Below are positions 1 to 64,000 of a stretch of 64,000 nt of DNA, piece by piece (positions within the stretch are counted from its first letter, which is position 1; every line of letters starts with the position of its first letter). Both the position numbers and the translations under genes were made by a program. Source of the stretch: Ziziphus jujuba (lineage: Eukaryota > Streptophyta > Magnoliopsida > Rosales > Rhamnaceae); assembly GCF_031755915.1 (NCBI RefSeq), contig NC_083387.1, positions 9,693,001-9,757,000 on the forward strand. Direction: 5' to 3'. The notes under the pieces were generated by a model. That model was not told where the DNA came from. It was given only the letters and a program-made list of their open reading frames with translations, and made no database searches.

Positions 1-602
1 ATGGAGGCTATAGTCACTACTAAAAAAAAGCCTTTCAGCGACTAATGATTTTGATTGCAGAAAACCATATATTAATCATTAAAAGTTTTTAACAACCAAA
101 AAAATATAATTATTAAACATTATAACTAATTGCTTTTAATTATCAACAAATATTTGATCGTTAACACTGAACATTTTTAACAACCAGATTTTGTTGTTTT
201 GATGATCAAATTTTGGTCTGTGAATATTTGTAAAAAAGTAACATTTATATCAAATTTGGTAATATAAAACTATACAAATAACCAATTTCATAATTATAAA
301 TGACCAATATTATAATCACTAAAAACAACATTTTAAAACCAAATTATTTGGTCATTAAGTGTAACATCCAATATCAAAATATTCTGTTGTATAAGTTTGA
401 TCAAATGAACTATATGTGGATTCTAGATTGACTTTTTCAATGATCAATATTTTAATTTGATTGAGATACCATAATATAAAACTCGACGATACAAGTTCAT
501 AAACTGGCAACATGCCGAATTTTGAGTTGCGAATAAAAAATTATGATTTTAAGAAATTTTAAATATCAATTTTATATCAATATTCAAACCAACTATAGCT
601 TT

Positions 603-795
603 TTTAAATGTAGGTCTCCATTCAATGTCAAATCCAACTATAGCTTCACCCACTTCTCTATTCTTTGCTTCAACAGTCTTTAGGAGCTCCATTGCAGCTG
701 CCTCCATTTCAACTACAGTCCTGCTATATGTAATTTAACCTCCAAACTTCATCACAGGGTATCTCATCGTCAAATTGGCTGCTTTAGGAAAAACA
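603..795 (-). pseudogene. WRN-like 3'-5' exonuclease (WEX type), exon fragment
   Basis: Read on the minus strand, this stretch encodes RYPVMKFGG, a stop, then ITYSRTVVEMEAAAMELLK and later GFDIEWRPTF. This matches the N-terminal part of the DEDDy exonuclease domain of plant Werner-syndrome-like exonucleases; D and E of FDIEW are the first catalytic acidic pair. An in-frame TAA falls where the family has a codon such as CAA, consistent with C-to-T decay. Homology stops abruptly after the FDIEW block, at a small duplication of the AGCTATAGTTGG word (near 588-600 and 636-647). No other exon of the gene was seen. I infer a captured or retained fragment, not a working gene. Confidence 0.75.
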
Positions 796-1824
796 AATTA
801 AAATTCAACATCACTCATATTTTCCAAATATATAAGAAACATACAAGGAAAACATGGAAATGATATCCGACTTATCAAGTAGAGAGGCAAATGGTGTGCA
901 AATAACTGAAACTCATTAAATCTGCGGCAGTAAGAGTTGCCGATACAGCCAGAAAGCGAAACCATATCCAATATACAAAGGAGCTTACTTCACACCCATC
1001 AAAAGATAGCACCAACTCAATTTTAATATAAACCCAATAGCCAATATTTTAATAGCTACAACATTAGCCATCTCCAAACCAGTAGGTGACATAAGACCCA
1101 CTTGCTAAAAACAGTGAGCTCTGTAAACTCAATAATAAGACACAAGCAATCAATTCTCCACCTTGTTTTGTTAATTTCCATCTTTGATCAGCTTCAAAGG
1201 TTAAAAAAAAAATAAAAAAAAATAAAAAAAAAAGAAAAGAAAGAAAAAAGAAAGAAAAGAGGAAGAAGAAGAAGACTTGAAAGCAATAGAAATTACTGCA
1301 ATAAATTCAATAACAATGAGAACCTTCCATTTCTAGAGACATCTATAAGTTCAACAGACCTTCCACATTACAGCAAAATCTACAGGAAATGAAACTTGTA
1401 CTAAAAAATATCTAAAAAAGATAATATTGTTTAATTTGATGTAGTTTGGCTTTCATTTTAAACAATAAAGTAAAACTTCTAGTCATCACATATACACTAC
1501 ACGTTTAATACATTTAGCTGTCCTTTTAAGAACACTCTTCAGGTGTCTTCAGCATCATATTTAAAGATACGATTACAAGTCCTCTCAAACCTAAGCAAAA
1601 CTGCTTCCATGAATCATAAAAATTGAAAATCTGCATTGAATTGCATATAGCAAAAAGACCATAACTCAGCACACTAATTAACATAAATTCACAAGAGAAA
1701 ATTGATTAAATTACAGGAAAAGAATAAGATAAGAAAATCCGGACAGAGAAAGCTCAATCAGATGGACTTGAGTTTTCATGTGTGTGTTTCTTTTTGCAAG
1801 TAAGTAGGATGACTGACATGTCAC

Positions 1825-1910
1825 CTCAGCTACCACAGCTTCCTTCTCAATTGGATTCATTGAGCAGGTTGAGTACAACATTCTGCCACCAACTTTGAGC
1901 AAAGATATAC
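1825..1910 (-). pseudogene. NSUN2/TRM4-like RNA cytosine-5 methyltransferase, single exon
   Basis: On the minus strand an acceptor (TTACTGCAG, 1911-1919) is followed by 86 bp encoding GISLLKVGGRMLYSTCSMNP and then IEKEAVVAE, ending at a possible GTGACA donor (1819-1824). The YSTCSMNP block is motif IV of NOL1/NOP2/Sun-family m5C methyltransferases, with the catalytic-region Cys followed by S-x-N-P. It is closest to the plant TRM4/NSUN2 branch, where this exon reads MRGLSLLKVGGRM. The exon is intact, but I could find none of the neighbouring exons, such as the SAM-binding motif exon. It lies in the same orientation as the WEX fragment about 1 kb away, which supports transposon capture over a resident gene. 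Confidence 0.75.
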
Positions 1911-2439
1911 CTGCAGTAATCAATATGACCTTCGCAAGTTAGTGATGCTCTTTGGAAGGCATTCAAAAAAAAACAAAAAAAAAAAAAACCTTGTTAACTT
2001 AAAAATCTAAAAAGAAGTGTAGTGGGGGAAGAAAGAGAGAGAGAGAGAACAATTTCTGAATGACCATAGTTTGGATAGGCATACAACCAACCAATATGAC
2101 AACAATTTTAGTTTTACCCCATTAATTGGTCAATATAAAGCCTTGCAAATACCAATAAACTTGCATTAACTATTTTAGAATTAAGATGAAGTTAAACCTC
2201 GTTAGCCTAACATTAGACAGAAGTGACATATTACATAACATACAAATTTTTCCAGAAAATAGCCATTATCTATCCCTTTCTTTCTGGAATATAGGTCCCC
2301 ATCATATTCTCCCGTGTCAATGGAAGCCAAAAATACTAGAAAAAATTAAATTCAGAAAATGGAAGCCAAGATCTCAGGTGCATATATAAAACTACTTAAC
2401 TAGCAATGAAATGCTACGAAAAGTAATGAAGGGAAACAG

Positions 2440-3175
2440 AAAAACATTGCTAACTATGATTCGTAGCTCTCGATCCCACACACCGTGTGAATAGGCAGTC
2501 CCAGTCCAAACTCAGCTTGATTCCTCCACATACTTCCAGAACCTCCACTCTCCCTCATCAGCTGCCCCAAAACCCACTTGTCTCAAAATATACAAACCCA
2601 AAAATCAAAATCAAAACTTTATCACAATGAATATAAACTTCAACCCAAAAAAAAAAAAAAAGAAAACAGAAAAGAAGTCGAAAATTCTCAAAACACCCTG
2701 TTGAGAGCCGAATCGACGTCAAATTTTCTCAAATCAACTGCTCCAAGTCCCAAACATTGAAATCAACATAGGAATTGTACTCGTCGTGGCCAAACTTGGG
2801 AGGTAAAGTGATAAATAGCAACTCCTCCTCTGCCAAAAATTAGCAAATAAAAACGAAAACAATCGGCTGTGATTAAAGGGGATGGTGAAACAGAGAGAGG
2901 TAAAAGGGAAAGAGAGGAATAGAGAAATAGAAAGGGGAAAGAACCTAAGGGAAAGAGCAAGAGGGGCTGCCGATGGAAGAGCACACACCGACAAGGACAA
3001 CTTCAACGATCGGAGAGGACACTTCGATATAGGGCACAACATCTACTGGGGTCAAGGACCGATTGGATTGGAGATTGGGTTGGAGGCTGGGTGTTACAAA
3101 GGAGGACTACAGCAAACATCATTTGAAAAGGGAAATGAAAATGCGGCGGCAAAACTTCCCTCCCTGTCTAAATGA
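2440..3175. other. Unassigned, less AT-rich segment, possibly more captured gene sequence
   Basis: This stretch has a more balanced base composition than the surrounding DNA. Open frames exist on both strands, including a minus-strand stretch at about 2460-2580 containing LMRESGGSGSMWRNQAEFG and ending in a stop, but I recognise no family. It may be exon or 5' UTR sequence picked up together with the fragments at 603-1910. Confidence 0.25.
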
Positions 3176-3179
3176 AATT

Positions 3180-3259
3180 TCACTTTACCAAAAATAATAT
3201 AAAAATTTAATAATTTAATATGAAAATTTTATATATGGAGTTTTATATTTCAAAAATAA

Positions 3260-3295
<36 letters not shown>

Positions 3296-4974
3296 GAAAG
3301 TGTTAATTTATTTTTTTGAATGTTATTCACAGTTAGTTAATAGTATATATGTAAATGTTGGATAATTTTAAAATATAAAAATATATTTTACTAAATAATT
3401 TTAAAATATAAATAATATATTTAATTTAAAAATATAAAAATATATTTTACTAAAAAATAAAAATAAAATTAAATATATAATTGCTTGTTCATAAAGAATT
3501 GGGAAAGACGACGAATCAATAATTAAAAAAATGAAAATAATGATTTGACAAGAGATATTTATAGAAAGTCATATAAACAGTCTAATTACATATATATTTT
3601 AAACTAGGGTTAGATTTTTTATATTTGTTGGGGTGAGTGGAGGGGAGTGCACCCTAAAAAATGCCTCGATCAGTTGTCCACCATAAGTTGACTTGGTCAC
3701 ACTTTAATAGATAAAAAAAAAAAAAAAATTTTAAAATTCAAGAACCAATATTTTATAGTTATAATTTTTTATTCATTTTTTATTATTTTTGGAAAAATGT
3801 ATGTGTAATGTCTCTTAAATATTTATACCGTTCTTGATAAGCAAATGTTATTTTTTTAACCAAATTATATTTTTTATTATTAAGAATCAAAATATATTAA
3901 TCTATAAAGTTCAAGCTATTTGTACTAATTACCCTTTTAATTTAATCAAATTTATATATACTACTATCATTTATTTATATTTTAAAAGTGTACATCCATC
4001 TACATGGACGGATCCATACAAGGCTCGTGCCTTTTTCAATTTTTCTTTTTTTCTTTTGTTATAGATTTCAAAGAAAATTGTAAGCATTTATACTAAAATA
4101 TAATAACTTGTAAAGTTTAGAGGGTATTTGTGCTAATTTTCCTAGTTTTAATTTTATCAATGTATAATAGTTTTTATGAAAAATTTTAAATATAATAATA
4201 TATATTTAATCTATCTAGTTTTGTTATAAAGAGGACTGCATGCACATCATAAAGTAAAAATTTATAGCTAAATATAATTCTGAGAGGATCAATTTTGCGT
4301 CAGAGTGGACACTCTATTACATAACAAGCTTACATGCTTTGCCACAAAACTGGTCTTTCCAAAATAACGTTTGATATTAGATTTTCATCTTATGAAATAA
4401 ATTTGTTCTTTTCTATAGCAAAATGACTATTTGTATTTTTAAAAATTAAATCGATTAAATGTGATTATTTGATTTACCTTTAACCATTATTAATGACATA
4501 TTGACATGGCAACTTAATATGTTACCAAAAAGAGTTCACTTTTCTATAATATAAGAAAAATAATAAACGTAATCAATTAATATTTGCCAAGTCAGCATAG
4601 GTCCCACTAATCACTAGTGGTGGAAAGTAATGCATCTTTATCTGGGTGGGTACATCATGATGATGTCACTTTTTTTTTTTCTTTTATTAACCAAGAAATG
4701 GAGCATTTTAATATTAAATGTACTTGAATTTAAAATTTAAAAATTATTATCAATGATCATTGTTATTTAAACAATTCTAAAAGAGCATTTAAGCAAATGA
4801 TTAAATACTAAGTCTACATAGTTAATTGGTAACTTATAGCATCTACATATCAATATGGCTTTTATTATAAAGTGGAGGAGAGTTCTTATTTTATCAAAGT
4901 TATATACAATATTGTTTATATCTGTAGCTATATTTAAAGGATAAATAAATTTATGTATGTATGATAATACATGT

Positions 4975-5028
<54 letters not shown>

Positions 5029-5356
5029 GAATTCAAATACACAAGTACCAATTACAAATATAGGGAGGGAGAGAGAGAGAGAAGTAGTTATATTTTTTTT
5101 ATACTAAATTCTAAAGAATATAAAAAAAATCTCAAATGACCAATGGTTTTATCACTAAAAGGTATTATCCTTTATTTTTATTTATTTTTAATTATTATTG
5201 CTATCACTTGGTTGCTCATGTTTAGTAATCAAAGGTGTACTATATCATCATTTTTTTTTTTAATTTCAAAAAATGTTAAGTATCAATATTTTGATCACTC
5301 ATGCAATATTTTAACGATAAAAACTTTTAGATGGCTTAAGGTGTTATATTCATATT
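3180..5356. other. AT-rich intergenic stretch with microsatellites, no gene seen
   Basis: Very AT-rich sequence with a (TA)n run near 3260-3295, a compound (AC)n(AT)n run at 4976-5028 and a GA-rich patch near 5064-5082. The short open frames here are low in complexity and match no family I know. Confidence 0.6.
4976..5028. repeat. Compound (CA)n(TA)n microsatellite
   Basis: An uninterrupted AC dinucleotide run of about 35 bases passes directly into an AT run of 18 bases. Confidence 0.95.
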
Positions 5357-5361
5357 CTACC

Positions 5362-8337
5362 TGTAACACCCCGTCCCGAACCATGTCGAAATTTTTGCAC
5401 GTTGACCGAGGTTGACTGTTGACTTTGACCGTTGACCGTTGACCGAAGGGATTAAAAGTTGACTTTTTGACCCGGATGGAATTCTAGGTTGACTGAGATA
5501 CTGTTACGAAGTACATGTTGGCACGAGTTCGTAGACTAGTAGCACGTTGAAAACGGAGCTACGGTTTGAAAGTTATGAGCAAAACAAGTTGAGGTCCAAA
5601 CTGTCCAAGGGGTGCCGGAGTTGACTTTTTATTTATGGGAAAATGAGCTTTGACTCATGCATGGTTGTGAAGTGCTCATCGATACGAGTTCACAGACTAG
5701 CGGCACGCTTAAAACTGACATCTGGTTAAAAAGTTATGGACGCGTGAAGTTTGCCGGATACAGTAATATTTTAATGTTTTTGAGTTTATGAACAGTGAAA
5801 TACCACGTGTCATCACCTGATTGGTCCACGTGAATGAACAGTATCACCACGGTGGCTTTTATTTGACAAAAATCTCGAGGAAGAGAGAAAAAGAGAGAGA
5901 GAGAGAGAGAAACCGACCGGCCACCGGATTCCGACCAATTTTCTGACCGATTCTCGTTACACGCGCCGGACAGACGGAAGCCTCTCCCCATTTCCGATCA
6001 AACCCCAAAATCTCATGACCGCCAGCCGCCGGACGCGCCCGGATCGAGGCACCGAAGCTCGGCGGTGATTTTTCCCTCCACCGCCGTTTGACCCCTTTCC
6101 GGCCACACGCGCCAACCACCCCTCACCACCTCCTCATTTCCGGCCAGCCCACCAAATTTCACGGCCACTGGACCTCCGACGCACCGGGCTCGGAGCGTTT
6201 TTCGACGAGGGGCCGAAAATCTTCAAACCCCGATTTCTCCGCCGTCCGGTCTCCGTTTGCCTCACTGCCAGTCCCGTTGGATTCCTCTCCCCTCGATCTA
6301 CAAATCTGCAAAAAATCTCAGCCAACGGCCACCGCACGCGCCGCCGCTGGTAACCGCGGTGTCTCATCCGAAGTTACTGTTCCGGTGAGTACCCAGTTGC
6401 ACCGCCGATCCCTCCCGACTGTTTTCGACCTCCTGAATCCAAATCCGGCATCCTTTTCTGCCAATTCATGATGGTTTGGGAGAATTGTGGAGTCGAAACC
6501 CCAAAGCTTTCCGGCGAGATTCCGATCACCTCGGGTCCGATCACCGGAAAGTAAGACCGAATCCGTGATCCTCATCACTCGAGCTTCGATTCGGTATATA
6601 ACTCGTAAATTTTAGATGTCGTTTGGTGTTCGCTCTCCGGGTACCCATTGGGAGTTACCTGATTAAAATATTAATATTAGTGGTTTGGTGTATTGTGGAT
6701 GTTTTAGGTGCACATGCGAGTAGCGGAGTCGATCCTACGGAGGATCTTGATTGAGATACCTGCTTAAGGTGAGTGACCCACCTTCAAATTAATTTCGGGA
6801 ATTAAATTGGTGAATATTATGTGTGATTTGAATATTTGGAATTTAAATTCTATGTGCCAAATATTTAATTGATTTATTGTGGAATTATTGGTGAATTTAT
6901 TTTGATTAAAGAAAATATGCATTATATAAATTTATGCAAATGTGAAAATTATTTTATAGTATTAAGGATTGCGAAATTCTTATGGTTTTAACATTAATTT
7001 GGGCATGATTTGATTTTCAAATATTTCAAGGAAAATATTTGTTTATGTTGGTGACTTCAATTTTTATAAAGTATGCCCATGGGATATTATGTGATTTAAT
7101 TATTATATTTCAAAAATTATTTATGCTATTGGAAAAATTGGAATATTTAAATTGGCGGATTTGGGAGTTGGTGGAGTTGAATTTTCATGGAATTTATGAT
7201 GTTGATTATAAAAAAACTGTGGAGAATTTCCGGGTTTAATTGAATGGAATAAACCCGGTATACTTAAGGAAAATTTGAGATTTTGAGATATAAAATAAAT
7301 ATGTGGATTTTATGATTTTTAGATGCACCGTGCACGTACTGGTGTTCTGTTTATATGTGATATGATTAGTGTGCACACGGATGTGATTAGAGCGCAGGTG
7401 GGTGTGAGTAGCGCGCAGGTGATTTTATGAGGTTGTCTTGTGGTTGTCGTTGGATGAGGGTAAGCTGCCCCTCCATGGCCGGGACACCAGTTAGCAGCGG
7501 CGCGGTGGGACGCCATGCGACCGTATGCCGGTTTCTTTCTATAACCTCCTGTCTGGCGGTACCTTAGGACGCTGGGTACTGTTGGCGCCACTGGTATATA
7601 GTAGGTGCATCAAGTGATTTTCAGAACTGGGATTTTAAAAGAAATATTTTGAAATTGTATTGGAATTAAAAATATAATTATTACTGTTCTGGTATTTATT
7701 TGATGTCTTGGTTTTCGGGGAATTCGAACAAAGGGTTTTGTGAAAAGGTTTTAAAAGGGGAACTTTTCCAACCGAGAGAATGGTAAGAGTTTTGAGAGAG
7801 ATTATTATTTCCAATTAATTATTATTTATCTACTTTATTACCGTGGTATTATAATTGTATAGTAGATAGGGTCACTCACTGAGATGATTAGCATCTTATA
7901 TTTTTAAATTCCATTCCTTTAGGTACCAGGTTTGTCGGTATTCATCCGGAGCGGACTTGATCTTCATCACTGTCTTAGTTCGTGAAGTACTCTATTCTTC
8001 CTTTATTGCAGTTGTAATACTTCTTTCACTCTTGTTGTATTCTATACTTAGTAGTACTTTATGAAGCTCTGTATACTGTATGGGACACTTATGTATTTAT
8101 TATGCACTGGATTACTGTTAATTATTTTGAAGTGCTGAAATTTGTGGAATTAACTTGTAGTACCGTGGGAGGAATAAGGGGATGTTTATAGAAGTGTGTT
8201 TTCAGTGCAGGAATTTGTGGTAAGTCCATCCCTTAGGGGAGGTTCTGTCGGATTTTCCATAAGAGGGTCCGGTAGGGTTTCCCTGGGATCAGAGCTTGTC
8301 TAGGGTTCCGGTGAGGAATTTTGGACGGGTCCTGACA
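5362..8337 (+). mobile_element. Solo LTR, Ty3/gypsy chromovirus (Tekay/Del-like), 2976 bp
   Basis: Begins TGTAACACCCCGTCCCGAAC and ends GGACGGGTCCTGACA, so it has TG...CA ends. It is flanked by a perfect 5-bp duplication CTACC (5357-5361 and 8338-8342). There is no primer-binding site, polypurine tract or coding region inside; it is a complete LTR left by recombination between the two LTRs. Internal marks are (GA)n near 5886-5910, a GC-rich tract at 5900-6600 and a TATA-like AT-rich tract further on. The start sequence and large size fit Tekay/Del LTRs. The open frames inside the GC-rich part are not convincing genes. Confidence 0.9.
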
Positions 8338-8929
8338 CTACCCCAATAAAAAAAAAAAGGTCTTCTATTCATATTTTCATTACATTATTTTAATTATTAC
8401 AACTATATATAACAATTATGTGCTTACCAAAAGTTGCATCTAGTAAACAATTTATTTTTGCTCTTTTTAAGCGACCAAACTACATCGGCTGACTGATTAT
8501 TAGTATTAGTCACCTTCATTGGCCACTTACACAAATTTTAGGTGACCAAAGAATGGTCACTAATTTCATGCATTTATATTTATTTTCATTTTTTATTACT
8601 TAGAGTATTAGTAACCAAATATTGGTTGGCAATAATTAATTTCAATGACCAATACATATTTGGTCATTTGAAAATCTTCTTTCCGTTAAAAAAGATGCCA
8701 GAAATATTTTCCACTCTCAATTTGAGTAACCAAAATTGAATTGGTCGTTGAAAACTTAGATTTAGTGACCCATCATTTGTTGCTGAAATGGTACCTTACC
8801 ATTTTTCCAATATGATATACCAAAATTTTTAGTGACCATTGGCTTTTAATGACCAAAAAATTTTGCTTGCAAAATATTCGATCAATAAATTACCATTTTT
8901 ATTTTGTAGTGAATAATTTTTTTCAAAAT

Positions 8930-9250
8930 AAGACTCAATATATATATATATAATTTCTTTCATCAAGGCAGAATTATTATATATATATATATATATATCC
9001 ATATATACTAGCAAAGTCCTAAGCTATTTGGTTAACTACTTTGTTATCTTTTGATAGAGGGTGTAAATAAGCCGAATCAAGTTGAGTATTGACATTTTTA
9101 ACCTCAAATCTCATGATTTTTGGAATGCTCAAGCTCAGCTAAACTCGTTCATGTAAAGCTTAAGCTTAAATCAATTAGGCTCATTAGATTATATTAAAAA
9201 CTTGAATATTCATGTTGAAAAACTTGAATATTTTAAGAACATAATTTTAT
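8930..9250 (+). repeat. Dispersed repeat, copy 1 (partner at 62480-63060)
   Basis: After a (TA)n run, the sequence from ACTAGCAAAGT through GAGGGTGTAAAT and on to ATTGACATTTT is closely matched by 62500-62640, which also follows a (TA)n run. Both copies continue with the words AACTTGAATATT. I cannot assign the family; no terminal structure is clear. Confidence 0.7.
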
Positions 9251-9251
9251 G

Positions 9252-10560
9252 AAGAGGTGTCATGTGGCTCGGTTCTTTATTATTATATTTTTGGCGCTAA
9301 TTTTAACAACTGTATTGTTCTTAAAAGTTTTAGCCACAAACATCCCAAACTTAGACAAAATAATCTTATCTGACTCAAACACTAAACAAAAATCATGTTT
9401 GCTCTGTAGCGATCCAGATACCAGTTTCTTATGAATGTCTGGAACATACAGTACATTATTTAGAGTCAACTCCTTTCCAGAGGTTATCTTCAGGATTACT
9501 TTACCTTCACCTTGGATTTCTAAAATGGCGAAGTTACCCATGAACAACTTCTCCCCATTCTTCTTTGGTTCGAAGGAAGTGAACATGTTCCTATCTGAAC
9601 ACATGTGGCAGGTCGCACCAATATCTACACACCACTCTCTAGGATTAGATCCCACCAAGTTCACCTCAGAGATCACAATGCTAAGGTTAATGCCATCAAC
9701 CTCTCGAGTGATGTCCTCCATCATCTGTGTCTTTTTGTTCCTCTTTCTCTTCGACAGCCTACATTCTGTATCTCTGTGACCCCATATTGTCACAGTTAAA
9801 GTCCTGTCTTAAAACTTGGCATTCTTGGAGATTCCTCCTTTAGGCCCCAACTTGGAATCTTTTCCAGTTTTCTTCTTATTCTTGGAGCTCTGACTATGCT
9901 CCACAACATTAGCCTTCACCACAGCCTTTAAGGATCTTTTATTAGATTTCTTGTTGTCATCTTCTGTGTGAAGCTTGTTAACAAGAGTCTCCATATCCAT
10001 CTCCTTTCTCTTGTGCTTGAGATGATTTCTGAAGTCTCCTAAACTAGGAGGTAGCTTCTCAATCATAGAAGCTACTTAGAAGGCTTCATTAATTATTATA
10101 CATTCCACAAGAAGTTCTTGAATGATCACTTGCAGCTTATGGACTTGACTCATTAATGGCTTGGTATCCACCATCATGTAGTCCAAGAATCGGCCTATAA
10201 CAAACTTTTCGAATCCATTATTTTTAGTTTTGTACTTCTTGTCCAGTGTTTCTCACAATTCCTTTGTTGACTTCGTGCCACAGTATACTCCGTACAGGGC
10301 ATCAGACAGGCCATTCAGGACGTAATTCCGACATAGATAATCAGAATGGTTCCATGCCTCCATAGCCATGAGTGTCTCTTTATCACTCTCTTCATTGCTT
10401 GGTGGAGTATCTTTGGTTATGAACCTTGCAAGTCCCAGCGTTGTCAAGTAAAACAACATCTTCTACTGCCACCTTTTAAAGTTTGCTCCATTGAACTTCT
10501 TAGGTCTCTTTGTGTGATTAATAGAAGAAGGCATTTGAATCCTAGGAGTCTAAGTGGGCA
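9252..10560 (-). pseudogene. Ty1/copia retrotransposon gag-protease remnant
   Basis: Reading from high to low coordinates, the minus strand shows three blocks in order. First, gag sequence FNGANFKRWQ, then (past a stop) KMLFYLTTLGLARF, near 10440-10500. Next, gag helical sequence at 9809-10066 with lysine-rich stretches, followed by the end of a zinc knuckle, GHRDTECR. Last, an aspartic-protease block, WCVDIGATCHMCS, where the usual DSGA is changed to DIGA. Downstream the frame reads NNVLYVPDIHKKLVS, the conserved post-protease motif of copia pol, and homology ends near 9252. Stops and frameshifts separate the blocks. The integrase and reverse transcriptase parts are missing, so the copy is dead. 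Confidence 0.85.
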
Positions 10561-10679
10561 CAGTCATATTGTCTCCACTTGATATTTTTGTATAAAATAA
10601 CAAAATAGAAATCAATTAGTTGTTATTTTTATTTCAACAAACTAATTATAATCAATTTTCAATAGGAAAAACACAAAAA

Positions 10680-11100
10680 ATATGATTTAATAGGGTTTCT
10701 GTATACACAACAAAAATTCTGTATACATCCACAAAATTACTGAATACATCCACCAAATTGTTGTATACACACAAAATTGCTTTATACATCCATTAAGGCT
10801 CACATCATCAATTATACAAGGATGACATCATCGCTGATGTCATTGCCATGTGTCACTGAGTTGATGTGGAACCCTTCATAATGTGGCATTGTGCTGATGT
10901 GGCATCTACCACATCATCACTATGCTGACGTCGTAGCCAACTAATGTGGCACCTCATGGTGACATGGCACTGCCACATGATATAACTTTGCTGACATGGT
11001 GATCTGCCACATCATCACACCACTGATGTGGCACATGGCCCCATCATCATACAAACTGACGTGGCAATCCTACGTGTTGTCTGCTGCACCATGTGGCATG
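10680..11100. repeat. Short degenerate tandem words in copia leader
   Basis: 10680-10790 repeats TGTATACA-type words (CTGTATACATCCACAAAATT and variants) four to five times. 10800-11100 repeats GATGTGGCA/CCACATCATC words. The same CACATGGC style resumes at 13890-14170 on the other side of the nested element, showing that the two parts were once continuous. Confidence 0.7.
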
Positions 11101-11655
11101 TGTAACACCCCATCCCGAACCATGTCGGAATTTTTGCAAGTTGACGGAGGTTGACCGTTGACTGTTGACTTTGACTTTGACCGAAGGGGTCAAAAGTTGA
11201 CTTTTTGACCCGATTGGAATTCTAGGTTGACGGAGGTACCGTTATGAAGTAAACGTTGGCATGAGTTCGTAGACTAGTAGTACGTTGAAAACGGAGCTAC
11301 GATTTGAAAGTTATGGGCAAAACAAGTCGAGATTCAAACTGTTCAAAAGGTACCGGGAGTTGACTTTTTATGGTTGTAGAATTTTGCTTTGACTTTGGTA
11401 TGGTTGTAAGGTGCCATTTGCAAACTAGTGTTATTGACCCATAACTTTCAAACCGTAGCTCCATTTTCAACGCGCTATTAGTCTATGAACTCGTGTCAAT
11501 GTGTACTTCGTAATTGTACCTCCATCAACCTAGAATTCCAATCGGGTCAAAAAGTCAACTTTTGACCCATTCGGTCAACGGTCAAAGTCAATGGTCAACG
11601 GTCAACCTCCGTCAACGTGCAAAAATTCCGACATGGTTCGGGACGGGGTGTTACA

Positions 11656-11668
11656 ACCTTCCCCCCTT
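11656..11668 (-). other. Polypurine tract of the nested gypsy element
   Basis: On the minus strand AAGGGGGGAAGGT lies directly before the LTR start TGTAACACC, the expected position of the plus-strand primer for LTR retrotransposons. Confidence 0.85.
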
Positions 11669-11679
11669 ACAAAAATTTC

Positions 11680-12330
11680 ATCCTCGAAATTTCTTACGTC
11701 GCCGAAACGCATAAGAATAGTGATTGCGGATTTGGGCCTCGAGCTTCCACGTCGCTTTCTCGACTAGATTAATTCACCACGAGACTTTTGATCTGAGAAA
11801 CTAGTGTTATTGACCCATACGCATTCTTCATGACTTAAAAATCTGCACTGGTCGCTCCTTACCTGACAGGTATTCGATGTCCTTTCGTAGCAACAACACA
11901 TGAATTACGCTGCATGCCGATGTCTACTTTCCCGAAAATACTAACTTGCATGCCACAAAACCAATTCTTCCAATAACGCTGCAGAACCAATGTCACAAGA
12001 ACTTGGCTTTCTTTATCAACCAAAGCATACAACTCTCTTCTACGGAGATGATCTCAAAAACTTAATCTTGGACTTTGAATTCAACATCTTTTCCACGCAC
12101 GTCGGCTTAACTCATTTGTCGATCTTGAGCGGTCTTCAGACTCTCTTGGATAATCTTCACCTTATTCATAGTCATCCGTAGGTGTTTGCATCCAATTCAG
12201 GTTGGTCATCGTATGGTGCTTCTCCTCACCCACTTCACTCCAACACTGTGGAGTTCGGCGCTGCCTTCCATATAGGATCTCATTTTTGAACTCAACGATA
12301 TCCTACTTTGGATTCTCAATTGGCGATACT
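11680..12330 (-). pseudogene. Ty3/gypsy pol 3' fragment: integrase C-terminus and chromodomain
   Basis: Minus-strand translation gives, in several frames, words typical of the end of chromovirus pol. IIQESLKTAQDRQ followed by ADVRGKDVEFKV is the post-integrase region; EYLSGKERPVQI lies in the chromodomain linker; ATWKLEAQIRNHY is the chromodomain end. The last is followed by the RRRKKF tail, a stop and the polypurine tract. Frameshifts and stops are frequent and most of pol is deleted. The chromodomain places the element in the Tekay/Del group of chromoviruses, in agreement with the LTR start. Confidence 0.85.
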
Positions 12331-12969
12331 TAACCCTTAAGTCGCTTTTGGAAAAATATAACTTAAAACAAATAATAAAATATATTTTTCAAATATACCA
12401 CCAACATAAAATATACACAACTTATCAACCCAAATTAAATTTCCAAACTTCTTCAAAAATCGAAATATAATTTACGAAATTTACTAATTAAATCAATAAA
12501 ATAATAAATAATACGAAAATTAGTTCAAAATACCTTAACTTGCATAGGCAGTTGTTAAAACTCCACATTGGAACAATAATAAAAACATGCATAAATGCAT
12601 AAAATCATATCTTAAAATCCATAGCATAAAATGAAATACGCACGCTCATAATGGAGGTACGTACAACACCTTCTAACATGCTACGTGATCCATGATTCCA
12701 GCTATCGCCGGCACTCTGCTACCAATACAAACCAGGGTGGTTGCCTATATTGGCCGTCCAATCCCCTGGACTCGTAGGCAACATGATCATGGGGCTAGCT
12801 CTACATGGACCACATTGGTTCGCCGCCTCCGTATGGTGCAGTATATGCAGTATAATATCAAACAATATAACATACAAATACATGTACGAACACAAACCAA
12901 AAATACTTGAATAAAATACCCTTAAATTTCAAATATCACTTTGAAAGGTATTTAATTTTTTTTTTTTTG

Positions 12970-13120
12970 ATAATCGATCGGAAAAAATATTTTGACACCT
13001 TGAGGTTGATCAACACACATCCATACTCGACAACAGGTATCAATTATGGGTGGTCATCTTATTAAGTCGTTGGTAGCCAATATACACCCTTAGGCAATCA
13101 TCCTTTTTCTCCATGAATGA
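12970..13120 (-). pseudogene. Ty3/gypsy reverse transcriptase N-terminal fragment
   Basis: The minus strand encodes EKKDDCLRVYIGYQRLNKMT, then after one stop sequence leading to INLKVSKYFF. This is the KKDGSLRxCIDYRxLNKxT to FDQLxGAxxFSKID block of the gypsy reverse transcriptase, before the catalytic YxDD box, which is missing. It belongs with the integrase fragment at 11680-12330, from which it is separated by a deletion and an LTR-like fragment. Confidence 0.8.
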
Positions 13121-13377
13121 AACGGATACCATTCATGATGATAAGCTTGACCTTCAAAAAGAAAAGGCAATCCTTGACCATCAACTAGGCCATAGGAATT
13201 CCCCGTTAGGCTAGATGATTTTAATTGACACCCTCGAAGATTAGAGTTATTCAAACTCGGGCAACGAATTTGCTTCGAGACAAATGGAAAGAACACTTTA
13301 AGACAGGTAAAACGAGAGAATAGACACGGATGGGACGCACAACAATGCACAGTCCCTTAGGAATACTAGAACCTAGA

Positions 13378-13389
13378 GCTCTGATACCA
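13378..13389 (-). other. Primer-binding site, initiator-Met tRNA type
   Basis: The minus strand reads TGGTATCAGAGC, complementary to the 3' end of plant initiator methionine tRNA, two bases after the LTR end (...GGTCCTGATA at 13392). It fixes the orientation of the nested element. Confidence 0.9.
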
Positions 13390-15515
13390 ACTATCAGGAC
13401 CCATCCAGAATTCCTCCTTGGAACCCTAGACAAGCCTTGATCCCAGGGAAACCCTACCGGACCCTCCAATGGAAAATCCGGCAGAACCTCCCCTAAGGGA
13501 TGGACTTACCACAAATTTTCTGCACTGAAAACACACTTCTATAAACATCCCCTTATTCTTCCCACAATACTACAAGTTGATTCCACAAATTTACAGTACT
13601 TCAAAGAACAGTAAATTAGTGCATAAATAATAACTACACGTCCAATACAGTATACAGAGCATTATACAACTGAATATGGAATTTAAACAATGACAGATAA
13701 AGAAGTAATATAAGATGGAGAGGAAAAAGGGAATGTTTATAGAAGTGTGTTTTCAGTGCAGGAAATTTGTGGTAAGTCCATCCCTTAGGGGAGGTTCTGC
13801 CGGATTTTCCATTGGAGGGTCCGATAGAGTTTCCCTGGGATCAGGGCTTGTCTAGGATTCCGGAGAGGAATTCTGGACGGGTCCTGACACATGTCTGAGA
13901 TACAACATGTGGCGCATTATGCGACGGACACCTGTTGCATGCATGAGGCGACACATGTCACTTGAAACAGGTTAATGTGGCATCTTCTTAGCTCGACACG
14001 TGGCTTCTCCTAAGATCGACACATGGCACCATGTTTGGTCGACACATGGCCTCGTGACTGTGCGACACATGGCATCGCCACCGTTCGCCACATCGTCCTG
14101 CCATTGTGCACCATTTATAGTCGCCTAGTCTCGCCACATGGCACTCTCATCACGACATGTGGCGAGCCCATAATCAATCGTGCCAAATCATTCTAGGCTT
14201 GGGTCTTGTCTGGGCTTAGGTCTTGGGCTAAACAATAATATGTTCTAATCACGAGCTAGGCTTTGGAACTGGGCCAGATTTATTAGAATTGAAAATTAAT
14301 ACCCATTAACCTAAAACTGGCCCGTACTCGTTTTTCTGACCCAATAACACGTTTCCTAACCCGTCTTCAAGCTCCTGCCGGGTTTTCTTGATCCGTGTCT
14401 CTGTTAAACGGGTTTTCCAACCCAGTTCCACTTTTCCAATGAACTTTTCACTATTTCGACTACCAAAATTCACTGGAAAACCACAAAATAATTCATAATT
14501 TCATGGGCAAGCTATTTTGTAAAAAGAATTTTGATAAAATGAAAAATAAATACAAACTCACCCACAAAATTATGCACGATTTTTAAAAATTTTTTGTCTT
14601 TTACTAATTCCTTTCAGACCTAGTATCAAGAATATAGATCCATAATCTTATATTAAAAAATTAAACACCAAAGCATTAAAGCATGGCAAAATAAATCAAT
14701 TAAACAAAAATTAAAATTAAAAACCCATCCACATACACGTTGGTTTGAAGCCAAAATAAAATAATATATATATATATATATTTTCACTGGAAACATACAG
14801 ATCAAAGAACAGATGCAATCCACAGATATAAACATATATAAACATGGAAAAATGTCTTAAGATTGTTGAAGAAATATGTATGAATATACATGTATATACA
14901 GGTGGATATGCCAAATAAAATTATAAACAAAGTATAGGAAATAAATAAAAATAAATTAGGAACTTGTAAGTCCTTGTTAATGGTAATCTGCTTTTTGACC
15001 GAGGCCTATGTGATACCACAATATAGTTAAGATGTTTTTCGTCCACCGGTGCAGGTATTTTGTGATGATCGTCTCCCAACATACAATGACTGCAAAGATC
15101 TTGGACACAGCATCTTCAAAATCTTTCCTTCGAACTTTTGCATACCTTCATTTTACCACACTATGCAAATCATTGTAAATTCTCTTTGGTTTTTCACATT
15201 TTTTTCTCAAAAATTTTTCTTTGTGTTTTCTGAAAAATTGAAAGAACGTTGAAAAGAATGTGGCAACCTCAAACTCTCAACACAGAGTTAGTTTTCCTAA
15301 AAACTCTCAACCCACAATTTTTCAAAAATATTATTTATTTTATTTAATCAAAACAAACGTTAGAAATACCATCAAAGGCCCAAAGCTATTAAAGGAAAAA
15401 TCATTCACATTAGGTTTTGGTCCAAAACTATAACAAAAGAGAACAATGCTTTTGGCCATCTAGAAGACAACAATAATCATTTGTGTTTCTTAGAAGTTTG
15501 ATTTGACTGGATGAG

Positions 15516-15593
15516 GAGTAACGTGGCTCGGTTCTTTATTATTATTTTTGTGGCACTAATTTTAACAAACGTATTGTTCTTAAAAGGTTTTAG
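15516..15593 (-). repeat. Partial duplicate of the copia post-protease segment
   Basis: The 75 bp containing GTGGCTCGGTTCTTTATTAT and the following GCACTAATTTTAACAA words repeat 9266-9334 in the same orientation. The two copies flank the whole 6.3-kb copia region as direct repeats. Confidence 0.8.
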
Positions 15594-15595
15594 CG

Positions 15596-15598
15596 CCC

Positions 15599-15629
<31 letters not shown>
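15596..15629 (+). repeat. Poly-C (24) followed by poly-A (10)
   Basis: A run of 24 C is followed at once by 10 A, at the exact end of the 75-bp copia duplicate. A homopolymer this long may be an assembly or sequencing artefact. Confidence 0.9.
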
Positions 15630-15630
<1 letters not shown>

Positions 15631-15837
15631 TAAAACTATTTGTAGCTAAAAGCCACTTGTTATTACTAGAACTACTTTAACCACACCATATTTAGTGGCT
15701 ACAATACCGTTGCTAATGCTAATTTTTTTTTTCTTTTCAAGTGTTGGTTCTAGTCTATTATCAATTGTCAAGTTTTCTTGATGTTTTTTTTATGTTGATC
15801 TATTTGAAACCCTTTTTTTCAAAAAAATAATAATAAT

Positions 15838-16440
15838 AAACGTAATGACATAAATTCTGCTTATAGTTTGAAGTTTTTTCATACACATTTAAAAAAAAAA
15901 AAATTTGTATATATTCTCTTAATGGTTTCAATTTTCTTTACCATATTTTATTTTTCTTCATTAAAATTTAAAATATGGTGATAAAAAACGTTCTTTTTTT
16001 TTTTATAATGACAAAAATACTTTTAATGTAAACTATTGAAGTAAAAATATAAAGGGAGTTTGTGTAAATTACCTTAAAATAACATATACAAATAAACAAA
16101 TTTTTAAAATAAACAAATTCAAATATCACTTTTGTCAAAGAGTAGCATTCCTTTTTTTTTTTGTTTTCTTTTCTTTTTTTTTTTTCAACAAAGAGACAGG
16201 GACCTGCAAGCCCAGGAGGACCATGACCCCCGCACCTCAAACTTTTGTTATCATTTATATATTCATAATTTTTATTAAATAATAAAAAAATAAGGTATTA
16301 GGCACCCCAAAATAACTATTAAATTAATTTCAAATAGAACATATAAAAAATTATGTTAACTAATTATAATTTAGAATTCAAAAGAAAATTTAATTTAATT
16401 TCCATCTTAATAATCAATTACTATTTTATTTTATTTTTTG
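15838..16440 (+). repeat. Dispersed repeat pair, copy 1 (partner 28566-29065)
   Basis: Shares ordered blocks with 28566-29065, among them AACATATACAAATAAACAAA-like words, the CAAAGAGT.G.ATT junction and TTTAATTTCCATCTTAA. Copy 1 has an extra T-rich segment with GACAGGGACCTGCAAGCCC at about 16150-16250 that copy 2 lacks. Confidence 0.7.
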
Positions 16441-16449
16441 AATGGAATA

Positions 16450-18013
16450 ATATTTTATATGTTTCTTTTATCAATAATGGAGTTACCAAAATGTTTATTA
16501 AATTTATTTACTATGATATGACAGATAATATGATAATATATAATTAACTGATTTTTAATTGATTTATTTATTTAAGTATAACAATAACCACATATTTGGT
16601 TTTTTTTTTTTTTTTTTGGTTCACAGCGATGCATTTGGTTTTTTTTTATTTATTTATTTTTTATTCAGAGCTTCTTAGAAGTTTCCATAAGATTACTATC
16701 CTTAAACTACTCTAGCCTAAGCATAGCTAAGTTTGAAACTTTTTCGAATCCTAGAACCAACTATTTTCAAAAAATTTTAATATTATGAGAGTGACTATTA
16801 TTATATTTGAACCATTCTATATTCCATACCTAGATGATATGAGAGTCGATACTAGATAGTTTGCTAGTATATTTTACACACATTCACATTGATCATTACA
16901 ATTTATTTTTTTAGATCTAGTATCCTTACTGACACACTTCTGATCGTATACATAAATCATCACCTCTTCTTGACAATTATTGCTGAATTGTGCTATTTAT
17001 TTAGGCATAATTATGTTCTTGATTGTGATCAAATAAGAAGAATATAGATCGTTCTCTTTCTTAGTATTGCTTACTCAATTGTTTTGGTTAGAAAATAGTG
17101 GGTATATAAAATTATATACCGTCCTCACAATTCTTGCTTAATTTATAAATATTTTCTATCTTCACATTATTACCTTTTTTAAAGGTTGTGTCGTTACCAA
17201 AATATATATATCCAAGTTAGGTACAATAATCTTAGCGATTATGATCAGAGAAGAAGAATCTACATTATTATTTTTTTACATGTACATAGAACGTCATTTA
17301 GCGTAATTTATATTTTAACGAGTGGGAACTTTGGCTTTTTTGTGTTTCGTGACCACTTTGCTGAAAATTGAAATTATATTAAATATTCTATTGATCCTAT
17401 GTTTTTATTGTGTCAGTTTTCTTTTTCTTTTTCTTTTTAAAATTTTTTGGGTACATCATTTGCTTTTATATATCGTGCTTCGGGATACTTTCTGTCGCTA
17501 GTATTCAAGGCTGTCACATCTTACTAGATATGGACGTATAATTATGTTATTTGTGGTGAATGATGTGTAGTTATATTTTATCTCAGGATTGAACATTACC
17601 ATTTACCATTATATTTCCTTTTTTGAAGTATCTTAATTAAGAAATCATACTTTTTTTCTGTTGTTATTTTGGTTAGAAAATGGTCGACGTATAAAATTAT
17701 AAAAAATATTATTTATTATTATTGATAAATAATTATCAATAAAATTTGTATGTAAAATAATTATTTAAATAATTATCAATAAATTATATACTCTTTTAAG
17801 AATTCTTGCTTAATTTATAGATATTTTTTGTCTTCACATTGTCACCTTTATTCAAGGTTGTGTCATTACCAAAAAAATATAAAAAATAAAAAAGTTCCAT
17901 GGTTGTATTAATTATGCTAATTAGGTACAATAATCTTCGTGATTATGATCTGATAAGAAGAATATACATTATTATTTTTTTACTTGTATATAGAACGTCA
18001 TTTAGTTAGCTTG
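16450..18013. other. AT-rich stretch with an internal direct duplication, no gene seen
   Basis: 17040-17310 and 17655-18005 share an ordered series of words: TTTTGGTTAGAAAATgG, ATTCTTGCTTAATTTATA, AAGGTTGTGTC.TTACCAAA, GGTACAATAATCTT and TAGAACGTCATTTAG. A third, partial copy lies at about 32270-32440. No coding potential was recognised. Confidence 0.6.
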
Positions 18014-18861
18014 CATCACTACTAGAATCGCATTGATAAATGACACAATAAATGCGTCGCATAAAATAAATAACGACGTATCGCGCCACGTCGCCTAACG
18101 TCTTGTCACTAAATCCATAAAATAACAAGCAACGTAGTATGAGAGTTGCCTATCTTTTAGTTTTTAGCAACACATATTGACTTTTAGCGACGCATTCTAT
18201 CAATCCACTTATAGCGACACATTATTTAGCGACGTTTCACCACAATGTTGCTAAAAATATATTAACGACTGTTTCATATAGCGTCACTAAATATATTAGT
18301 CACTAATGAGTCGCCTATTTAGCGATGCATTAATAGAGTCGCCTATTTAGCTATGCATTAATAGAGTTGACTATTTAGCAACGTATTAATAGAGTTGCCT
18401 ATTTAGCGACGCATCGACACTTTTAGTGACGCATTATTTGTTAATGCATCTCCTCTTTTTTTTTTTAATTTTTTTAAAATTTTGTGAAAAGTGATTAAAA
18501 TAGTAAAAATATATAAATAATTAAAATACAAAAAAATGAAAACTAGCTTCATCCAAAATAATTAGAATACAAGAATTTAAAATAAATATTTTGTCATAAC
18601 AAATTAATTATCAAATAAATTAAATATCATCTTATTAACATATTTTTATATAATTTGTAAACTATTGTATTTTTCATAACAAATTTAATATTAATTAAAC
18701 TTCTCATTGAGATGGAAGTTAACGTCCTCTTGTTGACGATATTACATCCACATACTACATATGGAAAAATTAAAAAAGTTATTAATACTTATGCAAAATA
18801 AATAAAATATTAATCATTATTAATTTATAATTTAGTAGATGAAAATTTAAAGAATATTACC

Positions 18862-19110
18862 ATTGTTCTTAAGATTTGGCGAGACACATTTCTCCCCTCA
18901 CAGTCATTACAAACATAGTCACTCTCACATTCATCCTCATTATCATTTTCATCGATGCTTGGCAACTATATGACAAATGGATTGTGAGCCATCGTAGTAT
19001 CTCCAAGAACATCTTCTTCAACAAAAGTACGATGTTGTGGTGAAGTTAAAATAATAGACCATCTTGAATCAAGTTGATCTTCAACATAAAATACTTGCTG
19101 AACTTAGCAA
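18862..19110 (-). pseudogene. CACTA transposase-region remnant (DUF4216-like)
   Basis: Minus-strand translation gives QQVFYVEDQLDSRWSIIL, followed by an acidic tail with VEEDVLGDTT and DENDNEDECESDY. The QVFYVxDPxxxxWxVV pattern is the core of DUF4216, found at the C-terminal side of TNP2-like ORFs in plant En/Spm elements. An upstream stop and one stop inside (after NPFVI) break the frame. The transposase_21 (TNP2 catalytic) part is absent. This remnant supports the assignment of 18017-26840 to the CACTA superfamily. Confidence 0.7.
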
Positions 19111-20464
19111 AACAATGTCAAGCAATATCACAAACAAAATTTCTACAAAAGCAAGATTAATAAAACCCAACGAACTTAACCTACGATTAAAATGAAAAAA
19201 AAAAAAAAACCCACCTTATGTCTTTGCCAACCAAAAAGAAAAAAGAAACTCACCTAAATGATGGAGACAAAGAAAGAAGAAATCCAGAAAATCACGAGGG
19301 TGACACAGAGAAATCCAGCTTCCTGGCCGACGACAACGTAAGCAAATGAAAAATGAAACCCAAAATATCTCACTCTTCAAGTCTCTATTAGATTGCTTCC
19401 AAATCTAATATCTATGAGGTAGTGTACTTAATGTAGTTTTAAAAAAGAAAAGGGATTCAAAGGAGCACCTAAAAATTTTAAAACGCGGTAAAAAATTTCA
19501 AAAAATGGCAAAAACGCATCTTTTCTCCCAATTGCATTTTTTTTTCTTTGATTAATTTTTTTATTTTTCATCTACAAATAAAAACTGAAAATATTTCTTA
19601 AAAATGCGAAGCAAAATATCAAAGATTGCTGTTTATTTTTCTGTTTTTCAAGTACACCTTTATTCTTTATAAATTTGCATGTCTTTCAAAATTTTTGTTT
19701 TTTTTTAATTGGGAGAACAGGCGACGCATTCTCTTCAAGAAGGGTCATCTGTTCTTGAATTGTGCAATCAAGCGACGCACTATGGGCAAAAAGTGTCGCC
19801 TGTTTCGTTTTTTATATTTTTTTTATAATCTTTAAATAATTTTTTAATTGTTCATCTACAAATATATTCATGTAGCAATCCAATGAACATAAATTCCATT
19901 GATCTAAAAATAGAAAATAGTTTTGTTGATGCTCTTCTCAGTTATTCACATATATGTGTACAGACGAGACACAAAATATCTCAAGACCTAATTTAAGATA
20001 GGGTACCGAATATAGAATTCTAATTCAACAAGCATTTACTGACCGATTTATCTAGATAAGTATGTTAAATGAGCTTAACTTTCATGTGTTTGTGGTCAAT
20101 GATAGTTTACTTGTTTTTAAAAATTGAAAGTCTATTAAATTTCTTTTTTTAAAAAATAAATAAAAAAAATTGAAGGAACAGGCGATGCAATTCCATTAAA
20201 ACGCATCGCCTACTCCATGTTTTTTTTTAATCTTTAATTACTTTTGTTGATTGCTCATCTACAAATTAAAAAAAAAAAGCATATTTGAAAAATTAAAAAA
20301 TTACTAAAAACAACTTTCAAATTGAAAAAAAGTTAAAAATTGATTGGGTGAAACGGCGACGCAGTTGTTTACAAATGCATTGCCTTTTTGTCTATTTGGC
20401 GACGCATTCTTAAAATAATGCATCGCCTAACATTATATTAGCTAGTTCTTATTATATTATTACA

Positions 20465-21870
20465 TCCAAGTCATTTGGCCTGGTGGTGTGGTGATTGTTT
20501 GAGAGTGTAGGAGGTCTTGGGTTCAATTTTTATTATGGCCCTATTTTGATTTTATTTATTTTTATGGGTTTCTAAATGTTTAAACAAAAAAATTGAAAAA
20601 AAGAAAATGAAAAGGCAACGCATTTGTTGAAGAATGCATCACCTTTTTATCTATTTGGCGATGCATTCTTAAAATAATGCGTCACCTAACACTATATTAG
20701 CTAGTTCTTGTTGTTTTATTACATTCAAGTCATTTGGCCTGATGGTGTGGTGATTACTTAAGAGTGTAGGAGGTCCTGAGTTTAATTTTTATCATGGCCT
20801 TATTTTGATTTTATTTTTTTTATGGGTTTCTAAATGTTTAAACAAAAAAATTGAAAAAAAAGAAAAGAAAAGGTGATGCATTTGTCGAAAAATGAGTCAC
20901 CTTTTCATCTATTTGGCAACGCATTCTTAAAATAATGCGCCGCCTAACACTATATTAGCTAGTTCTTGTTGTATTATTATATCCAAATCATTTGGGCTGA
21001 TAGTGTGGTGATTACTTGAGAGTGTAGGAGGTCTTGGGTTCAATTTTTGTCATGGTCCTATTTTGATTTTTTTTTATAGGTTTCTAAATATTTGAACAAA
21101 AAAATTGAAAAAAAAGAAAAAGAAAAGGCAATGCATTTGTTGAAGAATGAGTTGCCTTTTCATCTATTTGGCAACCCATTCTTAAAATAATGCGTCGTCT
21201 AATACTATATTAGCTAGTTCTTGTTGTATTATTACATCCAAGTCATTTGGTCTGGTGGTGTGGTGATTGCTTGAGAGTGTAGGAGGTCCTGGGTTCAATT
21301 ATTCTCATGGCCCTATTTTGATTTTATTTAAGGCAAACAAATGGCAGCACCTGGGTAAGAGTGCAACTACTAGCGCACAATCAAAACTTTTTTATGAGTT
21401 TTTAAATGTTTAAACAAAAAAATTGAAAAAGAAAAGAAAGAAAAGGCGATGCATTTGTTGAAGAATATGTCTCTTTTTCATCTATTCGGTGACTCATTCT
21501 TAAAATAATGCGTCGCTTAACACTATATTAGCTAGTTCTTATTGTATTATTATATCCAAGTCATTTGGCCTGGTGGTGTAGTGATTGCTTGAGAGTGTAG
21601 GAGCTCCTGGGTTCAATTCTTGTCATGATCCTATTTCGATTTTTTTTTTTGGGTTTCTAAATATTTAAATAAAAAATTTTTTTAGAAAAAAGGAAGGAAA
21701 AGGCGACGCATTTGTTAAATAATGCATCGTCTAACACTATATTACCTAGTTCTTATTATATTATTACATCTAAGTCATTTGGCCTGGTGGTGTGGTGATT
21801 CCTTGAAAGTGTAGAAGGTCCTGGGTTCAATTCCTGACATGGCCCTATTTGATTTTTTTTTTTATGGGTT
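20465..21870 (+). repeat. Tandem array of six ~255-bp units with tRNA-like A/B boxes
   Basis: Six units begin with a word like CATTTGGCCTGGTGGTGTGG at about 20472, 20731, 20988, 21243, 21562 and 21776. Each has a box A-like TGGCCTGGTGG and, about 43 bases on, a box B-like GGTTCAATTCC. The spacing fits an internal RNA polymerase III promoter as in tRNA-derived SINEs. Each unit ends with a GCGACGCATT...AATGCGTCGCC inverted repeat. Unit 4 carries an extra segment near 21330-21386. Confidence 0.8.
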
Positions 21871-21889
21871 TGTACATGTTTAAAAGAAC

Positions 21890-24800
21890 TAAAAAAAAAA
21901 ATTTAAAAAAAAGAGAATCGACGACGTACAATCTAAGTAGTGCATTGCGTGTTAACTATATTAAAAAAAAAAAGCTCAGTTTTGGCGCTCTAATAGTTTT
22001 ACTGGTTATTTGTTATTTAAATAAAATTAAATTTATTAAAAGATCTAAAAAAAAAAGGTGAGGAGAGAACAGACGACGCACAATCTAAATAGTGCGTCGC
22101 CTATTAACTATATATAAAAAAAAATTAAAAGAAAACTTAAAAAAGAGAACAGGCGACACACAATCTAAATAGTGCATCGCTTGTTAACTATATATAAAAA
22201 AAAAAACTTAGTTTTGTCGCTCTAATATTTTTACTTTTTATTTGTTGTTGAAATAAAATTAGATTGATTAAAGGAACTAAAAAAAAAAGTGAGGAGAGAA
22301 CAGGGGACGCACAATCTAAATAGTGCGTCGCCTGTTAACTATATATATATATATATAAAATTCAGTTTTGACGCTCTAATATTTTACTGGTTATTTATTG
22401 TTGAAATAAAATTAGATAGATTAAAAAAAGTTAAAAAAAAAAAAGATGAGGAGATAACAGGCGACGCACAATTTTAATAGTGCGTCGCTTGTTAACTATA
22501 TATATATATCAGGACCCGTCCAGAATTCCTTCCCCAGAACTCTAGACAAGCCCTGATCCGAGGGAAATACCACCGAACCTTTCAACGGAAAATCCGGCAG
22601 CACCTCCCCTAAGGGTAGGACTAACCAAAAATTTCCTGCACTGAAAACACATTTCTAAAAACATCCCTTTATTCCTCCCACAATAATACAAATTGATTCC
22701 ACAAATTTCAGCACTACAAAATAAAACAGCAACTCAGTGCATAACGAACAACTACATGTCCAATACAGTATACAGAGCATTATACAAATAAATGTGGAAT
22801 TTATACAACGACAGATAAGAAACAATACAGGATAGAGAGGAAAAAGGGAAGAAATATTTCTTGAACCTTCAGCAACGAACTGAGACGTTGGACTCGCCCC
22901 GGACAATCAACGTCTCCAACCTGGACCTAGGGGAACAGAATTTAAGAGTGTGAGATGCTAATCATCTCAGTGAGTGACCCTATCTACTATACAATATAAT
23001 ATCACGGTAATAACATAGGTAAATAATAATTACTTGGAAATAATGATTTCTCTCAAAACCCTTACAATTCTCTCGGTTGGAAAAGTTCCCCTTTTAAAAC
23101 CTTTTCACAAAACCCTTTGTTCGTACTTCCCAAAAACGAAGGGACCAAACAATTTAATAAACAACCAATAAATAAATAAATACCCCCAAATATAAATAAA
23201 CTGCAATAAATTATAATAAATAATTTTGTACTCTTTGGGGTTTGAAACTTTATTTGAAAATTACACTTGACAATTACACTTGACGATTACACTTGACAAT
23301 TAAACTTGACGCACCACACCATATACCAGTGATGCCCTCCGATATCCAGCGTCCTGAGCACCGACTGGCGGGGGGGTTAAAGAGAGAAACTTGCAAACGG
23401 CACTTCGGCATCCCGACAGTACCGCTGCTGAAACCATCATCCCGGCCAAGGAGGGGGGCGGCTGTGCGCAATAACAAACTTGCCTGCCCACGGTCCAATG
23501 GCAACTCACGGGTGAAATAACAATACTTGCGCGCTGAACCACATATACATATACCAGAACACCAATACTGTGTGAATGCGTCTAAAATAATTATTAAACC
23601 AACCGTACCGTTTTCCAAAATTACCGTGGAAAATACATTAAATTCTCACACTTACCACCCCACATATTTTTATTTAACACATCGGTACGAACCATTGATA
23701 ACAAACAAACCACAATTTTTTCGAAGTACGAGATGCAACCATAAAAATACCGCGGGCATAATTTATAAAATTTAAACAAATATTTTCATAAAATATTTAA
23801 CCCAATTATGCCAGAAAAATAATACTAAAAACCACGTACAAATACTACTGAAATACACTTTGCTCATGCATAATAAATAAATTAAACCACAATAAAATTC
23901 ATAATTAAATCGCAACACATGAGCATAATTTAAATACCAATTAAACATAATTAATTGCCCAAAAATGATATAAAATCCAGACACAATTAATTACTGAAAA
24001 TACTTGCTCATGTGTAATAAATACCATTTAATCACAATAAAATAATAATCGGGAATTTCTAATGACCCCAAAATTTCCATTTATTACCAATGGGTAAATA
24101 TATATATATAAAATAATATTTTTCTCGATTATATTTAAAATACGCCACATGAGCACCAATTACAGATATCAAATTAATACCACATAAATACAATTAATTA
24201 CCCTAAAAACATTTTCAAAGGTGGGTCACTCACCTGGAGCACGTAATTAAACCATGATCCACCATGGGATCAATTCCACGACTCACCGGTGCTCCTAGAA
24301 CACAATTCACACACAGACAAATAAATTAATATTTTAATCGGGTTAATAATACCCGGTACCCGGGGGGTCAAACACAAACGTTAACCAAAATGGTCGAATA
24401 ATATACCGAATCGAAGCTCGTGAAACGAGGAGCGCATTACCGGTCTCCATCGACCCCAATTCCGCCGGAGGTGGCCGGAATTTGGCCGGAAAGCTTCGGC
24501 TGGTTTTCAATTCCTCGTATCTCGCAAACCACTTCGAATTTTTAAGATTGGAGGCCATATTTGGACTCAGAGGACCCAAAATAGGGGCAGAGGGGTGGCA
24601 ATTCGGATTGGGCTGGCCAGAATATGGCGAAATTGCCGGAAAATTTTCAACCCGCCGCCGCGACTTCGCCGGCCCGATTTGGCCGAGTCGCCGGCTGGCC
24701 GGCAGCCAAATTTAGCTGGTGAGCTTGCCGGCGTGTGGGCTTGGATGGTGGCCGGCGCGTGTGGGCAATGGGTGGCCGGAATTTAAAAACACGGGAGAGA

Positions 24801-26450
24801 GAGAGACGACGGGAGGGAGAGAAAAAAGAAAGAAAGGAAGAAGAAGAATAAGAAGAAGAGGATCGGGCCCCCTGGCCCTTTTTTCCCACGTGGGGGAAAA
24901 TAAAAGAAAAAGAAAAAGAAAAAGAAAAAGAAAAAGAAAAAGAAAAGAAAATAAAAAGAAGAATAAATTAAAAATAATTAAATAATTAAATAATAATATT
25001 ATTATTTAAAATAATAATAAAATAATTTGATATTACACATGGTTGACATGTGGCTTCTTAACATGGTGACACATGGTCACCTTCATTAAGTCACACGTGG
25101 CACATCGTTACGCGTTTAAAAATAATATTAAAATAATACGGTGTTTAAAAAACTCTACATGTCCATAACTCCCAAACCACATGTCCAAATCGGACGTGCC
25201 GCTAGTCTACGGATTCGTATCAACGAGCACTTCACAACCATGCATGAGTCAACGCTCAACTTTGCATGAATAAAAAGTCAACTCCGACACCCCTGGATAG
25301 TTTAGACCTCAACTTGTTTTGCTCATAACTTTCAAACCGTAGCTCCGTTTTCAACGTACTACTAGTCTACGAACTCGTGCCAACGTGTACTTCGTAACGG
25401 TACCTCAGTCAACCTAGAATTCCAACCGGGTCAAAAAGTCAACTTTTGACCCCTTCGGTCAACGGTCAACAGTCAACCCCGGTCAACGTGCAAAAATTCC
25501 GACATGGTTCGCGACGGGGTGTTACATATATATATATATATATAAAAATAACCAGCTTAGTTTTAATGCACTAATATTTTTACTGGTTATTTAGTATTGA
25601 AATAAAATTAGATTGATTAAAATATCTAAAAAAAAAATAGTGAAGAGAGAACAGGCGACGCACAATCTTATTTATGCGTCGCCTGTTACATATATAACAT
25701 AAAAAAAAAAATACCAGCTCAGTTATGTTGCTCTAATATTTTTATAAATTATTTGTTGTTGAATTAAAATTAGATTAATTAAAAGAACTAAAAAAAAAAA
25801 GGGAAGGAGAGAACAGACGACGCACAATCTATATAGTGTGTTACCTGTTAACTATATATATATAAAGAAAAAAACTCATTTTTGTCGATCTAATATTTTT
25901 ACTAGTTATTTGTTGTTCAAATAAAATTAGATTGTTTAAAAAAATAAAAAAAAATAGAAAGTAAAAGGAAGAGAACAGGAGACGCACAATCTAATTAGTG
26001 CATAGCCTGTAAAATATATAATAAAAAATAAATTAAAAAAACAGCTCGGTTATGTTACTCTAATATTTTTACTGCTTATTTGTTGTTGAAATTAAATTAG
26101 ATTGATTAAAAGAACTGAAAGAAAAGAAGAAAAAAGGTAGGAGTGAACAGGCGACGCACAATCTAAATAGTGCGTCGCCTGTTAACTATATATTAAAAAA
26201 GAAATCTTAGTTTTGTTACTCTAATATTTTTACTGGTTATTTGTTGTTGAAATAAAATTAGATTGTTTAAAAGAACTTAAAAAAAATTAAAAAGTAAAAG
26301 GAAGGAAACATGCAATGCATAATCTAAATAGTATGTCGCCTGTTACATCTATTCAAAAATAAAATAAAATAAAATAAAAAAACCAGCTTAGTTATGTTGC
26401 TCTAATAATTTTACTAATTTTTTGTAGTTGAAATAAAAGAATACTATTTA
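21890..26450 (+). repeat. Tandem hairpin array, about ten units, split by an LTR
   Basis: Units of mostly 150-170 bp occur at about 21917, 22071, 22150, 22302, 22460, then, after the LTR, 25653, 25815, 25978, 26149 and 26308. The best unit (26149-26180) is AGGCGACGCAC, a 10-base loop, then GTGCGTCGCCT: a perfect 11-bp stem. Each is followed by TGTTAACTATATA and a poly-A-rich spacer with GCTCTAATATTTTTACTGG. Confidence 0.9.
22507..25526 (-). mobile_element. Solo LTR, same Tekay-like family, 3020 bp
   Basis: It has the same ends as 5362-8337 on the opposite strand: GGTGTTACA at 25518-25526 and a mutated TATCAGGACCCGTCC (TG changed to TA) at 22507. It lies in a (TA)n run, so the target duplication cannot be told from the repeat. 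It splits the CACTA hairpin array and is therefore younger than it. An (AGAAAA)n run lies at 24900-24950. Confidence 0.9.
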
Positions 26451-27019
26451 AGAGATTGGCAAGAATAAGCTATACAAGAAAAATTATATAATTGAATAAC
26501 AACCTTGTATAATTGAATTTTATTATTATGTAAACATAGATTAGTGGTTGGTATTCATTTTTCATGAGTAGCATTTAAACGTACAATACAATTCAGATAA
26601 AATATATATGCAGTATTAGTGGCGACTCTGATTAGCCCCATATTCAGCGATCCTTAATGGATGTGTCGCGTGTTTTTTGTTTTTAGCGACCTTTTGAGGT
26701 CGACAGTTTTTGGATGTGTCATATATTTATTGAATTTTTACTGACGCATTAACCTCAGAGTTGTGATTTTGTTTTTTCAGACACATTTGTTTCATAGCGT
26801 CGCTAAGTGAGTGTTGCTAGATATCAATTTTCGCATAGTGCATGTAGAGGGACTGGAACAATTTTGTCTTTACCAGGCACCAAACCCCATTACAATTTTA
26901 TCCCTCTCCCGAATCGAGCTTTCTTTTCGTCAATTGTACATTTTCCCACGTGAGTTACATCCACCTGCATCATGTTTGTGGTGCATGACTTTTGAATATA
27001 TATATATATATACACATAT

Positions 27020-27160
27020 ATGTAGGGTAGTTCCACGGTGCGGACCAATTCGTATGTGCACCACACCTAAGCCGATGCTTATTGACAAAAAAAATATCAG
27101 TTGTGCTATGTAAAGTGTCGACTTAGATGTAGTCTGTACCGTAGAATTTTCTTTTATATA
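27020..27160. mobile_element. Degenerate foldback MITE
   Basis: Between two (TA)n runs, GTTCCACGGTGCGGACC faces an inverted counterpart read as TCTACGGTACAGAC on the other strand. Terminal words and TA context match the better-preserved element at 29472-29632. Confidence 0.55.
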
Positions 27161-28560
27161 TATATATATATATATAATTTCCCTATATATATAATTTCCC
27201 TATATATGCGCTCCTATTCAGAATTTTTGAATTTTTTAAATTTAAAAATTTAATTTTGACCTTTGGTTTTTTCAAGGGGCAAAGCTATATTGTGGCTTAA
27301 GGGGCAATGGCCACCACTCTTTGCAATTGTTTTGAATATCTTTGTTAATTTCAACTTTTTTTTTTATTAACTTACCTTATGTAGCCTCCCAAAATGAAAT
27401 TGATTTCCTTTTTTTATCCATTTTTTAATGTTAAATTGCCTTTTTTGATCTCTATTCTATAATGTTTTGAATATTTGTTATAATGATAAATTTATTTTAC
27501 TAAGATTATATTAAAATTTTTTTTTTCAATATGTGTATCTCAATTATCTTGTTAAAGAAGTAGTATTCTTTACAAATCTATTAACTTAACATAAACAAAT
27601 CTTTTAATATTCTACAACCTAAAATAAGGGCTTGTTTAATAAAGAGGATATAACATAATTGAGATTAGAAATAGGTAAATGACTAGGATGGGATGGGATA
27701 AGAATTAATACAATCTTATGTTTGGTGCAATGGAAATAATTTGTTTATACAATTATTATTAAAATGAATATAAGTTATCATATAACCTATTGATTTTTGA
27801 ATTAAACAAAAAGATTTAAATTACATACATTCAATATAAATAAATAGATAAGTTCGTTTATCTAATTATTTTCTGAAAAGTTTATCAAATTAATTTATAA
27901 AATCATTAATATTAAATTGGAAAAATTGCATATACTAATCTAGACATCCACAGAAATAGGAAAAAGAAGAAGAAATTGAAAGATAAGAAGAAGAAAAACT
28001 GAAACTAAAATTGATACAATAAAACAAATGGGCGAACAAATGTTAGCAAAAGAAAAATAGAACAAAGATTAAAAAAAAAAAAAAAAAGATAAACAAATAT
28101 TAAAAAAGAACAACAACAAAATTGTTTTTTTTTTATCCTTGTTCTTGATGCATATGGATTTCATAATTTTAAATTTAAAAATAATAGCTTTTTTTGTTTT
28201 TTTAGTTAAATGCAAGTAATCCCTTTGCTGTAGTATTTAAATAGTCCTTAATAATGTTTTCTATATAAATCCATGGAAAAAAAAAATGCATGGACCATGT
28301 CTTCTGTGCGTGTGTGTATATATAAATAATATTATAAAAATAAAAAAATTAAATAATAGTTAAAAATAAAAAAAAATTAAAAGTAATATTTTATTATTTT
28401 TACTTTCGAAATTAAACAGATAAAAAAGCTGACAAATAAACCTAGCTTGATAGAATTAAAAAATCAAGGGGACATAAATAATGATTATCAAAAGGTGTGA
28501 ATTCACATGAATTATAGGAAAATTTAAAATGTATAAATGAAATTTTTTCTAATAATAATA
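27160..28560. other. AT-rich stretch, nothing identified
   Basis: Contains poly-T and poly-A runs and the words AAGGGGCAAAGCTATATTGTGG and AAGGGGCAATGGCC near 27278-27312 that resemble transposon remnants; no open frame of a known family. Confidence 0.5.
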
Positions 28561-28565
28561 ATAAA

Positions 28566-29065
28566 AGATAATTACATAAATTCTACTTTTATTTTAAAGT
28601 TTTTTCATATAATATATTTTTTAAAAAATTATTTTAATAAATTGAAATAAAACATTGCATATATTCTCATTGTAATTTTAATTTTCTTTTACATATTCCT
28701 CTTCTCTCTATCAAACTTTGAAATTTAATGATGAATAAGGTTTAAATTTTTATTACCTTTAATGTAAAATATTAAAGTAAACATATGAGGTTTAGGTTTC
28801 TGTAATTAAGCCTTAAATTAGCATATACAAATAAATATGTTTGAAAAATAAACAAATTTAAATGTTATTTTCGCCAAAGAGTGGTATTTTATTTTCCTTT
28901 GAGCATAGATTTTTATTAATAATAATAAAAGGTATTTGCTCCCCAAAATAAATATTAAATTGAATTTCAGATAAAACACAAAAATGATCATAACTAAATA
29001 TAGTTTACGATTCAAAACTATATTGAATTTAATTTCCATCTTAACAATCAGTTAATAATTTTTGA
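28566..29065 (+). repeat. Dispersed repeat pair, copy 2 (partner 15838-16440)
   Basis: Same order and orientation of shared blocks as copy 1, ending with TTTAATTTCCATCTTAACAA. The family is unknown. Confidence 0.7.
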
Positions 29066-29471
29066 TATGTCTCGTTTATAACCAAGTTATAAATCAAGGA
29101 AAATAAGTTTACTTAGATAGCTTTTAGTTAATGTTTATCAAAATTTAGAATTTCATATATTTGTTTTGTTACCCATGCACAAAATTTGGTTTCGATTTGC
29201 CCTAATTTGTTTATTTTGGTATTATATTGTTTGTAAATGTTGTTAGAACATATCTATTACAATATTAACAATTAAATAAATATACTATACAATAGTAGTG
29301 CATATTGATAATTACTCAAAAAATTAAAATTTTCTTTAAATAATTTTATAGAATAGTCAAAAGAATAATGTATTACATTGTAGTTATATTATTTTTTTCA
29401 AGGTTTAGGGTTTTTTTTTATTATAATAAATTACTATTTACAAGTAAAAGAAACTTATTTATATATATATA

Positions 29472-29632
29472 CGGAAATTCTATGGTGAGAACGGTCCGCA
29501 TGAGGACCGCAGTATTAGTGACGGTTTTTTATAGTATTAATGACGGTTTCTTAGAAAATCGTCACCAATACTATGAAAAACCGTCACCAATACTGTGGTA
29601 CGCATGAGGACCGTCCGCACCATAGACGGACT
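29472..29632. mobile_element. Foldback MITE with ~75-bp arms in a TA run
   Basis: The left arm starts CGGAAATTCTATGGTGAGAA and continues through GACCGCAGTATTAGTGACGG. The right arm is its near-complete reverse complement, with ACCATAGACGG at the end. Only a few bases separate the arms near TTTCTTAGAAAATC, so the transcript or single strand would form one long hairpin. It is flanked by TATATATA on both sides. Confidence 0.85.
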
Positions 29633-29722
29633 GTATATATATATATATTTCTGTAAATGTTTTACATGAATATGATCTTTGATTATATATCATATATGCA
29701 AATACAATTATGATATAATTAA

Positions 29723-30158
29723 GGTGAATGTATTCAATTGAGAGTCTGATAGATTTAAAATGAGTTATAGACTTTAAAAGATTTGATGGATTGTTATGTA
29801 ATTCTACAGACTCCATACAGATTTAGAAGAATTCAACAAAATCTTTGGATTTAAGAATGAATTTCATATTGATAATTTTCTTCACAATTTCACTCTTAAA
29901 ATATTTTCAAATCCATTAAAATCCATCATTTTTTTAAAGTCTTTTAAAATCAATAATTTTTTAAATACCATCAGATTTTAAAAGAATTATACAAAGTCCT
30001 AATTGAGTACATCTGGATTTTAATGAGCATTTATAAAATCCATCAAAATCTGAATTGAATATCATTAGACTTGTATGAACTCTTTTAAAATCTAAATCGA
30101 ATAACTCTAAACTTGTAAAGATTTTTAAAATTATTTGAATTCTAGATTGAATACACCC
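29723..30158. mobile_element. Probable MITE with GGGTGTATTCAA-type ends
   Basis: The left end GGTGAATGTATTCAATTG matches the inverted right end GGGTGTATTCAATC. The interior has many AAATCCATCAAAATC-type words, common in plant PIF/Harbinger MITEs. The flanking trinucleotides (TAA and TTC) do not match, so the exact limits are uncertain. Confidence 0.5.
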
Positions 30159-30159
30159 T

Positions 30160-32339
30160 TCTAAATAACTAATTTTCTTTATGATGTATGATATTGACGT
30201 ACCACAATATTAAATGTGATAAAAAAAAAAAGAAATGTAAAATAAAATTTATTTTTCCTAAGGAAAATCCAATTTCATTTACAAACCCATATGATAAACT
30301 AATTGATTGCCAATAAAAGGGTTAACTCTCTCTTACTAGGCTTTTAGCATTAAAATATAAAAATAAAAATAAATCTTGTAAATTAATATTGTTATATATT
30401 ATTTGCCAATCTTACCACTAATAGCTAATCATAAAATACTGTAGATAGCCCACTAAATCATTACTATATACAAATATATACATATGTATGATGTATATCA
30501 AATATGTACCATAATGTGCACTCTTAAGGTCAAGTAACATGTTGCTTAATATGGATCTCAGATAACATACGGCTTAATGTTAGACACGCATGTTATATCT
30601 CGTTTGCACCATAATAAAGCTATATATACGTATATATACAATATCATTTTTTTTCTGGTTTACATTTTGGCACCCAAACATTGAATTATGACTCCCTACA
30701 AATAAACTTATTTATAAAATAACTCCTAAAATAATGGAATAATTATTATATTGTTAATATTTTACATTGAGAGTATTTTTCATTATATAAAAAATAAACT
30801 ATTTTTTTTAATCATTACAACAAATTCCATGTAATATTATGAGTGTAAATGTAAGAATGGAGCATATAAACTGAATCAACCTCATCCGATAAAAATAAAT
30901 TATATTTGACCATCAAATTTCAAAGTTCAACGTAGAGAAGCATACCATGTAAAAGAAAATTCAAACTACAAAGGGGATTATATGTGCAGTTTTTCAAAAT
31001 CAATGTGTATATTGAAAAAAAAAAAAAAGAAATTAGAGGGAAATTAAAGGACAGTTTGTGTAATTTTTGCTAATAATTATAAAACAATTATTCCATCTAG
31101 CTATTTGATTTTTTTTTTTTTTAATAGCTTGTGAGCTATGTCAGTTCACTAAGCTGGGTAATTGAATACTTATTAATCATGAATCACATAATTAATCGTG
31201 ACATGGCTTCTTCTTTTTTTTTTTTTTTTTCCGTGACATAATTGTGACATGGGTTGTTGATAAGATTATAACTATAATTTTTTTTTTTAAATTATCCTCC
31301 ATTTTAACGTATAAAGTCAATTACATAATTTTAGTGAAAAAACTAGCTATGACTTTTGAAGAAATATGAAGATTATGTTTTTATCATCCTCCCAATAAAG
31401 ATAATTTAATAAGAACCCAATATTTTCTCTAATAAATATCAAGAAAAATATAATATTAAAAAATCTTTTTAAAAAAAGATATATAATATTCATAATAGGT
31501 CGGTCAAACTTCATTAACTAATAAACACCTAATGCTTTAATTTTTGTTGCATAGATTATGATTGTAGGCATTGCATTCAACTTCAATTAGAAAATATAAG
31601 GAATGACGATCGACTATCAAATTGATGTTAATTTTTTATTTTTTATTTATAATTTACAAAGACATGTTTAAGTTATTTAATATTATCACTTACATGATTG
31701 CTTGAATAATTAAATATTGTCCCTTTTGAATGGTGGAGTAGTTGGAAATGATCACTGAGATGCATGAGTCACCGTTTAATAAGCTGAAAAAAGAAAAGTT
31801 TTTGCACGTGGTTTGTAAAATCCAGTACTTTAATAATGTTGTGGAGATCAATCAAATAACAAGGATATAATATTATTTATCAAAATATATATATAAAGTT
31901 CCATTTCATAACAAATTCGATTTTTATGTTTTGTTTTTTATTTTTTTTCAAATTATATGTAATTTGTTTATTTCAAAGATTCGTAAATATTAGTTGATGA
32001 TAGTTAAATTTTGTTAGACGTATCAATTGATTACAAATAAAAAAATAAAAATAATACAATTTTATATGGTATTTCATTTTCTATTTATATCCTTTTACTT
32101 ACATTTGTAATTAATAGAAATATTTAACTATAATTGATTACTTTTAACAAATTATTAAAATAAACAAATGGAAGACAATTTAAAAAAAAAAAAACAAAAA
32201 TAAAAGTTATCTTGTTATCGAACGGGCCTATTGTCTTTTAGTTTTAGCAATGCCACTCAATTATTTGCGTACAAAAACGGTGGTATATAAAATTATATCC
32301 TACGCTTCTTGACAAATTTTGCTTTCCAGATCTTCAAGC

Positions 32340-32340
<1 letters not shown>
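30160..32340. other. AT-rich stretch, no gene seen
   Basis: Low-complexity, AT-rich sequence with several poly-A/T runs. 30495-30620 has ACCATAATGTGCAC facing TTTGCACCATAATA and may be a decayed small repeat. Nothing else is recognisable. Confidence 0.5.

Positions 32341-32373
<33 letters not shown>
32341..32373. repeat. (AAT)n microsatellite
   Basis: Eleven AAT triplets, inside a segment related to 17040-17310; the word CTTGCTTTCCAGATC occurs on both sides. Confidence 0.9.
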
Positions 32374-33432
32374 CTTGCTTTCCAGATCATTTGCTGTCTC
32401 CACATTATCATCCTTATTAAAGGTTGTGTCAATTATGCTATGGAGGAAGAATTATTTTTTTTGGTAAATAATATGAAGGTACAATTATCTGGAGTACTTA
32501 TTTTATCAGATTTTATAGATTGGAGTTGTTGGACACAATCTACTTTTACATTAAGGAATCTTGCATTTGTTTTTTTCAATCATCAAGTCGTGCTTTAGAT
32601 TTTCACTCCCCCTCATCAATATATTTAATAACATTTATTTTTCTATGTTTCCTGTATATCGAATGATATTTAGCTTAATTATTAATTTGTCTTTCCATTT
32701 TAGGGACACTAAAAGGAAAAAAAAAAAAAAAAAACCCATTAGCCACGGTTTTTGTAGTAACCAATGATAAAAATATCGAACGTATAATTTTATAAAATAT
32801 AGATAAAAATATGTTAATTTTATAAAATATAGATAAAAATATTAACATCAATATCGATAGAAATATCGATAAAATTATATAAACAGTAAATATTTAAATT
32901 AAAATATAAATTTTTACATATAAAATAATTAATATAAAAATATAATTATTAGAATATAATAATAAAAAATAATTCATAAATATTAAAAATTATTGTGAAT
33001 AAAAAATATATATATAGTATTTATTAACACCAAAATATAAAAATTTTAACAAATAATATCAAAATACATGATATTCTCAAAAATGATTTATCTTATCCTC
33101 ATTCCTTCTTTACCAGTAAGTTATTATTATTATTTTTTAAAATCTTATCTGTAAATTTATTTATTTATTTTGTAAAATTAATTTTTACTTTTCACATATG
33201 ATTTATTAGATATTATTGTTTTTTATTTAAATTTGGTATATAACCTTGAAAAGTAGTTTTGATAAATCATAAATAAATTTAAATTTAAATTTATGAAAAA
33301 ATATAAATTCCAACGTGGAAATTATCACCATGGAATGGAAGCTTTTTAGCATTAATCACGAATCACGAATCATCAATCACGAAGAATTCCAAAATAGTAA
33401 AAGAGGCATTGAACTTTTTAGCACAGTGGAAG

Positions 33433-34189
33433 TAGGGGTGGGCAAAATCCAATCCAACCTGCTTAACCCCTCAATCCAATCCATTTTTAGATGTTTGAAT
33501 TGGATTTTTACATATATTAGATTGGATTGGGTTCAAAAATGTCAAAAAATATTTGGATTGGATTGGTTTGGTTTAGGGTTGAAGATATAAACCCAATCCA
33601 ATCCAATCCATATATTATATAATTAAAAAATTATATATATTTTTATATTTTTTTATTCTTGTATATTAATTTTTAATATTTTTTTAACATATCACTTAAT
33701 TTTTAATATTTTTGTAACACATCCCCAATTCTCAAATGAAAATATGAAGCCCTAAACATGCTTGTCGCCACTGCCACCACCAAGTTCAGTTGCGACTTGA
33801 TGAAATGCATAATGTGTATCAATTGCTTTACTATATTGTCGTCTTTATTTTGCACTGAAGAGTGTTTTTTTGTTTTTTTAACATTGATGAATGTTATTGG
33901 ATATTATAGATTTTAATCTTATATTTTATTCTATATTGTATTACTCTGATTGTATTTTATGTTTGGATAATTACAATTTATTATTTATATTTTATGTTTG
34001 GAAGATTTTTAATTTGTATTATATATTAATAGACTCATAAGTTTCAAACCAATTAATCAATCCAAACCAAACCGATCATAAATAGTTTGGTTTGGTTTGG
34101 ATTTGATTCTATATTACATAAACCAAACAGTATGGATTTGATTGTATTTTGGTCCAAAACCGAACCAATCCAGTCCATATCCATCGCTA
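33433..34189. mobile_element. Non-autonomous hAT element with perfect 8-bp target duplication
   Basis: Starts TAGGGGTGGGCAAAATCC and ends CCATATCCATCGCTA (inverted: TAGCGATGGATATGG). It is flanked by AGTGGAAG on both sides (33425-33432 and 34190-34197), the 8-bp duplication expected for hAT. The 757-bp interior has TTGGATTGGATTGG-type repeats near both ends and no transposase frame. Confidence 0.9.
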
Positions 34190-34199
34190 AGTGGAAGTA

Positions 34200-37100
34200 A
34201 ATTAAACAAAATTTAAAGATGGTTTTGAGGTCCAAGGAAGGAAAAAAAAAGTATGTTTTTTTTTGTTTTTGTTTGGCAGATATAGAGAAAGCCCAGCTAA
34301 AGCGAAAAGAAAAACTCATAGAGAACAGAAGCTCTCTCTCTTTGGGAGCTCAAAGACCACTGATCCAATAGACTCCTCCTTCTCTCTGCTCTTTTTTCTT
34401 TTTTCTCTTCTCTAACCAAGTAATCATGTCCCCTTCTCTCTTCCATTGAAAGAGATGAGAAAGAGAAACAACCGATATTTCCAAAATTTTCCAACTGACA
34501 ACCGACATCTCCACCAAGTTTTCACAATTATCCATCAAAAATCTGAGATTTTCATCGATTTTAGATGATATCGGCGATATTTTACGATAACGACAACATC
34601 TCTCCGGTACCACAGATAGATATTTCTTCCCCCCTCTATCGAAGTTGTCAATCATCGAAACCTGATATTATCGTCGAAATTTCAAAGTTCTCGACGACTT
34701 TTTCTTCCTTGGTAGCCAGTATTGATGATTACAGCTAAGGTACTTTGAGCTTTTAGTTACCATATCAAATTGTAGTTACAAAAGATTTGTTGCTAAAAGT
34801 ATAGTCAAAATTTGGGGTAAAATTTACTAATTTTTTAATACTACATCCATATTATAAAAAATATCAGTATAAGCTTTTCATATTTCACTTTTGTCTTAAT
34901 ATAGCACTATTTTTGTAACTCTTAAAAATAAAATAGAAAATTAACCCATTTACCCATTGCTTAATATTTTTTTTAATCAATCTTTAAGATAAAGAATAAT
35001 GAAAATTAATGAATAAAAATAATGTAATCAAACTCATAATTCAAATGTATTAAATGTGGATAAATTTAACTTTTCAAGTTGTGTTTAAAACAATCATATT
35101 TATTATATATAATTTATTACTTTTTTTATTTTGATAAATTGAAAAGTGGATTTTAGCATAACTTTTTAAAGATATAGCAATTTTAAAAGAAGCTTGTATA
35201 TATGTGTTGGTGTGTGCTTGTTTATTTGTTTGTTTGTTTGTTTTTTCTTTTTTTTAAGCTTTTAGAAATTTAAAAAAAAAAGAAACAAAGAGAAACTATA
35301 AAAGTGAAAAAACAAAAGTCAAAAAACTGATAAATGAGGCCAATTCTAACTCTATTAGCAAGAGTTAAAAACCGATACTATATTATAAAAAAATATAAAA
35401 TGTGAGGACACTATACTAATATTCTTTATAATAGAGATGTCATATTGAAAAGATAATAAATTAAAGGTGTTAAAGTGATATTTATCCTATTTAACTCCAA
35501 TATAAAGTGATTAAAATTTTTTAGGCACAACTAAATAGCAGTTTTTGTTGTGTTAAAAATATTTAGTCATGATATGTTAACTTTCAGCTATTATTTTTGT
35601 TGTGACAATTTTTTTTTTTTTCCTAGTGAGAGTAGAAACTTTGGCTTTTTATTTTTTTAACCACTTTGACACATTTTTAAAATAAAATAAAATAAATAAA
35701 AATCCACTTTGATACCTTCTGTCTCTATTAGTCGCACAGGGACGTATAATTTTTTTTTTTTTTGTCTTATCATCTAAAATATAAAAAATTATTATTGTCT
35801 TCGGATTTGACATGACCATTTCCTTCTTTTCAGGTTTTTTAATCAGATTCTCTTAAAAAAAAAAAAAAAAACAAAAACAAAAAGTATCTTAATCAGAAAT
35901 CATATCTTTCAATTTCAATTGCCCACATAAATTATTACTATTTATAATTTTGTCCCTTTCGAATCTAGCTCACCTTTAATCAATTGTACATTTTTTAAAA
36001 TTCAACATCAACGAAAACATGGAAAATTTAAAATATAAAAATATTTAAAAAATATAAAAAATTATTAAATATTGATAAAAATTTATTTAAAAATATAAAA
36101 ATTGATAAAAATTTATTTAAAAAATAGTTATTGGAATATTAAATTTAGTTTATTTATTTAATTCATTATTAATTTAACAATAGAAATTATAAAAATATTG
36201 GATAGATTTGATATTTCTTTGGTAATGATATATCTTAATCATTGATAGTTGTAAATATATTATTATAAATAATATAAAAAATATATATTTAATAATTAAG
36301 ATATGTAAAATAATTATTATAATTATATTATATGTTATAAAATATCATATCAATAATATTTAGAATTTTTAGATAGTTGAAAATTATTAGTTTTTTACTC
36401 ATTATCATTTTGAAATGTAAAATAATAAGAAATAATTATTAAAAAATATATCTCTTTAATAATTTTATATGTAGTTGTTAATATGTCGACTATATAAATT
36501 TTATATTAAATGGGATTATCCTTATTGATAATTATTATATAATATTGCATCTAATGGTTGAATTTGAAATGATATTCATGATTTATTATTTGACAGATTT
36601 TATAAACATTTCATCAATTTATTTAGCTACATTTGCAGAGAATATATTTTCTGCACCTTTATAATATTTATCATTTCTTCCACATGCATATTTGTATTTT
36701 TGTTTATGTTATTGAACTATTAAATTTATTATGGTAAAAAAAATAAGTAGATAATTTAACATCCATAATATTTCTTAATTTTAATTAAAAATTTTAAAAA
36801 ATAAATTTAATAGAGATTTTCAGATTTTTCGCAGAAATTTTCATGAAAAGTATGAATTTTTTGACAAAATTAAAATAGAATTGATGTGGATATTTAAAGA
36901 AAATTTCAACAAAAATTTTATGAAAATATCAGTGAAAGTTTTTAAAATTTTATTCCTTTTTATTTGAAATTAAAATTTTCTTTTCACCTTTTAAAAATAT
37001 AGAAATTTTCAAAAAAATTTCTATAGAAATTTTGATTTTTTAAACCTTACATTTTCCCACATTGCTATTGAGTTAAATTAAATTGGATCATGATTGTGTT

Positions 37101-37520
37101 GCATGATTTTTGAATATATTATATATATGATCACGTTCGTGTTGCATGAATTTTGAATATATTTTATGTATTACAAAAATCTCTTATCATAAGGTGTCCT
37201 GTTATAAAAGTTGTTTGATTTACTTTTTTATTTTGGATGCACCAAAGTTGGATTTACTTTAGTTTATTTAATTGAATGACATCTATGATTTGATTTTGTA
37301 GGCCATAGTAAAGTATTATCCTAGCTACAAGCGTGATATACGAATAGCTATATATGTATATATTTTTTATAATATGTGTATCACTCTCATCATATTTTTG
37401 CATGCATCACATCAGACAGTATGCTAACAGATAAAAACATTAGACAATATATTATCTGATGTAAGGTTATACAAAATATGAGAGGGATAAAGTGCATTTT
37501 TTAGCAAAATTATACACATA
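34200..37520. other. AT-rich stretch with decayed repeats, no gene seen
   Basis: 34290-34740 is less AT-rich, with CGATATTTTACGATAACG-like words, and is unassigned. 35640-37165 shares ordered words with the DNA on both sides of the CACTA element at 18017-26840, for example AACTTTGGCTTTTT, GGGACGTATAATT, ATCAATTGTACATTTT and GTTGCATGA.TTTTGAATATAT, and may be a paralogous copy lacking that insertion. Iterated AAATTTTCATGAAAA-type words occur at 36830-37050. Confidence 0.45.
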
Positions 37521-37941
37521 ATGTATAATAATTATCCATTGGCAATCTCCCCAAGAGTTGAGTATGCTCCAAAAAAATTTTGTACAAAAAATACTCCATT
37601 ACCATATCCACCTTATTCCTCCCACCTTATTATAAGGTTTTTCATAAAGTGCAGTACTTTAGTAGCAAAGTATAAAAATAGATATAATAGAAATAATTTA
37701 ATAAATAGAAGATATTTTTAAATATTCATGTCCGCCCATACCATCCACTTAGTACCATTCTATATTTTTGTACCATTTTATAAATACACCAAAATAAATA
37801 TAGATAGGAGGATTACATATATATATATATATATATAGAAATCCATATAATAGTAATAATAACTCCTCAAGAGTTTGGATAATCTGCATGAAGGCTATCA
37901 TACTTGCCCAAAAACTACCATACTTGTTCTAAGACTATAAT

Positions 37942-38705
37942 TAGGGGTGGACAAAATCCAATCCAACCCGTTCAACTCATCCAATTTAATCTATTTTTAG
38001 CGGTTTGGATTGGATTTTTAGATAAATTGGATTGGATTGGGTTCAAAAATATAAAAAATTGTTTGGATTAGATTGGTTTAGGGTTGAAGATATAAACCCA
38101 ATCCAATCCAAACCATATATTATATAATTAAAAAATTATATTTTTTTATATATTTTTTTACTCTTATATATTAATTTTTAATTTTTTTTAACATATCCCC
38201 TAATTTTGAATATTTTTATAACATATCCCCAATTCTCAATTTCCAAATGAAAATATGAAGCCCTAAACGTGCTTGCCGCTGCCACCATCAGGTCCAGTTG
38301 CTACTTGATGAAATGCATGATGTGTATCAGTTGCTTTGCTACATTTTCGTCTTTATTTTGCATTGAAGAGTGTTTTTTTTTTTTTTTTTTTTTTTAACAT
38401 TGATGAATGTTATTGGATATTATAGATTGTAATATTATATTTTATTCTATATTGTATTATTCTAATTATATTTTATGTTAGGATAATTATAATTTATTAT
38501 TTATATTTTATGTTTGGAAGATTTTTAATTTGTATTATATATTAATAGACTCATAAGTTTCAAAGCGATTAACTAATCCAAACCAAACCGATCATAAATG
38601 ATATGGTTTGGTTTGGATTAGATTCTATATTACGTAAACCGAACAGTATGGATTGGATTGTATTTTGGTCCAAAACCAAACAAATCCAGTATATGTCCAT
38701 CCCTA
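37942..38705. mobile_element. Non-autonomous hAT element, second copy
   Basis: It is homologous along its whole length to 33433-34189 and starts TAGGGGTGGACAAAATCC and ends ATGTCCATCCCTA. The 8-bp flanks ACTATAAT and GCTGTAAT match at 6 of 8 positions, both differences being transitions. A T-run of 24 lies at about 38371-38394. Confidence 0.85.
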
Positions 38706-38861
38706 GCTGTAATACTTGCCCAAAAGCTGTAATACTTGCTTGAATGCTTCAATATTTGCCCAGAGACTACGATACTTGCCAATTTAGACAAGTATGATGA
38801 GTATGTAGTTGACACTAATGATGATAATAATAACAGTAGTAAATAATAATCTTAATATTGA

Positions 38862-38912
38862 TAATAACAATAACCATAATAGTGTTCACAAATAATAATA
38901 GTAGCAACAATA

Positions 38913-38953
<41 letters not shown>

Positions 38954-38987
38954 TAATAATAACAACAACAGTTGTAACAATAATAAT

Positions 38988-39020
<33 letters not shown>

Positions 39021-39072
39021 AATAATAGTAATAATAATAACAATAATTACAATTAACAAATAATGATAATAA
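38862..39072. repeat. Imperfect AAT/AAC triplet repeat
   Basis: About 200 bp of AAT and AAC triplets inside the LTR fragment. It generates long Leu- or Ile-rich open frames on the minus strand that are not genes. Confidence 0.9.
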
Positions 39073-39719
39073 TCGAGAATCATAATCATGAATAGATAAA
39101 ATAAAATAAAATCTTAAAATTTATAAATATACTACAAAATGTGCATACTTGTAGTGGAGATATGTCTAATACCATATAAAATGCTAATATACGATCTCAT
39201 AATGTCAATTATCGCAAGTATCCTGCGATCAATACTAATCCATCTTATTCTACTTGATCCACTATGTCTGTCAGGAGTTGTGTGGGATGAAATCTTTTCT
39301 CTTTAGGGTGAAAGGAACTAGTGGAAGATTATTCACTCAATTGTATTTATGTTGTCAGCATATTATGATATGATAAAGCTCTTTCACTTTATGTTTCTGT
39401 TCAAAATTTTAAGGACCACAGCTGTTGTGGTTTGGATTATTGGTAGGTCCATGGTAGGAGCCGCATTTGATGATTATTATCTTCTTGGGGACATATTAAA
39501 TGTTTTATATGAGAAGTCTATTTGCTGTTGATGTTTTGTGATATATAAATATCTACAGTTATAGTCTTTAGTTAACTTTTTATGCTTTTATTTTGTGATT
39601 ACTGTGTTTAATATTATATTGGTTTTGTTATAATTTAGCAGTTTTTTTTCCTTGCGTTAGAAGGCATGGTTTGCTATAACTATCATGAGGAGGAAGGGCA
39701 ATACTAGAGTTTTTAACGT

Positions 39720-40320
39720 TTTTGAGCTGTTTTGTTTGCAGACATGATTGAAGAATTAATCAACAAGGGGTATGAACGTCGAAATAACGCAGCTGCAATG
39801 CAAACTCTTGTTACTAATTGGTTGGAAAATATCATGCAAGAGCGCTCAAATAATGGCAGAGGCTTATGTGTTATTCCATTGAACTTATACGAGTTTCAAA
39901 TTGTTGGCTATGGCGTGTTCGTTGGAGTAGTCAACTTAGAAAATAAGACGTGCTCATGCAAGGAATTTGAATTGATGGATTTCCTTATGTCCATGCAATT
40001 GCAACATGTAAGCATTGACATATTTCTCCATATATCCTTTGCTCGGCGCATTACTCAGTTGACTCACTCCGTGACGCATATTCAGAAACCATATATCCAC
40101 TTGGAGATAAATGTCAGTGGCATGCTCGAGATGATGTCATAAACCAACTTGTTCTTCCACCTAAGATTGACAAACAGTCAGGAAGACCAAGAAAGAAGAG
40201 GATTCAATCTCAAGGAGAGGAGCGTCTTCAATATAGATGCGCGAGATGCAAACAGATTGGTCACAGCAATCGATCATGCTTGGCCGCCGTACCTCTTGAT
40301 AGCACTACCAACCAATAGCA
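39720..40320 (+). pseudogene. Mutator-like (MULE) transposase, 3' end, frameshifted
   Basis: After a possible acceptor (TTTGTTTGCAG at about 39741) the frame reads ADMIEELINKGYERRNNAAA, the region just downstream of the MULE transposase catalytic domain. VVNLENKTCSCKEFELMDF then gives the first half of the SWIM zinc finger (CxC); the CxH half (normally CxHAIA) is destroyed by a frameshift near 40000. In another frame follow GRPRKKRIQSQGEE and a CCHC knuckle, CARCKQIGHSNRSC. The MULE catalytic DDE part is not present upstream, so this is the tail of a dead transposase gene. Confidence 0.85.
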
Positions 40321-40734
40321 CCATTCAACCGAAGGACCATAAATTGCTCTACGCTATATTAAAACAATGGGGGCATGTTATGCGGTATGCGTGTGTTATG
40401 CAATGTAGTAAGGAATGCAATTAGTAGCTCAATCGCTAACATGTGTTTTAGCATAATAGACGTTGGTTTTATGTGTTGTTTTGTTGGCAAAGTCACCTAT
40501 CATATTGTGTTTTTAAAATATCATTCTGTGTTCAATTTTTTGTAGGTTTCTTACTGTTTCACGGATGCTATTATTACCTAATCGTAATTATCGATGCATC
40601 GTCGGTAATTGACATTTATCCATCGTCATAAAAGAATCACCACAATTCCATCCGACAACTTCAATCGTGTGTGTTTCCACCAACAACATGCTAAATCTAG
40701 TTTTATTAATGATAACTGTTGACAAAGTAAGAGA

Positions 40735-42500
40735 AAAAACGACATTAATAAGTGAAAGCATTCAATTTGTAGTTGCTGGAAAAAAATAGCATAGGTTTCA
40801 TCAGTAATTACCGAAGCCCCTATGGTAATCATATTTTACCAATTTTTTGGCCCCCACTAGTCCCCTAATGTGTGTTAAATGCAAAAACATGCAAACTATA
40901 CATTCTTCAATGATCCTAAAGAGAAAAAACCCCAAAAGTTTTGAAGAATTTCTCAAATTGGCACAAAAATATGATTACTGTATGGCGTTCGGTAATTACC
41001 GATGAAACCTACGATAATCAATTTGTAGTTGCTGGAAAAATTACCGTATGTTTCTTTGGTAATTACCGAAACCCCTATGGTAATCACATTTTACCAATTT
41101 TTTGGCCCCTACAAGTCCCTTGATGTGTGTCAAATGCAAAAACATGCAAAATATACATTCTTCAATGATCCTAAAGAGAAAAAACCCCAAAAGTTCTGAA
41201 AACATTCTCAAATTGGCACAAAAATTTGATTACCGTGAGGCCTTCGGTAATTACCGATGAAACTTACAGTAATCAATTTGTAGTTGCTAGAAAATTACTG
41301 TAGATTTCATTGGTAATTACCGAAACCCCTATGGTAACCACATTTTACCAATTTTTGGCCCCCATAAGTCCCCTGATGTGTGTTAAATGCAACAACATGC
41401 AAAATATATATTTTTCAATGATATTAAAGAGAAAAAACCCCAAAAGTTCTAAAAAAGTTCTCAAATTGGCACAAAAAAAATTGATTACTGTAGGGCCTTC
41501 GATAATTACCAATGAAACCTACAGTAATCAATTTATAATTGCTGGAAAATTACCGTAGGTTTCATCGGTAATTACCGAAACCTCTATGGTTTATCACATT
41601 TTACCAATTTTTGGGTCCCACAAGTCCCCTAATGTGTGTTAAATGCAACAACATGCAAAATATACATTCTTCAATGATCTTAAGGAAAAAAAACCCCAAA
41701 AGTTCTGAAAAAGTTCTTAAATTGGTATAAAAATTTGATTACCATAGAGCCTTCGGTAATTACCGATGAATCCTACGGTAATCCATTTGTCCTTACTTGA
41801 AAAATTACCGTAGGTTTAATTGGTAATTACCGAAACCCCTATGGTAATCACATTTTACCAATTTTTTGGCCCTCACAAGTCCTTTAATGTGTGTTAAATG
41901 CAAAAACATGCAAAATATACATTTTTCAATGATCCTAAAGAGAAAAAACCCAAAAGTTCTAAAAAGGTTCTCAAATTGGCACAAAAATTTGATTACCATA
42001 GGGCTTTCGATAATTACCGATGAAACCTACATTAATCAATTTGTAGTTGCTGGAAAAATTACCATAGGTTTCATCGGTAATTACCGAAACCCCTATGGTA
42101 ATCATATTTTACCAATTTTTTTTCCCCCACAAGTCCCTTAATGTGTGTCAAATGCAAAAACATGCAAAATATACATTTTTCAATGATCCTAAAGAGAGAA
42201 AACCCTAAAAGTTCTGAAAAAGTTCTTAAACTGGCACAAAAATTTGATTACCGTAGAACCTTAGATAATTACCGATGAAACCTACAGTAATCAATTTGTA
42301 GTTGCTGGAAAAATAACTGTAGGTTTCATCGGTAATTACTGAAACCCCTATGGTTATTACATTTTACCAACTTTTTGGCCCCCACAAGTCCCCTAATGTG
42401 TGTTAAATGCAACAACATGCAAAATATACATTTTTCAATGATCTTAAAGAGAAAAAACCCAAAAAGTTCTGAAAAAGTTTTCAAATTAGCACAAAAAGTG
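40735..42500 (+). repeat. Seven tandem ~255-bp units with TCGGTAATTACCGA palindromes
   Basis: The word TTACCGAAACCCC recurs at about 40808, 41063, 41317, 41572, 41827, 42080 and 42336, a period of 253-256 bp. Each unit has two sites resembling the perfect 14-bp palindrome TCGGTAATTACCGA, one followed by AACCCCTATGGTAATCA, the other by TGAAACCTACGGTAATC. The array follows the MULE transposase tail and may be its terminal region. Open frames inside are repeat artefacts. Confidence 0.9.
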
Positions 42501-45500
42501 GCCTAACATTGTTTGATCTTATGAGACAAAAAGAGATATATATCTTGTATAGAGTGTTGAGCCTCTACTCAAGCCCGCTTGCCCAAACTCAATTGAGAAT
42601 TCAATATAAAATTAATTGGTTCTGGATTGAAACCTTTCTTGGACCAAGATAAGTGTGCTTGGGCAAAGGCTGTAAACTCTCTACAAATGGTATTGTCTGG
42701 TGGATGGACTAATGAATTGAATGGTGGTAGGCCATATGGTGATCCGAATGGAGGAAAATTCTACTATTGACTGTCAAAACTTGATGATAGAAATTTGTAC
42801 AAATGTGGAGACTCCTTAATAAACCATGTACAACTTCTCTCTCTCTAACCAATGTCCCACCTCCCACACTTCAAATCCAATTTTCCTTTTTCTCTTACCA
42901 GCAACCCTTTAGTTTAACAGCTTTGCCCCAATTATTTTCAGCTGTCAGCTTTGTAAAAATAGAGGCTCGCATGGTGAAGAACAAGAAGAAGACAAGATAT
43001 TGAAAGTTTCCAGAACTTCTGGGTTAATATAGGCAAGTGCGGCACATGCCTCCTTATCCCATGCGACCCTACTCTATACACACTATTCTTTTGCTCTTCC
43101 TTCTACAAGAGTTGTCAAACTTGCTATTGGCTTTGCTTCGGCATTTTCTCTCGATTTATCTCTGAGATTCTTCAATGGTGTCCACTTTCATCTCACTTCC
43201 AAGACCTTTAATATGCAAACCCAACTTTCCTTCTTTCTCTAACCAGTGATTATTATTTGGTAATAAGCACTTGAAAATTATTGCCTTCGAATTTTTGGTT
43301 TACTTATCATTTATGTTTGACTGGCTTGTTTGCTGTGGATAGGCTCGAAAAGAAACTCATTGAGAATCTCTGCAATTTCTAAGAAATGGGAATCCGCTAA
43401 GGTATCTTTCTTTTTTATTTAGTGGAATACAGGACACGGGGAAGTAAAATAAGGATATGAAAGTCATTTATAATTTTTTTAAGGTGAGAATGGGTATTAA
43501 AGGGTAAAATAAAAAAGATCCAAAAAGTATGGATAAATATCCTTAACCGTCTTTAAAAAGGGGTATTGGACCAAATTCCCCTAATTTTGACTAGATCTAC
43601 TGGAAAGGTCATTGGATCAATAGGGACACAATAGGCCCAAGAAGACAGGTAATGGACGATGGATGGTTGGGTTGGATTGATTTTTTTTTTTTTTTTGGAA
43701 TAAATTATCTAAACTACAAACTATCCAAATCCTTCATCTCTCGTATGATTCGAACTCGTACGCTTATGAATATGAATAGAGGTGCTCAAACACTGGAGTT
43801 AACCTGCTTTGTCCATATGCTTAAGACATTTTTGTCCATTTGTAAAGGCAAAACATTAAAAAATAAAATAAAATAAAATAACAGATTCACCCAAAACTAC
43901 AAAAACGTCAAAAAAATTAAATTAATTACTTTAGTACTGCTTTGCTCACAAGCGATCAGCAAAAATTATTTTTAGTGATTAAAACAATCTTTTTTTTTTT
44001 TTTTTCCTCAAGCATTCGGTAAATCATTCAATAGAAAATTATGGTGTAGTTTTTTGGGCAAAGGGATTTTAAAAAGCAATTTGGTTATGTACCAAAAAAT
44101 ATATATATATATATATCAGAAGAAGATTAAGTGATCAATTATTAATTATTAATTGGAAACATTAATTCCAAGTAATTTTTTATCAGTTTATACTAAAAAT
44201 TTATATGGAAAAGTAAATTTATAACATAGGCCCCTTCTCAACTTTCAGATGTGATATTTTCTTCTTATAAATTATCTTGTTTAGACTCCATGGACAAAAT
44301 CAATTACAGTCTAAGAAGGAAGTGACGACTATTATTAAAGCATTGTGTGCTATGTGCTTAGCAAAGGTCCATCACCAAGACCCAGTAGAGTAGTCATCTG
44401 TTATGTTTCTAGCCGTCAAGCTTCTTTTCTTGTTTGTTTATGATGTCTATGGGTTTCAAGCTCCTTGCAATGTATATCACATGTACCTGGTGGTGTGAAC
44501 CTAACATTTCAAACATGCATGCACTCCTTGTTTACCCAAGCGTTCCTATACAAACATTGGTTTCAAATCTCCACCCCCCAGCCAAAAAAATAAATAAATA
44601 AATAAATAAAAATAAAAGAACAAAATTAATAGAAAATGAATAATTCTACATTAAGAAAAAAAAAAAGGAAAAACAAAAATGTGCCATTATATGCCATGAT
44701 TACCATCACTAGACAAAAAAAAAATGATACCCTTGTGTGTTGGGAGATTACCTCATAAGGAAAACTGCATGCTAGGAGAAAAAGGTACTAAATTTCCAAG
44801 AACGAAATCTTGCATTCTATTTTTTTTGGAAGTTTATAATAATGTATAATTTTAACTTCAAGTTCAATTTCAATTCCAATTGCAAATAAAAACTATGCCT
44901 AATAATGCATGTTGAGCCTCAGTTAAATAACCATAGGTTGAGTTCAGGAGAAGAGTACAGGGCCTAATCAAATAACAGTTTTAAGACATGTATTATTGTT
45001 TCCATGAAATTCTCCAAATTCATATTCTAATTAGAATTGAGGTCAATCAAAATAAAGTATATTCTTGGTCATGTACTTAAATAAGACAAAGATGATAAAA
45101 TTTTAGATATTACAAAAAAATGTCTAAATTGTCTTCGTTAACACATAAAATTACCGACTGAATAAAGGTTTTTATTGTCAAACAAAAGAAGATAATGATT
45201 TAACAAACATGGTGCAGTTTATAGCTTTTTCTCCATCTTTCTTTTGTCCTTGAAATGGGTGGTTTTGGTTGTTATAGTGGCCTCTGGATTAATGAATCAT
45301 TTACCTATTAAAATAAGAGTATACAAAAGTTTAAACCAGGTTTATGAATAATTCAAACTCCAATCTTATTTTGTAATTCATCCATGGTGTGAAAGCTATT
45401 GATGGAAAAAGTACTATATATATAGCTAAGAACGTAGTTTTACAATGAAAAGCAATCAATATTCACTTTACTATTATAAGAAGGAATGAAAATAACGTAT

Positions 45501-45744
45501 CATCAAGGAAAACATATTCTCTTTGGGCTTCCAACTGCAAGAGTAGAGTCCCTAGGCCGCTTGGCCCTCTGAGAGATTTCTTTTCTATTCTCGAAAATTA
45601 GGCCTCCAAAAACCTAAGGCTATCAGCAATCCTTGCCGTCCGAACATATGAAGCCTATATCAATAGGGATTGCATCCAAAGATTATAATGATAATAATAA
45701 AATTTAAGATATACAAACATAGCCATTTACGAGCACACACAGAC

Positions 45745-45775
<31 letters not shown>

Positions 45776-45970
45776 CAACATAATTTGGTCTCCATGGCAT
45801 TGCTCACAAGAAGATTATTATTATTTTATATATACTCATTCTCTTAATAAATATTTTAATGAGAAATTCATAGGGATTTTTATTGTTAACTATTAGATCA
45901 ATTTAAAAATTATAATTTAAAAATGTAATATTAGATTATATAAATTTGATGGCATACTAAAATTCTTGAA
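42500..45970. other. Stretch without recognised genes
   Basis: Mixed sequence with some less AT-rich parts. 42955-43002 contains a short frame MVKNKKKTRY then a stop; 45520-45690 has a GC-richer patch (CTAGGCCGCTTGGCCC). I recognise no protein family, RNA gene or complete transposon. Confidence 0.4.
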
Positions 45971-46184
45971 TGTGAGGACTCATCTAGGTTCCTTCTCTGA
46001 AACCCTAGATAAGTCTTGATCCCAGGAAAAATTCTATCAGACCGTTCTACGGAAAATTCGGTAGCATCTCACTTAAGGGTTGAGCATGTCCAAAAAATTA
46101 CCTGCATAAAAAACCATAGTTCTATACATCATCACCTTATCTCTACTACATTACTATAACATATTCCACAAATTTACAGGACAT

Positions 46185-46225
<41 letters not shown>

Positions 46226-46632
46226 GTATATAGACGGGAGGAATGATTTAATAAAACACAATTACATTTATATTTGGTGTCTGCCCACACCACCCACCAC
46301 CCACTTAGTACGTTTCTATATCTCTATACCGCTTTTTGAACATATCACATGCATAAATATAGAAAGAAGGGTAACAAAACAACAACTATAATAACAATAA
46401 TAATAATTATTACATTAACTATAATAATGATAATAATGGTATTAGTACAATTTGTCCGAGGGCTACTATACCTGCCCAAAAACTACCATTTACCTAAGAG
46501 CTACTATATAACCACACTTGCTTGAGGGCTATCGTACCTGCAAAAAGGCTACCACTTGTCCAAGGGCTATTATACTTGTCCGATGACTATCGTTTTTGTC
46601 CATAGACTGTAATACTTGCCCAAAGTCTACCG

Positions 46633-46681
<49 letters not shown>

Positions 46682-46882
46682 GATAATAACAATAAAAATA
46701 CTAATGATAATAATGATACAACAACAATAATAATAATAACAAGTAATGATAATGATAATAATAATGAATAAATAAATAATAAAAACAGTAAGAATAATAG
46801 TAACAATATTAATAACAACAATAATAATTATAATAACTAATAATAAAGACTACGGTAATTATTAATAACAATATCAATGATA

Positions 46883-46914
<32 letters not shown>

Positions 46915-47426
46915 TAATAATGAAATTAATCATAATAAATAATAATAACAAATACAATAATAATAATAATAATAATGTTAATAATAATAACAATAACGAT
47001 ATTAATAATAATGATAATAATAATAATAATAATAACCAATAATAATGATAATAATAATAACAATATAAACAACAATAACAACAACAATAATAATAATAAT
47101 AATAAAGGCAAATAAGGGTAATATTAGAAAATTATAATTATAAATAGATAATATAAAATAAAGTAAAATAAAATTTTAAGATTTATAAATATACTACGAA
47201 AGATATAAACTTATATCGGAGGTATATACGATACCATATAACATAATAATACACGATCCTATGATATCAGTTGTTGTCGGTACATTACTACCAATACAGT
47301 CCGGGATGGTTGCTTATAATGGCTGTCCGACCCCCGGACTCGTAGGCAGCAGAGTTACGAAGCTAAGCCATTAAAGCCCCAACTCGGATCGTTGTCCCTG
47401 TACGGTGTGGTACATACAAGCATGAC

Positions 47427-47470
<44 letters not shown>

Positions 47471-47590
47471 TACGTATATACACTAAAAAGATATTTGATG
47501 CACCATACGATATACTAGTGATGCTAGACAGTACCCGGCATCCTGAATACTACTTGACATGGACGTTAAAGAGAGAAACCTACAAATTAC
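45971..47590 (-). mobile_element. Truncated Tekay-like LTR, minus orientation
   Basis: Starts at the LTR tail (TGTGAGGACTCATC, cf. TGTCAGGACCCGTCC) and follows the family through the ATACCTGCCCAAAAACT units, a long (AAT)n block (46636-47105), CCAATACAGTCCGGGATGG and TTAAAGAGAGAAACC, then stops. It abuts a plus-oriented fragment. Confidence 0.8.
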
Positions 47591-47599
47591 TAATTATGG

Positions 47600-48950
47600 T
47601 TATGTATTTAATATTTCACCATTTTTGAGCTAATTTAGAAATTATTGTAAAAATTGGACTATATTGAATGTCTTCCCTAAGAAAAATTGTCATATGTATG
47701 TTCACAATGGGTAATAGAAGCTAATGGAATATTCAATTTCATAAAATTAGGTATAGTTAGATGAAACCCCAAATTTCATGTGATATGCTAACTGGGAATT
47801 ACTGTGTAGCATGGCTCCTTTAGAATCCAACATTGGAATCCTGAATTAGTGAGAGTGAGTTTTAAAATATTTAGAGTATTCCAATATCATTGGAAAATAT
47901 ATATGTTAATTGGGTAATACTTTTGGAGTATGTTAGGCATCGATGGGACTTGCGGTGGATCCTGTGATAGAGCAAGGATGGACAGGATCATTAAAGTGAG
48001 TGGCCCATTTTCAAAATCTATTTTCAGATAGGTATAATTTTTTATTTAAGTTGTTTAAAATATTCCAAACTTTTTGTTTGTGTTTAAATTTTAGAAAAAT
48101 TATTATTTAATTTTATTGTGCCACTCTATGCAGATATAAACATATTGTTGTATAAGAATAATTTTATGGCTTAAAGAAATTATTGTGTTAAATTTATTAT
48201 TGAATTTATTGTTAAATTCATTATGCAAGATAAAATATACTTATGTATATAAAATTTTGTGTAAATAATACTTATTGGAAATAATTAATTTTAATAAGAT
48301 CTAATGGATTTTAAGAATCCTATTTAGGAAATTGAGGAACTTATGCATTTAGATGTTTATGTTGAATTAAGAATAAATTAATATTGTGCTTACCTGCTTA
48401 CTTAATTATGTAGTTAATTTATATATTTATTCATCTATTTATTTATTTATTGATTCATTTAATTATTCATCCACTTATTTATTTATTTATTTGTTTGTTT
48501 GCTTATTCATTTGTTTAAAATAATTAAATTACGATTTTAAAAGTATAATTATGAGGAGTTAACACTTTTAGTAACTAAATATATATTTACACACATATTT
48601 TATATATTTATTTTATGTGTGGTTAGTAGTCTGTATATGCACCATATAGTACCAGTATTGTATACTTTATTTGGGTTTTGCATGCAAGTATGTATAGTCA
48701 TCCTGTAAAAGCTATGAGCATGAGGGTTGGTAAGTATTTTACATAATGAGCATCAGTTGCCCCCCCTCCCCCCCTCCCGGCGCACGCGCGCTACATGAGG
48801 ATTGATTATTACTATAGATTAGTGTGTAGGTTATATATATATATATATATATGGCCGTCCTTTATGATATGTGATGAGAGAAGGTAGGTAGTATTTTGCT
48901 GTGATAGCATCAGCCACCCTGCCCCTCAGTCGAAGGACGACTAGTTAAAC
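47600..48950 (+). mobile_element. Truncated LTR fragment, plus orientation
   Basis: Words such as GGTGGATCCTGTGATAGAGC and AAAGTGAGTGGCCCA match the plus-oriented LTR around 6710-6785, and 48600-48950 matches the part around 7310-7480. With the preceding minus-oriented fragment it forms an inverted pair. An odd C-rich tract, GCCCCCCCTCCCCCCCTCCC, lies at about 48759-48778. Confidence 0.6.
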
Positions 48951-49139
48951 CATGGTAAGTTATTAGCAATTGGTGCCTAAACCTTTTCAAAAAATTGAAC
49001 TGGTAAAACTTACAGTCACAACAAAAAAAGCACTAAAATAAAAAGCACTTCTGGTCTCTAATATAACATGCACCACATCAGGCACTGAAATTAAAATAAA
49101 GATAATTTCTAGAAGATAGAATTAATATCTCAATAATTC

Positions 49140-49675
49140 AGAGACCAAGCAGTAGTACTTTCTCCATCTAGAATATCTACGAAGGGACCTTCAAAACTCA
49201 AACAAAATTTGCGTGTGTCAACCATGCCAAGATCACATTCTTAACATAAGCATTCTTAACATAAGCATGAAAAAAAAACATTCAAACATGAGAGTTTATG
49301 TTTCCAACTAAGATACATAAAGAAAAAGATAAATAAAAATATAGTATGAGCCTCACATACTGAGAAATCCAAATACCAGCTCCTTCTTGCCTAAAATGCT
49401 CCTTTAGTAGCTACATAAACATCAAACAAACAATGAGCATATAATTACATTACCCAAAAAAAAAAAAAAAAAAAAACCTTATGAAGAAGCTACAATCTCA
49501 AAATAAAAAATAAAATGAAAAGAAAAGAGTGAGAAAAGTTTAGCCTTGTGAACAAAAAGAGTGCCAACGGCATCAAAACGGCAAAGCCTTGTGAGTGATT
49601 TCACATACAAGGACTTCAGATACTCCTCATTATCTTTCATACCCAAAATTTCCCATCCCATGTGCTGGAGCCAAT
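49140..49675 (-). pseudogene. Unidentified exon-like fragments
   Basis: Minus strand: after a CAG (about 49661) the frame reads MGWEILGMKDNEEYLKSLY and on through LTRLCRFDAVGTLFVHKAK, with codon use and composition like a real exon. At 49140-49240 another frame reads DTRKFCLSFEGPFVDILDGE and ends in a stop. I do not recognise the family and cannot show that the pieces belong together. The surrounding GTCACAACAAAAAAAGCAC at 49014 and TTTTTTTGTGTC at about 50786 weakly recall CACTA ends. Confidence 0.35.
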
Positions 49676-49689
49676 TACCTCAGACTCCT

Positions 49690-51370
49690 TAGAGGCCAGA
49701 GTAGAAAATAAATAAGTAAATAAACTACTTTGAGCACTGAATAATCACTAAAGATCTTAGACATAAACACGCCAAGATAAATGAGCCTCTACCCCTCTAC
49801 AAACTCTGCAAATGGAACCAAACAAACCGAAGCGAATGTAAATTCCAAAACAAAACAAGGTCTAGCTAAAGTCAAGATATTGAATCAAAATGAAAAACCC
49901 TAATAAAATAATAATAATAATAATAATTATAGAGAGAAAGAAAATAATAATATCCGCCTCTCAAAAAGCTTATATTTTGGGTCTTTGGGGATCGAGAGGG
50001 AGAGGTAGAGATTTAATGGAGGTGCAGTCAGAAGAGTGAAGTCGGGCATAAAGGGCAAGTGAAATGGGGATCTGGACTTCGAAAAAATTTGGCGATTGTC
50101 ATATTAATTGTTACTAAATGACATCATTTTGGACTTAAACAAAAATTGTTGCAATTTTTTGTTGTTAATGTTAGTGATCAATTTGTCAACATGAAAGGTA
50201 TCGGTGAGAACTTGTAAAGGTCCGTTTGATATAGTTGATAAAAATAGCCTTTTGTATAGTAGATATTTTTGAAAAAGAACTTTTACTAAAAAGTTAATAA
50301 ATATTTAGTTGTAAATAAAAAAACTGCATTAAATTCTCATTAAACTGTATTAAATGCTCATTGAATTTTTATATAAGTTTAAAAAGAGTTTTTCTAAAAA
50401 AATACAAAATTTGAACTTCTCTTAAACAGCTTAAAAAAGCTACTTTTGTATCCAACAAATGTCTGTTGACTCTTGCCAAATACATTTTTTTTTAATAAAA
50501 TAGCTTTTGGTCTTCAAATAGAATTTTCGAAAAAATAAATAAATAAAAGTTTTGCCAAACAAGTACTAAATCCTTGTCACAATGGAGTTCAAAAATCTTG
50601 GGAGAAAATTGACACCAATATATTTTGGGGCTTTCTGTGTCAAAAACCATGTGACAACAAGAAAGGTGCCATCAAATATACTGTTAAAGCATGCTAATGT
50701 GATGAAAACAATTATTGTCACTAACCATGTTTGATAATGTGACAATGCACATTATTCTCATAGTCGCTGGCCATTCAATGGCAATTTTTTTGTGTCAACT
50801 GAAAATTTGTAGAATTGCTCAGATTTTTTATAATGAAAGCTTTTCTACCTAATAACCACAACGATTGTAGTATAACTTGTTAACATTTCATTTTTACATT
50901 GGAATATTTTAATTTTATTATAATTGAGTTTCACGTTTATGTACAAATATATTATGTGGTGTATCCAAGTTAGGAAATTATATTGATCAATAACTAATTC
51001 ATTTTCAAAAATTAACTAATACGACAAAGAACACCAAATATAATGTAAAATACTTTGCAACCATAAACTCTAGCTTGTTGCTAAGGTTCATACTTGACAA
51101 TTAAGTTTCAAATCATTCATGTAAAACTAGAGAAGGATGCAGATATAAAACAGTCCATAAAAATTTATTTAACTACAAAATAGGATACATAGACAACGAT
51201 GACAACAACAACACAAACATAGAAGATGCATCATTCGAGGTCATAGACTTATACAATTTGCCATAAAAGGCATTTACAAACTTCAAACTACAATCCTTTA
51301 TTTTTTATTGTAACGATAGAGATATTCTTGATAGGATCTTCCTTTAAAGTTTGATTTTCCTTATCATTTG
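49690..51370. other. AT-rich stretch upstream of the repeat-protein gene end, no gene seen
   Basis: Contains an (AAT)n run near 49909-49927 and GTGACAATG/CATTGTCAC-type words near 50570-50800 that resemble transposon subterminal repeats. The part nearest 51381 would hold the 3' UTR and polyadenylation region of the minus-strand gene. Confidence 0.4.
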
Positions 51371-51380
51371 CTTCCATAGT

Positions 51381-54300
51381 TTATTGGTCAGTGGAAACAC
51401 TTTTGGCGGCAACTTCTTCATTAGCCTTAGAGTTTTGGTCATCATTTTGCTTACCATGGTATATGGGAATCAAGGATGATGGATCGATAAATTGTCTATT
51501 TTGGTTACCATGGTAAATGGGAATCAAGGACGATGGATCGATAAATTCTCCATTTTGGTTACCATGGTAAATGGGAATCAAGGACGATGGATCGATAGAT
51601 TTTCCATTTTGTTTACCCCGGTAAATGGGAATCAAGGATGATGGATCAACAGATTGTCCATTTTGGTTACTATGGTAAATGGGAATCAAGGACGATGAAT
51701 CGACAAATTGTCCATTTTGGTGGTTACCACGATAAATGGGAATCAAGGAAGACAGATCAACAGATTGTCCGTTTTGAGTACCACGGTAAATGGGAATAAA
51801 GGATGATGGATCAACAGATTGTTCATTTTGGTTACCATGATAAATGGGAATCAAGGATGATGGATCAACAGATTGTCCATTTTGGTGGTTACCGCGGTAA
51901 ATGGGAATCAAGAATGATGGATCGACAGATTGTCCACTTTGGTTACCACGGTAAATGGGAATTAAGGAAAATGGATAGACATATTTTCCATTTTGGTGGT
52001 TACCGCTTAATGGGAATCAAGGATGATGGATCGACAGATTGTCCATTTTGATTACCACGGTAAATGGGAATCAAGGACGATGGATTGACAGATTGACCAT
52101 TTTGGTTACCACGATAAATGGGAATCAAGGACAATAGATCAACAGATTGTCCATTTTGGTTACCCCGGTAAATGGGAATTAAGGATGATGGATCCACAGA
52201 TTGTCTATTTTGGTTACCACGGTATATGGGAATTAGGGACGATGGATAGACAGAAAGGCCATTTATATTTCCAGGTATATGGGAATAATGGATGATGGGT
52301 CAACAGAAAAGCCATTTTTGTTTCCAAGGTATATGGGAATAAAGGACAATGGGTCAAATGATTGGCCATTTTGGTTTTCGTGATATATAGGGATAATGGA
52401 TGTTGGATCTACAAAAAGACCATTTTTGTTTCTGTGGTATATGGGAATAATGGATGATGGATCGACAGATTGATCTTTGGCTACATCCTTCCCATTTTGG
52501 TTTTTGTGGTATATAGGAATATATGATGAGTAATCAACAGAAAGATCTTTGGCTACTTGCTCCACCATAGTCTTGACATATTCAGCAGGCTCTTTCCTTG
52601 CTATGATGGTCCTTGACAACTGCAATAAAAATATATAAAAGTAATAATCAAAGTGTCAGGACCTTTTCAAAATTCCTTCCCGGAACTCTAGACAAATTCT
52701 AATCCCAGAGAGACCCTACCGAACCGTCCTATGGAAAATCCGGCAGCATCTCCCCTAAGGGTAAAATATGTCCAAAATTTACGTGCATGAAAATGCACTC
52801 CTATATACTACCACCTTATCTCTCCCACCTTACTACAAATAAATTCCATAAAGACAGCAATTCGATAACAAATTAAATATAATATATATATATATATACC
52901 ACGGAAATAATTTACTAAGTAAACAACCAAAATATACCATCATAGGTTCATGACTGCCCACACTACCCACTTAGTGCAGCAAATCTCAAATACATTTCAC
53001 ATCGTTTTAAAAATATACCAATGTGTAATATAGAAAGAAAGATAAATTAACTGCTATATCAACAATAATAATAATACCAACCATTTAATGCTAATAATGA
53101 TATTAATATAACTTGTCCAAGGCTATAAACAGTCATCCCACATGCCCAAAGGCTATCATATAACCACACCTGTCCAAGGGCTATCATACTCGCTCGATGG
53201 CTGTCACTTATCCAAGGACTATCATACTTGCCCGATGGCCATATTTCTCACCCATTGGTTGTGATATTTGTTCAACGCTACAGTATGAAAATCACGATAA
53301 TAATAATAAAATAAAAATAAATAATGACAATAATAATAATAATAATAATAATAATCATCATCATCATCATAAATGATGATGATGATGATAATATTAGTAA
53401 TAATGAAAATAATTGTAAACATAATTCTGATAAATAATAATTGTACTATTAATAACGAGAATAATATTAATAATAGTAATGACAATAAAAGTAATTAAGT
53501 ATAATGTTAGAAAATCAGGTTATGAATAGATAGAATAGTATGAGGTCAAATAATATTTTAAATTCAAAATATATTATGAAATAAGTCCTCGTATGAGGGG
53601 TACAAATGATACCCTCTAACATGCTGTGCAATCCATGCTTCCAGCTGTCGCTGGTACCCTGCTACCAATACAGTCTGAGATGGTTGCTTAGATTGGCCGT
53701 CCAATCCCCTGAACTCGTAGGCAACATAGTTAGAGGCTAGCCTTTCATGGACCACATCGGATCGCTGTCCCCGTACAGTGTGATCCATACAAATATAAAA
53801 TACATATATATATATATATATACAAAAGATCCTTGATGCACATACTATATACCAATGGTGTCCTACGATGTCCAGCGTCCCAAAGCACCATCTGACGGAG
53901 AGGTTAAAGAGAGAAACCAGCATACGGTCCCGTGGCGTCCCATCGCACCGCTGCTTAAACCGTCATCCCGGACATGGAGGGGGGCGGTTATGGCTAATAT
54001 CAAACTTGCATGCCCTCCATCCGATTGCAACTCACGGGAGATATTACAACCTGCGCGCTAATCACATCCACATCCACCTACACGCTAATCACATCCACAA
54101 CTACAAAACACCGGTACGTGTATGGTGTATCGAAAACCGATAAAAATATTTTATAATATTATAAAATATAGAATTTTGATAAAATATAATCAAATCGTAC
54201 ACCCTTACCAGTTTATAAAATTTCATGCTCTCTTGTAATTCATCATCAAATACATCAGATTAAATATTTCAATTCCTATCACCAAAATACCAAGTCATAG

Positions 54301-54563
54301 CATACATAATTATTAAACACATAAATACATTTTAAATATCTTTTAATTAAATATTTCCTTCAAATCCATAAAATTGATTTGCACCAAATTAATAATAAAA
54401 GATGCATAAAAATTCATACGGAATTTAAATCACATAATGCATTATTTACATATTAAAATCTCAACATTTAAATCAACAATAGATTTAGTAAATATTAAAC
54501 CATAATTTCATAAAATTAATATCTTCCACAACAATTCAATTTCATATATAATTAAATAATTAA

Positions 54564-54603
<40 letters not shown>

Positions 54604-56429
54604 TATCCCAGTAATTTAATATAATTAATTTCTCAACCTACAAATCAATTCATATTAAATATGGTTCAAACCACATTTATTCAATTCAGCACAATTTGAC
54701 ATCTATAATAAAAATAATAATTATTTAAATATTAAATAGACATTTTTCAGACTATCCTATTAAAATGATAATATTTTATTCAAAAATGGCATCTTTTAAA
54801 ATACTCTACCATAATTTGCAAATGAGATACCAATAGAAAGCTAAAGAGGTGAGAAATACGTTACCAAATTCCGTTGGGCTCAAATCGACCGGCGGTGATC
54901 GGAAAATGGACGGAAAGTTTCGGTCAAAGTTCAATATCTCATATCTCTCAAACAACAAGGAATTGAGCTGAATGGACTTCAAAATTGAGCGCAGAGGGTC
55001 CGAAAATATTAGAAAGGAGTATCAATTTGGCCAGGTGATGATCGGATCGCCGGAAAAACCAAATTTACGATCACCGATGATGGAGGCCCGATCTGGGCGT
55101 GTCACCGGCCGACTGGCTGCCAAATTTGGTGGCCAAGCTCACCGGCGACTAGGATTCACCGGTGCCGGGGCGTGTCTCTTAATGGTGGCTGGAAAATTTT
55201 AAATAGGTAGTGATAGAGAGGTTCGGCGAAGGAGAAGAAGAAGAAGAAGAAAAAAGAAGGGGGCCCCCGTGGTGTTTTTCCACGTGGGGAAAGAAAGAAA
55301 AATAAAGAAAAAGAATAAAAAAGAGAATTAAAAATAAATAAATAAATAATATTAAAATAATAAAATGTTATCATAATAATATAATATATAAAATAATAAC
55401 AAAAATAATATAATATAACATTTACTTCTGGCTGACAGGTTGCATTTTCTCATTATGACACACGGCACCATTAACTAAGTTACACGTGGCATATACTGTT
55501 TATACGTTTAAAAATAATATTAAAATAATATGATATTTGAAAAAACTTTACAGATCCATAACTTTAAAACCATATGTCCGAATCGGGCATGCAGCTAGTT
55601 TACAAACTTGTATCAACGAGTACTTCACAACCATGTATGAGTCAAAACTCAATTTCACAAAAATAAAAAATCAACTTCGGCACCCTCAGACAGTTTAGAC
55701 ATCAACTTGTTTTGCTCATAATTTTCAAACCGTAGCTCCTTTTTGATGTGCTACTAGTCTACGGACTCGTATCAATGCGTACTTCATAATGGTGCCTCGA
55801 TCAACCTAGAATTTTTGCCGAGTCAAAAAGTCAAAGTTTGACCTTTCTTAGTCAACGACGGTCAAACCCAGTCAACCTTGGTCAACATGAGAAAATTTCA
55901 GCGTACTTGGGGATGGGTTGTTACAAAAGTAAATAAATCATTAATCTTTTTTTCTCAATAAAATCAAAAGCATATTGTATATGCATAAATCATGTTAGGG
56001 AATTGGATTTGTAGCATAAGAGAAATGTTACCAACAGAAGTAATATGAGAAGGTCATGAAGAGGGGCAAATATGTATTTTCATCATTAATATCAACTTAA
56101 AAAAAAATGTCTAGTTATTCTTTCCAAGTTGACTGGCATAATAGTCAATAGCTTATCACATAGTACCATCACAAAAAACGGCCTAGTACAAATTTTATAG
56201 CTTTTAGTGATAAATATGTTTTGTTAGCCACAAATCTTAGCGAGAGACGAAAACTTTTTCTTTGCCACAAATACATATTTTTAATGATAATTTTTATGTT
56301 TGTGTCTAAGTGTTTTAATCATATATAGATTAGACTTCTTTTAGTGACATTGTATTAACAAAAAGATGACATTGCGATGCTTACCAGAAGAAGTGAAGAG
56401 AAGGCTAGGAGCGCAAAGAAACTTTTCAT
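51381..56429 (-). CDS. Secreted tandem-repeat protein, candidate cyclopeptide (burpitide) precursor with IPIY cores
   Basis: Exon 1 (56429-56385) encodes MKSFFALLAFSSLLL and ends at a GTAAGC donor. Exon 2 starts at 52619 after TTTTTATTGCAG and continues in phase 0 with LSRTIIARKEPAEYVKTMVE, giving a signal peptide and an ARKEPAEY start like the plant organ-specific/DUF2775 secreted repeat proteins. Then come 20 units of about 18 residues, typically VDPSSLIPIYRGNQNGQS. IPIY is invariant except where a frameshift hits; the preceding residue is Leu, Ile, Phe or Tyr. The tail is acidic and ends STDQ. Exon 2 has two lesions: one base lost near 52273, giving an immediate TAA, and two lost near 52005; together they restore frame. 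The intron holds an LTR. Family and layout are seen; a precursor role for crosslinked peptides is inferred from the BURP neighbour. Confidence 0.8.
51420..52565 (-). repeat. Twenty tandem ~54-bp coding repeats
   Basis: Each DNA unit centres on ATTCCCATATACC/ATTCCCATTTACC, encoding IPIY. Most units are 54 bp; two carry an extra His codon (GGTAACCACCAAAATGG, 57 bp). Units nearest the N-terminus are the most diverged (YIPIYHKNQNG, IIPIYHRNKNG, FIPIYLGNKNG) and the C-terminal ones nearly uniform, suggesting recent expansion at that end. Confidence 0.95.
52654..55925 (-). mobile_element. LTR of the Tekay-like family inside the precursor intron, 3272 bp
   Basis: Ends are TGTCAGGACCTTTTC (52654) and GGGTTGTTACA (55925). 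The 4-bp word AAAG flanks both sides (52650-52653 and 55926-55929). It starts only 31 bp upstream of the exon 2 acceptor, in the opposite sense of genomic coordinates but the same strand as the gene. No internal domain is present, so it is a solo LTR. It carries an imperfect triplet block at 53300-53400. Confidence 0.85.
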
Positions 56430-56512
56430 CTTGATGACAAATTGGGATTTGGAAAAGCTCGAAGTGCTAAGGTGCTTTGTTGCTAAATGATGAAGAGGCC
56501 GTTTTAGTTCAG

Positions 56513-56520
56513 TATTTATA
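56513..56520 (-). promoter_or_regulatory. TATA box of the repeat-protein gene
   Basis: The minus strand reads TCTATAAATACTG, with TATAAATA about 85 bp upstream of the ATG at 56429, a normal distance for a plant core promoter. Confidence 0.65.
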
Positions 56521-56689
56521 GACATACCAAGCATGGGCTATTGATCACTCTACATGTAAAAACAAATATTATATGATCTAAAGTAAAAATTACAAGACAA
56601 CCCCTTAACTTTTGTTTCAATTTGTTCGACAGGTTTAATTTTATGTGCAATTGGTTACTCTCCGGTACTATTCAAATATATATATATAT

Positions 56690-56862
56690 AATTAAAGAAG
56701 ACTTAATGAGGATATTTTCGACTTTTTTAAGTGCTTTTTTTTTTTTTTCCCTTATAACTTCATATATTCGAATACATAAAGAAGACTTAATGAGGATATT
56801 TTCGACTTTTTTAAGTGTTTTTTTTTTTTTTCTTATAACTTCATATATTCGAATACATAACA
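56690..56862 (+). repeat. 84-bp tandem duplication upstream of the precursor gene
   Basis: Two copies of a unit running from AAAGAAGACTTAATGAGG through ATTTTCGACTTTTTTAAGTG to CATATATTCGAATACATA, differing mainly in T-run length. It sits about 175 bp beyond the TATA box, in the possible promoter. Confidence 0.9.
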
Positions 56863-56899
56863 TGTATAAACAATCATAAGTTTTTACATAAGGTATAGT

Positions 56900-58720
56900 A
56901 TTGTGACTTGGCAAGTTGTAAAAGGACTATGCTATTAATTATTTAAAATTAAAAATTTAGTTGGGAAAGTTTTGCCACATTATTGTGTCTTCCATTATAC
57001 ATTAAAAAATATAATTTTTAAAAATCAAATCTATATATAAGAAAATATATAAATATGCTTACCTACGAATCTATTGCCCTCAAGAAAATTAATTTTACAA
57101 GAATAAAATAAAACAAAAATAAAAGACTTTCTGCTTTTGGGCTTTCACATGGAATCCCATGAATTTAAAATATATTTTTTGATTAAGCATTCGCCATTCT
57201 CCTTTTTCTTTCATATTCATATTAATTTAAGTATTTTAGAGCTGATGAAACCAGTTTTGAACTTCTTTTTTCCATTTTTTCTAAGAAAATAATAACCACC
57301 TATCCTAATCTTTTTGAATAGGATTCTTTGTTTGTTTTTCTTCATCCTCGTTTATGTTTTGGCTTTCAATTTTAATGGCCGATTGTGAATTCAATGGTTA
57401 TTATTAAACCATTTTATCAAATAAAAATTTTAAAAAATAAATTTAATTTAAACATATGTTGAAATATATTTGAAATGTTAAAAAAAAAAAATTCAATAAA
57501 GCTCACACCTCCAGTATTTTGAGCAACCAAAGTAGCAATCAAATTAATTGGGAAGGAATTGAAAGCATTAGTTACTCCCAACTCACATCTCAATTAAAGT
57601 TAGCTAAAATATTGGTCACTTTGTTATATTCAAAAAAGTGATGAAAATCAAATTTAACTTGAAATAAATAAAATCATGCACCATTCAATCAAGCTACAAA
57701 AGGATGAATAGAAACCCATCTTGCATGGAATTAACCATAGGAATCCATCTCAAAAAGACCATGAAAGAGAATACCGATTATTCTTGTTCATGAATTAAAA
57801 TATCAAAAGTTAAAACCTATAACTCTTCATTTTAAAAAGTGTATTTTTTAAATTAAAGAATATCTTTAATGATAAAAGTAAAATTTTATTAGATCTTTTA
57901 ACAGGACTCTTTTTATTCTTTTTTTTTTTTTATATAACCTAGACGCATTAATATTGTATACCATAAAATAAAGCAACGAATATATTTAAATTCCCACTAA
58001 GTGGAAAAGAAAATTTCATATAAAAAGTTACCTTATTTCCTTTTCTATTTGAGTTTTTTTTTTTCCCCTTATTTTAGGAGTTTGAGCAACTGTGAGATGG
58101 AGAAAGTAAAACTTTTACAGTATCTCTAATGATGAATGTGAATTGCATTTTTTATAATTTAAAAATTATCATCATATAAAATTTAGGTAATATAAATATA
58201 GATTAAATTACAAAATTATTTTTCAATGATAAGATACAGAATGCTATTTATGATTATTAATTAATAATATATATTTTATCTTTTTTTTTTTTTTTGAAAA
58301 ATTAACTTTTGAAGAAAACTTCACAATATTTGACAGATTTTTAAGAAATAGAAGGTCACTTTGATATTATCTATTTTTTTCTTACCATATTAGTTTGATA
58401 GTTGTCTATTTTTTCAATATGATAAAAAAAAATATAATAATAAACAAAATTATTAAAGATGCTTTTACTATGAGACAGGATATGTGATGGACTCTTGTTT
58501 TTATACTAACCCTTTTAAAATCCAATATAATATCATTTTATAAAATTCTTTCAAATCTATGATTCCTCAAATATCTTTAAATCTTTGTACATTATTATAA
58601 AATCCTAATTAAACACTTCTATATAATCTAACATTATTTCCTTCTTTAAGAACTCTAGAAATGTACAAATCTCATTATTACGGTTGCACAAAGGTAATTT
58701 TCTTTTCTTTAATTACTTTC
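56900..58720. other. AT-rich intergenic stretch, no gene seen
   Basis: Low-complexity sequence between the two divergent genes; no family or transposon ends recognised. Confidence 0.5.
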
Positions 58721-58728
58721 TCTTTTCT

Positions 58729-58829
58729 TCAAAAGGAGTTGAACCCCAAATTCTCAATATCAACGCTGCAAGACTCTTGCGGGCATCAGCAATGGTTCGG
58801 TAACCAGTACAGCGACAGAGATTCCCTGC
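58729..58829 (-). pseudogene. Aldehyde oxidase / xanthine dehydrogenase exon fragment
   Basis: The minus strand reads AGNLCRCTGYRTIADARKSL. This is the second [2Fe-2S] cluster motif (CRCTGYRP) of molybdenum hydroxylases, closest to plant aldehyde oxidases. After a frameshift the frame VDIENLGFNSF continues the family pattern (VDxEDLGxNSFW) and meets a TGA. Only about 100 bp is homologous; the FAD and molybdopterin domains are absent. It is a dead fragment, probably left or carried in by transposition or repair, and unlikely to be part of the neighbouring cassette. Confidence 0.8.
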
Positions 58830-59710
58830 TAAATTAAATACATATAGAGTTCTTTGGATTCCATACAAATATAAATTAAATATTCTTATATTTTAAAACT
58901 CTTTTAAAAGTGTTACAAAATTGAGGAAAAAAATATTAATGTATTAATTAAAATATGAACATTTTTCATAATTTGTAACTAATTAAAACTTAACCGTTTT
59001 GACGCAAAAAGTTATCATAAAAGATATACCAAATTACCAAACAAAGGTATGAATTCAAATAACTATATCCATTAACACAATGAGATGTCCAGTGATCACG
59101 GCCGCTCCTTTTAAAATTAGAATATGTTGGTATTTAAAATAATGTTCCAAACATAATATTATGGGAACCCTCACATACTTCCACCTAAAATACGAAAAAG
59201 GAAATCCAGACGTAAAAATAAAATATATAGGAAATTAAAAAATAAAAAATAAAATAAAACTGACATGGGACTCGCTAAACTTTTTTTTTTCCAATTTGCT
59301 TTGATTATATTATTTTTTATTATTATCTTTTTGAATAAATAAACGTGCTTAATTGTTTGACGCATGATTAATAATTTTACGTCAATCATTACTACAAGAC
59401 AAATAATCGTGCAGTTTTCTATTAACTGGTATTTATCGGACGTTGACATTTCCCAATTTTTATACAATAAATCAAAACTTCCAAAATTGGGAAAAACAAA
59501 AAATTCGACCCCTCCATATGTACGTGCAAGGTAGATTTCTCTTCTATCGTGCTTTTAAATTTATAAATATATATTAGTTTTAACTTTATTAAATTGACAT
59601 ATAATATATTATATTAAGATTTATCGTTATCATTTTTTTTTTGTTAGAAAATAGAGGTTATATAAACATAAAAAATAAAAATTGTTGCAAGAATCAAAAA
59701 ATACATATCA

Positions 59711-59920
59711 CATTATCTCTTTTTATAATTTATATAGTAGTGTAATTAATTTTTTCTTTTCTAGTAAAGAGAGTAACTAAGGCCCTGTTGGTCAATTATT
59801 TTTAAAATAGTTTTCTACATTATCTCTTTTTATATTTTATACAGTAGTGTATTTAATTTTTTCTTTTCTAGTAAAGAGAGTAACTAAGGTTCTGTTGGTC
59901 AATTACTTTTAAGATAATTT
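59711..59920 (+). repeat. Tandem duplication of ~106 bp across the Harbinger end
   Basis: ATCTCTTTTTATA.TTTATA.AGTAGTGTA.TTAATTTTTTCTTTTC and CTAGTAAAGAGAGTAACTAAGG.TCTGTTGGTCAATTA occur twice in tandem, so the left end of the Harbinger-like element is present twice. Confidence 0.85.
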
Positions 59921-60450
59921 TTTATTCTAGAAAATAAAAAATTGTTTCTAAAACAAAAATAGAAAATTTGACCAGCAATTTTCAAAAATAGTTTTTAGAA
60001 AACAAATAAAAAAGAAAACAATAAAATGATGTTTTTATTTGTTTTAGAAATAATAAAATGCATATCGTTTTAATTTGTTTTCTTCATCGTTTTTCTTTAT
60101 TCTGTATTTTTCTATCTTGAAATTTATAGAGAGAAAAAATTATTCCAATTCTTTGGAATATCTTAGAGAGAGAAAGAATATTATGACTTAATGAATATAT
60201 CCAATTAAATTTTTAAATTTTTTTTTCAAATAGAACAACTTAAAAAATAACTATTCCACTTTTTTTTTTTTAAATACTTTGTGAGTTATATCAATTATTT
60301 TATTATTATTATTTTTTATTTTCTTTTCTTTCGTTATATTCATACTCATTTTTTTTTTATCTTATTTCTTTTATCATTTTTTTTTTGGCAAAGATTTTTT
60401 ATATCAATTATTTATTTTGCTATTTTGTTCATTTTCCATTTTTCTTTATC

Positions 60451-60502
<52 letters not shown>

Positions 60503-61572
60503 CTATTTTGTTCTTTTTCCATTTTTCGTTTATCAAATATATATATATATATATATATTCTTATCTATAGTTTTCCATTATTATTATTTTTATTTTCCAT
60601 TTTCTATCATTTTTTTTCTAATTTTCCAATATTTATTGTTTCTTTTTCATTGTTTTATGTTTTTCTATAACATATTCTTTTTTTTTTCCTTATCTCTTTT
60701 TTTTTTTTTAATTTTTCTCTTATCTCCCATTGTATTTATTTATTTTTTTCTTTTTATTGTTTATTTTTGTTTTTATCTTTCCCTTGTACATAACAGTGTC
60801 AAGAAAATCTAAACATGTGGCTTGACAATATTAGTAATATATAAAAGTTAGTAGTTTTATTATTACGCTAATATGAAATTTTGTGGATGTTTATAGTTGA
60901 AAATATTATGTTAGACTTGTAGGATTTAATTTTTTAATTAATACAAAATCCAAAGTTCCAATAGTTATTTTATTCATGTGTACACATTAAATCGATATGC
61001 TTGAAATCCACATCAAAGAATTAATGACATATATTGTATAATATCAATTAGGTTTAAAAATTAATTGATGAAAAAATAATTGACTGATAATGTGGAACAA
61101 TTGTTGGTCATACAAGGAGTGGAAAGACATAGCACTTAAAGGCCAACTATAAATCAATGAAAAATTAAATATATATAATTAAAAAAATGATATTATCTAT
61201 ATATATATATATATATATAATGTGAATGAATTAATAATAATGAACCAAAATTTAAAAGAAAAAAAATGAAAGCATGAAAAAAAAAAAAGTTCCACATACG
61301 GGTATGTAACATGCAGTAAACTTTTAACATTGAGAGAGTTCAAATAGAAAAAAAAAAAAAATTGTTTAAAAATTTTTGATACTATTTAAAAATAATTTTT
61401 GAAAATTGTTTAGCCAAACATGTTCTTTGTCTTTTATTTTTGAAAACTGTTTTCGGACACCACTTATCAAACGTCTTTTGTTCTTATGAAACGAAGGAAA
61501 ACAATTTTCTATTTTCTATTTTGAAAACAATATTTGAAAAACAAAAAACAAAAAATATGACCAAACAAGCCC
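59781..61572. mobile_element. PIF/Harbinger (Tourist-like) element with TAA target duplication
   Basis: Left end GGCCCTGTTGGTCAATTATT; right end, inverted, GGGCTTGTTTGGTCATATTT. TAA flanks both sides (59778-59780 and 61573-61575). Near the ends there are matching AAAACAATTTTC/GAAAATTGTTT words. The 1.8-kb interior has a (CT)n run and T-rich sequence but no transposase, so it is non-autonomous. Confidence 0.75.
60456..60499 (+). repeat. (CT)n microsatellite
   Basis: About 22 CT dinucleotides. With the flanking T-rich DNA it creates long Leu/Ser/Phe open frames that are not genes. Confidence 0.95.
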
Positions 61573-61575
61573 TAA

Positions 61576-62043
61576 CTTGCTAAAAGTTATAAAGGATTCC
61601 ACATGTGAGTGGGGTGTCCTAAAAACCACTCCATAATTTTTTTTTTATTTTTTTTAATAGTTCAAAGTTTTATAAAATCTGAATTGGAGGTAACTACTAA
61701 AAATGATAACTTGGCAAAACTAAACTACTTCATTATTATATCTATGGATTTAAGAGTTATGATTTGAACCTTTAGCAAGTTCTGTTGTTATTTTAGATAA
61801 TTTTATGCCGTTATGTTGCATAATCAGACCTTTAATTAATGCTTATGATACTATCAGAATGTATTTTTAATATACTAAAAAAAAAAGTAATTGTAGGTAT
61901 AATAAATAAATAAAATTAAAATGAATTTACTAATGTTGAACATTGTTTTAAACAATTATAACAAATTTGTATTTTCCTTAATTTAGCAAATTCTTAGTTT
62001 GCAAGCAAATTAGCAATACTAATTCATCTTCAAAGTTGTTGTC

Positions 62044-62074
<31 letters not shown>

Positions 62075-62470
62075 AATATGGAAAATTTCACTTTAATCCT
62101 CTCTATTATATATGTGTATATATATATATATATTTATTTATTTATTTTTCTAAAAATACATCTATGTTTTAAGAGATATATATGTTGTGAAAAACAATTG
62201 ATTATTCATTAAATATATAAAGTTATAACTGTTATTTGTAAATATGTTTGTTTGTATTATATTAAAAAGAGAAAAATGTTTTTTTTTTTTTTTGGATAAA
62301 AAAGTGAAAAGGTTTAAGAAATGTCACCTCGAGTAAAATGGATAATTTAACCAATAATTTGACTAAGAAGGGTGCTAGAGTGAAACAAAAATAAAATCAA
62401 GTGATAGTAAAATTTTTCAAAATAGAACTTGATATTTCTATATATAATTTATCTCGTCGAAACAGAATTA
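61576..62470. other. AT-rich intergenic stretch, no gene seen
   Basis: Contains an (ATT)n run at about 62045-62069 and a (TA)n run near 62110-62131; nothing else identified. Confidence 0.5.
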
Positions 62471-62479
62471 TTGTTACAT

Positions 62480-63060
62480 ATATATATATATATATATACA
62501 CTAGCAAAGTGCTCAGTCATTTAGTAAGCTATTTTGATATCTTACATTAGAGGGTGTAAATGAGGTAAATCAAGTCGAGCATTGACATTTTCAAACTCAA
62601 TTAGCATGATTTGAAGAGTGTTTAAGTTTAGCTTAGCTTGTTCATGAAAAACTCAAACTTAGATCTACTCAAATTGTTATATTATAAAAATTTTAAAACT
62701 TGAATATTTATTCTCTTAAAATATTTTAACATTATTAGATAATAAATTTTAGTTATTCAATTAGTTTTATTATAAAATTAATTTAGTTTTTAAAAAGTTT
62801 ATAAATTTAAAATATAAAAAATATTGTTGATGGACTATAAATACTCAATGTAATTAAATTTATAATGTAATTTTTATATAAATACATATAAATAATAAAT
62901 TTAAGCTACTCAATAAGCTTAATTTATTGTTAAAAATTGGCTTGCAAACTTCATTTTTTGTTGGAGTTTGGTTTGTTTTCTTTACAAGTTGAGTTCGAAC
63001 AAGTTAAATTCGAATTGAGCTTGAGCGAATCAAAAGCTGCTCGAGCTTACTTATAACCTT
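62480..63060 (+). repeat. Dispersed repeat, copy 2 (partner at 8930-9250)
   Basis: Follows a (TA)n run and starts ACACTAGCAAAGTGCTCAGT, then shares AGAGGGTGTAAAT, AATCAAGT.GAG.ATTGACATTTT and TTCATG.AAA.CTCAA.CTTA-type words with copy 1. It extends further, to TCGAGCTTACTTATAACC. Copy 1 lacks this last part. Confidence 0.65.
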
Positions 63061-63102
63061 ATATTATAGTAGTATTAATACTTTATTAATATATCCCATT
63101 AA

Positions 63103-63106
63103 TATT

Positions 63107-63149
<43 letters not shown>

Positions 63150-63150
63150 A
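63103..63150. repeat. Compound (TA)n(TG)n microsatellite
   Basis: (TA)n passes into (TG)n about 220 bp upstream of the BURP start codon. Confidence 0.9.
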
Positions 63151-63280
63151 TAGATTTAATTTAAAATAACCTTTCACTTTAAATAAATAAATTAAAAAAA
63201 AGGAGAAAAAAAAAAAAAAAAAAAGAGCGAGGGAGGAATAATATTTGACAACAGGCCCTTCTCTAAAAGTCTAATTTTTC

Positions 63281-63288
63281 TTATATAT
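63281..63288 (+). promoter_or_regulatory. Candidate TATA box of the BURP gene
   Basis: TTATATAT within CTTATATATCCTCC, about 82 bp upstream of the ATG at 63370. A long A-run and GAGAGAAAG lie between, as in many plant 5' UTRs. Confidence 0.55.
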
Positions 63289-63369
63289 CCTCCTTGACAC
63301 ACTCCCTTATCTAAAAAAAAAAAAAAAAACCAGAGAGAAAGTGTGAGGACGGTGAAGAAAATTAGAAAA

Positions 63370-63493
63370 ATGGCAAAGGGATTTGCTTCTTGTGTTCTTC
63401 TCATCATGTATCTTTCCTTGTTGATGGTAATAATTTAATTTTCATTTGTATTAATATTCTCTTTCTAATATAATTCATATACATACACACACC

Positions 63494-63524
<31 letters not shown>

Positions 63525-64000
63525 TTTAAGATCTAATCAATTTACAATATTTCCCATGTTGAATTAATTCTATTATGCAGTTGTGCAGTACTGGAAATGG
63601 TCATTCCCAGCATCACAACCACCAGCAGGACGGCGGTGCTGATCCCCTGGATGGGGCTAGAAAAGTAGGATTCTTCACTGTGGATGATCTCTATGTGGGA
63701 AAAGTAGTGGGCATTCAGTTTTACACCAGAGACCCTTCTTCTTTACCTCCGTTTCTGTCCAAAGAAGTCGCGGATCGCTTTCCATTTTCAGTAAAAGAAC
63801 TTCCGCTTATTCTTCAGCTCTTCGGGATGGCTCCAGGATCTCCAGAGGCCCAATTAGCTGAGAGGACCCTGAGATTCTGCGCAGACGAACCCATAAAGGG
63901 GGAGCAAAAGACTTGTGCAACTTCCATAGAATCCTTCATCGAATTCGCGAGCTCTATGTTAGGAGGAGGACAATACGGGGTCGATTTCAGAGCTATAAAA
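63370..64000 (+). CDS. BURP-domain protein, candidate split peptide cyclase (5' part, runs off window)
   Basis: Exon 1 (63370-63426) encodes MAKGFASCVLLIMYLSLLM, a secretory signal, and ends at GTAATA. The intron's acceptor is TATTATGCAG (63571-63580); the phase is 0. Exon 2 opens LCSTGNGHSQHHNHQQDGGA, a short His/Gln-rich linker, then enters the BURP domain: VGFFTVDDLYVGK, PPFLSKEVADRFPFS, LRFCADEPIKGEQKTCATS, a canonical start with its first two conserved Cys. 159 residues are in the window; the C-terminal Cys-His repeats that bind copper in BURP peptide cyclases lie beyond it. There are no tandem core peptides between signal and domain, unlike fused burpitide precursors or RD22-like proteins. 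BURP membership is certain; cyclase activity on the neighbouring IPIY precursor is inferred. A polygalacturonase beta-subunit-like or RD22-like role is the alternative. Confidence 0.93.

Follow-up and report, generated by a model that had tools for sequence, protein, structure and literature searches.

A cyclopeptide alkaloid pathway has already been described in jujube. In the accessible text of a 2026 preprint (PMC12871766), the pathway was reconstituted from ZjuBURP (sequence accession PV929269) and a chromosome-9 precursor with eleven copies of the FPIY core and three of FLIY. The FPIY product was shown by NMR to contain a 14-membered ring joining the Tyr oxygen to the Pro beta carbon. Decarboxylation by a 2-oxoglutarate enzyme (chromosome 1) and the action of a methyltransferase (chromosome 4) complete lotusine A. 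ZjuBURP also cyclises an FIPFY precursor, the gene of which (ZjuPrec-FIPFY) is sited on chromosome 4. The natural FIPFY product, jubanine K, is 13-membered, hence ring size is not readable from the core. A synthetic five-core precursor was functional in Nicotiana benthamiana. The FPIY alkaloid was undetected in the jujube tissues of that preprint although the gene exists; thus, as far as these samples are described there, having the gene is no guide to finding the product. According to the accessible part of PMC11253845, an earlier study had identified precursors of jujube that co-localise with stand-alone BURP genes. A 2023 paper (reference 12 of PMC12871766) gave the first list of jujube precursors and may already include the gene described below. 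Neither IPIY nor AVPFY occurs as a string in the accessible main texts of PMC12871766, PMC11253845 and PMC11250218.

The window, that is, the whole stretch of 64,000 nucleotides analysed here (C9:9693001-9757000), contains a repeat precursor gene and a BURP gene. From the primer matches and the closest named BURP match given below, the genome was identified as that of Ziziphus jujuba, and contigs C9 and C4 of the assembly were taken as chromosomes 9 and 4 of PMC12871766. We interpret the window pair, with a probability of roughly 0.8, as a split burpitide cassette of the cyclopeptide alkaloid pathway, one unit of a tandem array on C9, with a truncated precursor. A cassette of this type had been proposed in the original prediction, and a complete, core-less BURP protein together with a separate repeat precursor in a Rhamnaceae plant bears this out. 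The BURP gene comprises two exons:

63370..63426, + strand: BURP exon 1, signal-like peptide MAKGFASCVLLIMYLSLLM; the spliced protein equals P0001 over 268 aa (100%)
63581..64000, + strand, continuing to 64330 (C9:9757330): BURP exon 2, core-less BURP domain with a complete CHx10CH...CH...CH motif

The encoded protein is complete at 268 aa, its end falling 330 bases past the window edge. The Pfam BURP domain was matched at 2e-65 over positions 2-215 of 216. All four Cys-His pairs are present, which answers the check beyond the window edge that had been called for, and the complete protein has no core or repeats of its own, as predicted for a stand-alone BURP. A fused (autocatalytic) burpitide was rejected, since just a short linker lies between the signal-like exon and the BURP domain and core repeats are lacking. 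Among 28 aligned homologues, out of 32 found, three of the Cys-His pairs show no variation in either residue; the first pair has an invariant His and an almost invariant Cys. After P0001, the closest named match is FEM48_Zijuj09G0108000 of Ziziphus jujuba var. spinosa (89%). Sequence searches found a single relative of known structure, the peanut BURP cyclase (8sy2/8sy3, E 7e-15). An AlphaFold2 model (mean pLDDT 85) matched only four peanut BURP chains in the PDB at E <= 0.001, with an rmsd of 6.2-9.0 Angstrom over 222-238 columns; with deviations this large, the model supports the BURP fold, not details of the site. The BURP start at 63370 lies 6.94 kb from the precursor in divergent orientation, in agreement with the predicted distance of about 6.9 kb, and the pair is thus co-localised, within an array of such units.

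The precursor gene is arranged as follows, coordinates decreasing along the coding strand:

56385..56429, - strand: precursor exon 1, signal-like peptide MKSFFALLAFSSLLL; GTAAGC donor; an identical or near-identical exon occurs in paralogous precursors
52620..56384, - strand: precursor intron, about 3.8 kb, versus about 0.55 kb in the paralogues at 9.688 and 9.781 Mb
52655..55925, strand not assigned: repeat element of 3,271 bases inside the precursor intron, ACTTT on both flanks; pieces recur across the region
52263..52619, - strand: precursor exon 2 to the first in-frame stop, leader LSRTIIARKEPAEYVKTMVEQVAKD and five cores, 118 aa (frame translation, splicing)
52010..52262, - strand: out-of-frame repeats, four LIPIY cores and one decayed (IPIK) (frame translations)
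51381..52009, - strand: first-frame repeats past the stop, nine LIPIY-type and one FIPIY, then the conserved tail ...KSVSTDQ (frame translations)

The repeats form a 54-base tandem array (51443-52472, coding on the - strand). Chance repetition was ruled out by the TRF score of 1136 and by the conservation of the cores with an excess of third-position changes. Nineteen repeats carry IPIY and one has decayed to IPIK. Eighteen repeats were recovered by a strict pattern and the other two, the nineteenth (YPFSLIPIY) and the decayed one (SSLIPIKR), from frame translations. Splicing is in phase 0, with GTAAGC as donor, TTGCAG as acceptor and exon 2 starting at 52619. The spliced frame comprises 15 + 118 aa, a predicted chain of 133 aa, and reaches its stop after five of the 19 cores, in the order YIPIY, IIPIY, IIPIY, FIPIY, IIPIY. 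The prediction of one secreted protein with 20 IPIY repeats therefore holds for the tandem array, the signal-like exon and 19 of the repeats; it fails in that one repeat has decayed and two frameshifts interrupt the frame. A segment of the SVDPSS type precedes each X-Ile-Pro-Ile-Tyr core, and Ceanothus substrates cyclised in vitro likewise bear an SVDPS segment, as reported in the accessible text of PMC12186524. For the first five cores, the gene thus has the layout of a split-burpitide precursor, that is, a secreted-type protein with recognition segments and Tyr-ending cores of 4-5 residues, while the remaining cores lie behind the stop. Among the precursor loci matched on C9 and C4, the YIPIY core occurs only in the window.

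The first frameshift lies at about 52263, where successive repeat starts are 53 rather than 54 bases apart. On our own reading of the sequence, the original frame is regained at about 52010 with a net loss of two bases. Consensus errors are common in repeat arrays, and the two shifts sum to a multiple of three, so that the later frame equals the original; both points would fit frameshifts that are assembly errors in a gene intact in the plant. However, the shifts lie outside long homopolymers, each with nearby substitutions, and other loci of the array are interrupted too, which makes this explanation improbable. Differences between repeats were then counted by codon position. Third positions differ most in the in-frame segment (five repeats; 0.43 versus 0.17 and 0.22), in the out-of-frame segment read in its own frame (four repeats; 0.31 versus 0.10 and 0.12) and in the last segment (nine repeats; 0.21 versus 0.09 and 0.12). 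Since the excess is found in all three segments, the frameshifts look young relative to the array, and this pattern suggests that the precursor was disrupted recently. The 3,271-base element lies within the intron, and the introns of the paralogues align to the window intron on either side of it; no terminal repeats were found in the element by self-comparison.

To place the pair in its genomic context, the whole genome (393.8 Mb, 14 contigs) was searched with the window repeats. This yielded at least 41 match rows, of which five, on the opposite strand of the same arrays, were left out of the locus count. Precursor loci among the matches number at least ten on C9, all on the - strand and one of them a fragment, and at least three on C4. 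The C9 array spans about 9.69-10.23 Mb, and six core-less BURP genes, all on the + strand, are interspersed among its precursor loci. The prediction of a two-gene cassette is therefore right as to co-localisation, but the pair is not isolated. The loci, with the commonest cores of each precursor found by the repeat search, are:

C9, 9.688 Mb, - strand: precursor, LIPFY 5, IIPIY 4, LIPIY 3
C9, 9.744 Mb, - strand: precursor of the window, LIPIY 13
C9, 9.781 Mb, - strand: precursor, AVPFY 9, AIPVY 5
C9, 9.834 Mb, - strand: precursor, IIPIY 7
C9, 9.893 Mb, - strand: precursor, AVPFY 23
C9, 9.924 Mb, - strand: precursor, RFPIY 7
C9, 10.044 Mb, - strand: precursor fragment
C9, 10.053 Mb, - strand: precursor, RWPIY 8
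C9, 10.138 Mb, - strand: precursor, RFPIY 11, RFLIY 3, QFPIY 1
C9, 10.222 Mb, - strand: precursor, FLPIY 10
C4: precursor loci, FVPFY and FIPFY
C9, 9.757 (window), 9.789, 9.858, 9.985, 10.163 and 10.228 Mb, + strand: core-less BURP genes

Leader and repeat layout are common to the C9 and C4 loci while the cores differ, and the same holds for exon 1 where it was found; in the DNA around 9.834, 10.044, C4:9.885 and C4:9.896 no exon 1 was detected. The FIPLY core occurs at 9.688 Mb and on C4. Both published cloning primers of ZjuPrec-FIPFY match one C4 locus (L051, four FIPFY cores) with 0 mismatches. The best fit to the published FPIY precursor is the 10.138-Mb locus, 0.39 Mb from the window pair in the same array, which in this assembly has one extra FPIY (within QFPIY) and an internal stop. 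The six BURP genes share 88-97% pairwise DNA identity; the 9.789 copy has lost its first Cys (FH) and its last residues. Between precursor and BURP, the window unit shares eight collinear blocks (73-90% identity) with the 9.78-Mb unit, indicating that the pair was duplicated as a unit at least once. Precursor and BURP trees agree in part, the 9.924 and 10.138 precursors being sisters, as are the 9.985 and 10.163 BURPs. They conflict on the window unit, in which the precursor groups with 9.688 and the BURP with 9.789.

The leader resembles that of neighbouring PF10950 proteins (hhalign probability 92, 20 columns, 40% identity), and the repeat protein might accordingly be a structural or storage-type, organ-specific protein of that kind rather than a RiPP precursor. 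We regard this as very unlikely: the paralogous FPIY and FIPFY precursors yield cyclic products with the BURP cyclase (PMC12871766, accessible text), the flanks are kept while cores differ between paralogues, and none of 11 PF10950 match rows genome-wide falls on a precursor-type locus. On the last count, membership of the precursor in PF10950 was rejected.

The exon-2 reading frame stays open across the repeats of four C9 loci (9.688, 9.781, 9.893 and 10.222 Mb) and two C4 loci (C4:9.885 and C4:9.978), whereas stops or shifts break the repeats at the window locus, 9.834, 9.924, 10.138 and C4:9.896. The 10.053 locus ends without the usual tail, and the tail of the 9.893 locus is altered. The longer frames elsewhere, the two frameshifts, the first of which leaves five of 19 cores, and the 3.3-kb intron insert would be expected if the window precursor were a dead pseudogene and its BURP served only other array or chromosome-4 precursors; ZjuBURP indeed acts on a chromosome-4 precursor (PMC12871766, accessible text). 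Yet exon 1, both splice sites, the leader and five cores are intact, and a precursor with just five cores, albeit synthetic, works in Nicotiana benthamiana according to the same source. The chances of a dead gene appear to us a little short of even. Its mechanism would be that of the cassette favoured here, only the present state of the gene being different. Judged from its sequence, the window gene most likely encodes a split-burpitide precursor that has been degraded recently and may still be usable. The claim that the locus makes or made X-IPIY cyclopeptides accordingly names the right class, but applies to a frame that is broken after five of 19 cores.

Tentatively, the array may be viewed as a combinatorial alkaloid locus, in which each precursor copy has drifted to a core of its own and all are processed by a shared set of near-identical cyclases. 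Frameshifts within the repeats would then trim the dose and not kill the gene, and the window could still supply IIPIY, YIPIY and FIPIY alkaloids. If true, this would explain much of jujube's proline-type alkaloid diversity. Cores and alkaloids that such a locus would connect are AVPFY with mauritine A, F[I/L]P[I/L]Y with amphibine D, LIPFY with amphibine C and FPIY with lotusine A, in addition to RWPIY and IPIY cores.

Predicted masses were compared with reported alkaloids. The arithmetic gave 537.2708 for cyclic FPIY (537.271 in PMC12871766) and 696.3755 for jubanine K (696.3756 in the accessible text of the same source). Decarboxylated and dimethylated FIPIY is predicted at 632.3806, with fragments at 148.11, 289.19, 261.20 and 344.20. 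Amphibine D is given as 632.381 with 148, 289, 261, 316 and 344 in endosperm of Z. jujuba var. spinosa seed (PMC11885241) and with ions 344, 289, 148 and 114 in Z. mauritiana roots (PMC12299143), in the accessible parts of both papers. FIPIY would thus match amphibine D in mass and fragments, but so would the FLPIY and FIPLY paralogues, for which the predicted ions are identical. As Leu and Ile are indistinguishable, the 10.222-Mb locus, which has 10 copies of FLPIY in an uninterrupted frame, is at least as plausible a source. The ions listed for mauritine A agree with the prediction for AVPFY (576.3180 with 199, 171 and 378), and those listed for amphibine C with that for LIPFY (632.3806 with 255, 227 and 378). 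Fragments, compared by eye for these cases only, carry more weight than masses. The mass fit of WIPIY (9.834 Mb) to amphibine E was rejected as an assignment, because the listed 114 ion requires a core that starts with Leu or Ile, whereas WIPIY is predicted to give 187. For the window cores, the cyclic forms are predicted at 616.3705 (IIPIY) and 650.3548 (FIPIY), 2.016 below the linear peptides. After decarboxylation and dimethylation, LIPIY or IIPIY is predicted at 598.3963 with ions 114.128, 255.207 and 344.197, and YIPIY at 648.3755 with 164.107, 305.186 and 344.197; a literature search returned no paper on a cyclopeptide alkaloid of 598.39. As a control, 30 hand-listed xxPxY cores were compared with 19 distinct m/z values from Table 1 of PMC12299143, as accessible (25 rows; rows 6, 7 and 11 dropped, equal m/z merged). 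Eleven of the 30 matched, against an average of 4.3 for random hydrophobic cores (p 0.002), 0.6 for random all-residue cores (0 of 2000) and 8.25 for position-shuffled cores (p 0.15). Given the result for position shuffles, mass matching was rejected as proof of core-alkaloid assignment.

For the favoured split cassette we propose the following route. Both proteins would enter the secretory pathway. An array BURP cyclase, neighbour or paralogue, would bind the recognition segment and couple the phenolic oxygen of Tyr to the beta carbon of Pro by means of oxygen and its copper centre. Proteases would presumably release the ring, and enzymes encoded elsewhere would decarboxylate and N,N-dimethylate it. 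The truncated window precursor gene would either be in decay or still act as a source, though a reduced one, of IIPIY, YIPIY and FIPIY alkaloids. A hydrophobic docking residue at -7 from a five-residue core has been described (PMC12186524, accessible text). In the window this residue is Q, K or E in 14 of 18 repeats (12 Q, 1 K, 1 E) and L or F in the other four. The 10.138-Mb locus is also mostly non-hydrophobic here (11 Q, 1 K and 1 L in 13 repeats), so the -7 residue may not matter for jujube cyclases. Counted against the favoured cassette were the broken frame, the 3.3-kb intron insert, the -7 residues, the precursor/BURP tree conflict and, as far as PMC12871766 is accessible, its tissues without FPIY alkaloid despite the gene. 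The cyclopeptide alkaloids of jujube, a class of medicinal ring peptides, are only now being traced to their genes. The array yields a core list with predicted masses and fragments, allowing genome and metabolome to be matched within one crop, and its paralogous units are natural replicates for studying BURP substrate choice. Of the results, the map of the array and the truncation of the window precursor are of most use.

Among known systems, as far as the cited texts are accessible, PF10950 (DUF2775, organ-specific/ST) proteins are described as putative cyclopeptide precursors (PMC11991032). Like the window precursor, they have secreted-type repeats beside BURP genes; their first 20 post-intron residues are similar to those of the window precursor, and a PF10950 array adjoins on the same chromosome. 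They differ in their xx[S/T]xY cores and QPMP leader motif (PMC11991032). The coffee arabipeptin system ArbA2/ArbB2 (PMC12186524, PMC11253845) shares with the window a stand-alone multi-core precursor adjoining a stand-alone BURP, but has an FLWGY core, a 17-membered ring, no styrylamine, and Phe at docking position -7, which is mostly Gln in the window repeats. CamB1/CamA of Ceanothus americanus (PMC12186524) is, like the window pair, a split cyclase system of the Rhamnaceae. Its segment reads KDFSVDPSGN or KDISVDPSGN before the core and HG after it, compared with KDLSVDYSS and QSVDPSS in the window, and its cores (ILLY, FFFY, ILWY) are without the Pro of the window cores; the system is known from transcripts only. 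Closest is ZjuPrec-FPIY/ZjuBURP (PMC12871766), which agrees with the window pair in species, chromosome, a repeat precursor next to a BNM2-type stand-alone BURP, a Pro at the crosslink position and a C-terminal Tyr. Its cores are FPIY and FLIY instead of X-Ile-Pro-Ile-Tyr, and the window precursor is frameshifted. With the FPIY pathway of jujube reconstituted, a mechanism of this type is already established in the species; the window pair is another instance of it, adding one precursor, probably degraded, to a pathway kind already in print.

Truncation within the repeats recurs among the precursors of the main array on C9, the contig matching chromosome 9. Stops or shifts interrupt the repeats of the loci at C9:9.834 Mb (L037), 9.924 Mb (L039) and 10.138 Mb (L042) as well, with 10, 4 and 13 cores, respectively, ahead of the stop. 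The far end of this array is occupied by a BURP gene of different build:

C9:10303000-10304379, BURP gene (L048) whose own N-terminus carries repeats of the kind PYITGY and NYITQY

Judged from its sequence, L048 is a candidate fused-type burpitide.

A second array (L010-L021) adjoins the main one, 20-130 kb to the left of the window:

C9:9.562-9.673 Mb, minus strand, PF10950 (organ-specific) genes, interspersed with BURP genes
C9:9.562-9.673 Mb, plus strand, BURP genes other than those of the main array, interspersed with the PF10950 genes

Several of these PF10950 genes encode multi-core proteins with repeats such as SFEAAPDATIIYNG, and the cores are of the Ser/Thr type, xx[S/T]xY. The leader of the precursors with xxPxY-like cores can be aligned to the leader of the PF10950 genes.

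The remainder of the window (1-51000) holds few genes and many repeats, including only two frames of at least 130 aa, the first feature below being one of them:

9260-9793, minus strand, retrotransposon Pol_BBD piece
20383-21329, large tandem array
40762-42497, large tandem array

Further precursors are located on C4, the contig matching chromosome 4:

C4:9.884-9.979 Mb, three FVPFY/FIPFY precursor loci (L049-L051)

Both published ZjuPrec-FIPFY primers match L051 exactly, and a frameshift is present in L050.

In the cultivar Junzao, a BNM2-type BURP cluster, one member of which has 268 aa, was described on chromosome 6 at ~9.05-9.15 Mb (PMC9541082). This cluster may be the main C9 array under a different chromosome number. 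If so, a methyltransferase that chromosome 6 is reported to carry next to a BURP gene (PMC12871766, PMC11253845) might lie near the main array.
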